Positions 1-64,000 of a DNA stretch of 64,000 bases are shown here, in pieces (positions within the stretch are counted from its first letter, which is position 1; the number at the start of each line of letters is the position of its first letter). The position numbers and the translations under genes were made by a program. The DNA lies in NCBI RefSeq assembly GCF_003952345.1, contig NZ_CP034433.1:186001-250000 (forward strand), written 5' to 3'. The DNA comes from Iodobacter ciconiae. GTDB taxonomy: Bacteria > Pseudomonadota > Gammaproteobacteria > Burkholderiales > Chitinibacteraceae. Under the pieces are notes generated by a model. It made no database searches. It worked only from the letters and a program-made list of their open reading frames with translations, and had not been told where the DNA came from.

Positions 1-212
1 ATTCCAGAACCACAGAGAACACGGAGAGCACAGAGCCCCACAGATAAATAGTGGGTATCGTGATCTCGGTATTTCTGGTTTTATTGCGTGATTGAATTTA
101 TAGATTGGCAGGGTTTTGCTCAGCAATCCTAAGCTTGATGGGATGTGTTTTTCAAGTTTACCCGTAGTTTAAATAAATTTTGCTATCGCTGTACTGGGCT
201 ATGAATTTCTGT

Positions 213-420
213 GAAAACACGCCGAGTGGGGAACAAGCGGGGCGGGGGAGTGGTCAATTGCTGTTTGAGCGAAGCAAGTTGACGCGGCGCCGCTGTCCGC
301 AACAATGGGATTTTGTGTTTTAGAGATCGCCTTCTTTGCGTATTAGGATTTCTGGCAAAGCAAAAATCAAATACTTTGCGGGGGATTCCCGCAGCAAAAT
401 TACCGTGCCGCAGGCACATA
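213..420 (-). repeat. Dispersed intergenic repeat, degenerate copy A
   Basis: This segment resembles the copies at 5665-5901 and 21286-21523 in the same order: an ACACGCCGAG start, GAACAAGCGG, a TTTGAGCGAAGC block, a CCGC/TGTCCGC block, a GCCTTCTTTG block and the closing GTGCCGCAGGCAC hairpin. It is more divergent than the others. It fills most of the 435 bases before the first gene, and an open frame starting at 313 and running into the deaminase is only read-through of this repeat. Bases 1-212 hold no gene; a short CACAGAGAACACGGAGAG stretch near the left edge resembles another low-complexity motif seen near 21165. Confidence 0.6.
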
Positions 421-435
421 AACCTTGAGAGTCAA

Positions 436-1464
436 ATGACCGAAGCCCTACACCCTGTCGATCAACTGATCCTCGCCTTACCTAAAACCGAGCTGCATCT
501 GCATATCGAAGGCACTTTAGAGCCTGAAATGATGTTCGAGCTGGCGCAAAAAAATGGCATTACTCTGCCTTACGCCAATGTTGAAGAAGTTCGTGCTGCG
601 TATTCCTTTGATAATCTGCAATCGTTTTTAGATTTGTACTATGCCGGTGCCAGCGTGCTGGTGACCGAAGAAGATTTCTACGATCTGACCTGGGCCTATT
701 GCGAGCGCGCTTATAGTGACCATATTGTGCATATCGAGATCTTTTTTGATCCGCAAACGCATACCGCGCGCGGTATTGATATTGGCACGGTGATTTTTGG
801 CATTACCCGCGCCCTGCAAGATGCCACTGATAAACTGGGCATTAGCTCCAGGCTGATTCTGTGTTTTTTGCGTCATTTATCCGAAGCCGATGGTCAGGCT
901 ACTCTGGAAGCAGCGCTGCCTTACCTCGCGCAAATCGATGGCGTGGGCTTAGATTCCAGCGAGCTGGGCCATCCGCCTGCCAAATTTCAGAAACTATTCA
1001 AACGCTGCCGCGATCTGGGCCTGCCTGCCGTGGCCCATGCCGGTGAAGAAGGCCCTGCCTCCTATATCACCGAGGCCCTGGATCTTTTGGGCGCTGCGCG
1101 TATTGATCATGGTGTGCGCTGCACCGATGATGCCGCCTTAGTGGTGCGCCTTGCCACCGAGCGTATTCCACTAACGGTTTGCCCGCTCTCCAATTTAAAG
1201 CTCTGCGTGGTGGACGATTTAGCCAAACATAATCTGCGTAATTTGTTGGCAGCAGGCCTGTGCGCCATGGTGAATTCGGATGATCCGGCGTATTTTGGTG
1301 GCTATCTTAATGCTAATTTACTTGCTTGCCGTGCCGCGCTGGATTTATCTGCCAGCGAGGTCATCCAATTGATTAATCACAGTTTTGAGGCCTCCTGGCT
1401 ACCGGATGCAGACAAAGCGCGCTGGCGTGCCGAAGTTTTACGTATTGCCTGTATCGCCAAATGA
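436..1464 (+). CDS. Adenine deaminase (adenosine deaminase family)
   Basis: A 342-residue cytoplasmic metal-dependent hydrolase of purine salvage. Visible motifs are the metal-binding H21-x-H23 in ELHLHIEGTLEP, HAGEEG at 201-206, IDHGVR, and NSDDPAYFGG with the metal ligand at about D282. By my recollection the pattern (PHA/HIE start, DPQTHTARG, GLDSSELGHPP) matches the Pseudomonas PA0148 subgroup of adenosine-deaminase-like proteins, whose members deaminate adenine to hypoxanthine rather than adenosine; the exact substrate here is inferred. I chose the ATG at 436 because the family starts near MTEALHPVDQ, while the longer frame back to 313 lies in a dispersed repeat. Its TGA overlaps the ATG of the following lipoprotein gene (ATGA), so the two are probably co-transcribed. 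Confidence 0.88.
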   Translation: MTEALHPVDQLILALPKTELHLHIEGTLEPEMMFELAQKNGITLPYANVEEVRAAYSFDNLQSFLDLYYAGASVLVTEEDFYDLTWAYCERAYSDHIVHIEIFFDPQTHTARGIDIGTVIFGITRALQDATDKLGISSRLILCFLRHLSEADGQATLEAALPYLAQIDGVGLDSSELGHPPAKFQKLFKRCRDLGLPAVAHAGEEGPASYITEALDLLGAARIDHGVRCTDDAALVVRLATERIPLTVCPLSNLKLCVVDDLAKHNLRNLLAAGLCAMVNSDDPAYFGGYLNANLLACRAALDLSASEVIQLINHSFEASWLPDADKARWRAEVLRIACIAK

Positions 1465-2015
1465 GCATGCTTAGCCGATGTTTGCAAGCTGTAGCCGGGA
1501 TTGCCAGTGCCTTGGTGGCGGCATGCAGCTCACAGCCCGCTATGCAAATTGAAAACGGCCGACTTATTCCTCCCTCAGGGCATGGTTATGTGGTGCTGTC
1601 TTTAAGCTTGCAATCTTTGTCATCAGATCAGGCGCAATTACAAGTGGTATTGGCCGGGGCAGACAGCAAGCACAGCCTGCGCGCCGATATCAGCCGCGAT
1701 GTGATCAGCGGGCCAGATACCGAAACACGCGGGCGCTTATGGGTTTTACCGCTGGCGGCGGGTAACTACACGGTGAGTGAAGCGTGGGGAGAATGGGCGG
1801 TAAAAGGATCGAACGGCAGGGGTGCTCAGCCGCACTTTAAAATAGCGCGGCCGTTTCAAATTGCCGCTGGTGAAGTGCTGTACCTGGGCGAGATCAACGC
1901 CCAGCTTAATTTTGCCCCGGCCCTGAGTTATAGCGATCAGACGCCGCGTGATTTTTATCAACTGAAACAGTGGGGCGTGCAGGATATCAGCAGCATTAAT
2001 ACCCGCTTATTGTGA
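1461..2015 (+). CDS. Small predicted outer-membrane lipoprotein, paralogue 1
   Basis: A 184-residue protein of unknown function. The N-terminus has a hydrophobic signal ending in a lipobox-like V-A-A-C (cysteine near residue 22), so it is probably lipid-anchored in the cell envelope. The mature part carries a G-Y-V-V-L-S-L-S beta strand, a L-P-L-A-A-G-N-Y-T-V block and I-A-A-G-E-V-L-Y-L-G-E-I. This pattern recalls small beta-sandwich lipoproteins such as the DUF2846 group, but I cannot assign it firmly. It overlaps the deaminase stop by four bases and is followed at once by a clear paralogue with the same length and the same motifs, so a tandem duplication is visible. Confidence 0.75.
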   Translation: MSMLSRCLQAVAGIASALVAACSSQPAMQIENGRLIPPSGHGYVVLSLSLQSLSSDQAQLQVVLAGADSKHSLRADISRDVISGPDTETRGRLWVLPLAAGNYTVSEAWGEWAVKGSNGRGAQPHFKIARPFQIAAGEVLYLGEINAQLNFAPALSYSDQTPRDFYQLKQWGVQDISSINTRLL

Positions 2016-2023
2016 GGTGGCCC

Positions 2024-2578
2024 ATGTTTAAAAGTTTAATTCTCAGCTGCGTTTTATTTTTAAGCGCCTGTGCCAGCGTACCTGTGGCCGTGATGCAAGG
2101 CCGGTTAGCCCCTCCGGTGGGGCAGGGCTATGTTGTCGTGGCCCTAACGCTTAACTCCTTTGATCAGGATGGTGCAAATGCATGGCTGCGTTTGGAAGGC
2201 TCGCAAGGGCGTGCCGATTTAAACGCCAGTATTTTGCACGACACGATCACTGCGCCCAATAAAAATGCTACCGGCAAGCTGCACATACTAAGCCTGCCGC
2301 CTGGTCAGTACACTGCAGTAAGTGCAGTAGGCTATTGGAGATACACCGCTGCAGGCTGGCCGCAGCAAAGGCATGAACAATTGCCGATCGGGCAAAGTTT
2401 TGAAGTCAAGGCTGGTGAAGTCATCTACCTGGGTGAAGTGCATCTGGCGCTGAATTTTCAATCCAGTCTGATTATCAGCGATCAGCACGAACGTGATTTT
2501 TACGCGCTGGGCCAGCAGTACGGCATCAGCGACACCAGCAATATTAAAACTCGCTTACTCAGCAACCCGGTTCGGTAA
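2024..2578 (+). CDS. Small predicted outer-membrane lipoprotein, paralogue 2
   Basis: A 184-residue paralogue of the preceding gene: signal peptide with lipobox [36 protein letters not shown], and a similar end (S-N-I-K-T-R-L-L compared with S-I-N-T-R-L-L). A GTG at 2012 would add four residues, but the ATG at 2024 has GAGGTGG just upstream and gives the same length as the first copy, so I chose it. Function is unknown. The pair sits between the deaminase and nrdB, where nrdA might have been expected. Confidence 0.75.
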
Positions 2579-2607
2579 GCCTCAACATCAGTAAGACAGG
2601 ACTTGAA

Positions 2608-3690
2608 ATGCTTAACTTTGACGATGAAATCAGCAGCCCGGCTACCGAAATCAATCTGGATGCCGCTACCGCGAAACGCGTAAAAGCCTCAGACAAGCGC
2701 GTGATTAATGGCACCACCGACGTGAATCAGCTGGTGCCGTTCCAGCATAAATGGGCATGGGAAAAATACCTGGCGCAGTGTGCAAACCACTGGATGCCGC
2801 AAGAAGTAAACATGCAGCGCGATATTGAACTCTGGAAAAGCCCGAACGGCCTGACTGATGACGAGCGCCGTCTGGTTAAACGCAATCTGGGTTTCTTTGT
2901 TACCGCTGACAGCCTGGCTGCCAACAACATCGTTTTGGGTACATACCGCCAGATCACTTCGCCAGAATGCCGTCAGTTTTTACTGCGCCAGGCTTTCGAC
3001 GAAGCCATCCATACCCATGCTTATCAATACATCGTTGAATCTTTGGGTTTGGACGAGGGTGAAGTCTTCAACGCCTACAACGAAGTGGCCTCGATCCGTG
3101 ATAAAGATGAATTTCTGATTCCTTTTATCAATATCCTGACCGACCCAAGCTTTAAAACCGGCACGCTGGAAACAGATCAGCAATTGCTGCGCTCCATCAT
3201 CGTGTTCGCCTGCATTATGGAAGGGCTGTTCTTCTATGTGGGCTTTGTGCAAATTCTGGCGCTGGGCCGTCAGAACAAAATGACCGGTGCCGCCGAGCAA
3301 TACCAATACATCCTGCGCGATGAATCCATGCACTGCAATTTTGGTATTGATCTGATCAACACCATCAAAATGGAAAACCCACAGCTGTGGACCGAAGAAT
3401 TCAAGGCCGAAATTTATGGCCTATTCAAGCGCGGTGTAGAGCTGGAATACGCCTACGCAGAAGACACCATGCCCCGCGGCGTGCTGGGCCTCAATGCTTC
3501 GCAATTCAAAGAATATTTACGTTTTATCGCCAACCGCCGTTTGCAACAAATCGGCCTGGAGCCGATGTTCCCGGGCGTGACTAATCCATTCCCATGGATG
3601 AGCGAGATGATTGATTTGAAGAAAGAGAAGAATTTCTTTGAGACTAGGGTTACTGAGTATCAGACTGGTGGGGCTTTGAGCTGGGATTAG
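2608..3690 (+). CDS. nrdB: Ribonucleoside-diphosphate reductase class Ia, beta subunit
   Basis: A 360-residue R2 subunit that houses the diiron-tyrosyl radical used by NrdA to reduce ribonucleotides. The ligand set can be read directly: D101 (TADSL), E132 and H135 ([10 protein letters not shown]), E205 (IMEGLFF), E239 and H242 (RDESMHCNF). The radical tyrosine is present as Y139, seven residues after E132, so this is a conventional tyrosyl-radical R2 and not a Phe-substituted form. A weak ACAGG ribosome site precedes the ATG. No nrdA lies upstream in this window; the gene before it is a lipoprotein, so nrdA must lie elsewhere. A strong terminator follows. Confidence 0.95.
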
Positions 3691-3703
3691 TTTTTTTTTA
3701 TTT

Positions 3704-3733
3704 AAAAGGTTGCCATACAGGCAACCTTTTTTA
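3704..3733 (+). terminator. Rho-independent terminator after nrdB
   Basis: A perfect stem AAAAGGTTGCC / GGCAACCTTTT with a five-base loop (ATACA) is followed by a T run. It separates nrdB from the AT-rich ATPase gene. Confidence 0.9.
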
Positions 3734-3754
3734 TTGATTATTAGAAGGTAATTA

Positions 3755-5109
3755 ATGAAAAATAAATTAATGGATGTTTTTACCCCGACTAGACCTGCTC
3801 GATTGACATTCGTTGATCGTTTGAAAGTGAACGACCGGATTGTTCGTGCATTACAAATGCCAGGTATGCAGGTTGTGATCTATGGGTACTCTGGATCAGG
3901 AAAAACCACTCTTATTGAAAAAAAATTATTTGAAGTATATGAAAAGCATATTCGTACTAATTGTATGAAAGATATGACTTTTGATCAGGTGGTTCTTGAT
4001 GCTTTCGATCAATTAGGTGATTTTTATTGCGAAAAAATTACCGATCTTAGCAAGAAAAAAATTGATGCAGCTATTCATGCATCTTATTTAGGTATTAAGG
4101 CAATTATTGGAGGGAGTGTTGAGTTAAATGATGGTCAAGAGTTTAAAAGGATCCTACCTCCTCAACTTACCCCCAGAGTTTAGCTAGATTTATGGGGGCT
4201 GCAGGCTATTGTTGGGTTTTAGAAGATTTTCATAAAGTGGCAGAGGAGCATAAAGAGAGTTTGGCCCAAATGATGAAAGTTTTCATGGATGTGTCAGATA
4301 AGTATGAAAATTTAAAAATTGTAGCTATTGGGGCTGTTAATACAGCAAGAGAAATAGTTAGGTATGACCGTGAAATGCGGAGGCGAGTGTCTGAAATTCA
4401 TGTTGAGCTAATGAGTGATGCAGAAATTGAAGAAATTATTGCAAAAGGGGAAATAAACCTTAATGTTAAATTTAGTGAACGTGTGAAATCGGATATTGTT
4501 CATTATTCAAATGGATTGGCGGCAATATGTCATCGGTTATGCTATATTCTTTGCGATATAGAGCAAATATATGAAACATTAGATGATGCTCCTTATGAGA
4601 TTGACGATATTTCTCCTGCTGTTGAAGAGTATTTAAAAGAAGAGTCGGATACTATCAAATGCTCGCTTGATAAAGCATTAAAAGCAAAAGGTGCAGAAGA
4701 TGTTTTAAGGGTAATTTCAAGCAACGGTCGAGAAGGTATGACTATTGAAATTATTCATGATAAATTGTTAGAATTGTCTGTAAAAATTAAAACCGATAAA
4801 TTATTGGCTGTTTTGAATGATTTGGTTTTAGAGAAATATGGTGAAATTATTAAATTAGATTTGGATTCTGGCCGGTATGCATTTTCTGATCCATTTCTAC
4901 ACAGTTTTTCTAGAGTTTTTTTTGAAGAGAAGGATAATAGAGAGTCAAGTTCTCGCTTGAGTGAAAGGGAAATGATTTCTTTGTTAAATACTGCAATGAG
5001 GGCAATGATTGCAAGGAGTAAATCACTAGGTGTTGATAGCCATAGTGGTGATGCAGATAGTCAGAGTGAAGATGATCTACGAACTAATACTGAAGCAGAT
5101 AGTAGATAG
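3755..5109 (+). pseudogene. Solitary P-loop (AAA/STAND-like) ATPase, frameshifted
   Basis: Two adjacent frames belong to one ATPase of about 451 residues. The first part has a Walker A motif, GYSGSGKTT (near residues 48-56), and the second begins with a Walker B-like C-W-V-L-E-D-F, followed by a sensor-like I-V-A-I-G-A-V-N-T-A-R-E and a helical C-terminal region that may be winged-helix. The frame is lost at an AAAA run (4145-4148). One extra A restores a continuous reading F-K-K-D-P-T-S-S-T-Y-P-Q-S-L-A-R-F-M-G, so this is a one-base deletion in a homopolymer or an assembly error. Codon use is far more AT-rich than in the neighbours, which suggests transfer. No partner gene is visible. A role in defence or conflict is possible but unproven. 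Confidence 0.65.
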
Positions 5110-5245
5110 CTTAGCTCGGTAGGTTGGGCATGTTTTATCGGCACAACGTGTAATGGTCAATAGGCCGCTTTGCTGAATAAATCGCTTAAGTTGGCCTGTT
5201 TTCTTTGAAATATAGTGAATTGATGGTGTGTTTGATTTTTGGTTT

Positions 5246-5489
5246 TTTAGTGCCTTCGGCACGTTGATTTTGGAGCGGTAGCCACCGTGGGGGCGTTCTT
5301 TTCTTGAACGGCCAAGAAAAGAACCAAAAGAAGGCCGCCCCGACCAGCACGAAATCCCCTCACTGCGGATAATCGGCTCGGCAACAAAGGCTGCGCGCTC
5401 GCTGCCTCGCTACCCCTTTGCCGAAACCCCGAGCCGCTTATTCCTCGCTTCGGCGTGCTTCAAGGGGAGACTCAAGCCCCGTGCGATGC
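5246..5489 (+). repeat. Dispersed intergenic repeat, copy B
   Basis: This copy begins with the small hairpin GTGCCTTCGGCAC, continues through GTTGATTTTGGAGCGGTAG, a CTTTTCTTG/CAAGAAAAG hairpin, an AAGGCCGCCCC block and CCGAAACCCC, and ends GTGCTTCAAGGGG...GCCCCGTGCGA. It is complementary to copy C (5665-5901), so the two face each other across about 175 bases of AT-rich DNA (5490-5664). That spacer includes a run of about six TATT units near 5594-5620. No protein is supported in this stretch. Confidence 0.8.
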
Positions 5490-5664
5490 GTTGTGATATT
5501 GATTGGCTGGTTTTGATTATTATCTGAAGCTAAAGCTAAAATTAGAATTAAATTAAATATAAATTGTTAAATTCTGTCTTTTTTTTGCGATACTATTATT
5601 TATTTATTTATTTATTTATTGTTTTGTATTGTTAGCAATTTGATTTATTAATTATTTCAAAAAT

Positions 5665-5901
5665 CGTCGCACGGGGCTTAAGTTTCCCCTTGAAGCACGC
5701 CGAGGCGAGGAACAAGCGGGCGGGGTTTCGGCGAGGACTGTCTGAGCGAAGCGAGTTCCGCAGCCGCCGCTCGATAGTCCGCAGACGAGGGGTCTTCGTG
5801 CTTCGTGGGGCGGCCTTCTTTTGGTTCTTTTCTTAGCCGTTAAGAAAAGAGCGCCCCAGCGGGGGCACCCGCACCTAAATCAACGTGCCGAAGGCACTAA
5901 A
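5665..5901 (-). repeat. Dispersed intergenic repeat, copy C (inverted)
   Basis: This is the reverse-orientation copy: GTCGCACGGGGCTTAAG, CCCCTTGAAGCACGCCGA, GAACAAGCGGGCGGGGTTTC, a TCTGAGCGAAGCGAG block, GCGGCCTTCTTTTGGTTC, a TTCTTAGC/GTTAAGAA hairpin and the closing GTGCCGAAGGCAC. Together with copy B it makes a long imperfect inverted repeat with arms of about 240 bases. It lies just downstream of the PAP2 gene, which reads towards it. Confidence 0.8.
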
Positions 5902-5954
5902 TACGTGAAACTCCGTGTTTCAAGATGTGAGTTTTGCTATTTGGAGGGAGGCAT

Positions 5955-6587
5955 TTATTGAGTGGGTTTGTTGTGTAGATCATGCCGGGTATAAACCCTC
6001 TCCTGCCCCATTAGCCATTTGGCAATATCCTGTTCCCATGTATATGAGGGGATGTGGAGGGCGGTTTGGGGGTTGGCCCATAGGGTGAATATTATGGCGG
6101 TGAGTGATAGCGGGATGAGTTTTTTGAGTGGTGAGGGTTTGGGGATGCGTGCCTTCCAGAAGGGGTGGATCACCATATAGCCCAGCAGCCAGCCTGTGAT
6201 CACTTCGCTGCTGCTGTGTGCGTTCACTTCAAGGCGTGACCAGCCGATAATTGCGGCAATGAAAAGGCCCAGGGCGATGCCGGGTTTACTGAAATAACCT
6301 TCTTTATTGACCAGCACCCAGCCGGATAAAACGGGTAGGATGGCGGTTGAAAGCAGGGTGTGGCCGCTAAAGCCTATAAAATCGATGGCAGAGATGCCTA
6401 GGCCCGCAGCAAAAAATGCGATTTTGCTGGCAAGTGTGATGATCGTGGCGAGCAGCAGGCGTAAGGCAAATTGGGCGCATAGCGAGTGGGCACGCATGAG
6501 GGCCAGCCCCAGGAGCAGGGCCAGGGCAAGAGGCAGGAGCAGGCCTGCTTCACCCAGGCGGGTAATAGAAAACCAGTTCAATTGCAT
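5955..6587 (-). CDS. PAP2-family membrane phosphatase
   Basis: A 210-residue protein with several hydrophobic helices and the core motifs of the PAP2/phosphatidic acid phosphatase superfamily: K-I-A-F-F-A-A-G, then F-S-G-H-T (phosphatase motif 2, proton-donor His), then S-R-L-E-V-N-A-H-S-S-S-E-V (motif 3, nucleophilic His). The last acidic residue is Glu rather than the more usual Asp. Such enzymes hydrolyse lipid phosphates or pyrophosphates at the membrane; the substrate cannot be told from sequence. It is a single-gene unit, running towards the repeat pair downstream. The ATG at 6587 starts MQLNWFSITRLGE. Confidence 0.8.
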   Translation of the reverse strand: MQLNWFSITRLGEAGLLLPLALALLLGLALMRAHSLCAQFALRLLLATIITLASKIAFFAAGLGISAIDFIGFSGHTLLSTAILPVLSGWVLVNKEGYFSKPGIALGLFIAAIIGWSRLEVNAHSSSEVITGWLLGYMVIHPFWKARIPKPSPLKKLIPLSLTAIIFTLWANPQTALHIPSYTWEQDIAKWLMGQERVYTRHDLHNKPTQ

Positions 6588-7258
6588 AGGGGTTTTTTCT
6601 GTAAAAAAGTGCAGGGCAGCATGATAGCGCGTACTTGATGACTTTATCTGTTTTTGTCGGGGGCTGGAGTAGTGGAGCTGCCAGGAGGGTTTAGGTTAAA
6701 ATGTCTGCTTATTTATCAGTTTTTTTGCCCCTTTTCAAGGCGCTCTGTTGTGTGTAGTTAGAAATTGAGTATTGCTGCCTGTACAAATATTTAGGGGAGC
6801 ATTTTAATTCAGAGGGCCCTGCTTAGGGGAGTGTATTTTGTTTTATTATTTTCGTGCAGCCAGGAGGGCTGTATTTGAAATGCGAGTTGACAAAAATCTG
6901 CGGGTAGTCATTTAATTAGTGTTTTTTTTAAGCAAAAATATCAACTCATCCTTTTTATTTCGCTTTGTGATTTTTCCCCAATAAAGGTATTTTGTAAAAT
7001 ATCATCTGCAAGAATAAACCCTGATAGGGTAATGTTTTTCAATATTTATTGAATAATTTTTTTATTTTATTTATATTGCAGGTAATGGATATTTTACGTG
7101 TAAAAAATGCCAAATCAATTTATTGCTGCTATTGTAAGGCTCTTGAATTGCTTTGTTTGGTACTTTACAATTTGACGCAGGTGATTTTTATATATCTCGT
7201 TTGAATTTGCTACTTAGGTAGGGGTTTTTTTGTAAATCCCCCTGAATTGAGAGTCAAA
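6588..7258. other. 670-bp AT-rich intergenic region
   Basis: I see no gene between the divergent PAP2 and binding-protein genes. A candidate sigma-70 promoter towards the right is TTGACA (6887-6892) with TTTAAT 18 bases further on (6911-6916), about 340 bases before the next start. A short inverted repeat, TTCAATATTTATTGAA, lies near 7037-7052. Neither is strong evidence. Confidence 0.3.
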
Positions 7259-8329
7259 ATGAAATGCTTCTTTTTGCGTTCGGTGTTTGGATTGGTGTGT
7301 GTTAGTGCCTCATCTGTAGCATGGGCCGCTGAAGTTTTGCGGGTTTTGGCCTGGCCGGGATATGCGGACAACGACTGGATCAGCGAGTTTGAAAAGCGCT
7401 TTGATGCACGTGTTGAAGTAACTTTTATCGATACAGATGAAGCTCTGTGGGAAAAGGTAAGTAAAAACAGAGGGGAGAATTTTGATGTTTTTGCTGCCAA
7501 CACGGCAGAAATGCAGCGTTATATTGATCAGGCGATTGCCGCACCAATTAAATCCTCCCGCATTCCCAATACTAAAAACCAGCTGAGCAGATTCAGAGGT
7601 GCAAATAAAATATCCGGTATTAACAGGGATGGTTATTTATATGCTATTCCATTTGTATATTCTGAAATGGGCCTGATTTATGATAAAAACCAGATTAAGC
7701 AAGCACCTGTTTCCATGAGTGAATTATGGAATAAAAAATACCAGGGTAAAATTGTTTTACATGAGGGGAGTAATCATAATTTCAGCTTTACCGCACTGGC
7801 TATCGGGATTAAAGATCCATTTAATTTAAACCGGCAAGAAATGGCCCGCTCGGTAAACAGATTACTTGAATTACGCGATCAGAAGCCATTTTTTTATAAC
7901 AGCCCGGAGGAAGGAACTCAGGCTTTTATAAAAAACAAAGCGGCTTTAATGTTTGCAAATTATGGCTTGCAGCAGCTTAAATTGTTACGCGCTGTCGGGG
8001 CAGATGTTGGCTATATTGTGCCCAAAGAAGGGGCACTGGCCTGGCTGGATTGCTGGGCAATCAGTATGAAAGCCAAAAATAAATCGCTGGCAGAAAACTG
8101 GATTAATTTTATGCTGGATAAATCAGTTAGTAACGAATTAACCCAGCGCCAGGGGTTGACCAATACACTGACTCCATCGCATTTAACTGCACGCGATAAA
8201 ATTATCTGGATTCAGTCATCGGAAGATTTTTCTTTGCGATCCCAGTATTGGGATCGGATTCGTTTGGGTAATGCCAGAGGCGGTAATAATCAGCTTAAAA
8301 GATCAGGATCTAATGTTGCCGTGCAATAG
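7259..8329 (+). CDS. Periplasmic substrate-binding protein, PotD/PotF type
   Basis: A 356-residue class-II-fold solute-binding protein with a typical signal peptide (K-C-F-F-L-R start, cleavage near A-W-A-A). The mature start E-V-L-R-V-L-A-W-P-G-Y, the Y-A-I-P-F-V-Y-S-E-M-G-L-I-Y-D block and the C-terminal W-L-D-C-W-A-I-S segment are those of spermidine/putrescine-type ABC transporter binding proteins. No ATPase or permease gene adjoins it, so it is an orphan and may feed a distant transporter or serve sensing. The ATG at 7259 is preferred; a TTG four codons upstream exists. The ligand is inferred from family only. Confidence 0.8.
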   Translation: MKCFFLRSVFGLVCVSASSVAWAAEVLRVLAWPGYADNDWISEFEKRFDARVEVTFIDTDEALWEKVSKNRGENFDVFAANTAEMQRYIDQAIAAPIKSSRIPNTKNQLSRFRGANKISGINRDGYLYAIPFVYSEMGLIYDKNQIKQAPVSMSELWNKKYQGKIVLHEGSNHNFSFTALAIGIKDPFNLNRQEMARSVNRLLELRDQKPFFYNSPEEGTQAFIKNKAALMFANYGLQQLKLLRAVGADVGYIVPKEGALAWLDCWAISMKAKNKSLAENWINFMLDKSVSNELTQRQGLTNTLTPSHLTARDKIIWIQSSEDFSLRSQYWDRIRLGNARGGNNQLKRSGSNVAVQ

Positions 8330-8371
8330 ATGGCCAACGTGGCACCTGTGTGTAAACACTAATTTTTAGGC

Positions 8372-8842
8372 TTATTTTTCAGGTGGGCGATGTGAAAAGC
8401 GTGCCGCCAGCCATAAGCCGCTGTGCTTCATCGCATAGCCAAATATCAGGCCGATTAGCAGAGAGGTGCCTACAAGCTGCCAGTTGCCATTGCCTGCAAA
8501 CGTTGTGCAAGCCCCAATAAACGTACCCGGTATAAAACCCAGCCAGCGCTGCCTGGCCTGAATGCACATGAAAAACGCCACTACGCCTGTAAGCAGATAG
8601 CCTGCAATTTCGAAGTGGGGTGCAAGTGCGCTGCCCTGAATGATCACCGTTGCCCAAAATACACCACTGCAGCAGCTCAGCAGGCTGAGCTGCAGGCCAC
8701 GCACACCCTCTTGCGGGCAGGCAAAATAAGCCGTACAGCCCAGAAATCCTGCCCAGCTCAATAAAGCAAAAGAAACAGCCACCCAAGCCCAGAGTCCGGA
8801 AAGAATGCCGGTGGTGATGGCGATCATTAAAAGAGGATTCAT
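8372..8842 (-). CDS. ycdZ: DUF1097 inner-membrane protein, YcdZ-like
   Basis: A 156-residue, very hydrophobic protein with about five membrane segments. The start M-N-P-L-L-M-I-A-I-T-T-G-I-L-S-G, the motif S-W-A-G-F-L-G-C-T-A-Y-F-A-C-P, and near the end L-I-F-G-Y-A-M-K-H-S-G-L-W-L-A-A-R closely match what I recall of E. coli YcdZ and the DUF1097 family. Function is unknown in all members. I chose the ATG at 8842 because it aligns with the family start; the alternative at 8854 is a TTG. It is a single gene, convergent with the binding-protein gene. Confidence 0.85.
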   Translation of the reverse strand: MNPLLMIAITTGILSGLWAWVAVSFALLSWAGFLGCTAYFACPQEGVRGLQLSLLSCCSGVFWATVIIQGSALAPHFEIAGYLLTGVVAFFMCIQARQRWLGFIPGTFIGACTTFAGNGNWQLVGTSLLIGLIFGYAMKHSGLWLAARFSHRPPEK

Positions 8843-8928
8843 CTTTATCAACAAAAAAGGCCGCAGTGTAGCGGATTAAGCAGCCTTTTCTTTGATCAGG
8901 ATCTAGTTTTATCGGGTAAATTAAGCAC

Positions 8929-9978
8929 TTATGCAGGATTATGCTGCTGATTCATGATGTTTTCAGCGATGGGCTGGGTGGCCAGATCAATTTGGCGCAC
9001 ACTGCCTGCTCCGCCATGCTCGCCAAGCCAGATGCCGCTGGCGCGAATCTGGCCCAGCACCTTATCTTCTTCCCTAAGCTCGTATTCGGTTTGCACGCTG
9101 GCTGTTGCTATGGCTCCCACCCCGGCTTCTGTCAGCGTTTGCACCCGTCCGGCAGGCTGATCATCGCTTTGCCAGAGTTTCAGATCTTTATAAGCCGTAT
9201 CGCCTTCGTCTATCCAGCCATTGTGGTCCTCATCCAGCCTGGCTAAATCACCAAAGCCGTTATCGCTTTGCGGGCCGAATAGCTCGCTGCCATTATCGGC
9301 TACGTTATTGTGGTTTCTGTCTAAAAATAACAGGCTGGCATCAGGCAGGCGCATGCTTTCTTTTTTGCCATCATTATCTAAATCAAAATCCACACTTTGC
9401 TGACGGAATCTGGTGGTGGCCGGCCCCATATCAATCACCAGCGGGTCCTTCAGCGTCAGCCACTGTGCACCGGCAATTTTTGTACTTTCATGGCTTTGCT
9501 CATGCTGATAAGCAACGTCAAATTGCCGCGTGCTGCCGTCTTGCAGGCAAACCTTGCCGCTGGCATTAAAGCTGCAGCTCTCGGTGGTTTTGTTGTGCTC
9601 AACAGCCAGCACTTGCAGGGTAATGGGTTGCGGCCTGGGTGTGACCGGGCTGTCGGCGCCGGGCGCTGCCACTGTGGATTGATCCGGGCAAGCTGCTGTG
9701 GGCTGACTGCTGTTGTGATTGCCAAACAGCATTTCCCATAAAGATTGAAAACGCTGTGTCTGGCTTTTATCCATTGCCTGTATGGCCTCTTCCTGCCGGG
9801 CATCTGTTTGTGGCAGAACACTGGCAAGGGCTGACAATTCCTGATTAAAAAACGCTGAAAACGGGGCTTGCGACGGATCTGCCGAAGCGGACCCCTCCGC
9901 TATTTGCAAGGATTTCCAGCTTTCACTGCTGCTGGCCTGGTGGCTGGTGAGCTTTAAATCGCTCTGCTCGATACGCAT
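8929..9978 (-). CDS. Protein with calcium-binding (dockerin/EF-hand-like) loops
   Basis: A 349-residue protein. The N-terminal half is low-complexity and polar (Ser, Gln, Pro) with no obvious signal peptide. The C-terminal half has acidic loops resembling EF-hand or VCBS/hemolysin-type calcium sites: D-F-D-L-D-N-D-G-K-K-E, L-D-R-N-H-N-N-V-A-D and L-D-E-D-H-N-G-W-I-D-E-G-D. A G-S-E-L-F-G motif between the loops is common in large secreted calcium-binding proteins. The ATG at 9978 is chosen because AAGGG lies eight bases upstream; a longer frame to 10023 has no such site. Function is unknown. It could be exported by a type I-like route, but no exporter is adjacent. Confidence 0.6.
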   Translation of the reverse strand: MRIEQSDLKLTSHQASSSESWKSLQIAEGSASADPSQAPFSAFFNQELSALASVLPQTDARQEEAIQAMDKSQTQRFQSLWEMLFGNHNSSQPTAACPDQSTVAAPGADSPVTPRPQPITLQVLAVEHNKTTESCSFNASGKVCLQDGSTRQFDVAYQHEQSHESTKIAGAQWLTLKDPLVIDMGPATTRFRQQSVDFDLDNDGKKESMRLPDASLLFLDRNHNNVADNGSELFGPQSDNGFGDLARLDEDHNGWIDEGDTAYKDLKLWQSDDQPAGRVQTLTEAGVGAIATASVQTEYELREEDKVLGQIRASGIWLGEHGGAGSVRQIDLATQPIAENIMNQQHNPA

Positions 9979-10113
9979 GATATTTCCCTTTAGTGAATGC
10001 AGAAGGAAAGATGCGATCAGCATGATTTATGCCAGAGGGGATGAGAGGTGGGCTGTTAAGTCACTTAACCGTTTTGCCTAAGAGTGGGCATTCGCGCTAT
10101 AGCAAAAAGATCA

Positions 10114-10338
10114 TTTTAGTGCCTTTGGCACGTTGATTTTGGAGCGGTAGCCACCGCGGGGGCCTTCCTTTCTTGAACGGCCAAGAAACGAAGCCAAGCC
10201 GCAATCCCAAAAGCACGAAGGCCCCTCACTGCGGACAATCGAGGCGGCGGCTACGGGACTCACTCGCTGCGCTCGCTCAAACATCCTCGCCGAAACCCCG
10301 CTTCGGCGTGCTTCAAGGGGACCCTAAAGCCCCGAGCA
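10114..10338 (+). repeat. Dispersed intergenic repeat, copy D
   Basis: Same orientation as copy B: GTGCCTTTGGCAC hairpin, GTTGATTTTGGAGCGGTAG, a TTTCTTGAACGGCCAAGAAA hairpin, CCGAAACCCCGCTTCGGCGT and GTGCTTCAAGGGG, ending near GCCCCGAGC. Short open frames in it are artefacts. The following 10339-10594, downstream of sbcC, hold nothing I can assign apart from a CTCCGTGTAAC...CTTTGTGTC low-complexity stretch. Confidence 0.8.
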
Positions 10339-10594
10339 AAGAGCGCGTGTATTGCATTTGTCACTGTTTGCGGATAACAAATCATAATTTCAGCTTTTAA
10401 CTGTTAACGCAGACATAGCTTTGATAAAGGGGGAGACTGCAGCGCTAAAATGAAGCTAAAAGTTGAGCCATAGAATGAGTTTCAACCTCCGTGTAACTAT
10501 TTAATGGTTTTCTTTGTGTACTCACTGATCTTTGTGTCTGCAGATCTTTTGTCTTCTATGGCTCTGTGGGCACAACCTTTTGCCCACTCTGCAT

Positions 10595-13500
10595 TTACCC
10601 TCCTGAAAACGCATACTGCTTATCCATCTGGCTGAGCCCCAGCCCTGCTGATTTATGGATTTTCAGCTGTACGGGGATGCGTTCTTTCAGGGCTTCTACG
10701 TGGCTGATGATGCCTATCATTTTGCCGCTGGCATTGAGGTGATCGAGCGCGTCGAGGGCGATTTCCAGTGTTTCACCGTCCAGCGTGCCAAAACCTTCGT
10801 CTAAAAACAGCGAATCAATCGATGTCTTGTGGCTGACCAGATCAGACAGCGCAAGGGCCAGCGCCAGGCTGACTAAAAAGCTTTCACCGCCCGATAATGT
10901 TTTGGTGTCCCGTGCCACATCGCCTTGCCATGTGTCGATAATCCCCAGCTCCAGCTCGCCTTTGCGCAGCAGCTGGTAGCGGCCGTGCAGGCGCTCTAGC
11001 TGACGATTTGCCAGATGAATCAGATGATCCAGCGTTAAGCCCTGTGCAAATTTACGATATTTTGCACCATCGGCCGAGCCAATCAGGCTGTTGAGATGCT
11101 GCCAGTAGTCGTAATCCACGCTCATGGCCGCAATCTCGGTAAACAGCGCGGCCTGGCCGCTGCGCCTTGCATCGTCTCCTTGCAATGCCCCGCGAATTTC
11201 GCCCTGGCGCTGGGCCTGCCGGCTGATTTCTGCGCTGAGGCTGGCCAGCTGCTCATCCAGCTCGGGCAAGGCTAGCTCTGTTTTGGGCGTGGCAAGCAGT
11301 GGCTCTAAGCTCTGTTCCGCGCTGCTGACTAGGGTGTTGGCGCTGATCAGCGCGGTATCGAGCTGCTGTTTGAGCGCGCTTAATGCATTGCGCTGATCGT
11401 CTTCCAAATGCGCTGCGATAAAGGCGGCTTCGTCTTGAAACGGGCTGGCGGCCAGCGCGGCCTGCCATGCACGGCTGGCGTGCTGCAGCTGCTCCTCATG
11501 CTCTTGCCTGCGCTTTTGCAGGTTGATTTCCCGACCTTTTTGCTGATTAATCTGCTCTTGCAGGCTGTTGATCTGCAAGACGCACGTGGCTAAATCAGCT
11601 GCCGGTTGTTGGGTGCCGGGCAGGGGCGCTTGCGGTGCTGCACCTGTTTTCTGCCAGCGTAGCAGCCAGGTGTTTTCTGCCTCTTCGGCAGTGTTGGCGG
11701 CTTGCTGCTGAACAATTAAATCTTGTGCCAGCTGTTGCAATTGTTGCTGAGCGGCCTGCCAGCCTTGCCACTGGGATTCTTGCGCCTGCAGCCAGGCGTT
11801 GCTGTCAGCAGGAAGCTTTTGATCGGGTAGAGAGCTTCGCAATGCATCGGTTTCTGTGCTTATTTGCTCGGCCAGCCTGCTTTTTCTCAGGTTTAAATCC
11901 TGCAGATGGGCCTGTGCGTTTTCCAGCTTTTGCGTCAGCAGTTGCAAAGCTTGCTGGCATTCAGCCAGTGCTTTTTCAGCGGCCAGCCTTATTTTTTGCG
12001 CTTCTTCCTGCTGCGCTTTATTTTGGGCCAGCTGGTTTAAAGTGGCGTCTGCATCCTGCACTGCTGCGGCGTGTTGCTGGCTGAGTGCGGCTAAATCAGG
12101 TGCGGGAGTCGCCAGCTTGCTGCAGAGCAGATGCCATTGCTGCAGCTGCTCAGAGCTAAGAGCTGCGTTATTTTGCTGCTGAGATTCCAGCGCGCCGATT
12201 TCTGCTTCCAGCCTGGTGAGATCAAGCTTGAGCGCCTGCCCCTCTTCAGTAAGCTTTTCCAGCTCTGCCTGTTTGGCCTCCATTGCTGCTGCGGTGGCAG
12301 AAACATTCAGCACCTCGTAATCATGAATGGCCGGATGCTCAAGAGAGCCACAGAGCGGGCAGGCTTCACCGGCTCGCAATTGCTGGCGGTAGGCTTCCAG
12401 CCCTTGAATGCGTTGTTCTTGTTCCAGCAGTTTTTTCTTATCGTTCAGCTGTTGTTTTAAATCGCTGAATGTCAGCCTGAGCGTTGCCAGCACCTGCTCT
12501 TTCTGGCTGACCATGGTCTGTTTTTCGGCCAGCGTGGTGGCCAGCAGTGCAGATTGCTGCTGTGTTTTTTGGCTGCTGATTTCCAGCTCGGCCAGCCGCG
12601 CGATATCTGCGCCACGCGCAAGTAAGCTTTGTTTCTGCTCCCAAAAAGCCGCTTCGTCTTTGCCTGCAAGCAAAGCCTGCCATGCTGCTTGCGCGGTGTT
12701 TTCTGCCAGCCCAGCCGCCTGGCTTTCTGCTTGCTGATTACTGGCGCTTAAAATGCTTGCCGCTTGTTGCTCAATCAGTGCATGGATATTTTGCTGATTG
12801 ATCTCTGCTTCCAGCCTGCTCATCTCGCCTGATAGCGTATTTAAGCTTAAAAATTGCACCCGCCAGCCTGCCAGTTGCTCGCCCAGTTTTGCGTGCTCGG
12901 GGCGCTGGGTGCTGATTAATATACTCTGCGCGGCCTTGGTCTGGCTAAGCTGGGCGCGGCTTTGCTGGTTTTGTTGCATCGCCAGTTGCTGCGCCTGCCA
13001 GAGCCTGGCCCGGTGTTCTTCAAGGGCGTTGTTTTGCTCTGCGCTCAGTTGCACCAGCTCTTGCCCGGTATGGGCGAGTGCCTCTGTGGCCTGGCTTAAT
13101 GCGCTGTACGGCAATTGTAGTTTGGCCGCTGGCTCGCTTCGGGCAAGCTGATCCAGTTGCGGCTCTGCGCTGGCCAGTGCAGCAAGGGCTTCTTGCTGGC
13201 GGGATTGAGCGTCAGCATGCTGGCTATTGGCTTTACTCAGTGCTTCACGCCACTGGCGATTAATTTGCACCTGGCTGAGCTGGCTTTGCAGCGCTTGCCT
13301 GCTATGGGCTAAGTCACAGGCTTCTTTGTGTAAGCCGCTGAGCTGCTCTTCGCTCAGTAGCTCGACTCCCGAAGCCTTGGCGCGCAGCTGATCGAGCGCT
13401 TGCTTGCTGCCGCGGGTTTGCTCAAATACAGATTGCGAAATCTGGCCGTAAATATCGGTGCCGGTGAGCTCTTCTAAAAGCTCGGCGCGCTCGTTGGCGG

Positions 13501-13990
13501 GGGCATTTAAAAAGGCCGCAAAGCCGCCCTGCGCCAGCAACATCGATTTGGTAAAGCGGCCAAAATCAAGGCCGGTCAGGGCTTCGGTAAATTTGAGTTT
13601 TTCATTGATTTTATCGCTGAGAATTTGCCCGTTGGCGTCTGCCAGCTCCACTCTTGGCGCTTGCAATGCGCCGCTGGCCAGATTACGCGCACGGCGCTGG
13701 CTCCAGAAAGCGCGGTAGCGGCTGCCTTTCACTTCAAATTCTACTTCTGCAAGGCAATCGCTGGTGTGGCGGGTCATCAGCTCATTGCTGCTAGCCGAAA
13801 TGCTGCTCATGCGCGGGGTTTGGTGGTAAAGCGCCAGGCAGATGGCATCGAGCAGGGTGGTTTTACCTGCGCCAGTGGGGCCGGTAATGGCAAACAGGCC
13901 GTTGTCTTTAAAGGGCGCGGCGGTAAAGTCGATCTTCCACTCGCCTTTTAAAGAATTCAGGTTTTTTAAACGCAGGCTAAGCAGCTTCAT
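10595..13990 (-). CDS. sbcC: Nuclease SbcCD, ATPase subunit C
   Basis: A 1,131-residue SMC-like ATPase of the Rad50 family that partners SbcD to cleave DNA hairpins and process breaks. The N-terminal Walker A is GPTGAGKTT (residues 37-45). A long Gln/Ala/Leu-rich coiled coil follows, broken near residues 541-544 by the zinc-hook C-P-L-C motif, then a return coil, the ABC signature LSGGES (about 1030) and Walker B with D-loop S-L-F-L-D-E-G-F-G-T-L-D (about 1060). Length is in the usual range of SbcC (about 1,050). Its start overlaps the sbcD stop by four bases, so the two are translationally coupled. The target class, hairpins and cruciforms, is of interest given the long inverted repeat in this region. 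Confidence 0.95.
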   Translation of the reverse strand: MKLLSLRLKNLNSLKGEWKIDFTAAPFKDNGLFAITGPTGAGKTTLLDAICLALYHQTPRMSSISASSNELMTRHTSDCLAEVEFEVKGSRYRAFWSQRRARNLASGALQAPRVELADANGQILSDKINEKLKFTEALTGLDFGRFTKSMLLAQGGFAAFLNAPANERAELLEELTGTDIYGQISQSVFEQTRGSKQALDQLRAKASGVELLSEEQLSGLHKEACDLAHSRQALQSQLSQVQINRQWREALSKANSQHADAQSRQQEALAALASAEPQLDQLARSEPAAKLQLPYSALSQATEALAHTGQELVQLSAEQNNALEEHRARLWQAQQLAMQQNQQSRAQLSQTKAAQSILISTQRPEHAKLGEQLAGWRVQFLSLNTLSGEMSRLEAEINQQNIHALIEQQAASILSASNQQAESQAAGLAENTAQAAWQALLAGKDEAAFWEQKQSLLARGADIARLAELEISSQKTQQQSALLATTLAEKQTMVSQKEQVLATLRLTFSDLKQQLNDKKKLLEQEQRIQGLEAYRQQLRAGEACPLCGSLEHPAIHDYEVLNVSATAAAMEAKQAELEKLTEEGQALKLDLTRLEAEIGALESQQQNNAALSSEQLQQWHLLCSKLATPAPDLAALSQQHAAAVQDADATLNQLAQNKAQQEEAQKIRLAAEKALAECQQALQLLTQKLENAQAHLQDLNLRKSRLAEQISTETDALRSSLPDQKLPADSNAWLQAQESQWQGWQAAQQQLQQLAQDLIVQQQAANTAEEAENTWLLRWQKTGAAPQAPLPGTQQPAADLATCVLQINSLQEQINQQKGREINLQKRRQEHEEQLQHASRAWQAALAASPFQDEAAFIAAHLEDDQRNALSALKQQLDTALISANTLVSSAEQSLEPLLATPKTELALPELDEQLASLSAEISRQAQRQGEIRGALQGDDARRSGQAALFTEIAAMSVDYDYWQHLNSLIGSADGAKYRKFAQGLTLDHLIHLANRQLERLHGRYQLLRKGELELGIIDTWQGDVARDTKTLSGGESFLVSLALALALSDLVSHKTSIDSLFLDEGFGTLDGETLEIALDALDHLNASGKMIGIISHVEALKERIPVQLKIHKSAGLGLSQMDKQYAFSGG

Positions 13991-15198
13991 GCCTTATCTT
14001 CCTGCAGCATGGTGACGGTTTGGGCATAGCGTTTTTTTAGCTCGATCAAGAGGGGCGCGTCGATTTCTTCGCTGGCGATGCGCTGGGCAAATACATCAGC
14101 AGGGCTGAGCTCGGCCAGCGTTTCCTTGCTGTTTGCTTGCCAGGTGCTGGCCGTATTACCGCGCTCTCTGCGGATGCGCAGCACTTCTATTTGCGTGTCT
14201 TTAGTCAGCTCTTCTATGCGGCTTTGTAAGTCGCTAAGGTAATCGTCGCTGCTGACCAGCACTTCCAGCCAGATGGATTCGTTTTTTTCGAGGGCACTGA
14301 TGGCTAATTCCAGCTCAGCCAGATTGCCGCGCAGGGAGATCAGCTGCTGAAAGCGGGGAATGGCGAGCGGCTCAACCGCTTGCAGGCCCTGATGATCTAA
14401 GCTCACCAGCAGCGCTTCTTTAGCCTGCTTTGCTTCATCAAAGCTCAGTGGAATCGGTGAGCCGCAGTAGCGGATATGCTCAAAACCGCCCACTTTTTGC
14501 GGGCGATGAATATGCCCCAGCGCAATATAGTCAGCAGGTGGAAAGGCGCTGGTGGGGAAGGCTTCCAGTGCGCCCACATAAATCTCACGCACTGATTCAC
14601 TGGCGCTTGCGCCAACTGTGGTGAGATGGCCGGTAGCGATGATGGGCAAGGTTGGCAAGCTAAGCTCGTTTCGCACATCTAAAGCCCGCTGATACAGCGT
14701 TTGATAGTGCTGAAAAATACCGGCTTGCAAACTGAGCTGCTTTTCATCGCTGCTTTGCCCCGCCACGCTTTGCTGCACATCGCGCGCGCGGATAAAGGGA
14801 ATCGCACATAACAGCGCCCCGGCGCTGCCGTCTTTTTGCCTGAGTAGTAAAATCTGCTCGTCAGCATCCGCCACCACGCTAGGAATCACGCTGGTATTGA
14901 GCTCAGCAAGCAACGATTTGCTTTCGCCTAAAGTGGCGACTGAGTCATGATTTCCGCCCAGAATAATCAGCTTCGCCCCTGTTTTGCTAAGAGCCACAAT
15001 AAAGTGGTTGTAAAGTTCACGGGCATAGCTGGGCGGCGAGCCGGTATCGAAAATATCCCCGGCCACCAAAATAACATCGGCATTGTGGGTGATTGCAGCG
15101 GTCAGTAGCCAGTCTAAAAAAGCCTGATGCTCAGCCTGGCGCGTCTTGCCCATAAAGTGCTGGCCCAGATGCCAGTCCGAGGTGTGGATGATTTTCAT
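13987..15198 (-). CDS. sbcD: Nuclease SbcCD, nuclease subunit D
   Basis: A 403-residue Mre11-type metallophosphoesterase. The metal-binding motifs occur in order: T-S-D-W-H-L-G (D7, H9), V-A-G-D-I-F-D, L-G-G-N-H-D-S, G-H-L-T-T and L-G-H-I-H-R-P-Q. It is the first gene of the sbcD-sbcC operon. The ATG at 15198 is the family start (MKIIHTSDWHLG). Confidence 0.95.
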   Translation of the reverse strand: MKIIHTSDWHLGQHFMGKTRQAEHQAFLDWLLTAAITHNADVILVAGDIFDTGSPPSYARELYNHFIVALSKTGAKLIILGGNHDSVATLGESKSLLAELNTSVIPSVVADADEQILLLRQKDGSAGALLCAIPFIRARDVQQSVAGQSSDEKQLSLQAGIFQHYQTLYQRALDVRNELSLPTLPIIATGHLTTVGASASESVREIYVGALEAFPTSAFPPADYIALGHIHRPQKVGGFEHIRYCGSPIPLSFDEAKQAKEALLVSLDHQGLQAVEPLAIPRFQQLISLRGNLAELELAISALEKNESIWLEVLVSSDDYLSDLQSRIEELTKDTQIEVLRIRRERGNTASTWQANSKETLAELSPADVFAQRIASEEIDAPLLIELKKRYAQTVTMLQEDKA

Positions 15199-15348
15199 GT
15201 GTAGAGGTTGTGATTCAGTATGGGGGAATTATGCAGGCTGGCGGGATGGGCGTCTTGCTCTTATTAAAATAATAAAAAACTACCGTTGTAGAAATTTAAT
15301 AGTTTTTTGCTATAGAGTCCTTATCGAGATTTAACTGGTCTTTTTAAA

Positions 15349-15363
15349 TGAGAATAACTATCA
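15349..15363. promoter_or_regulatory. Predicted Fur box
   Basis: The 15 bases TGAGAATAACTATCA match the 7-1-7 Fur consensus TGATAATNATTATCA at 12 of the 14 defined positions. The site lies 40 bases before the start of the small DUF2061 gene, where a promoter would be expected, so iron repression of that gene is the simplest reading. Confidence 0.65.
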
Positions 15364-15402
15364 TTTTGTTGTCAAATGAATTTACTTTAAAAGGATTGAA
15401 TC

Positions 15403-15612
15403 ATGGCTAAGACCGTTACTTTTGCGATGGTGCACTTTACCGTAGCTTTTAGCGTGGCGTATTTGATCACAGGAAGTTTAGGAATGGCAGGCTTCTTGGC
15501 TTTGATTGAGCCAATGGTCAATACGGTTGCGTATTTTTTTCATGAGAAAGCATGGGATGCTTACCGCCTTGGACGCAGCAAGCGAGTTAAAGAAAACCAT
15601 GTAGTTGCATAG
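15403..15612 (+). CDS. DUF2061 small membrane protein
   Basis: A 69-residue protein with two hydrophobic segments. The start M-A-K-T-V-T-F-A-M-V-H-F-T-V-A-F and the block A-L-I-E-P-M-V-N-T-V-A-Y-F-F-H-E-K-A-W match the DUF2061 family, small membrane proteins of unknown function. AAAGGA precedes the ATG. The Fur box just upstream suggests induction under iron limitation. No adjacent iron gene is visible. Confidence 0.85.
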   Translation: MAKTVTFAMVHFTVAFSVAYLITGSLGMAGFLALIEPMVNTVAYFFHEKAWDAYRLGRSKRVKENHVVA

Positions 15613-15770
15613 CCAGCATGGGCCTTATGACGATGCAAATGCCGCCAATATATATTGAATATGATAGGTATGGCCGATAGAGCCCGGCGGTTTTAGCAAA
15701 ATGTGCTTGTCAGGTGCTGCTCTTTAATGGGGATTATTTGCAATCTCTTTATTTAGCCGAGGTATGACTC

Positions 15771-16358
15771 ATGGCTGCTTTATTGCGTCAGCAAGATTTG
15801 CCACTGCAAACATGGAAAAATGGTGGCGGTGTGACGGCAGAAATTGCAATAAGCCCGCAAGGCGCTCATTTAGCTGATTTTGACTGGCGTATCAGCATGG
15901 CAACGATTGGGGCTGATGGTGGCTTTTCGGAATTTACCGGCATTGATCGCAGCCTGGTGATTCTGGCGGGTAAAGGGGTGAGTCTGCAGTTTGATAAAGG
16001 TGGGCCACAGTTGCTGACGCCAAAAGATAAGCCATTACGTTTTGCTGGTGAGGATAAAGTTTATGCGAGCTTGCTACAAGATGAAGTGACTGATTTTAAT
16101 GTGACGACAGGGCGTGGCCGCTATTGTCATTTGTTAAGGTAGCAAGTTTTTAGCCAGCCTGAAGTCAGATCTTTTTCTTGCGAAAGTAGTTTATTGTTTC
16201 TCGCAGCAGGGGAATCTGTATTGTGCCAAAAGGGTGAACAGCAATTTGTTTTAAAACCTTTGGATAGCTTGTATTTAAGTGCTGATGATATGGGGCAATG
16301 GCTTTTGCTGCCTTATGAAGAAGCGTGTCTTCTTTGGGTTGCATTACAATCTGTGTAA
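15771..16358 (+). pseudogene. HutD/Ves-family cupin protein, interrupted by in-frame TAG
   Basis: The first 123 codons encode the N-terminal part of a HutD/Ves protein: Q-T-W-K-N-G-G-G-V-T-A-E-I, then D-F-D-W-R-I-S-M-A-T-I, then G-G-F-S-E-F-T-G-I-D-R. A TAG at 16140-16142 ends it early. Reading straight on in the same frame gives another 71 codons to TAA at 16356, including F-L-A-A-G-E-S-V, L-D-S-L-Y-L-S and a hydrophobic end, which is the missing second cupin half. The total of 195 codons is the usual family length (about 190). So one nonsense change, without any frameshift, has truncated the gene; suppression or a base error are alternatives. Family members have been linked to histidine use or cold growth, but function is poorly known. 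No hut genes adjoin it. Confidence 0.75.
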
Positions 16359-16600
16359 TTTGTAAAGCACAAAGTCATTTGTTGCTGTTATCTCTGTGCT
16401 TGATCGATGGGTTTTTAGTCCATTTATAAAGATGATATTTACTCATTGAATTTAAGTGATTTTACTTACAATAATTTATGTATTTACTTTCATTTTCTCT
16501 ATTTTTTGCTTTCTTTTCTATTTAAAATATATTTATTTAATCCATTTATAAGTACATAATAATGTTCTAATTTTTAGGCTTTACTCATTGGAACTGATTT

Positions 16601-19333
16601 ATGTATCTAGGGAAATCAATAAAAAAGCGGGGTATCCGGGCTAGTTTGCTGGCCATTACACTGGTCAGCATTATGGTTGCATGTGTGACAATAGAGAGTG
16701 AAAGTCCGGCCAAGCCTGCTCCGCCACCTGCAGCCACTTTGCAGGGGCAGACAGAGCATGCTCCTGTTTTGGGGGAGCCGCCCAGGCACCCATTTGGCTT
16801 GCCACCCCGGGCCGGGGCAAAGGGGCCACCCGAAGGCCCTCAGGCGCATGCCATGGCAAGGGGGGATCTGGCCGCTCCTCTTTATGGCGTATGTGACCAG
16901 CGTTTATTTTCTTTATCAGGCGCAGCACTGGCCAGCTATGTGGCCACGGTAGAGGGCCGTTGTATTAACCGGCTTTTTGATGGCGACGCTGCAACTTACC
17001 CTGTGATTTCGGCTGCAAATATGCAGGCTGTGGCAGAAGAGGCGCGCTTACGTGCCCGTCAGTGGAGCCCGGATAAGCCCAATGGCCTTTGGCCCCTGGC
17101 TACGTTTTTAAAAGCAGGTTATTTCACTCAGTACAGCCATGCTAAAGAAGTGGGTGAATATGGCCCCCTTATTGACCAGCGGGTTATGCAGGTGGTGGGG
17201 GCACTGGCAGGTAATCCTGCACTCTGGCTGAATCCTGCCGCAGAAGATGCCCGATCTGATGAGGCCTGGTTGCGTCAGAATGACGCGAGGCAAAGCGTAA
17301 GCGAGACAATGATTTTGGCTGACTCGGTGCGTAAACCTGAATATGCATTGCCTTTATTAGGCTATTTTTTTGTCCGTTATCACCGGCAGTTCAAGCAAAG
17401 TTATGCCCAATACGCTTTGCATCCTATGCAAACCACTCTGTTTAATATGCATGGTCAGAATGGCTTTGAGCAGAAGGTGGAAGCAGGCCAGCTCGATGGC
17501 CTGGTAAAGTCATTGGCGGCGATTTTGCGCCAGGGCCGTCATGCTTTTGCAGATGAGCAGATGTTTTTAAACACACTGCGAGAAACTGGCCGCTTTATGC
17601 TTTACCCGCAAACCACGCCACTGGCCGAGCCTGCTGTGGCGCTGCATCTGAATGCCGAGCGCTATTCGGCAGCATGGGCCGAGGTGGTTTATGTGCTGAA
17701 AAAAATTGCTAAAGTGCCCTGTGATCGTTACAACATCTGTCATGCTGAGGCCGAGCTTAAAATCCGCTTATTTCCGAATCTATGGGCATTTGATAATGGC
17801 AATCTGGTATTTGAAACCCCGCTTAGCCGTCAAGAAGTAGAGCCGCTCTATTATGCGATGAAGCAGGTTGAGGCGCAGCTTAAGCGGGTTAGCGGTGTGA
17901 GTCAGCCGGTAAAGGATGATCCCAATGCCCGTTTGCGGATGGTGATTTATGGCACAAAAAGCGATTACGGCCGCTTTCAGGGTTTACTTAACGATTTATC
18001 TACCGATAACGGTGGCATTTATATTGAAAATGGCGCGACCTTTTATACCTTCGAGCGCACCAGCCAGGAAAGCACGCTGTCTTTAGAAGAGCTTGTCCGT
18101 CATGAATACGTGCATTATTTATCTGGTCGTTTTATTCAGCCGGGTATGTGGGGCTCCGGCGAGTTTTTCCGTAATAGCCGCCGTATGCCCTGGTATGACG
18201 AAGGCTTTGCCGAATTTATGGCATGGAGCACTTCGCGCGAGGGTATTAAAGTACGTGGCCATGTGGTGGAGGTGGTGGCCAGTAACTGGCCGGCCAGCTT
18301 TCAGACGCCTGCACAAATTATGCGCTCCAGCTATAGCGATGGCTGGGATTTTTATAGCCATTCTGCGCTGTGGTTTTATTTTTTACACCGTAATGAGCCG
18401 GGTATGCTGGCCGAGGTGTTACAGCAATTGCGTAATGATGATGTGAGAGGCTTCGATGCACTGGTTGAGCGCCTGGGGGCTGACATCGCCTTGGGTACAC
18501 GCTTTAAAAAATTTGTAGCCCAGCAAGTTGAATTGCAGCAGGCAGGCAAGCTGGGAGACACCTCTACCATTGAAGGTAAAGACTGGCTGGCGCAATCAGC
18601 GTGGCAGTTCAGTGATGTTGCACAAATTCAGGCCTTGATCGGCCGGGCGCTGCCGCTGGCTTGCCGTATCTGGGCCGAGGGCGAGGGCAGTACATTACGC
18701 CGTTTTGAATGCACAGGGCAGGAGTTTATTCGTGCGGGTACGATGACAGCAGCACATCAGGAAAGTGATGCTTTTCTTGATAATGCACTACAAAGCTTGC
18801 AAGGATTTGGCAATAATATGCTGGCTGTTAATTGCTTTGCCAGTGATTATCAGCTGAGTTTTCACAGTGCCGCGCTGCGCTGCGAAGGCCCGCTGGCAGA
18901 CGGCACCCGCTTTGTCCCGACACCTGTGGCAACCGCGCCACCGGCCCGGCCAGTGCAAATCCACCCGACAGTATTGCCTGCAGCCCCTTCAACCCGGCCA
19001 ATACCGTTACCAGCAACTGCGCCAATATCTGGGAGTTTAAATTCTCTGGTTTTGTTACAAACGCGGTTTAGCAGTGCAGGCCGTTGCCTGCGCGTTACGC
19101 TGGGGGCAAATCAGCCGGTAGATCGTTTTGTACTGCTGAATTCGGTCAGGCTGGGACGGATAAACTTTGCAGAATATGGCAGTTTTACCTACCGGCGTGA
19201 TGCAGATCTGGCCGAGCTTACAGACAGTATTACTGTTCGCCTTTATCAAGGGGCACAGTTCAAAGATATTTCGGTTGTGCTGGATGCAAAACCTGTTAAT
19301 CAAAGCGAGGCAGCTTGCTGGGCCAGGGTCTGA
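16601..19333 (+). CDS. Secreted M9-family collagenase, lipoprotein
   Basis: A 910-residue zinc metalloprotease. The N-terminus has a basic region, a hydrophobic core and a lipobox-like I-M-V-A-C (about residue 28), so it is probably lipid-anchored, followed by a Pro-rich linker. The central part resembles the peptidase M9 N-terminal (activator) and catalytic domains, with the zinc motif H501-E-Y-V-H505 and, 29 residues later, the third ligand E534 in W-Y-D-E-G-F-A-E-F. This fits the HExxH + E spacing of collagenases. A Pro/Thr-rich linker near residues 770-810 leads to a C-terminal domain of about 100 residues rich in beta strand. It stands alone and probably degrades collagen or gelatin for nutrients or invasion. 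Confidence 0.88.
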   Translation: MYLGKSIKKRGIRASLLAITLVSIMVACVTIESESPAKPAPPPAATLQGQTEHAPVLGEPPRHPFGLPPRAGAKGPPEGPQAHAMARGDLAAPLYGVCDQRLFSLSGAALASYVATVEGRCINRLFDGDAATYPVISAANMQAVAEEARLRARQWSPDKPNGLWPLATFLKAGYFTQYSHAKEVGEYGPLIDQRVMQVVGALAGNPALWLNPAAEDARSDEAWLRQNDARQSVSETMILADSVRKPEYALPLLGYFFVRYHRQFKQSYAQYALHPMQTTLFNMHGQNGFEQKVEAGQLDGLVKSLAAILRQGRHAFADEQMFLNTLRETGRFMLYPQTTPLAEPAVALHLNAERYSAAWAEVVYVLKKIAKVPCDRYNICHAEAELKIRLFPNLWAFDNGNLVFETPLSRQEVEPLYYAMKQVEAQLKRVSGVSQPVKDDPNARLRMVIYGTKSDYGRFQGLLNDLSTDNGGIYIENGATFYTFERTSQESTLSLEELVRHEYVHYLSGRFIQPGMWGSGEFFRNSRRMPWYDEGFAEFMAWSTSREGIKVRGHVVEVVASNWPASFQTPAQIMRSSYSDGWDFYSHSALWFYFLHRNEPGMLAEVLQQLRNDDVRGFDALVERLGADIALGTRFKKFVAQQVELQQAGKLGDTSTIEGKDWLAQSAWQFSDVAQIQALIGRALPLACRIWAEGEGSTLRRFECTGQEFIRAGTMTAAHQESDAFLDNALQSLQGFGNNMLAVNCFASDYQLSFHSAALRCEGPLADGTRFVPTPVATAPPARPVQIHPTVLPAAPSTRPIPLPATAPISGSLNSLVLLQTRFSSAGRCLRVTLGANQPVDRFVLLNSVRLGRINFAEYGSFTYRRDADLAELTDSITVRLYQGAQFKDISVVLDAKPVNQSEAACWARV

Positions 19334-19623
19334 TCATGTAATTTTTTTGTAGAAACAGAGTGCATAAATCTGCTTAATTGGCCTTATTTTTTTGGTTTTA
19401 TTACCATAAATAGCCTTGTGTACTCTAAAACTAGTAAGGTTGTTTTTTGGGGGGGGGAAGGGCTTGTTCTTGTTTTAACAACTTGTAATTAATGGTTTTT
19501 TTGTAATGATAGAGACGGCAATTGATCCCTGTTCAGCAGCTGAAAACATAGAATACGTCCGAAAACCCCTAGTTCTTTTCCAGCTTGACAGCTTACTGCT
19601 GCACAGCCGAAGATGCGCCCACT
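19334..19623. other. Intergenic region with a nine-G run before the Tyr leader
   Basis: No gene is supported here. A homopolymer of nine G lies at 19449-19457, and AT-rich, promoter-like DNA (TTGTTTTAACAACTTG, then TGTAATGAT) lies between it and the leader peptide. A 69-codon open frame from 19506 overlaps the leader in another frame and is not convincing. Confidence 0.4.
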
Positions 19624-19701
19624 ATGCTGAATCTGACCCACGCTTATTCTTATTATTATCTGGCTTGCCCACTGGCAGCCCGATGGGTCGCGTTCATCTG
19701 A
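19624..19701 (+). CDS. Tyrosine-rich leader peptide of an attenuator
   Basis: A 25-codon open frame upstream of the first NSS symporter gene. Residues 7-12 are A-Y-S-Y-Y-Y: four tyrosine codons, all TAT, in five positions (19645-19659). Such a run is far outside chance expectation in a short frame. It is followed at once by two GC-rich segments that pair with each other and then by a terminator hairpin, the layout of ribosome-mediated attenuation. Stalling at the Tyr codons during tyrosine shortage would cover the first pairing segment. No strong ribosome site is seen (CCGAAGATG is the nearest purine-rich stretch). Confidence 0.7.
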   Translation: MLNLTHAYSYYYLACPLAARWVAFI

Positions 19702-19750
19702 AAGACACAGAATGAAGCATCCAAGGCCGCCAAACCAGGCGGCCTTCTTG
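19662..19750 (+). promoter_or_regulatory. Tyrosine-responsive transcription attenuator
   Basis: Four segments can be paired. Segment 1 GGCTTGCC (19662-19669) and segment 2 GGCAGCC (19674-19680) form a stem with one bulge and a four-base loop. Segment 2 can instead pair with segment 3 GGCCGCC (19725-19731) at six of seven positions. Segment 3 with segment 4 GGCGGCC (19738-19744) forms a perfect stem, extended by AA/TT, ahead of TTCTTG. Segment 1 starts two bases after the last Tyr codon, so a stalled ribosome would release segment 2 to form the antiterminator. The leader stop lies beyond segment 2, so a non-stalled ribosome would favour the terminator. Confidence 0.7.
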
Positions 19751-19810
19751 CATTCTGGCCCGCCTGATTTGCTGGTTCTTATAAAAATTTTACAAAAAAG
19801 GACCATATCA

Positions 19811-21127
19811 ATGACTACTCGCTCTAATTGGGGCTCTAAGCTAGGGTTTGTGCTAGCTGCAGCAGGCTCGGCCATTGGCCTTGGGGCCATCTGGAAATTT
19901 CCTTACGTGACGGCCATGAATGGCGGCGGCGTGTTTTTACTGCTGTTTTTATTTTTTAGTTTCACCCTGGGCCTTGCCCAGATGGTGGTGGAGTTTACGC
20001 TGGGCCGTAGTGCGCAAACCGGGCCGGTGGGGATGTTCCGTAAGCTGGCTGGCAAATCCTGGCCCCTGATCGGGATTATGGGAATTTTTGCGGGGTTTGT
20101 GCTCTACAGCTTTTACAGCGTGGTGGGTGGCTGGACAATGGCTTACCTTGCGCTGGCCATGGATGGCTCGGTACTGACTACCGACACCAGGGTGCTAAAA
20201 GATACTTTCGAGCATTATGTATCCAATCCTTTCTGGCCAATTCTGACTCATGGTCTTTTTGTGCTGGCAACTTTGGGCATCGTGATTGGCGGCATTGAAA
20301 AAGGTATTGAGCGCGCCAGCAAATTGCTGATGCCGGGCCTCTTTATCATCATGCTGATTCTGATTGCCCGCTCGCTGACGCTGCCCGGCGCATGGCAAGG
20401 CGTAGTGGCTTTCTTTGCCCCTGATTTTTCCAAACTCACCCCGGCGATGGTGGTTGATGCCCTTGGGCTGGCGTTTTTCTCGCTGTCTTTAGGCACCGGC
20501 GGCATGATTGCTTACGGCTCTTACGTAAAGCAGGAAACACCGGTACTGCATTCCGCAGCCTGGGTAGTGGGCTTGTCTTGCACTGTGGCGATCCTGGCCG
20601 GGCTGATGATTTTCCCCGCGCTGTTTGCTTTTAAGCTTGACCCAAGTGCAGGCCCGGGCCTGACCTTTATGACCATGCCGGTGGTGTTTGCCAGCCTGCC
20701 CTTTGGTCAAATCTTTGCGATTGCCTTCTTTGCCCTGCTTTCGGTGGCGGCGCTGACCTCATCTGTTTCGATGCTTGAGCTGATTGCTACGCTATTTCTG
20801 GATGAATACAAACTGCCACGGCGCAAAGTAATTTTGTCCCTGTCTTTGGCTGTATTTCTCTGTGGCATTCCGGCGTCGCTGTCTTTTGGCCCCTGGGCGG
20901 ACGTGAAATTCTTTGGCAAAACCATTTTTGATCTAATGGATTACAGCGTCTCCAATGTGATGATGCCACTGGGCGGAATTGGCGTGGCGCTGTTTGCAGG
21001 CTGGCGCGTATGGCCTTTATTGGAAGAGCACTCGGGTCTGTCCGGTTTGCCACTTCTTGGCCTGAAATGGAGCTGCCGCGTGGTCGCGCCTTTATCGATT
21101 GCGGTGATTTTGGTGAAGAATCTTTGA
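19811..21127 (+). CDS. NSS-family sodium:amino-acid symporter, probable tyrosine transporter
   Basis: A 438-residue inner-membrane protein of the neurotransmitter:sodium symporter (SNF) family, with about 11 hydrophobic segments as in most bacterial members. The TM1 signature reads A-G-S-A-I-G-L-G-A-I-W-K-F-P-Y, followed by A-M-N-G-G-G, and a sodium-site-like S-L-S-L-G-T-G-G-M-I-A-Y-G-S-Y lies mid-protein. The ATG at 19811 follows AAAAAGGA; the upstream extension to 19712 is the attenuator. The family includes bacterial tyrosine (Tyt1) and tryptophan (TnaT) transporters. The Tyr-codon leader in front argues for tyrosine; specificity is inferred from regulation, not from binding-site residues. 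Confidence 0.88.
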   Translation: MTTRSNWGSKLGFVLAAAGSAIGLGAIWKFPYVTAMNGGGVFLLLFLFFSFTLGLAQMVVEFTLGRSAQTGPVGMFRKLAGKSWPLIGIMGIFAGFVLYSFYSVVGGWTMAYLALAMDGSVLTTDTRVLKDTFEHYVSNPFWPILTHGLFVLATLGIVIGGIEKGIERASKLLMPGLFIIMLILIARSLTLPGAWQGVVAFFAPDFSKLTPAMVVDALGLAFFSLSLGTGGMIAYGSYVKQETPVLHSAAWVVGLSCTVAILAGLMIFPALFAFKLDPSAGPGLTFMTMPVVFASLPFGQIFAIAFFALLSVAALTSSVSMLELIATLFLDEYKLPRRKVILSLSLAVFLCGIPASLSFGPWADVKFFGKTIFDLMDYSVSNVMMPLGGIGVALFAGWRVWPLLEEHSGLSGLPLLGLKWSCRVVAPLSIAVILVKNL

Positions 21128-21606
21128 ATGCTTTAGGCCAAATTTAAAACCCTAATCTTGAATCACGGAGATTACAGAGGGTACTGAGTTGCACGGAGAA
21201 AAACAGGCTTGAGTTAAGGTGCTTAGTTAGATTTTTGGTATTTTCAAGTTCATTAATCTGGGTAATTTCCTTCGCTGATGGCATAGGGCTTAAAAAAATC
21301 CCCTTGAAACACGCCGAAGCGAGGAACAAGCGGGCGGGGTTTCGGCGAGGACTGTTTGAGCGAGCTTGCGAGCGAGTTCCGCAGCCGCCGCTCGATTGTC
21401 CGCAGATGAGGGGCTTTCGTGTTTCGTGGGGTCGCCTTCTTTGGCTTCGTTTCTTGGCGAAGCAAGAAAGGAAGGCCCCTGCGGGGGCTACCGCTCCAAA
21501 ATTAACGTGCCGAAGGCACTAAAAAAGCCTTGTTTTAGATTTGTTGAATGCTTATCGGCTGTAAATCGCCCCGAGGCATATTTAATTAAAAAACGCAGGA
21601 TGTTTT
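21128..21606. other. Intergenic region before the middle symporter
   Basis: This stretch holds dispersed repeat copy E (21286-21523) and, near 21163-21215, a CACGGAGATTACAGAGGG...CACGGAG stretch like the one at the left edge of the window. I see no leader peptide with repeated codons and no GGCCGCC/GGCGGCC hairpin of the kind present before the first and third symporters. Confidence 0.5.
21286..21523 (-). repeat. Dispersed intergenic repeat, copy E (inverted)
   Basis: Same orientation as copy C: GGGCTTAAAAAAATCC, CCTTGAAACACGCCGAAGCG, GAACAAGCGGGCGGGGTTTC, TTTGAGCGAGCTTGCGAGCG, a CTTCGTTTCTTG/CAAGAAAGGAAG hairpin, GGGGGCTACCGCTCC and the closing GTGCCGAAGGCAC. It lies about 80 bases before the start of the middle NSS gene. 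Confidence 0.85.
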
Positions 21607-22923
21607 ATGACAACACGTAATGCTTGGGGCTCGCGTTTGGGTTTTATTCTGGCGGCGGCGGGTTCGGCCGTGGGGCTGGGGGCAATCTGGAAGTTTCCTT
21701 ATGTGACGGCCATGAATGGTGGCGGGGCATTTTTGCTGTTATTTTTAATTTTTAGCTTTACTTTGGGCCTGGCGCTGATGATGGCCGAGATTGCCCTGGG
21801 CCGCCTGGCCAGTAATGGTGCGGTGGGCGCGTTTAAAAAAATCGGCGGCACGCCTTGGGCGCTCCTGGGCCTTTTGGGGGTGATTGCCGGCTTTGTGCTG
21901 TTTTCATTTTATAGCGTGGTGGGCGGCTGGACTTTTGCTTATCTGGGTAAGGCTATCGATGGCAGCGTACTCAGTGCCGATCCTAAGGCTTTAGAAGCGA
22001 TGTTCGGCAGCTTTGTGTCTGACCCGGTGAAGCCACTGGTCACCCATGCGCTGTTTACCCTGGCGACGTTAGGCATTGTGCTGGGGGGGATCGAAAAGGG
22101 CATCGAGCGTGCGGGCAAGGTGCTGATGCCTGCGCTGTTTATTATCATGCTGATTCTGATGGTGCGCTCTTTAACTCTGCCGGGCGCATGGGCCGGTGTG
22201 GTGCAGTTTTTAGCGCCCGACTGGAGCCGCGTTAATCCTTCCATGGTGGTGGAAGCCTTAGGGCTGGCGTTTTTCTCGCTGTCTTTGGGTGTGGGGGCGA
22301 TGGTGGCCTATGGCTCTTATATGCATTCGGGCGAGGAAATCCTTTCCGCCTCGGTCTGGGTGGTGTTTCTGGCAGTGATGATTGCGCTTCTTGCGGGCCT
22401 GATGATTTTTCCTGCGGTAGCGGCCTTTGGTTTAAACCCGGCAGCGGGGCCGGGGCTCACCTTTATGACCATGCCGGTGGTGTTTATGCACCTGCCCTTT
22501 GGTCAGCTGTTTGCGATTGCCTTTTTTGCCCTTCTGGCTACAGCAGCCTTGTCTTCATCTGTGGCGATGCTGGAATTGATCGCTATCTGGTTTATCGATG
22601 ATTTAAAACTGCCGCGCCGCCCGGTGCTGATCGGTATCGCCCTGGCGGTGTTTCTATGTGGTATTCCTGCATCATGGTCGTTTGGTATCTGGTCTGATGT
22701 GCGCATCTTTGGTAAAAGTATTTTTGATGCGATGGATTATTTTGTGTCCAATCTGGCTATGCCTGTTGGCGGGATTGGGCTGGCTCTGCTGGCGGGCTGG
22801 AGAGCCGGGGATACACTGGTCGATGAAGTTGGCTTATCAGGCTGGAAAAGGCAAGCCTGGCTGATGACTTGCCGCTATGTTGCGCCTGTATTGATTACCA
22901 CGGTACTGGTGAAAAATCTGTAA
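21607..22923 (+). CDS. NSS-family sodium:amino-acid symporter, middle paralogue
   Basis: A 438-residue paralogue of the flanking two symporters, with the same TM1 signature (V-G-L-G-A-I-W-K-F-P-Y), the same G-I-E-K-G-I-E-R-A-G-K loop, S-L-S-L-G-V-G-A-M-V-A-Y-G-S-Y and C-terminal T-V-L-V-K-N-L. GCAGGA lies eight bases before the ATG. Unlike its neighbours it has no recognisable leader peptide or attenuator, and a dispersed repeat lies where one would be. The substrate is probably an aromatic or other hydrophobic amino acid, by analogy only. Confidence 0.88.
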   Translation: MTTRNAWGSRLGFILAAAGSAVGLGAIWKFPYVTAMNGGGAFLLLFLIFSFTLGLALMMAEIALGRLASNGAVGAFKKIGGTPWALLGLLGVIAGFVLFSFYSVVGGWTFAYLGKAIDGSVLSADPKALEAMFGSFVSDPVKPLVTHALFTLATLGIVLGGIEKGIERAGKVLMPALFIIMLILMVRSLTLPGAWAGVVQFLAPDWSRVNPSMVVEALGLAFFSLSLGVGAMVAYGSYMHSGEEILSASVWVVFLAVMIALLAGLMIFPAVAAFGLNPAAGPGLTFMTMPVVFMHLPFGQLFAIAFFALLATAALSSSVAMLELIAIWFIDDLKLPRRPVLIGIALAVFLCGIPASWSFGIWSDVRIFGKSIFDAMDYFVSNLAMPVGGIGLALLAGWRAGDTLVDEVGLSGWKRQAWLMTCRYVAPVLITTVLVKNL

Positions 22924-22987
22924 ACACCTGCTGTGCTGCGAAATTACTACTTGACCACTTCACTCCTTACAAGGCATTCTAAAAAGC

Positions 22988-23038
22988 ATGAATACGAACA
23001 CACTCAATCACTCAGCAACTTGGTGGCGCATTTACTAG
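22988..23038 (+). CDS. Tryptophan leader peptide of an attenuator (trpL-like)
   Basis: A 16-codon open frame reading MNTNTLNHSATWWRIY, with two adjacent Trp codons at 23021-23026 near the end, just as in classical trp leader peptides. AAGG lies 13 bases before the ATG. It sits 126 bases before the third NSS symporter gene and directly before a set of competing hairpins ending in a terminator. Confidence 0.8.
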   Translation: MNTNTLNHSATWWRIY

Positions 23039-23092
23039 TGCGGCACCTTGGGTATTGATCTATGGGGCCGCCGAAAGGGCGGCCTTTTATTT
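23022..23092 (+). promoter_or_regulatory. Tryptophan-responsive transcription attenuator
   Basis: Segment 1 GGTGGCGCA (23022-23030), which contains the Trp codons, pairs with segment 2 TGCGGCACC (23039-23047) at eight of nine positions. The GCGGCACC part of segment 2 can instead pair with GGGGCCGC in segment 3 at seven of eight positions. Segment 3 GGCCGCC (23066-23072) and segment 4 GGCGGCC (23078-23084) form a perfect stem followed by TTTTATTT, an intrinsic terminator. A ribosome stalled at Trp-Trp masks segment 1 and favours the 2:3 antiterminator. The terminator stem is the same seven base pairs as in the Tyr attenuator. Confidence 0.82.
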
Positions 23093-23163
23093 AGCTCGCG
23101 CATTCGGTGGCAGACTTACTTGGCAAATGGCCCCGGCTTATTTGCCGCTACCAGGAATAGCGC

Positions 23164-24477
23164 ATGTCTCGTTCACAATGGAGCTCCAAACTCGGCTTTA
23201 TTCTTGCCTCCGCAGGGGCAACTGTCGGTTTAGGCTCAATCTGGAAGTTTCCCTATGTCACCGCCATGAATGGCGGCGGTGCGTTTCTGCTGATTTTCGT
23301 GCTGATCACTTTCACCTTGGGTATTGCGCTGATGCTGGCCGAAATCGCCATTGGCCGTGCTGCCGCTTGTGGTGCTGTGGGCGCGTTTAAAAAGCTGGGT
23401 GGCAAGGGCTGGTCGGCAGTTGGGTATATCGGCGTGCTGTGCGGCTTAACAGTGTTTTCTTTCTATAGCGTGGTGGGTGGCTGGACCATCGGCTATCTGT
23501 TGCGCGCTCTGGATGGCCGGGTGATGAGTAACGATCCCAAGGCTTTGGGTGCATTATTCGGGCAATATGTCTCCAGCCCCATTGAGCCGATTATTACCCA
23601 CGCCCTGTTTGCCCTGCTCACCCTGATTGTGGTGATGTTTGGTATTCAAAAAGGCATTGAACGCGCGGGCAAAATACTGATGCCTGCTTTATTTTTGCTG
23701 ATGCTGGGGCTGATTATTCGCTCCCTTACCCTACCGGGCGCAGGGGCTGGCGTCATGACTTTTCTGGCACCGGATTTCTCTAAAGTTAATTCAAAAATGC
23801 TGGTTGATGCACTGGGCCTTGCCTTCTTTTCCCTATCGGTTGGCGCAGGCTGCATGCTGGCTTACGGCTCCTACCTTGGGCGGGATGTAAAGCTTACCAA
23901 TGCGGCGATGTGGGTAACGGGCTTAACTACCATGACCTCGATTCTGGCTGGCCTGATGATTTTCCCGGCTATTACCGCCTTTGGCCTGGATGCGGCAGCT
24001 GGCCCTGGCCTGACTTATATGACTATGCCAGTCGTATTTAATCATCTACCCTTTGGCCAGTTTTTTGCGGTTGCCTTTTTTGCACTGCTTTTAGTGGCAG
24101 CATTGACGTCATCGGTTTCTCTGCTTGAGCTGATTGTGGTGTATCCGATTGACGAATGGAATCTGCCTCGTAAAGCTACGACTGGCGCAATTACCCTGCT
24201 GGTATTTCTGGCTGGCATTCCTGCCTCGCTCTCCTTTGGTGTGCTGGGCGAATACAAATGGTTTGGCCGCAATGTATTTGAGCTGATGGATTACAGCGCA
24301 TCCAACATCCTACTGCCGCTGGGCGGGATCGGCACGGCACTGTTTGCTGGCTGGAAAATCTGGCCGGTTGTTGAAGCCGAGCTGGGGCTCAGCCCTGCTT
24401 TAAACTGGGGAATGAAGTGGATGTGCCGTATTGCGGCCCCGGCATTGATTGCCCTGATCCTGGTTTACAACTTGTAA
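23164..24477 (+). CDS. NSS-family sodium:amino-acid symporter, probable tryptophan transporter
   Basis: A 437-residue member of the same NSS paralogue set: V-G-L-G-S-I-W-K-F-P-Y and A-M-N-G-G-G in TM1, G-I-Q-K-G-I-E-R-A-G-K, S-L-S-V-G-A-G-C-M-L-A-Y-G-S-Y, and about 11 membrane segments. The Trp-Trp leader and terminator immediately upstream imply that transcription rises when charged tRNA-Trp is scarce, so tryptophan import is the likely role, like the TnaT transporter of this family. Specificity is inferred from the regulation. It is convergent with the aerolysin-like gene. Confidence 0.88.
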   Translation: MSRSQWSSKLGFILASAGATVGLGSIWKFPYVTAMNGGGAFLLIFVLITFTLGIALMLAEIAIGRAAACGAVGAFKKLGGKGWSAVGYIGVLCGLTVFSFYSVVGGWTIGYLLRALDGRVMSNDPKALGALFGQYVSSPIEPIITHALFALLTLIVVMFGIQKGIERAGKILMPALFLLMLGLIIRSLTLPGAGAGVMTFLAPDFSKVNSKMLVDALGLAFFSLSVGAGCMLAYGSYLGRDVKLTNAAMWVTGLTTMTSILAGLMIFPAITAFGLDAAAGPGLTYMTMPVVFNHLPFGQFFAVAFFALLLVAALTSSVSLLELIVVYPIDEWNLPRKATTGAITLLVFLAGIPASLSFGVLGEYKWFGRNVFELMDYSASNILLPLGGIGTALFAGWKIWPVVEAELGLSPALNWGMKWMCRIAAPALIALILVYNL

Positions 24478-24489
24478 AATAGATGATGT

Positions 24490-24515
24490 GCGTGGGTAAA
24501 TAACCTTGCCCACGC
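24490..24515 (+). terminator. Hairpin after the third symporter
   Basis: GCGTGGG (24490-24496) pairs with CCCACGC (24509-24515). No good T run follows, so it may only be a stabilising 3' hairpin. Confidence 0.4.
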
Positions 24516-24571
24516 AAATAAGGTTTTGTCTGAATAATTTTATTTTTTGAGCTGTTTCTTATATTTAGTGG

Positions 24572-26023
24572 TTATTTAATTTTTTTAATTATAATAGTAG
24601 GTTTTTTAATTCTATATTTATTAAGTTCTGAAGTGTTCACTTCTTGTGTTTTCTTATTAACATAATTAGATTGCAAAGGCATTGTAGGTCCATATCTTAA
24701 AGTGGAGCCAAAGGTAGATTTTGCAGAAAAAACGCCGGTAATTTTTGTTCTTAATGGCTGAGTGATACTTGCCAGGACATCTTCAATATTAGTTTTTCCA
24801 TAAGTATCTATCATCCAGCGCCAATCCCAATAATCACCAGTATCCCCATATCCCGGGTTGCTATATTGGTACTCTAAATTAGATAGCGATTCAGAGCTTC
24901 TGCCTATGGTATATTTTTTTTTAATTGTGGGCCTGTCCTGACTATGGCTGAGTAATGCATTATTTTCATACCTCATAAAGCCAGAATAAGTAATATCAAA
25001 ACTAACATTTGCATCAAATGAATAAGGGTATTCAATTTCGGCAAGAAAAGTTTCAAGAAATACTTCTTGCTGGCTAAATGGAGGAACTGTAATTAATGCT
25101 GTTTTGACAATGGTTTTTGAATCACTTCCGCCTTTTAAAGAGGCCCAGCTCTGATTTGCAGCTATTTCGATAGAAAGCTCTGTTTCACCGACCAGAGGCC
25201 ATTCGAAGCCTTGTTTGGCTTTGATTTTCTCACCTAGCTCGTATGTATCTGTTTTTGACCAGTTTGATAATTGGGAATAGCTTAAAGTAATACTGGATTT
25301 TTGTGTATAAGATGACTCATTAATAACTATTTCTGAAGTGGTATTTATTATTCTTTTATTTGACTTGCTAATAGGCCCTGCTTTAAATGTCTTATCATCA
25401 ATTGCATAATGAAAATTGTCAATAACCATTGAAGTTCTTTCTTTGCAACGATAACCTGTGCATCTACCCTGATTAAAGCCGCTAATCTGATAGCTACCAG
25501 GGCTTGCAGAGCGGCTTATCACCATGCCATCGCCAACATAGCTAGAATTAATTCCGGAAACCCATGCAAAGCCAAAATAATGTGCCAGCAAAGATAGTGG
25601 CTTAAAAAAATCTTCCTGATTAACTAAGGTCCATTCAAAAAGAGCTTCATTACTTTCCGGATAGAAAATTGGTTCATAGACAGGAATAGTCGGTTTAAGC
25701 GAAGGCGTATTTAAAGTACACCATGCATCCTGGGGAATAACAGGGTCTTTTTTTATCTGGCCTTTGTGCTTTAAGCCCATAATAACCCAGCCATCTGCAA
25801 GAGCAATAATATCCCATGGTCCCATTTTATTTAGCAGCCAGGAATGCAGCACTCTGGCATTATCAACCGTTAATAGCCGATATCCTGCATCACAGGCTTT
25901 TTTAGGGAAATAAGATTGCCTGTAAACCTCATACATATTAATGTTTGTATTGGAAATAGCGTAGCTTGAAAAGAGTATGATTATCAATAGAGTTAATGTT
26001 TTGCAGAGATTATTTAATCGCAT
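24572..26023 (-). CDS. Aerolysin-family pore-forming toxin
   Basis: A 483-residue secreted protein that reads as a full-length aerolysin homologue. Signal peptide: basic N-terminus, L-L-I-I-I-L-F core, cleavage near S24/N25. The small lobe has C44-D-A-G-Y-R-L-L, W-V-I-M-G-L and W-C102; C44 and C102 match one aerolysin disulfide. L-A-H-Y-F-G-F-A-W-V-S-G and G-R-C188-T-G-Y-R-C193 match the second disulfide. The stretch W-P-L-V-G-E-T-E-L-S-I-E-I-A-A-N-Q-S-W (275-293) is almost identical to aerolysin, as are N-W-S-K-T-D-T-Y and the C-terminal I-T-G-V-F-S-A-K-S. Aerolysin is secreted as a proprotein, activated by cleavage, and forms heptameric pores. AAGGTGAG (26027-26034) precedes the ATG. The gene is AT-rich, suggesting transfer, and lies next to a Bvg-like regulator. 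Confidence 0.93.
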   Translation of the reverse strand: MRLNNLCKTLTLLIIILFSSYAISNTNINMYEVYRQSYFPKKACDAGYRLLTVDNARVLHSWLLNKMGPWDIIALADGWVIMGLKHKGQIKKDPVIPQDAWCTLNTPSLKPTIPVYEPIFYPESNEALFEWTLVNQEDFFKPLSLLAHYFGFAWVSGINSSYVGDGMVISRSASPGSYQISGFNQGRCTGYRCKERTSMVIDNFHYAIDDKTFKAGPISKSNKRIINTTSEIVINESSYTQKSSITLSYSQLSNWSKTDTYELGEKIKAKQGFEWPLVGETELSIEIAANQSWASLKGGSDSKTIVKTALITVPPFSQQEVFLETFLAEIEYPYSFDANVSFDITYSGFMRYENNALLSHSQDRPTIKKKYTIGRSSESLSNLEYQYSNPGYGDTGDYWDWRWMIDTYGKTNIEDVLASITQPLRTKITGVFSAKSTFGSTLRYGPTMPLQSNYVNKKTQEVNTSELNKYRIKKPTIIIKKIK

Positions 26024-26340
26024 TATCTCACCTTATCAACTTTATGAAAAATAACTTTTTTATAGCGAAAAACTAAATGTTATTGGCGTGGCTAACAATA
26101 AATAAATGAAATTAATTTTTAAATAAGGTATTCGCCTCAGCAGCAATGACCCACAGATGTTAAATTAATACTCATTTAGCTTGCCTGATAAATTACAGCT
26201 TATCCCTGCTAGGGCCGTATAATTTTGTGAAGTAGCTGTGGGTAAGTTATTTAAGCGATTGTTTTTTTATTGTTATTTTTTTGATGATTAAAGTTTAATC
26301 AATTTAGGCAAAGCTTCAAGCATTGATCTTATAAGGTGTA
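26024..26340. other. Upstream region of the toxin gene
   Basis: These 317 AT-rich bases separate the toxin gene from the end of the sensor kinase gene, both on the minus strand. Besides the toxin ribosome site I see no gene and no clear copy of the GAAATTTC inverted heptad found beyond the response regulator. Confidence 0.4.
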
Positions 26341-29300
26341 TTATTTTGTAAGTATGATTTGATCTAAAATGCCATTGTATTCAAGAATAGATTGCTTTAG
26401 GTCTGCGTATATTTCCAGGCAATAAGTTATATCGTCAGAATGTGCCGCATCTTCAAGCAATTCACAAATAAATAGTGTCTCTTTATCCTGAATAATACGC
26501 GCTGCCCCTTTTAGTCTGTGAGCCAGCTCGCTAATCAAAGGGTGGTTTTGTATATCAATAGCATTTTTTAAATCTTCCAGGTCCTTAATATTGGTTGTTT
26601 GCATTATTTTTATAAATTGCTCCAACACTTCTTTATTATTAAAAGAAAACTGGGTAATTGTGTTTTCAATAGTATTGTACCGTGTATCATCAAATTGATT
26701 GTTTGCGTCTTGGGCTTGCACATTGGATAGAACTTCGGCAAGTTGATTTATATTTACAGGCTTGATTAAACAGTGATTCATGCCTGCTTCTTGTGCCCGG
26801 ATGGCTGTGCTTTCTCTTGCATCGGCGGTATAACCAATAATAAAAATTTCACTGCCTAGTTGTTCACGTACATGTTTTGAAAAAGTAAATCCATCCATTT
26901 CAGGCATAAAACAATCACTGATAATGGCATCAAAGTGGTGGGTTTTAACTAATTCCAACGCCTCACTAGCTGTACTAAGGCAATATACTTTGCTTAGGCC
27001 TAAAAAATAGAGCTGTTGTTCAAGTAGTAAACGGTTGGCGGGGTGATCATCAACTACCAGCAATTCAAGAGCAGGGTCTATTTTTGTCAGAGTGTTTTGT
27101 TTTTTATCGGTAGTCGTGTTTTCAATAATTTGGCTTGGTATTTGTAAAAGCACTGTCGTACCTGCATCGGGCTTACTCTGTAGCGATATTTCCCCACCCA
27201 TTTGCTTTATTAAGTTAGCACAAATCCATAATCCAAGTCCGGTTCCTGTTTTGCTGGAAAGATCATCTTGTGCATAGGCCTCAAATATTTTTGCCTGAGC
27301 CTCGTGGGAAATTCCGCTGCCGGTGTCTGTCACCTCAATAAGTAAAACAGACTGCTGGCTGACCTGCCAGTTTAGTTTAATGCTGATATAGCCGGTTTTT
27401 GTGAATTTAATAGAGTTTCCAATTAGATTGCCTATTACCTGAGCCAGACGTTTTTCATCCAGCAATACTAAATCAGGTAAACCAGGATCAATATGAATCA
27501 TTAGTTTCAGGCCATTTTCTTTAATAATCGGGCGATAAACTGCATCAATACCATCCAGTAGCCGGTATAGATTGCAAGGGTGGGGGGCGATACTGAGTTT
27601 ACCAGCTTCAATTTTTGCCTGATCTAAAATACCATCTAATAAATTTAATAAACTATTTGCGGATTGAAAAATAGCTGCCAGATTACGGTTATTTGCTTTT
27701 TTTAATTCTAGTTCAATCAAACCCAAAATCGCATTCATGGGGGTGCGAATCTCATGGCTGATAATAGCCAAAAATGTGGATTTAGCCCGATTAGCTGTTT
27801 CAGCCTCATTTTTGGTTTTAAGCAGCTCCCGCTCGCTTTCTTTTTGCTGAGAGATATCAAACCAGCCACCTAGTACCGCCTGCTGATCAAGGGTGGTTGA
27901 CAAAAAAGGTTTAGACCAAAGTATAAGATCATGTTTGTTTTTATCAATCTGGACGCGTATTTCTTCATAAACCGTATTTTTACTTTTTGAGGCAGTTTTC
28001 ATCAGCAGAGTTAAACGTGCATATAGCGTCGTTTTTTCAATTGCATTATTGATAAAATCATTATACGGCTGATTGGATACTTCGATTTTCTGGGAGGGTA
28101 AATTAATAAATAATGCAAAAGGCAGCTGGTCAATAAGGCGGGATAGCGTATTTAGCTGCTCCTTAAGCATTTGGCTGTATTTATGTGATTTATAGCTGCG
28201 AATAAATATATAAATTAGTAATATTATTGCTGCACTTATAAGTAGTAAAAATATTGCTCTGTAATTGGAGTAATGATATTGATTGAGGCCTGTATACACC
28301 GTTGCTGATTTATTATTAGCCCAGTTGGACCGAATATCATTTAATTCTTCTTGTGAAATACTTAATACGGCTTTGTTAATAATCTGAGCAAGTAGTGGTT
28401 TTTTTATATTGGTGGCAATAGAAATATTTAATGGCGTGGGGTTGGTTGCACCAATCACACGAAATTTTTCTATTTTTTTTGCAGAAATAATAGCATATGA
28501 AGAGCGTAAATTATTTATTATGGCGTCCACTTTTTCCTGTTCTAAAAGATTAAATGTAGAAAGTAAATTAGCAGCTTCGATAAATTCAATATTCTTACGA
28601 AGTACAGGGTCAAGAATGGTTTCTTTCGCTATGGAATTCTTAATAAAAGCGACTTTTTTCCCTGATAAATCATTCACCGAGCGTATATTTTTGTTATCAC
28701 TGCGAGTAATTATTCCCCAGAGGGATTGAATATATGGCGGGGAAAAAAACATTTCTTTTTTTCGTTCTTCAGACATTGCCATGATAGGAATAATGTCTGT
28801 TGTGTCTCCAGAAAAACTTAATGAATTGTGTATTCCGCTTTGGTTAACTTCAATAAATTTTAATCCAGTTAGCCGCTCAATTTTATCTAAAATATCAACT
28901 GCAATTCCTGTTGGTTTTGAGGTTGGGTTTGTTTTAAATAAAAATGGATAAAAATCTGAATAAGCTGAGTATTTTATATTTTTATTATTTTTAATCCATA
29001 TTTTTTCTTCCGGTGTAAGTGTTATTTTTTTTACTATATTGTAATGAACCGGGCCACCTTGCCAGCGTTGCTGAATTCCAATTTGACTGCTGATAGGTAT
29101 AAGATTGATTGCTTTATTTAAATCAGAGAGAAGGCGGGAGTTTTTTTTATTAATAAAAAAAACAAATGGATTGTCATTGATCGATGAGAAATTAGAAATT
29201 TCTAGGTTGTTAAGAGATATTTGATTGAGTAAAAAATTTGTTTCAATGGAATTACCAATATAAAGGTCAGCATGAATAAATGAAACAGATTGCAATGCCA

Positions 29301-29847
29301 AGAGGGAATTTTTAAATGAAATTATTTCTTTGTTTTTGTATTTTTTGTTAATTTCTTCTTTAAGAGTATCATTACTACCTAGTGTAATTATAGGTAGTTT
29401 TTTATCTGGTTCACCTTTTCTTTTTACCTCTACAAAATTATTTTGAAAATAATGGACAGTATTTTCTATACCTGAAATTTTGTTATCTAAATTACCTGCG
29501 ACTAAATCAATTTCTTTGTTTTTTAGAGCCAATAAGGCATTTTTTTTTGTATCAAAAACTTTTACTAAAAAACGCTTATTTATATAGCTACCTATAATGG
29601 ATAGATAGTCAGCTGTAATTCCTTGTATATTATTATTTGCATCTTTTATATAAAAAGGAATATATTCATCCAATACCATGCCTACTTTTAAAATGGTTTC
29701 AGATGTATTGTTATTTTCAGTGCTGTAAATAGTAAGTAATTGAGTTTCTGGCTTTGCAAGTGTTTGTGACTTTGCAATGCACTGGTTAAGGAAACTATAT
29801 AAAATAAATAGTGAAATTATTTTAATTAAAGTCATTTTCTTTAACAT
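26341..29847 (-). CDS. BvgS/EvgS-type hybrid sensor kinase
   Basis: About 1,168 residues in BvgS order: signal peptide/anchor, two periplasmic Venus-flytrap (SBP_bac_3) domains (about 50-265 and 280-510; E-Y-I-P-F-Y-I and F-Y-P-F-L-F starts), one transmembrane helix (about 525-545), a PAS-like region, HisKA with [10 protein letters not shown] (His near 697), HATPase (G-T-G-L-G-L-W), a receiver with D-D-H and S-D-C-F-M-P-E-M-D-G, and a C-terminal Hpt domain (A-H-R-L-K-G-A-A-R). It would pass phosphate to the adjacent BvgA-like regulator by a His-Asp-His-Asp relay. Its start overlaps the regulator stop; ATGs at 29847 and 29835 are both possible and the frame is open to 29862. The ligand is unknown. 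Confidence 0.9.
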   Translation of the reverse strand: MLKKMTLIKIISLFILYSFLNQCIAKSQTLAKPETQLLTIYSTENNNTSETILKVGMVLDEYIPFYIKDANNNIQGITADYLSIIGSYINKRFLVKVFDTKKNALLALKNKEIDLVAGNLDNKISGIENTVHYFQNNFVEVKRKGEPDKKLPIITLGSNDTLKEEINKKYKNKEIISFKNSLLALQSVSFIHADLYIGNSIETNFLLNQISLNNLEISNFSSINDNPFVFFINKKNSRLLSDLNKAINLIPISSQIGIQQRWQGGPVHYNIVKKITLTPEEKIWIKNNKNIKYSAYSDFYPFLFKTNPTSKPTGIAVDILDKIERLTGLKFIEVNQSGIHNSLSFSGDTTDIIPIMAMSEERKKEMFFSPPYIQSLWGIITRSDNKNIRSVNDLSGKKVAFIKNSIAKETILDPVLRKNIEFIEAANLLSTFNLLEQEKVDAIINNLRSSYAIISAKKIEKFRVIGATNPTPLNISIATNIKKPLLAQIINKAVLSISQEELNDIRSNWANNKSATVYTGLNQYHYSNYRAIFLLLISAAIILLIYIFIRSYKSHKYSQMLKEQLNTLSRLIDQLPFALFINLPSQKIEVSNQPYNDFINNAIEKTTLYARLTLLMKTASKSKNTVYEEIRVQIDKNKHDLILWSKPFLSTTLDQQAVLGGWFDISQQKESERELLKTKNEAETANRAKSTFLAIISHEIRTPMNAILGLIELELKKANNRNLAAIFQSANSLLNLLDGILDQAKIEAGKLSIAPHPCNLYRLLDGIDAVYRPIIKENGLKLMIHIDPGLPDLVLLDEKRLAQVIGNLIGNSIKFTKTGYISIKLNWQVSQQSVLLIEVTDTGSGISHEAQAKIFEAYAQDDLSSKTGTGLGLWICANLIKQMGGEISLQSKPDAGTTVLLQIPSQIIENTTTDKKQNTLTKIDPALELLVVDDHPANRLLLEQQLYFLGLSKVYCLSTASEALELVKTHHFDAIISDCFMPEMDGFTFSKHVREQLGSEIFIIGYTADARESTAIRAQEAGMNHCLIKPVNINQLAEVLSNVQAQDANNQFDDTRYNTIENTITQFSFNNKEVLEQFIKIMQTTNIKDLEDLKNAIDIQNHPLISELAHRLKGAARIIQDKETLFICELLEDAAHSDDITYCLEIYADLKQSILEYNGILDQIILTK

Positions 29848-30448
29848 GGCTTGCCAGTTCAATAATGGAGTTAATATTTAATTTTTGAAAAATACGGATC
29901 TTATAAGTACTTACTGTTTTATTGCTGATTGAGAGAGCCAGACCAATTTCTAAATTGGATTGCCCATCTGCAAGCAATCTGGCGATCATTAATTCACGGT
30001 TAGATAAGGATTTAAATACAGGTGTACTTTTTTCTTTTTTGCCATCAGCTAATCCTTGCATTATTGACTCAGGAAAAAAAGAATAACCTGAAAGTACCAT
30101 CTTCACTGCCTGAAAAATATCATTCATATTTTTTCCTTTCCCAATAAAACCATGAGCTCCTGATTTAAGTGCTCTAATTGCATAAATATTTTCATTTTTA
30201 GCAGATAGAAAAAGAACTTTTGTGCTTAATTCCGCAGCTCGGATGCGCTTCATAATCTCAAAGCCATCTAGCCTAGGTAATTCTAAGTCTAAAATCACTA
30301 AATCAACGTCATTTTTCCTCAGATATTCGAGTGCATCAATTCCATTGTCTGACTCTAAAACAACTTTAAATTCGCCTGATTTTTCTAAAGTTGAACGAAT
30401 GGCGATGCAAATTGCGGGATGATCATCAATAATTACTATAGATTTCAT
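29822..30448 (-). CDS. BvgA/EvgA-type response regulator (NarL/LuxR family)
   Basis: A 208-residue DNA-binding regulator. The receiver has D-D-H near the start and the phospho-acceptor Asp in V-I-L-D-L-E-L-P-R-L-D-G, followed by L-S-A-K. The C-terminal LuxR-type helix-turn-helix reads L-S-N-R-E-L-M-I-A-R-L-L-A-D-G, then N-K-T-V-S-T-Y-K. Length equals that of Bordetella BvgA (209). It is the first gene of a two-gene operon with the sensor kinase and faces a 1.7-kb non-coding region rich in candidate binding sites. It is the likely regulator of the pilus operon to the right and perhaps of the toxin to the left. Confidence 0.9.
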   Translation of the reverse strand: MKSIVIIDDHPAICIAIRSTLEKSGEFKVVLESDNGIDALEYLRKNDVDLVILDLELPRLDGFEIMKRIRAAELSTKVLFLSAKNENIYAIRALKSGAHGFIGKGKNMNDIFQAVKMVLSGYSFFPESIMQGLADGKKEKSTPVFKSLSNRELMIARLLADGQSNLEIGLALSISNKTVSTYKIRIFQKLNINSIIELASHVKENDFN

Positions 30449-31195
30449 ACAAATCTCCTGTTTTTTTTATGATATTAGCTAGCAACTGTTTTTATTGAAA
30501 AGAGATATGTTCATGTACATATAGGCGTTATTCCAATGTGTTAAAAATATTGATGCAATGCTAATAATTTGTTAAGAATAATCTTACTTAAAAATCAGTC
30601 ATATTTTATTTAGTTGATATAAATTTCTTCTCAGGCCACAGCATATTAAGGCAGGGAAAGAAATTTCTACATTTTAGTATTCACTATTTACAAGTAAGTG
30701 AGAATGCACTTTATAGAGTTTAAAAAATCATGCAAGTGCTGTAGCTATTTTTAATGCCTATAGCATAAATTAACAATAAGAAATTTCACGAAAAATGCAA
30801 GAAGTATTTTGCATTTGCATAAACTCATTATGGTTTGCTTTTTAAAATAATTTAATGAATATTGGATAAATAAAAATACGTATGCAAATTAATTGTTAAT
30901 AATAATAGCAAAAATAATGTATTTGATGTTTATGGCTTATAGTGTTGTTTTAAGTAAAGTAATCGATCTTGAATAGTACGTTTGCATAATTAACGTATTG
31001 TGTAATAATTTTTTAATTAAATGCAGAGATGAAATAGAAAAGTACACATTGGTTTTATTCTGTGTTTGATATGTAAAAATATTTTTAAAGGTGTCGTGAA
31101 TTAAAACAGGTTAATTTATTTTTGTTTTTGTATTAATTAACCCTGTTTGAAAATACTATTCCAATAATTGTTTGAAATTATTTAAGAAGAATAAA
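30449..31195. other. AT-rich regulatory region upstream of the BvgA-like gene
   Basis: No gene is visible. Two GAAATTTC-centred sites lie here: AAAGAAATTTCTAC (30657-30670) and TAAGAAATTTCACG (30777-30790). Both resemble the head-to-head heptads (TTTCCTA-like) bound by BvgA and may serve autoregulation. Base composition is very AT-rich with many T and A runs. Confidence 0.45.
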
Positions 31196-31381
31196 TAGCA
31201 TTTACCTGCTAGAGAGTAATTTAATGTTGTTTGAATTTGTTATTCAATAGTAAACATGGTTATGAAATAACCGAATGTACGGGCTTAGCATCTGTATGTC
31301 TTAGATGTACTTAATAAGCCGTAAAATTGCTTGAGTAAGTTGCTTTGTTAAGTATTTACAATCAGAGCTTTGCTCTATAGT

Positions 31382-31395
31382 TAAGAAATTTCATA
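31382..31395. promoter_or_regulatory. BvgA-like inverted heptad, repeat copy 1
   Basis: TAAGAAA and TTTCATA meet head to head. BvgA is known to bind inverted heptads related to TTTC(C/T)TA; here the left arm read on the other strand is TTTCTTA. Confidence 0.5.
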
Positions 31396-31709
31396 CAAAT
31401 ATTTGAGCCATTGCTTACATATTAATATTCAAATATTACTTATGATACATTCCTAAGCAGCAGCACTGCATTTATGTTTAACAATATCTGATGTTAATTA
31501 ATAAAGGTGGCTGAAGTGATAACTTATTAAGATAAGTACCATTTGTCTGCTGAAAAGTAGTTTCACGTTGTTTAAATTTGCCCTTCAATAGTACATATAA
31601 CGATGAAAGAGCAAGTGCGACGGGCCTGGTGTTTATATATCCTGGGTAGTTTAGTGAGAGAGTAAGACTATTTTGTGAAGTATTTATAATTAGTGCTTTG
31701 TACTGTAGT

Positions 31710-31723
31710 TAGGAAATTTCATA
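31710..31723. promoter_or_regulatory. BvgA-like inverted heptad, repeat copy 2
   Basis: TAGGAAA and TTTCATA; the left arm read on the other strand is TTTCCTA, identical to the BvgA heptad consensus. Confidence 0.5.
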
Positions 31724-32031
31724 CGAATATTTGAGCCATTGCCTACATATTAATGTTCAAATTTTGTTTATGATGCATTCATGAGTAGCAACACTGTGTT
31801 TAACAATATGTAGGTTAATTAATTAAAGTGTTCAAATGATGAGTTATTAAGAAAACTGCCATTTGTCTGCTAAAAAGTAATTTCGCATTGTTTAGACTTG
31901 GTTTTTAATAGTACACATAATGATTGAAAGAGCCGACCATGAACTAGTTTAGTGTTTATATATAATGGAAGCTTAGTGAGGTAATTAAGTTATTTTGTAG
32001 AGTGTTCATAATTAGCTCTTTGTACTGTAGT

Positions 32032-32045
32032 TAAGAAATTTCATA
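32032..32045. promoter_or_regulatory. BvgA-like inverted heptad, repeat copy 3
   Basis: TAAGAAA and TTTCATA, as in copy 1, 120 bases before the TPR gene, a suitable distance for an activator site. Confidence 0.5.
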
Positions 32046-32164
32046 CAAATATTTAAGCCATTGCCTACATATTAATATTTAAATTTTGTTTATGATGCAC
32101 TTCTGAGTAACGGCGTTATATTTATTTTAATGAGGTGTAAATTAATCACCAGGGTGTTTAAAGC

Positions 32165-33043
32165 ATGATTAAATATAATTTATTGGTGGCCGTGTTTTTT
32201 TTTACAGCATCATTATCTTTTTCTGGTGAAGTAGAAGATTTATATTCTTTGGCGGAAAAACAGGAATATCAAAAAATAATTGAATTAACTAGTCGTGAAG
32301 ATTATCAGCATAAAGATGTATTGCGCATTATGTTTATTAAGGGCGTTGCACTTTCTAAATTAAATAAAAGTGAACAGGCTATTGATCATTTTAAGTTAAT
32401 GGTTGAAAAATTTCCTAATCAGGCTGAGCCATACAACAATTTAGGTGTTCTATATGCAAAGCTGGGAAATTATGAACTGGCACGGGATGCGTTAGAAAAA
32501 TCAAACAAAATAAACCCGAAAATATTATCTGTTCATGAAAACCTGGCTAGCTTGTATTTAGATATGGCAAAAAAAGAGTATGGAAATGTAGTTAAATTGG
32601 GCGGAAATAGTGCAAAGCTTACCTGTATAAATAATGAAAATTTGAATGCAGATGTAAAAAGCAAGAAAAGTATGGCATTGGAAGATAAGCCTTTAGTTAA
32701 TGTGTCATCAGTTAATGCATCAATATTAAGTGATTTAGAAAAATGGCGAAAAGCTTGGTCTGATAAAAATATTGATGCGTATTTATCCGCATACAGTAAA
32801 AATATGAAAGTTGAAAATGGCCTGAGTTTGCTGGCTTGGAAAGAGCAGAGAAAACAAAGGCTGAGTTCAGCAGGGACAATTGCAGTAGAGGTAGATTCTC
32901 CAGTGATAAGCATCATTGATGAGAAACATGCCCGAGTTAGTTTTACACAAAAATATGTATCCAATCGTATGAAAGATACGGTAAGAAAAGTCCTTTCATT
33001 TGAATTGGATAATAATAGATGGCTAATTATTTCTGAAAAATAG
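32165..33043 (+). CDS. Periplasmic TPR protein with SnoaL/NTF2-like C-terminal domain
   Basis: A 292-residue protein with a signal peptide (F-F-F-T-A-S-L-S-F-S-G). Residues about 25-150 form at least two tetratricopeptide repeats (A-E-P-Y-N-N-L-G-V-L-Y-A-K-L-G-N-Y-E-L-A, then N-P-K-I-L-S-V-H-E-N-L-A-S-L-Y). A Lys/Ser-rich linker leads to an SnoaL/Cds6-type domain starting D-L-E-K-W-R-K-A-W-S-D-K-N and ending R-W-L-I-I-S-E. CAGGGTG lies before the ATG. It lies directly after the repeat array and before the pilin gene, so it is probably the first gene of the pilus region and may help assembly or signalling; that role is inferred from position. Confidence 0.75.
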   Translation: MIKYNLLVAVFFFTASLSFSGEVEDLYSLAEKQEYQKIIELTSREDYQHKDVLRIMFIKGVALSKLNKSEQAIDHFKLMVEKFPNQAEPYNNLGVLYAKLGNYELARDALEKSNKINPKILSVHENLASLYLDMAKKEYGNVVKLGGNSAKLTCINNENLNADVKSKKSMALEDKPLVNVSSVNASILSDLEKWRKAWSDKNIDAYLSAYSKNMKVENGLSLLAWKEQRKQRLSSAGTIAVEVDSPVISIIDEKHARVSFTQKYVSNRMKDTVRKVLSFELDNNRWLIISEK

Positions 33044-33160
33044 TAAAGTTTTTTTATATGGTAATCGATAAAATTAGCTTATTGATTATCAATAGTAAAG
33101 GGCAGTTGTAGGTGTTTGGTGTTTTTTCTTGGTATTTTAACTTTATAAAAGGGTTTTCAT

Positions 33161-33748
33161 ATGCGTAACAAAATTATTTCTGCTTTTATCATGGCTTCGG
33201 CTTTTTCTGTATCACCTGTCGTATTTGCAGCACCTACTACAGTGACTAGCTCATATGAAGCAAGTGTGCTGGTGCGCGGTCAAAAAGATGGTTCAGATTA
33301 CAGTATTAGTGTCACACCTCGTGATTCACTTAACTATGCATATAATGCAGCTACTAAAGTTTTTGAAATTACCAATGCACAAGGTGTTATTCCATTGGAT
33401 ATTAAAGTTAAAGCGCCTGCTGGCTTTGATACTGATGCCAAGAAAGCATTTAAACTATTAGCAAAGTCAAAAGATGGTGCTATTACTAATGGTACAAGTA
33501 GTTTTACAGTACAGCCTGTTGTTGGTGGCTATAAAATTGATTCAACAGAAGTTGATTTGATGACTAAGGATATTGCTGGCCTTGAAAACTTTAATGGTAC
33601 AACTGGCAATTCTGTAGTTAAGATGGGTGCTGCAATTACTCGTGTATCAACTGGTGCAACGCTTACTAATATGTCTTCTTTAGCTGATGGTGTTTACCAA
33701 GGTAATATTCTGGTAGATCTTAAAGCCGAATGGACTTGGGGTGCTTAA
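33161..33748 (+). CDS. CS1/CFA-I-type major pilin
   Basis: A 195-residue secreted protein with a clear signal peptide ending V-F-A-A. The mature protein is all beta in pattern, starting T-T-V-T-S-S-Y-E-A-S-V and ending V-Y-Q-G-N-I-L-V-D-L-K-A-E-W, the alternating end expected for a donor-strand-exchanged subunit of the alternate chaperone-usher (class 5, alpha) fimbriae. Size fits CfaB-like subunits (about 170 residues mature). AAAGGG precedes the ATG. A strong terminator follows, so pilin transcripts should exceed those of the downstream genes. Confidence 0.82.
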   Translation: MRNKIISAFIMASAFSVSPVVFAAPTTVTSSYEASVLVRGQKDGSDYSISVTPRDSLNYAYNAATKVFEITNAQGVIPLDIKVKAPAGFDTDAKKAFKLLAKSKDGAITNGTSSFTVQPVVGGYKIDSTEVDLMTKDIAGLENFNGTTGNSVVKMGAAITRVSTGATLTNMSSLADGVYQGNILVDLKAEWTWGA

Positions 33749-33759
33749 GTTAAACTCAG

Positions 33760-33791
33760 CCGGCCTATCGTATTAGGCCGGTTTTTTTTTT
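33760..33791 (+). terminator. Intra-operon terminator after the pilin gene
   Basis: CCGGCCTA and TAGGCCGG form a perfect 8-bp stem with a six-base loop, followed by ten T. It lies between the major pilin and its chaperone, 20 bases before the next start, and presumably lets only a fraction of transcripts continue. Confidence 0.9.
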
Positions 33792-33800
33792 AGAGGATTT

Positions 33801-34484
33801 ATGAAAAAACTAATATGTATTTTTATTTTATTCGTATTTTCTAAAAACGTGTTTGCTATCTCTTTAGATAGCTTCTACTCGTATTTGCCTTCAGATAAAA
33901 ATACTATTTCAATTGATGTAAAAAATCCAGATGCAAGTGCTGCACATCTGTTTAAAATTGAGGTTTATCCTATCGAATCTCCATATAAAATGGATAAAAT
34001 TGCCGATGGTAATTCAAATGCAGCTGATCTTTTATTTACACCAGAAAAAGCAATTGTTCCTGCAGATGGGTCTGTTAAAATCAAGTTTGTTTATAACGGT
34101 CCTAAAGATGATAAAGAAAGATACTATGCAATTAAATGGACAGATGTACGTATAGATCGTGCTAATAAGGCTGTTACTGAAAAAGCAGCAAGTGCAGTTC
34201 AGCGTGTAACATTGGCAACAACTTTAATTATATTGCCGCGAGAAGAAAAATTTGATTATGCACTTAATAAGAGCATGATTAAAAATACCGGAAATAGTAT
34301 GTTCAAGTTTTTCTTTGATGGAAAGTGTAATAAAAAAGGAAAAATTGTTCCTTGCTCCGATGCTGGGCCATTATTGCCCGGAAGGTCATATTCTTTTGAG
34401 AAGTTTGATTTTGTTCAGTTTCCTATGGTTGGTATTTGGCGTGGGAATAAGGTGATTAATGCCGATCGTAATGATGAAAAATAG
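33801..34484 (+). CDS. CS1-type periplasmic pilus chaperone (CfaA-like)
   Basis: A 227-residue protein with a signal peptide (I-F-I-L-F-V-F, cleavage near F-A-I). It shows the immunoglobulin-like chaperone pattern: S-I-D-V-K-N-P, F-T-P-E-K-A-I-V-P-A-D-G-S-V-K-I-K-F-V-Y, R-Y-Y-A-I-K-W, and a C-terminal domain with N-T-G-N-S-M-F-K-F-F-F-D-G-K-C. This fits alternate chaperone-usher chaperones more than PapD types. AGAGGA precedes the ATG. It should cap pilin subunits in the periplasm and hand them to the usher. Confidence 0.82.
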   Translation: MKKLICIFILFVFSKNVFAISLDSFYSYLPSDKNTISIDVKNPDASAAHLFKIEVYPIESPYKMDKIADGNSNAADLLFTPEKAIVPADGSVKIKFVYNGPKDDKERYYAIKWTDVRIDRANKAVTEKAASAVQRVTLATTLIILPREEKFDYALNKSMIKNTGNSMFKFFFDGKCNKKGKIVPCSDAGPLLPGRSYSFEKFDFVQFPMVGIWRGNKVINADRNDEK

Positions 34485-34692
34485 AATGAGTACCATATTT
34501 TCGTCAACGGCTGTCATTGTTTTTGATATTTATTTATAACGTTATATTAATGTTCGAGAAGAATTTTTGTTTAATATGATTTTTCTCAACTATATTCTGA
34601 TAGCTTGTTTGACTGAAGTTGTGGGGAAACTCACGATGTTAATCAAGAGGATAATTAAGAATTAAGTTATATAATATTATTAGGTGCTTAAA

Positions 34693-37338
34693 GTGAGTCT
34701 ATCTCAATATATATTTTGCCTTATGGTTTTACCTGCACTGTTTGCTCATGCGGAGGCACATCTTGAATTGCTGGATGATATTGATGAAGAAGCTGACTCT
34801 GGCCTTAATACTGAATTGCACTCGGGTTTGTCTGAGGTTGCTAATCAAGAGAATATAAATTTAGTGATTATTGAAGCGATTAGTTCTAATGGGGGGATTG
34901 AGGATAGCCTTGATAAAGCTGCAATAATTCCTGTTCCTCCTCCTGCATTAAACCAGCTTTCAATTCCACAGGAAATGCGTGATCTTTTAAGTGATGGTAT
35001 TTCACTGGATTTATACCTGAAAAATATTGATGATGAAAATGAAGAGTTATTATCTTTTGCATCTCTTATTCTTATTTATGAAGATCAGCATTTTTTAATA
35101 AAAAATATTTCATTAAAAGCAGACCGTCAGGTTCGTTTGTCTGCGGAATCTCTTGCCCAATTAATGAGCGCAGTAGGGCAATCACTAGATCAAACAGGCG
35201 GGTTTGATTTTGGCTCTGGCATGCGCATGCAGATTGATATAGAAACGATGAAAGCGTATTTGCAGGTTTCACAACAAAATTTTGCTGTAAAATCAGTTTC
35301 TCGTATTACTTACCTTGGTGATTCCTCAGCTAAGGGGCTTGGTAATATTTTTAATTATGGTTTAAATGCTTATGCAAGTAATAATAATGGGATGAGTAGT
35401 AATTCTGCGTATTTAAATTTTAATAATGTTACTTCATTAGGGACTCAGCATTTATTTATTTCTGGCGATTTAAACAGCAATAGCCAGAGTGATGGAAAAG
35501 TTTTTAATCTTAATGAGTTAGTTTATGAGCGTGATTTTGCAGGAAGAAGATTGGCATTAGGCATGCTGAATGGGTGGTCTTTACAATCACTGGGCAATAT
35601 TTCTACTTTATCAAGTGAAAGAATGTATGGTTTTTCATATGGTAATGTTGCTAAATCGGCTAAATATGATCAGTCACAGTCGTTAACACCTATTACGGTC
35701 TACCTGCCTTCTTCAGGCGAAGTGCGTATTACACGTGATGGCAAATTATTAAGCACACAGCGTTTTCCGTTGGGAAGCCATGAGCTGGATGCTTCTCGTT
35801 TGCCAGGCGGGATTTATGATGTTGAGGTTGAGGTTGTGGTGGGTGGGAAGGTTGTTTCTAGCCGCCGTCAGCAAATTAACAAACCTTATACTCCTAATGC
35901 AACTGGAAATGAGCTTGCCTGGCAGGTGTGGGGTGGAGCAGGTAAAAAAAATAATAGTTATGATTATATAAATAATGTCGAGCGGGATGGCAGTTTTGAG
36001 CCTCTTTATGGTTTTTCATTAGCATCACAATGGGAAATGCTTAGTTGGAGTACATCCTTATATCGTAATCAAAATACTTCAGTATTTGAGGCAAGCCCAT
36101 CGGTTCAAATTAATGAGGACATACGTATTAATTTGCAGTCTTTGTATGGAAGTGATGGATTATTAAGGAATATGGCAAATTTGAACCTTAATATTCCGGG
36201 GGGCTGGGGTAATACTTGGATAGGTATCGAGCGAGGACATGAGGGAAGAAATTTACCCATGTATATCGCTAATCGCAACACAATGGGTGCATCGTTAGCT
36301 CTTGCTAATTTACATCCATCATTGGGTTCAGTTTCGTTTAGTTTTGAAAATGATTTGGATCAGAAACAAAAATACGTTCGCGCTGATTATAGCCATAATT
36401 TTGATCTTAAATATGCTACTGCTTATTTTCAAGTGGGCGTTAATCATTATATGAATAATGACGGTGGTTATCGTGAGCGTGATACCCAATATTTTGCAAA
36501 TGTTAATTTTTCATTTCCCATGGATTCAGACTTTAGAATTGGTGCATCCACTCAAGGCAGAGATAGCACACTGGACTTAAGTGCTGCAACAACGTTGGAT
36601 GGGGTGATTAATCGTGTGGGGGCGGATGTTAGCCGCAGTTTTGGCAATAGTGCAGTAAGCAATTATGGTGCTTATGCCAATTATAGCGGTCGATATGCAG
36701 AGGGGTCAGTCTCATTTGCCGGTAGCCAGGATGCGCGAAGTGTATCTCTAACCAATAATGGTGGTTTTGTTATTGGTGATGGCGGGATTGTTGCCGGTAA
36801 GGGTGAGGCAGGTGCTGGTTCGGCTGCTGTTGTTGTGAATATGCCTGAAATTGGCGCGACTGATTTGGAGGCCAATATTAATGGCCAGCGGTATCCGCTT
36901 TCTTCAGGAAAAAATTTAATTACTCTTCCAGCCTATGATGGTTATTCGATTCAGGTAAGTAGCACGGATGATGCAGAAAGTTCCTACCAAATTCAGGGGG
37001 AATTGATGAATTACAATCTATATCCAGGAAATATTGTAGAAATTAATCCTAGTGTTAAACAAATGATTACTGTATTTGGGCGTCTGACTACAGAAGATGG
37101 TAAGCCATTGAGTAATGCAAGTGTGAGAAACCATATCGGTGAAACAATGACGAATGAAACCGGTAATTTTTCTATTGATGTTGATCTTAAACATCCAGAG
37201 GTGAAAATAGAATCAAAGGAAACAGGTTCATTTGATGTAAAAATTAAATTGGGTGCAGATAAATCTGTTGTTTGGCTAGGGGATGTTGTTTGGCGTGGTC
37301 AGGGTGTTACTGATTATAGTGTTGCACCACCACTTTAA
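34693..37338 (+). CDS. CS1-type outer-membrane usher (CfaC-like)
   Basis: An 881-residue outer-membrane assembly platform. After a signal peptide (A-L-F-A-H-A) comes an N-terminal periplasmic domain, then a beta-barrel rich in aromatic and Asn/Ser strands (Y-G-F-S-Y-G-N, then T-P-I-T-V-Y-L-P-S-S-G-E-V-R-I-T-R-D-G), with R-L-P-G-G-I-Y-D-V-E-V-E-V as the plug-like region, and a C-terminal domain including L-T-T-E-D-G-K-P-L-S-N-A-S-V. Length matches CfaC-type ushers. The GTG at 34693 is preferred because AGGTG lies six bases upstream; a GTG at 34684 would add three residues. The 208 bases before it hold no gene. Confidence 0.85.
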   Translation: MSLSQYIFCLMVLPALFAHAEAHLELLDDIDEEADSGLNTELHSGLSEVANQENINLVIIEAISSNGGIEDSLDKAAIIPVPPPALNQLSIPQEMRDLLSDGISLDLYLKNIDDENEELLSFASLILIYEDQHFLIKNISLKADRQVRLSAESLAQLMSAVGQSLDQTGGFDFGSGMRMQIDIETMKAYLQVSQQNFAVKSVSRITYLGDSSAKGLGNIFNYGLNAYASNNNGMSSNSAYLNFNNVTSLGTQHLFISGDLNSNSQSDGKVFNLNELVYERDFAGRRLALGMLNGWSLQSLGNISTLSSERMYGFSYGNVAKSAKYDQSQSLTPITVYLPSSGEVRITRDGKLLSTQRFPLGSHELDASRLPGGIYDVEVEVVVGGKVVSSRRQQINKPYTPNATGNELAWQVWGGAGKKNNSYDYINNVERDGSFEPLYGFSLASQWEMLSWSTSLYRNQNTSVFEASPSVQINEDIRINLQSLYGSDGLLRNMANLNLNIPGGWGNTWIGIERGHEGRNLPMYIANRNTMGASLALANLHPSLGSVSFSFENDLDQKQKYVRADYSHNFDLKYATAYFQVGVNHYMNNDGGYRERDTQYFANVNFSFPMDSDFRIGASTQGRDSTLDLSAATTLDGVINRVGADVSRSFGNSAVSNYGAYANYSGRYAEGSVSFAGSQDARSVSLTNNGGFVIGDGGIVAGKGEAGAGSAAVVVNMPEIGATDLEANINGQRYPLSSGKNLITLPAYDGYSIQVSSTDDAESSYQIQGELMNYNLYPGNIVEINPSVKQMITVFGRLTTEDGKPLSNASVRNHIGETMTNETGNFSIDVDLKHPEVKIESKETGSFDVKIKLGADKSVVWLGDVVWRGQGVTDYSVAPPL

Positions 37339-37383
37339 TATTGATATGCAGCATATATTAAATTTTGTATTTAGGTGGATTTA

Positions 37384-40300
37384 ATGAATAAGAAGAATAT
37401 TAGCTTTTATTTAATATATGTTGCCAGTCTCATTGTAGGCGCGCTTTATATGCCTGCTGCCCTGGGTGAGGTATTAACTCAAACACGTCCTGCTTTGCCT
37501 GGCTTAAGCCCGTCGCCCAGTCACCCTGGTTTGGGGGTAACTAAACCAAGCACCGGACTTATGCTAATCAGGCAGGTAGTGCGCATAGAGCAAGGTGTGT
37601 TGCTAATCGAAGATCAGGTAGCTAATACACAATATGTTACAACACTGGATAGTAGCGGGAGCATGGAGCTTGGCTCTACTGCTCCCGCAATTTTTGGTGC
37701 GCGTATTCCACGGCAGGGGGCAAAAAAACCGGCGATCTGGTACACGCATAAAACAGATATTCAAGTTAAACAAATTTACCTTTTGAAGCCGCGTAAGGTG
37801 TTTCAGGGAATGGCGGATGAATATGGTAATGCTGTTGCATTAAATGGTGATCGCTTTGAAGTTCGGAATGGCCGTCAGTTAAATCCTGTTTTGAGCGATG
37901 CTGCGTTTGACGGGCTCGCGAAAATGTCATCCGGTTCCTCTCAGCAGATTTCGCTGATTGAAGTACTGGCTGATGGTCGTGAGCGTGAGCGAATTAATAC
38001 TGTTTATAAACGTGGTCAGTTAATTCTGGGGGCTCCGCCGGTGCAATCATGCCGTAATGAAACGGTCGATGGCGTGGCAGGCAAGTTATGTGTACTGAGA
38101 ACGATTCAAGGCTCGCACCAGGCTGCCGGGGGGGGGACATTAAGTTTACAATCCGGGCGCGTATTCCTGCACCTAATGCGCGATTCAGGGTTGGAGGCAG
38201 TTGGCACCGTATTGGCGAGAGCGTTGCTTTGGCTGAATTTGCTAACAGTAAACAAATTGAAGTCTTTTTTGTACCACCTGTGCAGGTTGAGGGGGCGATT
38301 AGACCGGCATTAAACTTGGATCGCGTTGTGGAAGCAGGCTTTTATTCTTCATCCCGTTTATCCCGTGGCGATCGTTTTAATCTTAAAATTAGTAATCGAT
38401 CAGTGTCCGACGGGGTTCATAGTGTGATGTCCCGACTTGGCTTATTGCTAATTGATGATCAGCCATCGGGTCGCCAATATGTGACCACTCTGTCGGGTAC
38501 TGCCAGTCAGGCTATTTATGGCGAGCGCAGGGCTCAGGGAGGGACCCGCTCTGCTATCTGGTATACCGAAAACAGCCGAGATAGATCATTATTTCCATTA
38601 CTTAATATTATTAATTTGCAACCTCCTCAGTATTTTTCAGGGGTAGCTAATGAGCAGGGCCAGCTTTCACCTGGCCGAATGGCTGCATTACCTGGCTATA
38701 TTAACCCTGCATTTAATGAACAGGCTTTTTCTGATTTTATAGGCATGCCGGTAGGGAAACAGCATTTATTAAGTTTTGATGGGCAGCGTAGTGGTGGTGA
38801 TCAATCAAGGTATCAGTTAAATCTTTCTAAGGCTGCTCAGCTAACGCTGGCACCGGATGGTACATGCCGTGCTGAACAGGTGGATGGGGTTGCGGGGCAG
38901 GTGTGTATTTTGCGTAAAGTGGGTGGCGAGAGTAAGGCCAGTACGGGGGGCGACGTGCGTTTTCGTGTTAGCAGTACTTCTTTGCACTCTACGTTGCAGG
39001 CACGATTTCGGGTGAGTACTGTCTGGCATAAACTGGGTGAATCAGTGGGTGTGGCTGAATTTGGGCAATCAAAGGCAATTGAGCTATTTCTACCTGATGT
39101 TGTGAGTCAGAGTAATGAAAAAAAATCATCAGCGTTAACCTCAGCGAATGGTGAGTTCTATACGCCTGCACGTAATGATGATCGTTTTGTTATTGGAATG
39201 GGTATTAAAATTTCAATTAATTTACCTAAATTGGTAAATCAACCCAGAGGTGGGCGGCTTGATTATAAGCCACACTTAAGTGGATACAATGGAGGCGGGA
39301 AATACATTGCCCCTGCCGTTTTAAATTTACAATCGCTTGCTGTAGGACAAACATTTAAGTTACATGCCTACCCTGAAACAGAGTGGTGGTCTGGGTTTTC
39401 TAGGCCAGGTCAGGGGTCTATATGGGCTCCTGCAGGCTCGCCATTTACATGTGGCTCATCGAAGCCGCTTGGTGTTAATTCGGATGGGACGATTCCATCT
39501 GGCAATAAAGATTTTGTGTTTGCATTTTACTCTAAGGAAAGATTCATTCCATGTAATGGAGCAACTCCCTTCTATACACCCGCTCGGGATCAACAGACTG
39601 CAACTTGGTATTTTGGTGCTGGCTGGTTTCAGATATATATTCATCGTGTTGCTAATTCTGGTGACCAAACTGCTTTCAGATATCCCACTATTATTCCGAG
39701 GGTTGATCCCACTGATGCAGGCGTTTTTGACTTTGTCGGCCCTAGCGAGAATCAACCTTCACTAAACCCCGGTTTTTACCCTGATCGAGATCAGGGCTAC
39801 CCGTTTCCGCCAACTGCTGCTGTGGTGGCTAGTTTAAGTGCTACCCCTAACCCTGTGGTCGAAGGAAGCACTACAAAAGTAACAGTAACGCTTAATAAAG
39901 CGGCGCTGGCTAACCAGCAAGTGTATGTGAAGTTTGCTGGTGTGAGCGCAGATATTTCTGACTTAAGCAGTAAAGGGATGTTGAACTTACAAAATGCAAC
40001 ATCAGCTGTGGCAGATCTTGGGGCCGGGGGGAGTGTTCTGGTCAAGGAAGGCGTCACACAATTCACTTTTGATATAAGTACTGCCAACGATGCAGACAAT
40101 GTGGTGCAGAGTTTTGAAGTGCGGGCCAAGGCGGGCACCGCAGATGATGCTGCCGCGCCGAAGGTAGCGGTTAACATTGACCCGATATCGAGTCCGGCCG
40201 TGGTGGCCAGTTTAAGTGCTACTCCTAATCCTGTAACCGAGGGAAGTACTACAAAAGTGACGGTGACGCTTGATAAAGCGGCACTGGCTAACCAGCAGGT

Positions 40301-41879
40301 GTATGTGAAGTTTGCTGGTGTGAGCGCAGATATCTCTGATTTAAGCAGTAAAGGGATGTTGAACTTACAAAATGCAACATCAGCTGTGGCAGATCTTGGG
40401 GCCGGGGGAGCTGTTTCGCTCAATACAGGAGCTACGCAGTTCACTTTTGATATAAGTACTGCAGATGATGCAGATAATGTAATGCAGAGTTTTGAAATTC
40501 GGGCCAAGGCGGGCACCGCAGATGATGCAGCTGCGCCGAAGGTAAGCGTGGATATTAATCCGAAAGTAATGGTCAAGAGCATTTCTGCGACATCGCCGGT
40601 ATTGGCTGGTGAGCCAACACTGGTGACTGTTGAGCTGGAAAGCCCGACGACCACGGCAACTGGGCAGGTGTACCTGAAGTTTGTGGCTCAGAGCGCAGAT
40701 AAGGATGACATTGTTTCCGTAGTAAATATGAATTCGGGAAGTGGTGCATCCGGGGTGAATGATCTGAGCGTGGGCGGGCCAGTAATGGTAAATGGTAATA
40801 CAAGGATATTTACATTCCAGGTTCCTACTGTGGCTGATGCCGACGGGCAACCCCAAACCTTCGTGTTATTTGCAAATGGAGGAGCCGTTGAGAGTAGTTC
40901 AACGGGTAAGAGCACACAGGTCACAATTACGCCCAAGGCTGAATCACTGAGGGTAGAAAGTGTGGTTGCCAGCCCGAAAACGGTAGTGGCGGGTGGGAAA
41001 GTAACCTTTACCGTAACACTTAATAAGATGGTTCCCGTGACTCGTGCCAATCAGGCGGTGTATGTGAAGTTTGCTGGTGCGGGCTCATCTCCGGCAGGGA
41101 TTAATGATCTGTTTTCTCCAGGGATGATTAATCTGCAGGGTGCAGCGGGGCCTGTGACTGACTTGAGCACGGGTGGGGCTGTCGCCGTTCGGACAGGAGG
41201 CAGGTCATTTACTTTTGAGGTGCAAACTAAAGCGGATGAGGAGATCTTTGATGAGCAGTTTGAAATGCGCGCCAATATTGGCACTCAAGAGGATTTGTTG
41301 TCTCAGGTTAAAGATACGGTAACGATTGAGCCTGCGCCTCTTCCTGCGCCAAGTATTGAGTTTTCGTATGTGGCAATCGAGCAGGAAGGGAAGTTTAAAA
41401 ACGGGGCTTTGCCTATTGAGATGAACTATGGTGTGAAAATAAAAAATGTTGAGACCACTTCCAAGTTTAAAAATATGCAAGCATCTAAAGTTGGAGCGTA
41501 TCTGAAACAGCGCACACTGCGTGCTTTTGTTGCGGGCATAAAGCTTGAAAATATGGGAACTGCCAATGTGGCGGGGACGCAATATTGTACGTTTACCAAA
41601 GATGGTGGCGGAAAGTTAATTCCATTGCCAATAAGTATGGTTTACGAAGGATTAGCAACGCCTCTTGATTGTAATAGCATTACAGGTATTAGTTTGGGAT
41701 ACCCTGGCGTATCAGGTGGGTGGAGCGCTCAGGATACAACAACATATATTACTAAAATGCAGATGAAATTTACGATGGGAGATGTTGTGTCGCAACAAAC
41801 CAGCACAGGTGGTTATTGGTATGGTATTGCAAGAAGCACTGGTAAGCTGGTTCTGTCTCTGAATGTTGTGCAGCGTTGA
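37384..41879 (+). CDS. Giant pilus-associated adhesin, phase-variable, frame broken at poly-G
   Basis: Two overlapping frames make one secreted protein of about 1,498 residues once one G is added to the nine-G run at 38128-38136. Evidence for one gene: the end of the first frame (V-D-G-V-A-G-K-L-C-V-L-R) continues across the run into D-I-K-F-T-I-R-A-R, exactly mirroring an in-frame second module (V-D-G-V-A-G-Q-V-C-I-L-R, then T-G-G-D-V-R-F-R-V). Layout: signal peptide; two tandem modules of about 270 residues with A-I-W-Y-T; a Cys-containing middle domain; four Ig-like repeats; a C-terminal domain of about 170 residues. The ATG at 37384 follows AGGTGG. It lies between usher and second chaperone, as a tip adhesin would. 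As sequenced it ends early, after about 309 codons. Confidence 0.8.
38128..38136 (+). repeat. Poly-G tract (nine G) in the adhesin gene
   Basis: Nine G follow GCTGCC. With nine the frame runs into a stop at 38313; with seven or ten it continues to 41879. Runs of this length are classic slippage sites. Confidence 0.85.
39822..41336 (+). repeat. Four tandem Ig-like repeats in the adhesin
   Basis: Repeat units of about 126 codons start near 39822, 40200, 40567 and 40948, each with a V-x-S-x-S-A-T-P-N-P-like start, Q-V-Y-V-K-F, an I-N/S-D-L block, T-F-D/E-I/V and a D-x-x-x-Q-S/T-F-E-V/M-R-A end. Units 1 and 2 are nearly identical in DNA, including more than 100 bases with few differences, so they arose recently. 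Units 3 and 4 are diverged. Confidence 0.85.
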
Positions 41880-41925
41880 TTATTGGTTTTTTTGAATTGG
41901 ATAGAGCATATTTTTTACCTGTAAA

Positions 41926-41973
41926 AGGTGCGAGGCCAGACATTATTTATGTTTTATGTCCGGTCTCGCGCCA
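41926..41973 (+). other. Hairpin between adhesin and second chaperone
   Basis: GGTGCGAGGCCAGACAT pairs imperfectly with ATGTCCGGTCTCGCGCC around a loop of about 13 bases. No T run follows. It may slow transcription or protect message ends. The rest of 41880-42170 is AT-rich with nothing else assigned. Confidence 0.5.
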
Positions 41974-42170
41974 GGTAGCAATCTATTTAATTTAATAGCT
42001 TTTTTCTAGCCATTTATTGTTAATTAATAGAGTAATATTTTCTTATTTGTGTGAAGCATGAATGGTTTTGATGTTTTAATCTTTTTGCCTTGATGTTTTT
42101 TTATTTAAAAGTACGTAGTTATAAATGTTCGGCCGGGTGCTTGTCACTAAGGATATATAAGGGGTTTATA

Positions 42171-42800
42171 ATGCTTATTTTACGTGTGCTGGCTTTGTCC
42201 TTAGTGATTGTCCCTATGTTTTCCTTTGGTTTTTCTGTGCCTATGTTTATTGAATTAAGTGATAAATCAAAGACGACTGAATTTACTATTATGAATGAGG
42301 ATGCTGTTTCTCATGATTATATAATACGTATTGATGAAACGACTTTTCCTCGGGATGGGCGAAAAATTTTAAAGATCAAAAGCGAGGCTCTTGTTCCTGA
42401 TATTACCATCGTAAGGCTGCCTGCAAAATCCCAGAGAAAAATAAAAATAAACAAAAAGAGTGGCGTTACCCAGGCGGAGCGATATTTTGAAATGGTGGTT
42501 ACAGAAAAAAATATTATAAATAAAAGTATTGATGGGTATGATAAAGAAGTGAGATCACTTTTGCTGCTCAGGCCTTCTGTTTCGGTTATGAAATATGTAA
42601 TAAATAAAAATAAGTTATTAAATAGCGGGAACGGGTCTTTATTGTTTATGGAAGATTTAAATTGTGGTGATAAAGAGGGGAAAACAATATTAGTTGCTCC
42701 CGGTATGGAGATCGAGATGCCTGTTGTTGCAGAGGGGAGTATTTTTAGTGTTGGCCAGCAGGATGAGTTAAAGGAAATATCAAATCATTGCAGCAAGTAA
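42171..42800 (+). CDS. Second CS1-type periplasmic pilus chaperone
   Basis: A 209-residue protein with a signal peptide (V-L-A-L-S-L-V-I-V-P-M-F-S-F-G). The chaperone pattern includes F-T-I-M-N-E-D, I-V-R-L-P-A-K-S-Q-R-K-I-K-I, R-Y-F-E-M-V-V, L-L-L-L-R-P and N-S-G-N-G-S-L-L-F-M-E-D-L-N-C. The ATG at 42171 has AAGGGG upstream and starts the signal peptide; a longer frame to 42090 lacks both. A second chaperone beside the adhesin gene suggests a dedicated partner for that unusual subunit. Confidence 0.75.
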   Translation: MLILRVLALSLVIVPMFSFGFSVPMFIELSDKSKTTEFTIMNEDAVSHDYIIRIDETTFPRDGRKILKIKSEALVPDITIVRLPAKSQRKIKINKKSGVTQAERYFEMVVTEKNIINKSIDGYDKEVRSLLLLRPSVSVMKYVINKNKLLNSGNGSLLFMEDLNCGDKEGKTILVAPGMEIEMPVVAEGSIFSVGQQDELKEISNHCSK

Positions 42801-42917
42801 ATGATACCTTTAAATATGCAGCATTAAATATTACAGACATTTAATCAAATTATTTTTTGGTTTTTGTTATTCAAGAGTAGAGCTGGATTTTTTATCTACT
42901 CTTTATACCGATTGAAA

Positions 42918-42951
42918 TAAAAAAGGCCAGCACAGATATGCTGGCCTTTTT
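42918..42951. terminator. Bidirectional terminator
   Basis: AAAAAGGCCAGCA, loop CAGATA, TGCTGGCCTTTTT. It ends both the pilus operon from the left and the efflux operon from the right. Confidence 0.92.
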
Positions 42952-42952
42952 C

Positions 42953-45900
42953 TTATTTGGCTTTTTGCCAGTGTTTTTGCAAGCTATCAAAGCTTAAATA
43001 GAGAGCCGGGGTGATATAAAGGGTGATGAGCTGCGAGAGCACCAGCCCACCGACGACAGCCACGCCCATGGGCTGGCGCAGCTCGGCACCTGCGCCGATG
43101 CCGATAGCAATTGGCATGGCGCCCATAATGGCAGCGAGGGTGGTCATCATAATGGGGCGAAAGCGTAGTAAGCAGGCTTCCCGAATCGCATCAACTGGCG
43201 TTTTACCTTCTTTACGTTCGGCTTCCAGCGCGAAGTCGATCATCATAATGGCGTTTTTCTTGACGATCCCAATCAGGAGCAAAATCCCGACCATGGCGAT
43301 AAAGGTAAGTGGCAGGCCGACGATATCCAGCGCAATGAGCGCCCCCACGGCAGCAGAAGGGATACCTGCCAAAATGGTGAGCGGGTGTATCCAGCTTTCA
43401 TACAATACGCCCAGAATCACATAAATCACCGCCACGGCCACCAGAATCAGCCAGAGCTGGGTGTTTTGAGATTGCTGGAAGACCGCTGCATCTCCTGCGA
43501 ATTCACCAAATATTTTAGGAGGTAGCTGGATTTCTTGCTTCAGGGCTTCAATTTGGGTTGCTGCTTCGGAGAGCGTTTTACCTTCAGCCATATTAAAAGA
43601 CAGCGTGACCGCAGGCAGCTGGCCCTGATGGTTGATGGCGTTATTGGTCATGATGCGCTCAACGCTGGAAAAGGCCGAGATAGGTACCAGAGTGCCGCTA
43701 TTGCTGCGGGCATAGAGCTTATTGAGCGCTGATTCATCTGCACGATATGCATCCGCGAGCTGCATCAGTACCGAATAGCTATCTTGTGGCAGATAAATAG
43801 TGCTGATTTCGCGCTCGCCAAAAGCGCCGTACAAAGTGTCACGCAGATTTTGCATATCGACGCCCAGGGTTTGCGCCTTGTTGCGATCAATATTGAGTCT
43901 GGCCTGCAGGCCACGTTTTTCAGTATCCGACGTGACTTCGGTAAAGACGGGGGATTGACGCATGGCGCGCATTAGTTTTTCTGACCACTCCCCCAGCTCA
44001 TCCGATTGCACGGCTTGCAGGGTGTACTGGTAGCGGCTTTTGGAGCTGCGTGCGCCAATTTTTAAATTTTGTGTCGGGTTAAAAAATACCGAAATGCCGG
44101 TAATACCGCTGGTGTCTTTGCGCAGGCTGGCTAGTGTTTTGTCCATGGAAGCGCGCTGGTTACTGGGCTTGAGGGTAATAAACAAGCGGCCACGGTTGCC
44201 GCTGGATAAGCTGGAAACCACCACATTGACATTGGGGTTTTTTTGAATCCGCTCGGCAACTTCGGTATGCAGTTTCAGCATGGCAGGGTAGGCAATATCC
44301 TGTGGGCCCTCGCTGCTGGCCTGAATCTGGCCGATATCTTCTTCGGGAAAAAAGCCCTTGGGCATGGATTGATATAGCCAGCCAGTGAGTACAAAGGTGG
44401 CAAGTGCGACAGCCAGCATCAGTTTGCGCCGGCCAAGGCTCCAATCCAGCGTGCGCTGATACGCGCCAAGCAAGCCATTAAATGCACGCTCAAAAAAGCG
44501 GCTCCATGCGGGCACATGGGCGTCGGGGGCTTCGTGCTTAATATAACGCGCGGCCAGCATCGGGATCAGCGTTAATGCCACGATGGCGGACACTGTAATT
44601 GCTAAGGTAACGACGGCGGCAAATTCATGGAACAAGAGGCCAATGGTGCCGGGCATAAAGAATATCGGGATAAATACGGCAATCAGCGAGACCGAAATCG
44701 ATACTACGGTAAAACCTACTTCCTGCGCGCCCTGAATGGCCGCCGCTAAGGGCTTCATACCGTTTTCTACGTGGCGCATGATATTTTCAAGCACCACAAT
44801 CGCATCATCTACTACCAAACCAATGGCAATGGTCAGCCCCATCAGCGAGATATTATCGAGGCTGTATCCCAGCCAGTGCATCAGTGCAAAGGTGGCAATC
44901 AGCGAGATAGGCAGCGATAAAGCCGGGATCAGCGTGGCTGCGGCGCGGCGTAGAAACAGCAGAATCACCCCCACAACCAGCAGCATGGTTAGCAGCATGG
45001 TGAGGTTAACATCGTGAATGGCTTCGCGTACCGATTGCGATCTGTCGTTTAAAACCTGCACATTCACTGAGGCAGGCATTTGCGATTTTAATTGCGGCAA
45101 GGCGGCTTTAATTGCATCGACTACGGCTACGGTATTTGCATCAGACTGACGCATCACGGCCAGTACGATCGAGCGCTCGCCATTAATCCAGCTACCGCTT
45201 TTTACATCTTGAACGCTGTCTTCAACGGTGGCGACATCCGAGAGGCGTACAGCCTGCTTGTTTTTTTCCGCAACAATTAAATCAGAAAAATCGGCCGCAT
45301 TTTTTAGCTGCTCGTTGGCTTGCAGGGCCAACACCTGGCGCTTACCATCAAGCTGACCGACCGGGCTATTGGCATTGGCAGATTTGAGCGCGGCGGATAA
45401 CTCGGCCAGCGTCATATCCCTTGCAGCCAATAGTTCAGGATTAACCTGCACCCGCACGGCAAAGCGTTTTTGCCCGTAAACCGTAACCTGTGCTACGCCA
45501 TTGAGGGTTGATAATGTGGGGGAAATCAGGTTGTCGCCGTAATCGTTCAGCTCTGCAAGGCTCATGGATGGTGAGTTAATCCCCACCATCAGCACCGGCG
45601 CATCCGCAGGGTTTACCTTGCGATAGCTGGGCGGGCTGGTCATATCTTTGGGCAGGCCGCGCGATGCTCGATAGAGCGCGGCTTGTACATCGACTGCGGC
45701 ATCGTCGATATTGCGGTTGGCGTCAAATTCCAGCGTCAGTGATACTCGGCCCTGTGTGCTGCTTGAGGTGATAACAGCCAGGCCGGGAATAGTTGAAAAT
45801 TGCTTTTCGAGCGGGGTTGCCACCGAGGTGGCCATCGTTTCCGGGCTGGCTCCGGGCAGGCTGCCAGACACTTCGATGGTGGGCATATTAAACGAGGGCA

Positions 45901-46009
45901 GGGCAGAGATGGGCAGATTAAACCAGGCCACTACCCCGGCGACCACCACGGCCAGCCACAGAAGCGTTGTTGCGATGGGCTTATTGATACTCAGTAAGGA
46001 AATATTCAT
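42953..46009 (-). CDS. RND multidrug efflux permease (HAE1, MdtB/MdtC-like)
   Basis: A 1,018-residue inner-membrane proton-driven exporter with 12 membrane helices and two large periplasmic loops. Visible motifs are the TM4 pair D-D in G-L-V-V-D-D-A-I-V-V-L-E-N, G-F-F-P-E-E-D after TM7, and L-L-I-G-I-V-K-K-N-A-I-M-M-I-D-F-A. Overall it is closest in feel to MdtB/MdtC-type permeases, and it occurs as a single permease. It overlaps the adaptor stop by four bases. No outer-membrane channel gene follows, so it must use a TolC-type protein encoded elsewhere. Substrates are unknown. Confidence 0.92.
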   Translation of the reverse strand: MNISLLSINKPIATTLLWLAVVVAGVVAWFNLPISALPSFNMPTIEVSGSLPGASPETMATSVATPLEKQFSTIPGLAVITSSSTQGRVSLTLEFDANRNIDDAAVDVQAALYRASRGLPKDMTSPPSYRKVNPADAPVLMVGINSPSMSLAELNDYGDNLISPTLSTLNGVAQVTVYGQKRFAVRVQVNPELLAARDMTLAELSAALKSANANSPVGQLDGKRQVLALQANEQLKNAADFSDLIVAEKNKQAVRLSDVATVEDSVQDVKSGSWINGERSIVLAVMRQSDANTVAVVDAIKAALPQLKSQMPASVNVQVLNDRSQSVREAIHDVNLTMLLTMLLVVGVILLFLRRAAATLIPALSLPISLIATFALMHWLGYSLDNISLMGLTIAIGLVVDDAIVVLENIMRHVENGMKPLAAAIQGAQEVGFTVVSISVSLIAVFIPIFFMPGTIGLLFHEFAAVVTLAITVSAIVALTLIPMLAARYIKHEAPDAHVPAWSRFFERAFNGLLGAYQRTLDWSLGRRKLMLAVALATFVLTGWLYQSMPKGFFPEEDIGQIQASSEGPQDIAYPAMLKLHTEVAERIQKNPNVNVVVSSLSSGNRGRLFITLKPSNQRASMDKTLASLRKDTSGITGISVFFNPTQNLKIGARSSKSRYQYTLQAVQSDELGEWSEKLMRAMRQSPVFTEVTSDTEKRGLQARLNIDRNKAQTLGVDMQNLRDTLYGAFGEREISTIYLPQDSYSVLMQLADAYRADESALNKLYARSNSGTLVPISAFSSVERIMTNNAINHQGQLPAVTLSFNMAEGKTLSEAATQIEALKQEIQLPPKIFGEFAGDAAVFQQSQNTQLWLILVAVAVIYVILGVLYESWIHPLTILAGIPSAAVGALIALDIVGLPLTFIAMVGILLLIGIVKKNAIMMIDFALEAERKEGKTPVDAIREACLLRFRPIMMTTLAAIMGAMPIAIGIGAGAELRQPMGVAVVGGLVLSQLITLYITPALYLSFDSLQKHWQKAK

Positions 46010-47121
46010 TTTGTGGCGCTGGCGGCAGTTTGGGCTGAACTTGCATTATGCTTCTGGGCTTCGCGTACTTTGCTGCCTTCGCGCAGATTTTGTCCGCCCT
46101 CTTTTACGACCTTGATATTGCTGCCAATACCGCTGACAACGGCTTGCTCGTTTTCAACTTGCAGCAATTCAACCGGAATAGATTTGACCGTTTGGTCTGC
46201 CTGAATCACAAATACAAAGCGCTGGGCCGGGCCGGTTTGCACAGCCTGAGTCGGCAGGATAACCGCATTTTTAAGTGTGCCAGCCGCAATTTGTACCGGT
46301 ATAAATGCACCGGGCCAGAGTTGTTTTTTAGGGTTGGCAAATTCTGCTTTTAAGGCAATAGTGCCCGAGCTTGCGTTGACCGCGTTGTCGATAAAGCTCA
46401 GCTTACCTTGCAGTTTATTGCCATCGGCTAAGGAGGCGCTTACTAAAATGGGCCTTGGGGCGCTTTGCAAAGTCCCAAGATTACGCTCGGGCAGGCTGAA
46501 TGCCACGGTGATCGGGTCGAGCTGGCTGATGGTGACCAAGGGGGTGGCGATGCTGGGCTGCACATAGCTGCCTGTGTGCACTTCAACTAAACCCGCGCGC
46601 CCGCTTAGCGGGGCTCTGATTTGTGAGTAGGATAAATTTACTTTTGCGGCATCTACTGCTGCACGTTCTGCAGCTAGTGTGGCTTGCAGGGTTTCCAATT
46701 TGCTTTGGGCATTGTCCAGTGCAGTTTTAGAAATAAAACTTTGAGCAGCCAGCTCTTTGGAGCGGGTGTAATCGCGCTCTGCCGCAGCCAGCTGGGCCTG
46801 GCTTTGTGCAAGTTTGGCTATTGCCTGACGTACATTGGCTTCGTCTTCTCTTGCATCCAGGCTGAATAAAAGCTGGCCTGCGCTGAGCTGATCGCCCTCT
46901 TTAAAATGGACTTTGCGGATGAGGCCACTTTTTTGCGGACGAACTTCAACCTGATCCAGCGGGCTGACGTGACCCTGGGCACTTAAGTTCAGAGCAATGT
47001 CCGCAGTCTGTGTTGTGGTGGTGGTGACTTGCTGGGGCGCTCGTTCAGGTTTTTCCTTTGCTGCTTCTTTACTGCAGCTCACAAGCATCAGGGCAATCAG
47101 GGGCAGGCTAAATTTAGTCAT
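46006..47121 (-). CDS. RND efflux periplasmic adaptor (membrane fusion protein), lipoprotein
   Basis: A 371-residue adaptor. The signal peptide ends in a lipobox L-V-S-C (near residue 16). It has the two half-lipoyl segments (V-E-V-R-P-Q-K-S-G-L-I and I-R-A-P-L-S-G-R-A-G-L-V) around a Gln/Ala-rich coiled-coil hairpin, then barrel domains. It overlaps lplT by eight bases and the permease by four, so lplT-adaptor-permease form one operon. Confidence 0.9.
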   Translation of the reverse strand: MTKFSLPLIALMLVSCSKEAAKEKPERAPQQVTTTTTQTADIALNLSAQGHVSPLDQVEVRPQKSGLIRKVHFKEGDQLSAGQLLFSLDAREDEANVRQAIAKLAQSQAQLAAAERDYTRSKELAAQSFISKTALDNAQSKLETLQATLAAERAAVDAAKVNLSYSQIRAPLSGRAGLVEVHTGSYVQPSIATPLVTISQLDPITVAFSLPERNLGTLQSAPRPILVSASLADGNKLQGKLSFIDNAVNASSGTIALKAEFANPKKQLWPGAFIPVQIAAGTLKNAVILPTQAVQTGPAQRFVFVIQADQTVKSIPVELLQVENEQAVVSGIGSNIKVVKEGGQNLREGSKVREAQKHNASSAQTAASATK

Positions 47122-48406
47122 TCATAATCCCGGCACGAACACCGCGCCGGAATCGTACGGTGATCGCAATCATGGTCAGAGCCACTAACAGGCCAAAGCC
47201 TGTGATAATGGCATACATAGGCGGTATTCCGCTGGCTTGAAATTGATGTACTACGGCTTTACTTGCTGCTTCGGTAACGGGCTGGCTAAAGTATTTCACC
47301 ATCATGGCATGAATCCCTACCATGACTAATATACCAATATTCTCATTAAAGTTTTGCACGGCAATAGAGTGCCCGGCCCCCATAAGGGTATGACCTCTGT
47401 GTTGCAACATGGCGTTTAATGGCACCACAAAGAAGCCTGACAGGCAGCCCACAATAAACATCAGAAATGCAGCAAGCCAGGTATTGTGAACAAAGAGCAT
47501 GCCGATCACCATAATACCCATGGCAATTCCGGCAGGGAGCACGCTGAAAGCTTTTTTGAGCGGAACACAATGACCGGCAACAATCGCACCTGCCGCAATG
47601 CCAAATGCAACTACCGCGACTAACTGGGTTGCTTGTTCCATGGAAAAGTTCAACCAAATAATGGCCCAGTTCAATACTACCAGGCGCATGGTGGCTCCTG
47701 CTCCCCAAAAGAGCGTGGTTACACCGAGCGATAACTGGCCCTGCGGGTCTTTCCATAGTTTGGCAACGCAGCCCCAGAACTCCTTGGTCAGCGCGATGGG
47801 CTGCAGCTGTAGTGGTTTAAGCTCTACATTCAATTTCGGGATGTAGCAGTTCAGCCAGGATGCTGCGAGATAAAGCAAAATGATTGCGGCAATTGCGAAG
47901 GTGGCAGGGGAAAAAACAGAGCCAAGTACCGTGCTCTTTAGCCAGGGCGCTACGTGCGAGCCTGCCAGCAGACCGCCCAGTATTGTGCCGAAGATGATGG
48001 CACTGACTGTTGCCCCTTCCAGCCAGCCATTGGCAGCGACCAGTTTTTCATGGGGTAAGTATTCAGTAATGATGCCGTATTTGGCCGGTGAATATGCTGC
48101 AGCACCAAAGCCGACCAGGGCATAGGCCATAATCGGTGGCAGGCCAACCAGCATGCCCAGGCAACCGATAAGCTTAATCCCATTGCAGATCATCATGGCC
48201 TTGCCCTTGTGCATGGAATCAGCAAAAGAGCCAGCGAAGGGGGCAAGTACAACATAGGAAACGGTAAAACACCAAAGCAGCATAGACAAATGCCATTCGG
48301 GTGAATGTTGCTCTTTCAGTAGCGCGAGGGCTGCAAAGAAGAGGGCGTTGTCAGCAAGCGCAGATAAAAATTGCGCGCCAAGAATAATGAAAAATCCACG
48401 ATCCAT
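47114..48406 (-). CDS. lplT: Lysophospholipid transporter LplT
   Basis: A 430-residue MFS-type inner-membrane protein that flips lysophospholipids to the cytoplasmic face for re-acylation. The start M-D-R-G-F-F-I-I-L-G-A-Q-F-L-S-A-L-A-D-N-A, then A-P-F-A-G-S-F-A-D and Y-S-P-A-K-Y-G-I-I-T-E-Y-L-P are LplT hallmarks. The acyltransferase partner (Aas) is not in the window. It is the first gene of the operon with the efflux pump and divergent from alr. Confidence 0.9.
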   Translation of the reverse strand: MDRGFFIILGAQFLSALADNALFFAALALLKEQHSPEWHLSMLLWCFTVSYVVLAPFAGSFADSMHKGKAMMICNGIKLIGCLGMLVGLPPIMAYALVGFGAAAYSPAKYGIITEYLPHEKLVAANGWLEGATVSAIIFGTILGGLLAGSHVAPWLKSTVLGSVFSPATFAIAAIILLYLAASWLNCYIPKLNVELKPLQLQPIALTKEFWGCVAKLWKDPQGQLSLGVTTLFWGAGATMRLVVLNWAIIWLNFSMEQATQLVAVVAFGIAAGAIVAGHCVPLKKAFSVLPAGIAMGIMVIGMLFVHNTWLAAFLMFIVGCLSGFFVVPLNAMLQHRGHTLMGAGHSIAVQNFNENIGILVMVGIHAMMVKYFSQPVTEAASKAVVHQFQASGIPPMYAIITGFGLLVALTMIAITVRFRRGVRAGIMND

Positions 48407-48540
48407 CTTGGGGCAGTACCCTTTTTTATAGTGAGGGGTTTATATCACGAAATGCTATGTCAAAGCATTGTCGCTTTTGCGTCTTATGCGCAATCAACTA
48501 GGTTTATACTCTTTGTTTTTTCTCCAGCTGTGGTTTTGTC

Positions 48541-49614
48541 ATGACTCGCCCGATTCGTGCTGTGATTCATACTGACGCGCTTGCCGCTAATTACGCTCAT
48601 ATAAAGGCGTGCGCACCGGGCAGCAAAGTGTTTGCTGTGGTTAAAGCCAATGCCTATGGTCATGGTCTTGCGAATATGGTGACGGCTTTGCCCCATGCTG
48701 ATGCTTTTGCCATTTTAGAAATGCCATCGGCACTCTCTTTAAGAGCGCTGGGCGTAAAGCAGCCCATTTTATTACTGGAAGGGGTTTTTTCAGCGGCGGA
48801 ATTACAGCTTTGTGCCAAACATGATTTCTGGCTGTCAGTGCATGATGAGTGCGGTATGGGCTGGCTTGAAAATACCGATTTAAGCTCGCCGGTCCATGTG
48901 TTTCTGAAACTTAATACCGGCATGAATCGCCTTGGTTTTCCTGCCGAGCAAGCGCCTCTTCTGGTCGAGCGCTTAAAACAATGCAGTCATGTCGCCAGTA
49001 TTACTCTGATGGCTCACTTTGCCACTGCTGATGATCCCGGGCAGGGTGTGGCGGCGCAGAGAGCGCGTTTTGATGCGGCATGCCATGGCCTGCAATTACC
49101 GGTTTCCCTGGCCAATTCGGCTGCGTTATTGGCTTATCCCGAAACACAGCAGCAATGGGTCAGGCCTGGCATTGCTCTATATGGTTCGTCTCCTTTTAGT
49201 GAAAAGAGTGCTGCAGAGCTGGGCTTGCAGGCCGCGATGACTTTAAGTGCTGAGGTGATTTCTGTTCAGGAGTTAAAAGTGGGGGAAACGGTTGGCTATG
49301 GAGCAGGTTTTGTGGCGGTCAGGCCGATGCGGATTGGCATTGTGGCTTGCGGCTATGCTGATGGTTATCCTCGCCATGCACCGACCGGAACACCGGTTTT
49401 AGTTGATGGTGTGCGTAGCTGCCTGATTGGCAGGGTGTCAATGGATATGCTGGCGGTTGATTTAAGTGATTTACCTGCTTCGGGTCTTGCCAGCCAGGTT
49501 GAGCTGTGGGGAAAAAATCTGCCTATTGACGAGGTTGCGCTTGCAGCTGACACCATCGGATATGAGCTGATGTGTGCCATTGCGGCCAGAGTGCCGGTTT
49601 TTGTTGAGCCATGA
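48541..49614 (+). CDS. alr: Alanine racemase
   Basis: A 357-residue PLP enzyme that makes D-alanine for peptidoglycan (or degrades it, DadX-type). PLP lysine K35 lies in F-A-V-V-K-A-N-A-Y-G-H-G; the catalytic tyrosine is expected in G-Y-G-A-G-F; R-V-S-M-D-M and Y-A-D-G-Y-P-R are family motifs. Length is standard. No dadA is adjacent, so a biosynthetic role is more likely. Confidence 0.93.
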   Translation: MTRPIRAVIHTDALAANYAHIKACAPGSKVFAVVKANAYGHGLANMVTALPHADAFAILEMPSALSLRALGVKQPILLLEGVFSAAELQLCAKHDFWLSVHDECGMGWLENTDLSSPVHVFLKLNTGMNRLGFPAEQAPLLVERLKQCSHVASITLMAHFATADDPGQGVAAQRARFDAACHGLQLPVSLANSAALLAYPETQQQWVRPGIALYGSSPFSEKSAAELGLQAAMTLSAEVISVQELKVGETVGYGAGFVAVRPMRIGIVACGYADGYPRHAPTGTPVLVDGVRSCLIGRVSMDMLAVDLSDLPASGLASQVELWGKNLPIDEVALAADTIGYELMCAIAARVPVFVEP

Positions 49615-49933
49615 TTTATGTCATGATCAATCAGTGACATGAGACAGCCAAGGCGCAAGTGAAGCTAGGTTTGAGTTTTGCGCTTTTTTTGTAAATGCTA
49701 TTGTGCATATTCGGGTATTTTTGTTTTTTTGAGGTGGTTTTTTTGTGCTTGAAGTGTTGATGTAGTGCTTGTGTTTAAAACATATGCTTATTGATCATGA
49801 TGTTTATGCCTAAACAGCATAACAATTCATGCATAAATGATGGCTTAAACTGTTTTTCTTGCTCGAAAAGATGGCCGGGTTTCATTACAATGATCCTTCC
49901 TTTTAAAACCTACCCAAGCAGCAGGTTTGATCC
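49615..49933. other. Intergenic region between alr and lysC
   Basis: This 319-base stretch holds no gene. I see T-rich stretches and several short palindromes around TTGATCATGATG and CATGCATAAATG but no terminator, riboswitch or promoter that I can defend. Confidence 0.35.
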
Positions 49934-51160
49934 ATGGCATTGATTGTTCAGAAATATGGCGGCACCTCGGTAGGCTCTACCGAGCGGATTAAAAACGTGG
50001 CACGCCGCGTGGCTAAATTCAAAGCAAAAGGGCACGATATCGTCGTTGCTGTTTCTGCGATGTCCGGCGAAACCAATAAGCTGATCGCACTGGCCAAGGA
50101 AATTCAGGCCAACCCGGATCCTCGTGAATTGGATGTTATTGTCTCTACCGGTGAGCAAGTCACTATCGGTCTACTGGCCATGGCGCTGAAAGAAATCGGC
50201 GTTGATGCAGTAAGCTACACCGGTGGTCAGGTCAAAATCCTGACCGACAGCGCGCACACCAAGGCGCGTATCCAGCATATTGACGATGGCGCAATGCGCA
50301 GCGATTTGGCTGCGGGCAAAGTGGTGATTGTCGCAGGGTTCCAGGGCGTGGATGCAGAGGGCAACATCACGACCTTAGGTCGCGGTGGCTCGGACACCAC
50401 AGGTGTAGCGCTTGCCGCAGCACTTAAGGCCGACGAATGCCAGATTTACACCGATGTGGATGGTGTTTACACGACTGATCCACGCGTGGTGCCGGAAGCA
50501 CGCAAGCTTTCCACGATTACTTTTGAAGAAATGCTGGAAATGGCCAGTTTAGGCTCAAAGGTATTGCAAACGCGTTCGGTTGAATTTGCCGGTAAATACA
50601 ATGTGAAGTTACGTGTTTTGTCTTCTTTCGAAGAAGAAGGCGATGGCACGCTGATTACCTTCGAGGAAGACAGTAAGATGGAAAAACCCGTTATCTCCGG
50701 CATTGCGTTTAATCGTGATGAAGCCCGTATCAATGTGATCGGCGTGCCAGATAAACCGGGCATTGCTTATCAAATTTTAGGCCCGGTGGCAGATGCCAAT
50801 ATCGACGTTGATATGATTATCCAGAATGTGGGCCAGGATGGCACAACGGATTTCTCCTTTACCGTGCCCAAAAATGATCTGGGCCGCGCAATTAAAGTAT
50901 TAGAGGGCGCACAAAGCCAGATTAGCGCTCGCCAGATCAATGGTGACGATAAAATCTGTAAAGTATCGATTGTAGGCGTAGGCATGCGCTCGCACGTGGG
51001 TGTAGCCTCTACCATGTTCCGCACACTGGCTGAAGAAGGGATCAATATTCAAATGATTTCAACTTCGGAGATTAAAATCTCGGTTGTGGTGGATGAGAAG
51101 TACCTGGAGTTGGCCGTGCGCGTGCTGCATAAGGCGTTTGGCCTGGATACGATTCAATAG
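49934..51160 (+). CDS. lysC: Aspartate kinase (monofunctional)
   Basis: A 408-residue enzyme that phosphorylates aspartate as the first step to Lys, Thr, Met and diaminopimelate. The start V-Q-K-Y-G-G-T-S-V-G-S, A-V-S-A-M-S-G-E-T-N-K-L and the G-R-G-G-S-D-T-T motif define the kinase domain. Two C-terminal ACT domains (V-I-G-V-P-D-K-P-G-I-A and V-S-I-V-G-V-G-M-R-S-H) mediate feedback inhibition. An internal start making a separate regulatory subunit is common in this family but not assessed here. A terminator follows. Confidence 0.95.
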   Translation: MALIVQKYGGTSVGSTERIKNVARRVAKFKAKGHDIVVAVSAMSGETNKLIALAKEIQANPDPRELDVIVSTGEQVTIGLLAMALKEIGVDAVSYTGGQVKILTDSAHTKARIQHIDDGAMRSDLAAGKVVIVAGFQGVDAEGNITTLGRGGSDTTGVALAAALKADECQIYTDVDGVYTTDPRVVPEARKLSTITFEEMLEMASLGSKVLQTRSVEFAGKYNVKLRVLSSFEEEGDGTLITFEEDSKMEKPVISGIAFNRDEARINVIGVPDKPGIAYQILGPVADANIDVDMIIQNVGQDGTTDFSFTVPKNDLGRAIKVLEGAQSQISARQINGDDKICKVSIVGVGMRSHVGVASTMFRTLAEEGINIQMISTSEIKISVVVDEKYLELAVRVLHKAFGLDTIQ

Positions 51161-51236
51161 AAAGGGCTTTATAAAAGAAATCCGGTTCTGTTTTAAAACA
51201 GGGGTTGCCATGTTTTTTGCAGACAGGGATTTTTTT

Positions 51237-51272
51237 AAAGGGATGCGGAATTTTATGTTCTGCATCCCTTTT
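51237..51272 (+). terminator. Terminator after lysC
   Basis: GGGATGCGGAA pairs with TTCTGCATCCC (one mismatch) around a TTTATG-like loop, followed by TTTT. Confidence 0.8.
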
Positions 51273-51407
51273 GTATTTACCTTTACAAAACAGAACACTA
51301 GCGTTTGCCGCATGCAGAACAGTAAGAAAATGCTCATCAAGCTTCAATTAATTGCAGATTAGCGGTTGACTCATTCACGGTGTTTGCGTAGTATTCGGCT
51401 CCTTGAC

Positions 51408-51500
51408 GGAGAGTTGGCCGAGTGGTCGAAGGCACTCCCCTGCTAAGGGAGCATACGGGAAAAACCTGTATCGAGGGTTCGAATCCCTTGCTCTCCGCCA
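51408..51500 (+). tRNA. tRNA-Ser (GCT)
   Basis: A 93-base cloverleaf with acceptor GGAGAG/CTCTCC, anticodon GCT in the loop CTGCTAA, a long variable arm (CATACGGGAAAAACCTGTAT) typical of class II tRNAs, T arm GGTTCGAATCC and encoded CCA. It is the first of a five-gene tRNA cluster. Confidence 0.95.
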
Positions 51501-51508
51501 AGCATGTT

Positions 51509-51585
51509 GCGGCTGTAGCTCAGTTGGATAGAGTATCTGGCTACGAACCAGAGGGTCAGGAGTTCGAATCTCTTCAGCCGCACCA
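51509..51585 (+). tRNA. tRNA-Arg (ACG), copy 1
   Basis: 77 bases, acceptor GCGGCTG/CAGCCGC, anticodon ACG (wobble A expected to become inosine), T arm GAGTTCGAATCTC, encoded CCA. Identical to the copy at 51725. Confidence 0.96.
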
Positions 51586-51630
51586 TTTGTTGTTACTGTG
51601 TTTTGTAATGATAAATAGATTTAAAAGTAT

Positions 51631-51705
51631 GATCCCATAGTTTAGCGGTTAGAACACTGCCCTTTCACGGCGGCGGCCGGGGTTCGATTCCCCGTGGGAT
51701 CGCCA
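51631..51705 (+). tRNA. tRNA-Glu (TTC), copy 1
   Basis: 75 bases, acceptor GATCCCA/TGGGATC, anticodon TTC in CTTTCAC, T arm GGGGTTCGATTCCCC, encoded CCA. Confidence 0.95.
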
Positions 51706-51724
51706 GTTTTACAGTAATAGTATT

Positions 51725-51801
51725 GCGGCTGTAGCTCAGTTGGATAGAGTATCTGGCTACGAACCAGAGGGTCAGGAGTTCGAATCTCTTCAGCCGCACC
51801 A
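51725..51801 (+). tRNA. tRNA-Arg (ACG), copy 2
   Basis: Identical in sequence to the copy at 51509-51585; the Arg-Glu pair is a tandem duplication. Confidence 0.96.
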
Positions 51802-51840
51802 TTCAATTACTGCTTATTAGTTGCAATTGTTTTTAAAGAT

Positions 51841-51915
51841 GTTCCCATAGTTTAGCGGTTAGAACACTGCCCTTTCACGGCGGCGGCCGGGGTTCGATTC
51901 CCCGTGGGAACGCCA
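51841..51915 (+). tRNA. tRNA-Glu (TTC), copy 2
   Basis: As copy 1 except in the second acceptor pair: GTTCCCA/TGGGAAC, a compensated A-T to T-A swap. Confidence 0.95.
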
Positions 51916-51936
51916 TGTATTGCGTACTGTATAAAT

Positions 51937-51970
51937 CACCACTCCACCTTCTTGGTCGGGTGGTTTTTTT
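51937..51970 (+). terminator. Terminator after the tRNA cluster
   Basis: ACCACTC pairs with GGGTGGT (one G-T pair) and is followed by seven T. Confidence 0.75.
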
Positions 51971-52164
51971 ACGTCCTTTGTTTGAATAGGGCGAATACCT
52001 GGCTGATAGCAAATCTACTCTGCAGGACACTCGGGATCAGTGAAGGTTTTGGGCAAGTTGCCTGAATCTTTCATAAAATGAGGGGTGATCTTTGGTTTAC
52101 AAAAGATTGTTCTAAAAATATATTTTTAGCAATTGTTGTTTGCTAACAGGGTGCGTTGGCCAAT

Positions 52165-55100
52165 ATGAACCATTCCCTTTCAGATTTACTCATCTTTTTG
52201 AATAAAGCATTGCAATTGGCGGGGCAGCTTATTGCCTGGCATGAAAAAAAAGGGGTACATGGTGCTTTACGGCCTGAATATATTAGTTTTACAGATTTAG
52301 GCGCCTGCATTCGTGCTGCGCATCCTGATGAGCTGGTATTAAGCCTGCTTTGCCTGCGTTATGCCTCGCCTGAGCAGGCAGGACGTTTGGCGCAATTTGA
52401 TAAACGCAGTGATTTATATTCACTGGGCATTATTCTTTATGAATGGCTCACAGGACGATTGCCTTTTTCGGCTGATGATTTACTTGATTTGGCACACCAG
52501 CAAATGTCTTCGCTGCCTGTTGCCCCTGTTTTATTAATACCGCAATTGCCGCTGCAGATTTCAAATCTTATTTTAAAATTACTAGCCAAATCTCCTGAGG
52601 CAAGATATGCAACGGCCAGAGGGCTGGCTGCAGATCTTGCCTTATGTATTCAGCAATTAACAACTACAGGTGATATTGTTTTATTTACTCTGGGTGAAAC
52701 CGATGTGGGCTCTCAATTTATGATCCCGGATCGTTTGTATGGGCGTGAGCAGGAAATTAAATATTTACAGGAATTATATTTCAGGGCAACTCAGGGGCAA
52801 GCAATTGTTTGTATGCTAAGTGGTTATTCCGGCGTTGGGAAATCTACCCTGGCGCATTCAATTCGGGCTGAAGTAGAAAATAAAGGAGGGCGGCTCATTG
52901 TTGGCAAGTTTGATCAGTTCAGGCGTGATTCGCCTTATTCTGCCTTAATAGAAGCTTTTAAATCACTCCTGCGCCAGGTATTAGCTAGTAAACAAGGGGA
53001 GCTAGCTCAGTGGCGGATAAAACTAACTGATGCATTAGGCGAAAATGCTCAAATTGTGATTAATGTTTTACCCGATTTAGAAAAGATTATAGGGCCGCAA
53101 GCTAGTGTGCCCTTATTAAATGGCGATGCCGCACAGCGTCGATTTAATGAGTCATTTACCCGGCTAGTTGCCTTGTTTGCCAGTAAAGAGCATCCGCTTG
53201 CAATGTTTCTGGATGATTTGCAGTGGGCAGATTTTGCTTCGCTCACCTTGATACAGTCATTCTCTCAAAATAGCACAATGGCCCATTTACTTATTATTAC
53301 GGCATATCGTGATAATGAGGTAGATATTAACCACCCATTAATAAATATGTTGAATGAGTTGGTCAAAAGTAAAGTGTGGATTGAAAGGCTGACTTTAAAG
53401 CCGCTTTGTGCCGGGCATTTAAGTGAAATGATTCAAGATACCTGCCGTAATATCCAGAATGTAACAGAATTAAGCGATTTATTAATGAGTAAAACGGAAG
53501 GTAATCCTTTTTACGCCCGGCAGTTTCTTAAAAATATGCAGGCTAAAGGCCAGCTATATTTTGACTATGCCAAAAACACATGGTATTGGGAATTAAACCA
53601 GGCTCGCTTGCAGGATGCTGCAGATAATGTGGTTGAATTAATGACGCAGCGTTTAAATTGCTTTTCAATTGAAACGCAGATAGTTTTACAAACTGCTGCG
53701 TGTATCGGTAAACGTTTTGATTTGGTTTTATTGGCTATTGTTGAAAATTCCACAGAGGCCCATATTCTTACTTTGCTTGCTCCTGCTTTACACGATGAGC
53801 TGCTTTTGGCTGTACAGGATGGAGAAGGGCAGAAAATTTTTCAGTTTGCCCACGATAGGATTCAGCAAGCCGCATATTCCGCTGGTTTAAATCGTAATTT
53901 AAACAGCTTGCATCTGGAAATTGGTCGTCATTTATTACAGCAAATATCTGCAGAGGCAACTGAAGCGTCTTTGTTTGATATTGTAGATCAGCTGAATCAT
54001 GGTTTAGATAAAGTCAGATTGCCGCAAGAGCGAATAATTTATGCCCAGCTGAATTTGAGAGCGGGGATAAAAGCCAGAGCAGCAATGGCATATCAGGCTG
54101 CCATGCGCTATTTAGATACCTCTATTACTTTATTACCTGAAGATTCATGGGCCGAGCATTATCAGCTTAGCTTTGATATTTATTTAAATGCATCAGAAGC
54201 CTGTGATTTATGTAATCTGGATGAGAGATTTGAGCTATTAATTGAAGTCTTATTATCCAGAGGTTTGAGCGCTTTAGACAAGGCTCAGGCACGGATCCGG
54301 CAAAGTATTTATTACAGCCGAAAAGGGAGAATGATTGAAAATTTAGAGGTGGGCCGGCTTGGTTTGATTCTATTTGGAATAGATATTCCTGAAATAAATG
54401 ATAGCTATGGAATGAATATTCGCTTTCAAAGTGAAATGGTGACTTTCAGAAATCATTTTTTAGAAAAAGAACTGTCCAGTTTATATGATTTACCTTTAGC
54501 TGTTGATGCAGAAACAGACACAATATTAAAGCTTATTGCATCTATTTCTGAGTCGGCTATTTTTACTAACTACCCTTTATTTTCACTTATTTCTGCGCTT
54601 GGTGTTAATCGTTCTATTTTGTATGGTAATGCGCTACTTTCACCATTTTGTTATACGCTTTTGGGTATAACCTTAATTTCCCAATTCAAAAATTATCAGG
54701 ATGCCCGCCATATTTCAGATACAGGTCTGAAATTAAGCCGAGAAAAATTATTTGATTTATGGGGGTATAACCGCGCCTTTACGTATTACATATGGAATAT
54801 TAATCACTGGACACTACATGCAGAAACAACACTGCCCCTGCTGGATGAAAATTACAATCTGGCATTAAAAGCGCATGATTTAGTTTATGGCGCATATGTA
54901 TTGGTGGCAAAGCCCTGGAATCATTTTTTTCTTGGTCGCAGCATGCTTGATGTGATTTCCAGTAATCAGCAGCTGGTTCAGTATTGCTTAACCCGCGATG
55001 TGATTTTTCCTGTAACGCTTGCACAACCCTTTGAAGCCTTAGCAAGGGTATTACACGGTGAAACCAATTCATTAAGTGATTTAAATGGTGAACATTTTGA

Positions 55101-58100
55101 TGTGCAGGCTTTCCGGCAATCTTGGGGGGGCGTACCAATTGTTATGGCAGGTTTACATATTGCACAGCTGTCTTTGCAGATTTATTCACAAGAATATGAT
55201 GCAGCTTTGTTATTAGCGGAGCAAATAGGCAAGGATTATCCGTCAACTTATTTATTAAATTTAACCTGGCGTTTTTCTCATGGCCTGGCTCTTGCTGCTT
55301 TAGCCCGCAAAAGTATAGGGAAAAAACGGCAGGCTTATGTGAATACTTTGATTGGAGTCAGTGATTATTTTGAGCAAATTTCGCAAGAAGGGTCTCCTGA
55401 AAATGTAGAGCATAAGCTGGTTTTTTTACGGGCAGAGCGGGCGCGGCTGGATCATCAGGTAGAAGACGCTGAGCTTTTATACTGGCATGCGATTCGCCTG
55501 GCCCAGCAAAGAGGTTTTTTGCTGGATGAGGGCTATTTTCACGAGGTGCTGGGGCTGTGGCTAGAAGAGCGAGACTGTGCTTTTGAGCCTATTCAGCAAA
55601 TCCTCACTCAGGCGGCGACCTGTTACCGGCAATGCCATGCTTTAGCGCTGATGGGGCGGGTTGAGCTGCGTTTAAAAGTGTTGCCAAGGCAAGAGCTGGA
55701 GGTTATCCAGAATGATGTGGATGCACTGCATGCCCTAGATAGCCTTGATACCCTGGCTATTTTACGGGCAGTACAGGCGATTTCCAGTGAGGTGGGGGTA
55801 CAGCCCTTATTAGGGCGTTTATTAAAAATCATTATCGAAGCCGCAGGTGCAGATCGCGGGGCTATTGTGGTGCGCGATGGTGATCAGTTACAAATTGAAG
55901 CTATTTTAAATTTTGTGCAGCCGGTTTTACCGGAAAGTTTATTACGTTTCGTTTTTAATACCGGGCAAACTACTTTATTAAATGAATTGACGCAGTTTTC
56001 TGAATTCAGGGGGGATATTTATTTTACCCAGTATCGTCCCGCTTCTATTCTTTGCCGTGCATTAGGGCGCAGCAGTGCCGGCCGCCGGGTCCTTTATTTA
56101 GAGCATAGTACGATTAGCAATACTTTTTCTATGCAACGCAGGCAGGTATTGGAATGGCTTTCTGCGCAGGCTGCAATTTCAATTGAAAATGCACAAATGT
56201 ACCAGGAACTTGAATCACTGGTAGCAAAACGCACGGTGGAATTAGAGCGTAACCGGAATGTTTTGGAATCTATTTTAGAGTTTTCCCCGGCGCTGGTTTC
56301 TTTAAAAGATTTAAATGGCCGTTATTTAAGGCATAACTTGCGTTTTGCCGAGCTATTTAACCGATCCGGTGAATCTTTGGTGGGGATGACGGATGAGGAA
56401 ATTGCCGGGCCCGAAACAGCAAGTCGTTTTTTAATTCAGGATCAGCGGGTCATAGAGCAAAACATGCCTCAGCAGGTTGAAGAAGAAATTATGACTGCTG
56501 ATGGATTACATACTTTTTTAACGCATAAATTTCCCCTCAGGGATGCGGATGGCAGTGTATATGCCGTTGGGGGGATTGCAATGGATATTACCGAATTAAA
56601 ACTGGCACAAAAAACAGCAGAAGCAGCAACTCAGGCAAAAAGCGCGTTTTTGGCCAATATGAGCCATGAAATCAGAACACCAATGAATGCAGTAATTGGT
56701 ATGGCTCATTTAGCGCTGAAAACAGATTTAAATGATCGCCAGCGTGATTATGTGCAAAAGATTCATTATGCCGGTCAGTCACTGTTGGGAATCATTAATG
56801 ATATTTTGGATTTCTCTAAAATAGAAGAGGGTAAATTATCCATTGAGAGAATCGATTTTAATCTTGACCAGGTCTTTGCCAATATTGCGACTCTCACTTC
56901 CGGAAAAGCAGAAGATAAAGGGATTGAATACCTTTTTCAGGTTCATCCTAATGTTCCCAGGCATTTAGTTGGCGATCCTTTACGCCTGGGACAGGTCTTA
57001 CTCAATATGGTAAGTAATGCAATTAAGTTCACCGAAGAGGGTGAAGTGCATGTGATTTGTGAATTAACTCATTCTGATGCAAAGCAGGTAGTTTTGCGTT
57101 TTGCTGTGCGAGATACAGGTTTGGGAATGAGTTTGGAGCAGTCAAAAAAACTGTTTTTACCTTTTAGCCAGGCCGATAGTACGACTACGCGTAAATTTGG
57201 TGGCACAGGTTTGGGTTTATCAATTTCCAAGCGCCTGGTAGAAATGATGGGTGGAGAAATTGAGGTGCAAAGCGTGCCGGACAGAGGCTCTGTTTTTGCG
57301 TTTACCTGCGTTTTTGAGCGTGAAGCTACACAGCAGCCCGGTGTTCGTTTGCCACATCATTTGCATGGCATGCGTATTTTGGTTGTTGATGATAATGCGG
57401 TTGCCCGCGAGATTCTGAAGGAATCGTTGCAAAGCCTCACTTTTGTTGTGGATGCAGTGCCCTCGGGAGAAGATGCACTGGTAAATTTGCATCGTGCAGA
57501 CGCAATACAGCAGGCATACAGTGTGGTATTTACCGATTGGCGTATGCCGGAAATGGATGGTTTAGAGCTGGCCCGCAGGATTAGTCTGGATAAGAAACTG
57601 TGCCATACCCCATCGGTCGTTTTGGTGACGGCTTATACCCGCGAAGATATCCGGGCAGAGGCGCAAGCAGCACATATTGATGGTTTTCTGTTTAAACCGA
57701 TTAATCAATCAATGGTAGTCGATACTTTATTAACCATTTTTGCTCCTGAATTATTGCGTGATGTGGTTTCGTTTACCCGCAGCGATATTGTGCCCAATTT
57801 AAAGGGCATGCATGTTTTATTGGTGGAAGATAATCTGGTAAATCAGCAGATTGCATTAGAGTTAATGCGCTCTGCCGGTGTGGATGTTGATATTGCAAAT
57901 AATGGCCATGAGGCAATTAAAAAAATTGTTGAATTTGGTCCGAAATATTATCACTGTGTATTAATGGATCTGCAAATGCCACAAATGGATGGGCATGAAG
58001 CCACTGCAGTAATTCGTAGTGATGTGGTATTTAATACCCTGCCAATTATTGCAATGACGGCTCATGCCATTAATGAGGAAAGAGCGCGCTGTTTAGCAGA

Positions 58101-58683
58101 AGGAATGAATGAGCATATTACAAAACCTATTGACCCTGCTTTTTTGTTTGAGCGTTTACAATACTGGCATCAGCATCGTTTGGCGGCAGATGGCTGCACC
58201 CGTATCTATATTGGTGACACGTTGCCTGCCGAGAATCTGACAGCTAATGCTCAGGCACGATCAGTAGTCTCGGAAATAAAATCTGAAACACCTTTACTAC
58301 AAACTGCTTTATCCGAACTGGATAAATTAAAATTATTATCAGGTGTTGCAGGTCTGGATATTTATGATGGCCTGGCAAGGCTGGGTAATAATGCTGCTTT
58401 GTATTGGTTAGTGATTCAGCAACTGGCCATGAGCGAGCGTGATAATCCAGAAAGAATTCGTATTGCATTAATGCAGGGGGATATGGAGGGCGCGTCCAGA
58501 GCGGCTCATTCTTTAAAAGGCGCGGCGGCAAATTTATCGTTTAACGATTTAACACAATTTGCCAGCAAGGTTGAATCTTTATTACGTCAGGGTGAAACTG
58601 GAGACAATCTACATCATCATATTGGCGAGCTGGATCGGTCCATGCAGCAGCTTTGTAGTGCTTTGCAAAAAATTGACGCGTAG
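52165..58683 (+). CDS. Giant hybrid sensor kinase with degenerate protein-kinase-like N-terminus
   Basis: About 2,172 residues. Order: a partial Ser/Thr-kinase C-lobe (1-170; Y-A-S-P-E-Q-A-G and [20 protein letters not shown]), an AAA/STAND ATPase (G-Y-S-G-V-G-K-S-T; Walker [11 protein letters not shown]), a long helical TPR-like region (about 550-1180), GAF (about 1210-1350), PAS (about 1370-1480), HisKA ([10 protein letters not shown]), HATPase (G-T-G-L-G-L-S), two receivers ([18 protein letters not shown]) and an Hpt domain (A-H-S-L-K-G-A-A-A). The kinase part lacks the N-lobe, and the catalytic HRD is replaced by H-G-A-L-R-P, so it should be inactive. ATG 52165 is used; a TTG at 52156 has a better-placed AGGG. 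Ligand and target are unknown. Confidence 0.88.
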
Positions 58684-58696
58684 CCAGCATAAAAAA

Positions 58697-58739
58697 AACA
58701 CCCCAAAAATAAGGACATATGTTCAATTTTTGGGGTGTT
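58697..58739. terminator. Bidirectional terminator
   Basis: AACACCCCAAAAAT pairs fully with ATTTTTGGGGTGTT around a loop of about 15 bases, between the convergent hybrid kinase and accC genes. Confidence 0.9.
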
Positions 58740-58761
58740 GTTCAGATTACGGTATTTTATT

Positions 58762-60138
58762 TTAGGGCTGTACCAGCTTGCCTTCCAGTTGCTTTCTGAT
58801 TTCCGGCATTCTGTGCTCTAAGTAATGAATACTGGTGCTGCCTTTAATAAAGGCTTTATCCAGTAAGAGCTGCTGGTGTAAGGGAATATTGGTGTTAATT
58901 CCCTGTACAACCATTTCTGATAGCGCAATTCGCATCCTGGCCATCGCTTGCGCGCGGTTATCACCATAGGTAATGATTTTGCCTATCATCGAATCGTAAT
59001 GCGACGGTACGGTATAGCCTTGGTAAACGTGTGAATCTACGCGTACGCCTGGGCCGCCCGGGGTGTGGTAAGTGGTGATTTTTCCTGGGCTTGGGATAAA
59101 CTTCAACGGATCTTCCGCATTAATCCGGCACTCAATGGCGTGGCCTTTGAGTTTCACGTCTTTTTGTGCATAGCGCAATGGTAAATCAGCGGCTACGCGG
59201 ATCTGCTCTTGCACAATGTCGATGCCGGTAATCATTTCTGTCACCGGATGTTCAACCTGCACACGGGTATTCATTTCAATGAAATAGAATTCGCCGTTTT
59301 CAAATAAAAATTCGAATGTACCTGCTCCGCGATAATTAATCTTGCGACAGGCTGCTGCACATCTTTCGCCGATCTGTTTGCGCTGTGCTTCGGTAATGCC
59401 TGGTGCCGGTGCTTCTTCGATGACTTTTTGGTGGCGACGCTGCATGGAGCAGTCGCGCTCGCCTAGGTAAATAGCGTTGCCATGCTGGTCAGCCAGGATC
59501 TGGATTTCAATATGGCGCGGGTTCTGTAGGTATTTTTCCATGTAAACCATGGCGTTTCCGAAGAACTTTTCTGCTTCCGATTTGGTGAGCTCAACTGCCG
59601 CTACGAGCTCTTCTTCAGTGTTGACTACACGCATACCGCGGCCACCACCACCACCAGCAGCTTTAATGATCACCGGGTAGCCCACGGCCTTACCAATTTT
59701 CATTAATTCGGCAGGATCATCCGGCAGTGCGCCATCGGAGCCGGGCACGCAAGGCACACCTGCTTCTTTCATGGCGTCTTTGGCAGATACTTTATCGCCC
59801 ATTAAGCGAATCGATTCCGGGCGCGGGCCGATAAAGGCAAAGCCGGATTCCTCTACGCGCTGGGCAAAGTCGGCGTTTTCGCTTAAAAAGCCGTAACCTG
59901 GGTGAATCGCCTGCGCTTCGGTGACTTCGGCTGCAGCAATCAGCGCCGGAACATTCAGATAGCTCAGGGTCGATGAGGCTGGGCCGATACAGACTGATTC
60001 ATCGGCCAATTTCACGTATTTTGCTTCGCGATCGGCTTCGGAATGCACAACGACGGTTTTGATGCCCATTTCGCGGCAGGCGCGCAAAATGCGTAGCGCA
60101 ATTTCTCCGCGATTTGCAATCAGGATTTTTTCAAACAT
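58762..60138 (-). CDS. accC: Acetyl-CoA carboxylase, biotin carboxylase subunit
   Basis: A 458-residue ATP-grasp enzyme that carboxylates biotin on AccB in the first step of fatty-acid synthesis. The start [11 protein letters not shown], the glycine-rich [11 protein letters not shown], the [12 protein letters not shown] block and [16 protein letters not shown] are diagnostic. It is the last gene of aroQ-accB-accC. GGAG lies before the ATG. Confidence 0.97.
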
Positions 60139-60214
60139 GGGAAGCTCCGTGAGGAGTAAAAAGTAAGCGGGAGAAGGTGATGCACCCGCGCTTTATTGCT
60201 TACTTTTTACCGAA

Positions 60215-60676
60215 TCAGCCAATAATAAACAGTGGCTCACCGTATTCAACAGGGCGGCCGTTTTCAACCAGAATCGCTTTGATCACGCCTGCTTTGTCGG
60301 CTTCGATTTCATTGAGGAGCTTCATCGCTTCAATAATGCATAAAGTATCGCCCACATTCACTTGCTGGCCGACTTCTACAAAGTTTTTGGCTTCAGGAGA
60401 TGAGGCGCGGTAGAAAGTGCCTACCATGGGAGATTTGGCAATAAAGCCTTCTGGTTGCGCTTCGACTTCTGCGGCAACCGCCACGGCGACAGGGGCCGCC
60501 GCAGCGGCAGCGGGGGCAGCAGGTGGCAACTGGTATTGCATCGCTTGTGCGTAGGCAGGGATATTCTGATTTACCCGGGTAATACGAACGCGCTCTTCAC
60601 CTTCGGTGACTTCAAGCTCGGCAATGCCGGATTCTTCCACGAGATCAATCAGTTTTTTAAGTTTACGCAAATCCAT
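60215..60676 (-). CDS. accB: Acetyl-CoA carboxylase, biotin carboxyl carrier protein
   Basis: A 153-residue carrier. The N-terminal helix ([12 protein letters not shown]) is followed by an Ala/Pro/Val-rich flexible linker (about 51-73) and a biotinyl domain with the modified lysine K119 in E-A-M-K-L. 76 bases separate it from accC. Confidence 0.97.
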
Positions 60677-60725
60677 AGGGGTCTCCTCTCTATATGCGAG
60701 AATTATTGGCGTTGATTAATTAAAA

Positions 60726-61181
60726 TCAGGGGGCCTTGGGAGTAAAACGGAGTGCGAATTCCAGTGCGCATTCATAACCATGCGCGCCTAGACCGCAGAT
60801 AACGCCAACCGCGAGGTCGGAAAAATAGGAATGATGCCGGAATGACTCACGGGTATGAACATTGGACAGGTGAACTTCAACAAAAGGAATTTTTACCCCG
60901 GCCAGCGCATCACGAATAGCAATGCTGGTATGTGTAAACGCAGCGGGGTTAATGATGATAAAATCCGTGCCGTCAGAATGGGCGGCATGAATACGATCAA
61001 TAAGTTCGTATTCGCGATTTGATTGGAAAGCATCAACGCGGGCAGCACGCTGTTGTCCCAGTGCCATGAGCTTGGAGTTGATTATCTCTAGGGTATCAGC
61101 ACCGTAGTGCTGCGGCTCTCTTGACCCCAGCAGATTCAAATTTGGGCCATGTAGTACTAGGATATTGCGTGTGTTTTGCAT
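60726..61181 (-). CDS. aroQ: 3-dehydroquinate dehydratase, type II
   Basis: A 151-residue dodecameric-type enzyme of the shikimate pathway. It has [13 protein letters not shown] with the catalytic Tyr in [13 protein letters not shown], the catalytic His in N-P-A-A-F-T-H-T-S, and E-V-H-L-S-N-V-H. It heads the aroQ-accB-accC operon, an order common in proteobacteria. Confidence 0.96.
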
Positions 61182-61386
61182 CCGCTACTCGTTTTTGTTG
61201 CCTGTCATTGGGCGAAGTTTGCCGCAGTATGTGCGAATTTGTCCAGAAAAAGTGGGTAATTTCGGCGATTTGCATTCTAAAACACTTGTTTGAAAGCCCG
61301 CCAAGTCAGTCTGTACGCGGGTTTTATCGTACAAGGCGATACATGTCTTGTAGTTTTGTTACACCTTAAAAAAGGCTTCTTTTTAC

Positions 61387-62412
61387 ATGCAAGTCGCTGA
61401 CTTTGATTACCATTTGCCCGAATCTCTGATTGCACAGTTTCCCCCTCAGGTTCGTGGAGAAAGTCGTTTACTACATATCAATGGCCTCGTACGGCAAGAT
61501 TCACATTTTTGCGAGTTACCGCAATTTTTACGTGCGGGTGATGTCCTTATTTTTAATGACACCAAGGTGATTAAGGCCCGGGTATTTGGCAAAAAGGATT
61601 CAGGCGGTGCAATTGAAGCTTTGATCGAGCGTGTTTTAGATGAGCGCAGCGCGCTGGCTCATATTCGTTCCTCCAGGGCACCGAAGCCCGGTGCAAGGCT
61701 TATTTTTGCAGATCGCTGGACTGCAACAATGATCGAGCGCAAAGATGATCTGTTTAAATTACAGTTTGACGGCGAAGAAAGTGTATTAGATATCCTTGAG
61801 CAGGCCGGTCAGCTGCCTTTACCTCCCTATATTACTCATATTCCTGATGATGAAGATGCCAGGCGCTATCAGACGGTTTATGCGCGGGACCCGGGCGCTG
61901 TGGCGGCTCCGACGGCAGGCTTGCACTTTACTGAAGATTTACTCGCAAAGTTGCAGGCAATGGGGGTGAAAACTGGTTACCTCACCTTGCACGTTGGTGC
62001 AGGGACTTTTCAGCCGGTACGAGTCGATGATATTGCAGAGCACATCATGCACCATGAGCGCTATTCGATTCCCGCTGCCACCATTGCTCTGATCGAAAAA
62101 GCAAAGGCTCAGGGCGGGCGCGTGATTGCCGTGGGGACCACCAGCTTGCGCGCATTAGAAGCGGCTTCGCAGCAGGGTTTTCTGGCCCAGCCGGAAGGGG
62201 ACACGAATATTTTTATCACACCGGGCTACCAGTTCCGTGTGGTTGACCGTCTGATTACCAATTTTCATTTGCCTAAGTCTACTTTATTGATGCTGGTGGC
62301 GGCATTTGCCGGCTATGACACGATGCTTGCTGCCTATCAATATGCAGTGGAGCAAAAGTACAGATTTTTTAGCTATGGCGATGCGATGCTATTAGAGCCC
62401 GATACGCTTTAG
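61387..62412 (+). CDS. queA: S-adenosylmethionine:tRNA ribosyltransferase-isomerase
   Basis: A 341-residue enzyme that adds the epoxycyclopentane precursor to 7-aminomethyl-7-deazaguanine in tRNA during queuosine synthesis. The start [37 protein letters not shown] and [12 protein letters not shown] are family signatures. Full length, followed by tgt. Confidence 0.96.
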
Positions 62413-63855
<1,443 letters not shown>

Positions 63856-63961
63856 TTTAGATGGGCACAGCGTGTGCCTTATCGCTCAGTAAGTGCCATG
63901 CGATATGAATTGCGCAGGGCAGGTGAAACCCCTCAGCCGCCAACTAAAATCAAAAAGACCT

Positions 63962-64000
63962 TTTTAGTGCTTTCAGTACGTTGATTTTGGTGCGGCATCC
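63962..64000 (+). repeat. Dispersed intergenic repeat, copy F (cut by window edge)
   Basis: TTTTAGTGCTTTCAGTACG and TTGATTTTGGTGCGGC match the first 40 bases of copies B and D with a few changes; the terminal hairpin keeps partial pairing (GTGCTTTCAGTAC). The rest lies outside the window. Confidence 0.7.

What the first reader, a model, noticed from the sequence alone, without database searches (positions are those of the whole stretch)
37384..41879. Phase-variable giant adhesin switched by a nine-G run
The reading frame is lost exactly at GGGGGGGGG (38128-38136); seven or ten G restore a protein of about 1,498 residues whose restored sequence matches the homologous second module in the same gene. 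A slippage-prone run in a surface adhesin gene is the classic form of a contingency locus. This genome would be in the OFF state.
Basis: partly seen in the sequence, partly recalled or inferred. Interest (0 to 1): 0.82.

Follow-up and report, generated by a model that had tools for sequence, protein, structure and literature searches.

The report
Pilus tip gene broken at G-run
In this freshwater bacterium the gene for the sticky tip of a hair-like pilus is interrupted at a run of nine G bases that could slip on and off, but whether cells really switch it has not been shown.

Summary
Nine G lie at 38128-38136, the reading frame changes there, and both sides encode one protein. The gene is not a lone giant adhesin: it is the tip-subunit gene (EcpD position) of an operon ordered like that of the E. 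coli common pilus. The part lost contains the C-terminal pilin domain, so this copy should make no usable tip; an EPEC strain without EcpD has no such pilus.

In 5 of 5 relatives with DNA the frame is unbroken and no G-run stands at the site (one relative is cut by contig ends). Long G-runs here (22 of 9 or more) and in the genus are mostly not in surface genes. Two 9-G runs in one window are not beyond chance (12 of 100 shuffles). For a real change: six of six other long runs that protein domains span or bracket keep the frame, and coding constraint is equal on both sides.

Best reading: a real, recent length change in a slip-prone tract, an OFF allele that could revert. An evolved contingency locus is unproven; one-way loss and assembly error remain open. 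In passing: the adhesin's middle looks like an exchanged, hypervariable cassette between conserved ends.

The parts
32165..33043 (+). TPR protein with Cds6-type C-terminal domain, first gene of the cluster; also present in the same-genus genome G004
   Evidence: Pfam Cds6_C 9.5e-18 and TPR; 60% identical gene in G004
33161..33748 (+). major pilin, EcpA-like
   Evidence: NCBIfam FimblnEcpA 6.4e-7 and Pfam MatB 5.4e-4, both below curated cut-offs; 77% identical gene in G004
33801..34484 (+). periplasmic chaperone, EcpB-like
   Evidence: Pfam EcpB_C over cut-off; 30% identity to EcpB, 8e-28
34684..37338 (+). outer-membrane usher, EcpC/TcfC/CooC-like
   Evidence: Pfam TcfC and CooC_C over cut-off; 33% identity to EcpC over 793 columns, 1e-124
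37384..38313 (+). first open part of the tip adhesin gene (ATG at 37384; GTG at 37375 possible): signal-peptide-like start by eye and most of N-terminal module 1
   Evidence: listed as a separate 309-aa protein, P0018
38128..38136 (+). run of nine G where the frame changes
38088..41879 (+). second open part of the tip adhesin gene, another frame: end of module 1, module 2, stalk, pilin domain
   Evidence: listed as a separate 1216-aa protein, P0001
37573..38279 (+). N-terminal module 1 (approximate), split by the run
   Evidence: alignment A2; profile match to EcpD residues 153-331, E 3e-4
38412..39096 (+). N-terminal module 2 (approximate), homologous to module 1
39819..40496 (+). stalk: two copies of a 300-nt repeat, 88% identical, 378 nt apart; shares a weaker 42-nt repeat of four copies
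41352..41876 (+). C-terminal pilin-type domain, out of frame with the start
   Evidence: profile match of the homologues' C-termini to EcpD, E 1.5e-9; model of the P0002 domain like chaperone-usher pilins
42171..42800 (+). second periplasmic chaperone, EcpE/EcpB-like (ORF open from 42090; likely ATG 42171)
   Evidence: matches EcpB 2e-4 and EcpE 4e-4, no Pfam match; same place in G004 and three other loci

Best explanation
This is the tip-adhesin gene of an E. coli-common-pilus-like (alpha type) chaperone-usher pilus. A change in the length of a G tract inside its first N-terminal module has shifted the frame, so the copy in this genome makes a truncated protein without the C-terminal pilin domain that the usher pathway needs. 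By analogy with EcpD the pilus as a whole should be absent or tip-less (inferred). The tract is long enough to slip at replication, so the state is probably reversible at some rate in a population (inferred, not shown). It looks recent and peculiar to this species, not an old conserved contingency locus.
For: Run and frame change. One-frame gene in the same-genus genome G004 and in the 9 long homologues aligned. Operon order matches ecpA-B-C-D-E. C-termini of the homologues match EcpD (1.5e-9) and the model of one folds like pilins. Constraint is alike before and after the run: dN/dS 0.088 and 0.089 (usher 0.121), so the protein was in use until recently (synonymous sites near saturation). No other stop in 1263 codons. 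Of the other tracts of 9 or more G, those that Pfam domains of one protein span or bracket keep the frame, 6 of 6, and none of 30 eight-G loci (30 of 48 fetched) was flagged as broken. A delta-ecpD EPEC strain is described as ECP-negative (PMC9499635, passages seen).
Against: No reads and no second strain: variation in length is not shown. No G-run at the site in 5 of 5 relatives with DNA. Long G-runs are not clearly concentrated in surface genes. No other truncated allele found. Foldseek gave no match at E <= 0.001 for the C-terminal model.
Confidence: 0.5

Rival explanations
1. One-way loss: a plain frameshift in a dispensable adhesin gene (wild or laboratory), at a place where indels are frequent, with no functional switching.
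For: Run not present in relatives. Adhesin found in 2 of 43 family genomes, both of this genus; usher in 3 of 43, the third only 29% identical: dispensable in the group. Fimbrial pseudogenes by frameshift are reported as numerous in host-restricted Salmonella (PMC3373541, passage seen).
Against: No further decay seen in the gene or operon; the break falls exactly in the longest G-run of the gene.
Confidence: 0.22
2. Assembly or sequencing error at a homopolymer; the real gene is intact.
For: A single assembly; homopolymers are a common place for indel errors in long-read data (recalled; the sequencing method is not known here). Gene otherwise open and constrained.
Against: Of the other G tracts of 9 or more in this genome, 6 of 6 that protein domains span or bracket are in frame; 0 of 30 eight-G loci examined were flagged as broken. 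The numbers are small and do not exclude one error.
Confidence: 0.2
3. The full protein is still made from this copy by transcriptional slippage or ribosomal frameshifting at the run.
For: Overlapping frames and a homopolymer at the shift; constraint on both sides.
Against: The relatives have the protein in one frame without a run; recoding at G runs is less usual than at A or T runs (recalled). No signal for recoding was tested here.
Confidence: 0.05
4. The two parts are two separate genes, the second with its own start.
For: The protein database lists 309-aa and 1216-aa proteins.
Against: The second part starts inside a module, without a signal sequence by eye, and the 9 long homologues aligned are each one protein.
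Confidence: 0.02

Closest known systems
EcpD, tip adhesin of the E. coli common pilus (ECP/Mat; alpha-type chaperone-usher pili)
   Same: Same place in an operon of the same order; C-terminal pilin domain homologous (E 1.5e-9), N-terminal module 1 more weakly (3e-4), module 2 hardly (0.039).
   Different: 547 aa against 1353-1751 aa in the nine homologues aligned; N-terminal module repeated and a long repeat-bearing stalk added; G-run and frame break in this genome.
Large uncharacterised homologues in Iodobacter fluviatilis, Chromobacterium, Xenophilus and Plesiomonas (among P0002-P0017, most with precomputed PF27328; loci L113-L116)
   Same: Same architecture; same operon order in G004, L113, L114 and L115 (L116 is cut by its contig ends).
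   Different: One open frame; no G-run at the site.
Neisseria pilC (pilus-associated; G tract of 9-20 within the gene; PMC5953494, passages seen)
   Same: Pilus-associated surface protein with a poly-G tract inside the coding region; Iodobacter is placed in Neisseriales, as is Neisseria (recalled).
   Different: Different pilus system (type IV) and, as far as I know, an unrelated protein; phase variation there is established, here it is not.
CfaE / CsuE type tip adhesins
   Different: No meaningful sequence match in the PDB search; N-terminal module 1 found no clear fold match.

Membership tests
E. coli common pilus-like (alpha) chaperone-usher operon | gene order pilin, chaperone, usher, tip adhesin, second chaperone | tested here: met
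   same order in G004, L113, L114, L115
E. coli common pilus-like (alpha) chaperone-usher operon | usher of the TcfC/CooC/EcpC type | tested here: met
   Pfam TcfC, CooC_C over cut-off; EcpC 1e-124; NCBIfam TcfC equivalog far below its cut-off
E. coli common pilus-like (alpha) chaperone-usher operon | EcpA/MatB-type pilin | tested here: inconclusive
   matches below curated cut-offs; weak BLAST match 0.003
EcpD-type tip adhesin | C-terminal pilin domain homologous to EcpD | tested here: met
   hhalign E 1.5e-9; pilin-like model
EcpD-type tip adhesin | receptor-binding at the pilus tip | not testable with these tools
   needs binding assay
simple-sequence contingency (phase-variation) locus | slip-prone tract at or over accepted length | tested here: met
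   nine G; cut-off of 9 in PMC5953494
simple-sequence contingency (phase-variation) locus | tract length sets ON or OFF by frame | tested here: met
   frames before and after the run differ; relatives in one frame. By sequence only, no expression data
simple-sequence contingency (phase-variation) locus | tract length varies between cells or strains | not testable with these tools
   one assembly, no reads, no second strain seen
simple-sequence contingency (phase-variation) locus | tract kept or recurrent in orthologues (supporting, not defining) | tested here: not met
   0 of 5 relatives with DNA
simple-sequence contingency (phase-variation) locus | long tracts concentrated in surface genes of the genome (supporting, not defining) | tested here: not met
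   Of 22 tracts of 9 or more G, 11 are spanned by an ORF of 150 aa or more; besides the finding, the scanned ones include FlgT (flagellar), a beta-helix protein and a solute-binding protein, the rest cytoplasmic or inner-membrane types or unknown. Of 30 tracts of 11 or more in 8 of 9 genus genomes, 7 are spanned by such an ORF

The most novel reading that the evidence does not exclude
An environmental Neisseriales genus varies one pilus tip in two ways: ON/OFF by slippage at a newly arisen G tract that gates the whole pilus, and in antigen or binding target by exchange of a hypervariable middle cassette between near-identical ends.
Probability: 0.25. Interest if true: 0.55.

Novelty: new member of a known kind. 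Interest (0 to 1): 0.38.

Why it matters
If switching is shown, it would be a case of slip-strand ON/OFF control acting on the tip subunit of a chaperone-usher pilus, in a water bacterium outside the well-studied pathogens, and a tract caught soon after it arose (absent in the relatives seen), which would let one ask how contingency loci begin. If not, it is a useful warning that a G-run in an adhesin gene is not by itself a contingency locus.

Tried and rejected
Rejected: two separate genes. Not borne out: enrichment of G tracts in surface genes. My automatic test flagged four break-like loci among the 22 tracts of 9 or more G (L010, L012, L020, L021); L010 is the finding, and I read the other three as boundaries between two different genes (L012 as cheY-like and cheA-like from the translations, labels recalled; L021's downstream ORF had no Pfam match). 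Of the 30 longer genus tracts two were flagged: L052, the same place as L021, and L072, where the flagged frames lie on either side of the run on what I read as a gene boundary.

Full report
WHAT IS THERE. The window is a piece of a single-contig 3.88-Mb genome of, most likely, a member of Iodobacter: the same-genus genome G004 carries protein P0002, named Iodobacter fluviatilis in the sources. Nine G stand at 38128-38136. The frame open from 37375 or 37384 ends at 38313; another frame on the same strand runs from 38088 to 41879. The protein database lists them as two proteins of 309 and 1216 aa (P0018, P0001).

ONE GENE, BROKEN. The first part matches residues 4-262 and the second residues 256 onward of the 1379-aa G004 protein. 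In the 9 long homologues put into the alignment (P0002-P0005, P0008, P0009, P0011, P0014, P0015; of the 17 proteins I left out the genome's own P0001, P0006 and P0007, which are like P0008, and six shorter or partial ones) one frame runs through the site. In G004 the ORF is 1382 aa. The 1263 downstream codons hold no stop. Nei-Gojobori estimates against G004 are alike before and after the run: dN/dS 0.088 for 248 codons before, 0.089 for 327 after, then 0.154 in the middle and 0.208 in the C part; usher 0.121; synonymous sites are near saturation. So the protein was kept by selection on both sides after the two species split, and the break is recent or reversible. The downstream part has no signal sequence of its own by eye.

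WHAT THE BREAK SHOULD DO. The pilin domain, by which a subunit is held by the chaperone and joined to the next subunit (established for chaperone-usher pili; recalled), lies after the break. The 309-aa product should therefore not be built in. In EPEC a delta-ecpD mutant is described as ECP-negative, without EcpA fibre and tip (PMC9499635, passages seen). So this copy probably means no pilus, or a pilus without its tip: inference.

IS THE RUN SPECIAL? In the window, two 9-G runs are found where 0.51 are expected; 12 of 100 shuffles reach two. In the genome there are 22 separate tracts of 9 or more G (counted from the 32 overlapping matches). Eleven of the 22, the finding included, are spanned by an ORF of at least 150 aa. 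I scanned the other ten proteins: in 5 a Pfam domain spans the tract in frame (LuxC, Mob_synth_C, a histidine kinase ATPase domain, beta-helix, thymidylate kinase), in 1 the tract lies between two domains of one protein (FlgT), in 2 after the last domain (LNT, ApeP-like), in 1 before the first (a solute-binding protein), in 1 there is no domain (positions by my arithmetic). So with domains spanning or bracketing the tract the frame is kept in 6 of 6, and the adhesin is the only clear break. Of 48 tracts of exactly eight G I had loci for 30: 26 are spanned by an ORF of at least 150 aa and none was flagged as broken. This argues against careless homopolymer calling, but with so few cases an error at one run cannot be excluded.

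NOT AN OLD CONTINGENCY LOCUS. At the homologous site the relatives read mixed Gly or Ala-Gly codons without a G-run: G004 and L113, L114, L115, L116. Four of these five have a full-length open frame; L116 is open throughout its 3.6-kb contig and cut at both ends. The longest G or C run in the adhesin frames of the five is 7. The run arises over a Gly-Gly-Asp stretch common to most homologues, which is G-rich by its nature; module 2 of the same gene has six G at the like place. In the 9 genus genomes, 30 tracts of 11 or more G were found in 8; 7 of 30 are spanned by some ORF of at least 150 aa, not all likely genes, and by reading the surroundings most of the rest are between genes or at gene ends. 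A search with the upstream part, which looks only at proteins of about 170-540 aa, found this genome's own protein and one partial relative from a 1.8-kb contig, so no second truncated allele.

A SECOND LAYER OF VARIATION. P0002 (I. fluviatilis) and P0003 and P0004 (no organism shown) are nearly identical over alignment columns 1-300 (254 and 255 of 258 residues to P0002) and 300-680 (346 and 342 of 348), that is over both N-terminal modules, and at the C-terminus (167 and 169 of 175), but hardly alike in columns 681-1480 (51 of 204 and 45 of 172 aligned residues, with many gaps). The window's middle resembles P0002 (144 of 208) and not P0004 (41 of 181), while the next segment resembles P0004 more (195 of 250 against 131 of 246). 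That looks like a mosaic: the inserted domain or stalk exchanged as a cassette; no test for recombination was run. The window's stalk also has a 300-nt repeat, two copies 88% identical, which could vary by recombination.

VERDICT. I hold a real, recent, probably reversible tract-length change most likely (0.5), with one-way loss (0.22) and assembly error (0.2) open.

Noticed in passing
window about 39200-40900 and proteins P0002, P0003, P0004: The middle of the adhesin looks like a hypervariable cassette between near-identical ends, and the window's allele looks mosaic between two of these.
   Followed up: partly
G000 whole chromosome: All 22 tracts of 9 or more G follow one strand per chromosome half (12 on + at 0.06-1.67 and 3.50-3.77 Mb, 10 on - at 1.86-3.32 Mb); the 48 eight-G tracts do so with some exceptions and a mixed zone near 1.5-1.7 Mb. 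GC skew, about +0.1 in the window, may account for part; the dnaA match lies at 2.77 Mb, not at a switch.
   Followed up: partly
L012 (G000:C1:747967-747976): Ten G stand one base before the start codon of a cheA-like gene (label from reading the translation), where the ribosome binding site should be; a change in length could alter translation.
   Followed up: no
window 19449-19457: A second nine-G run lies between two large ORFs (910 aa ending at 19333 and 471 aa from 19712).
   Followed up: no
window 26341-30448 (-): Large EvgS-like hybrid sensor kinase and a FimZ/EvgA-like response regulator (below curated cut-offs) stand divergent to the pilus operon and may control it.
   Followed up: no
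L113 10807-13104: Xenophilus sp. AP218F has a second, shorter ORF with adhesin-module homology next to the second chaperone.
   Followed up: no
window 39819-40496: Two 300-nt stalk repeats, 88% identical, 378 nt apart: a likely place for recombination.
   Followed up: no
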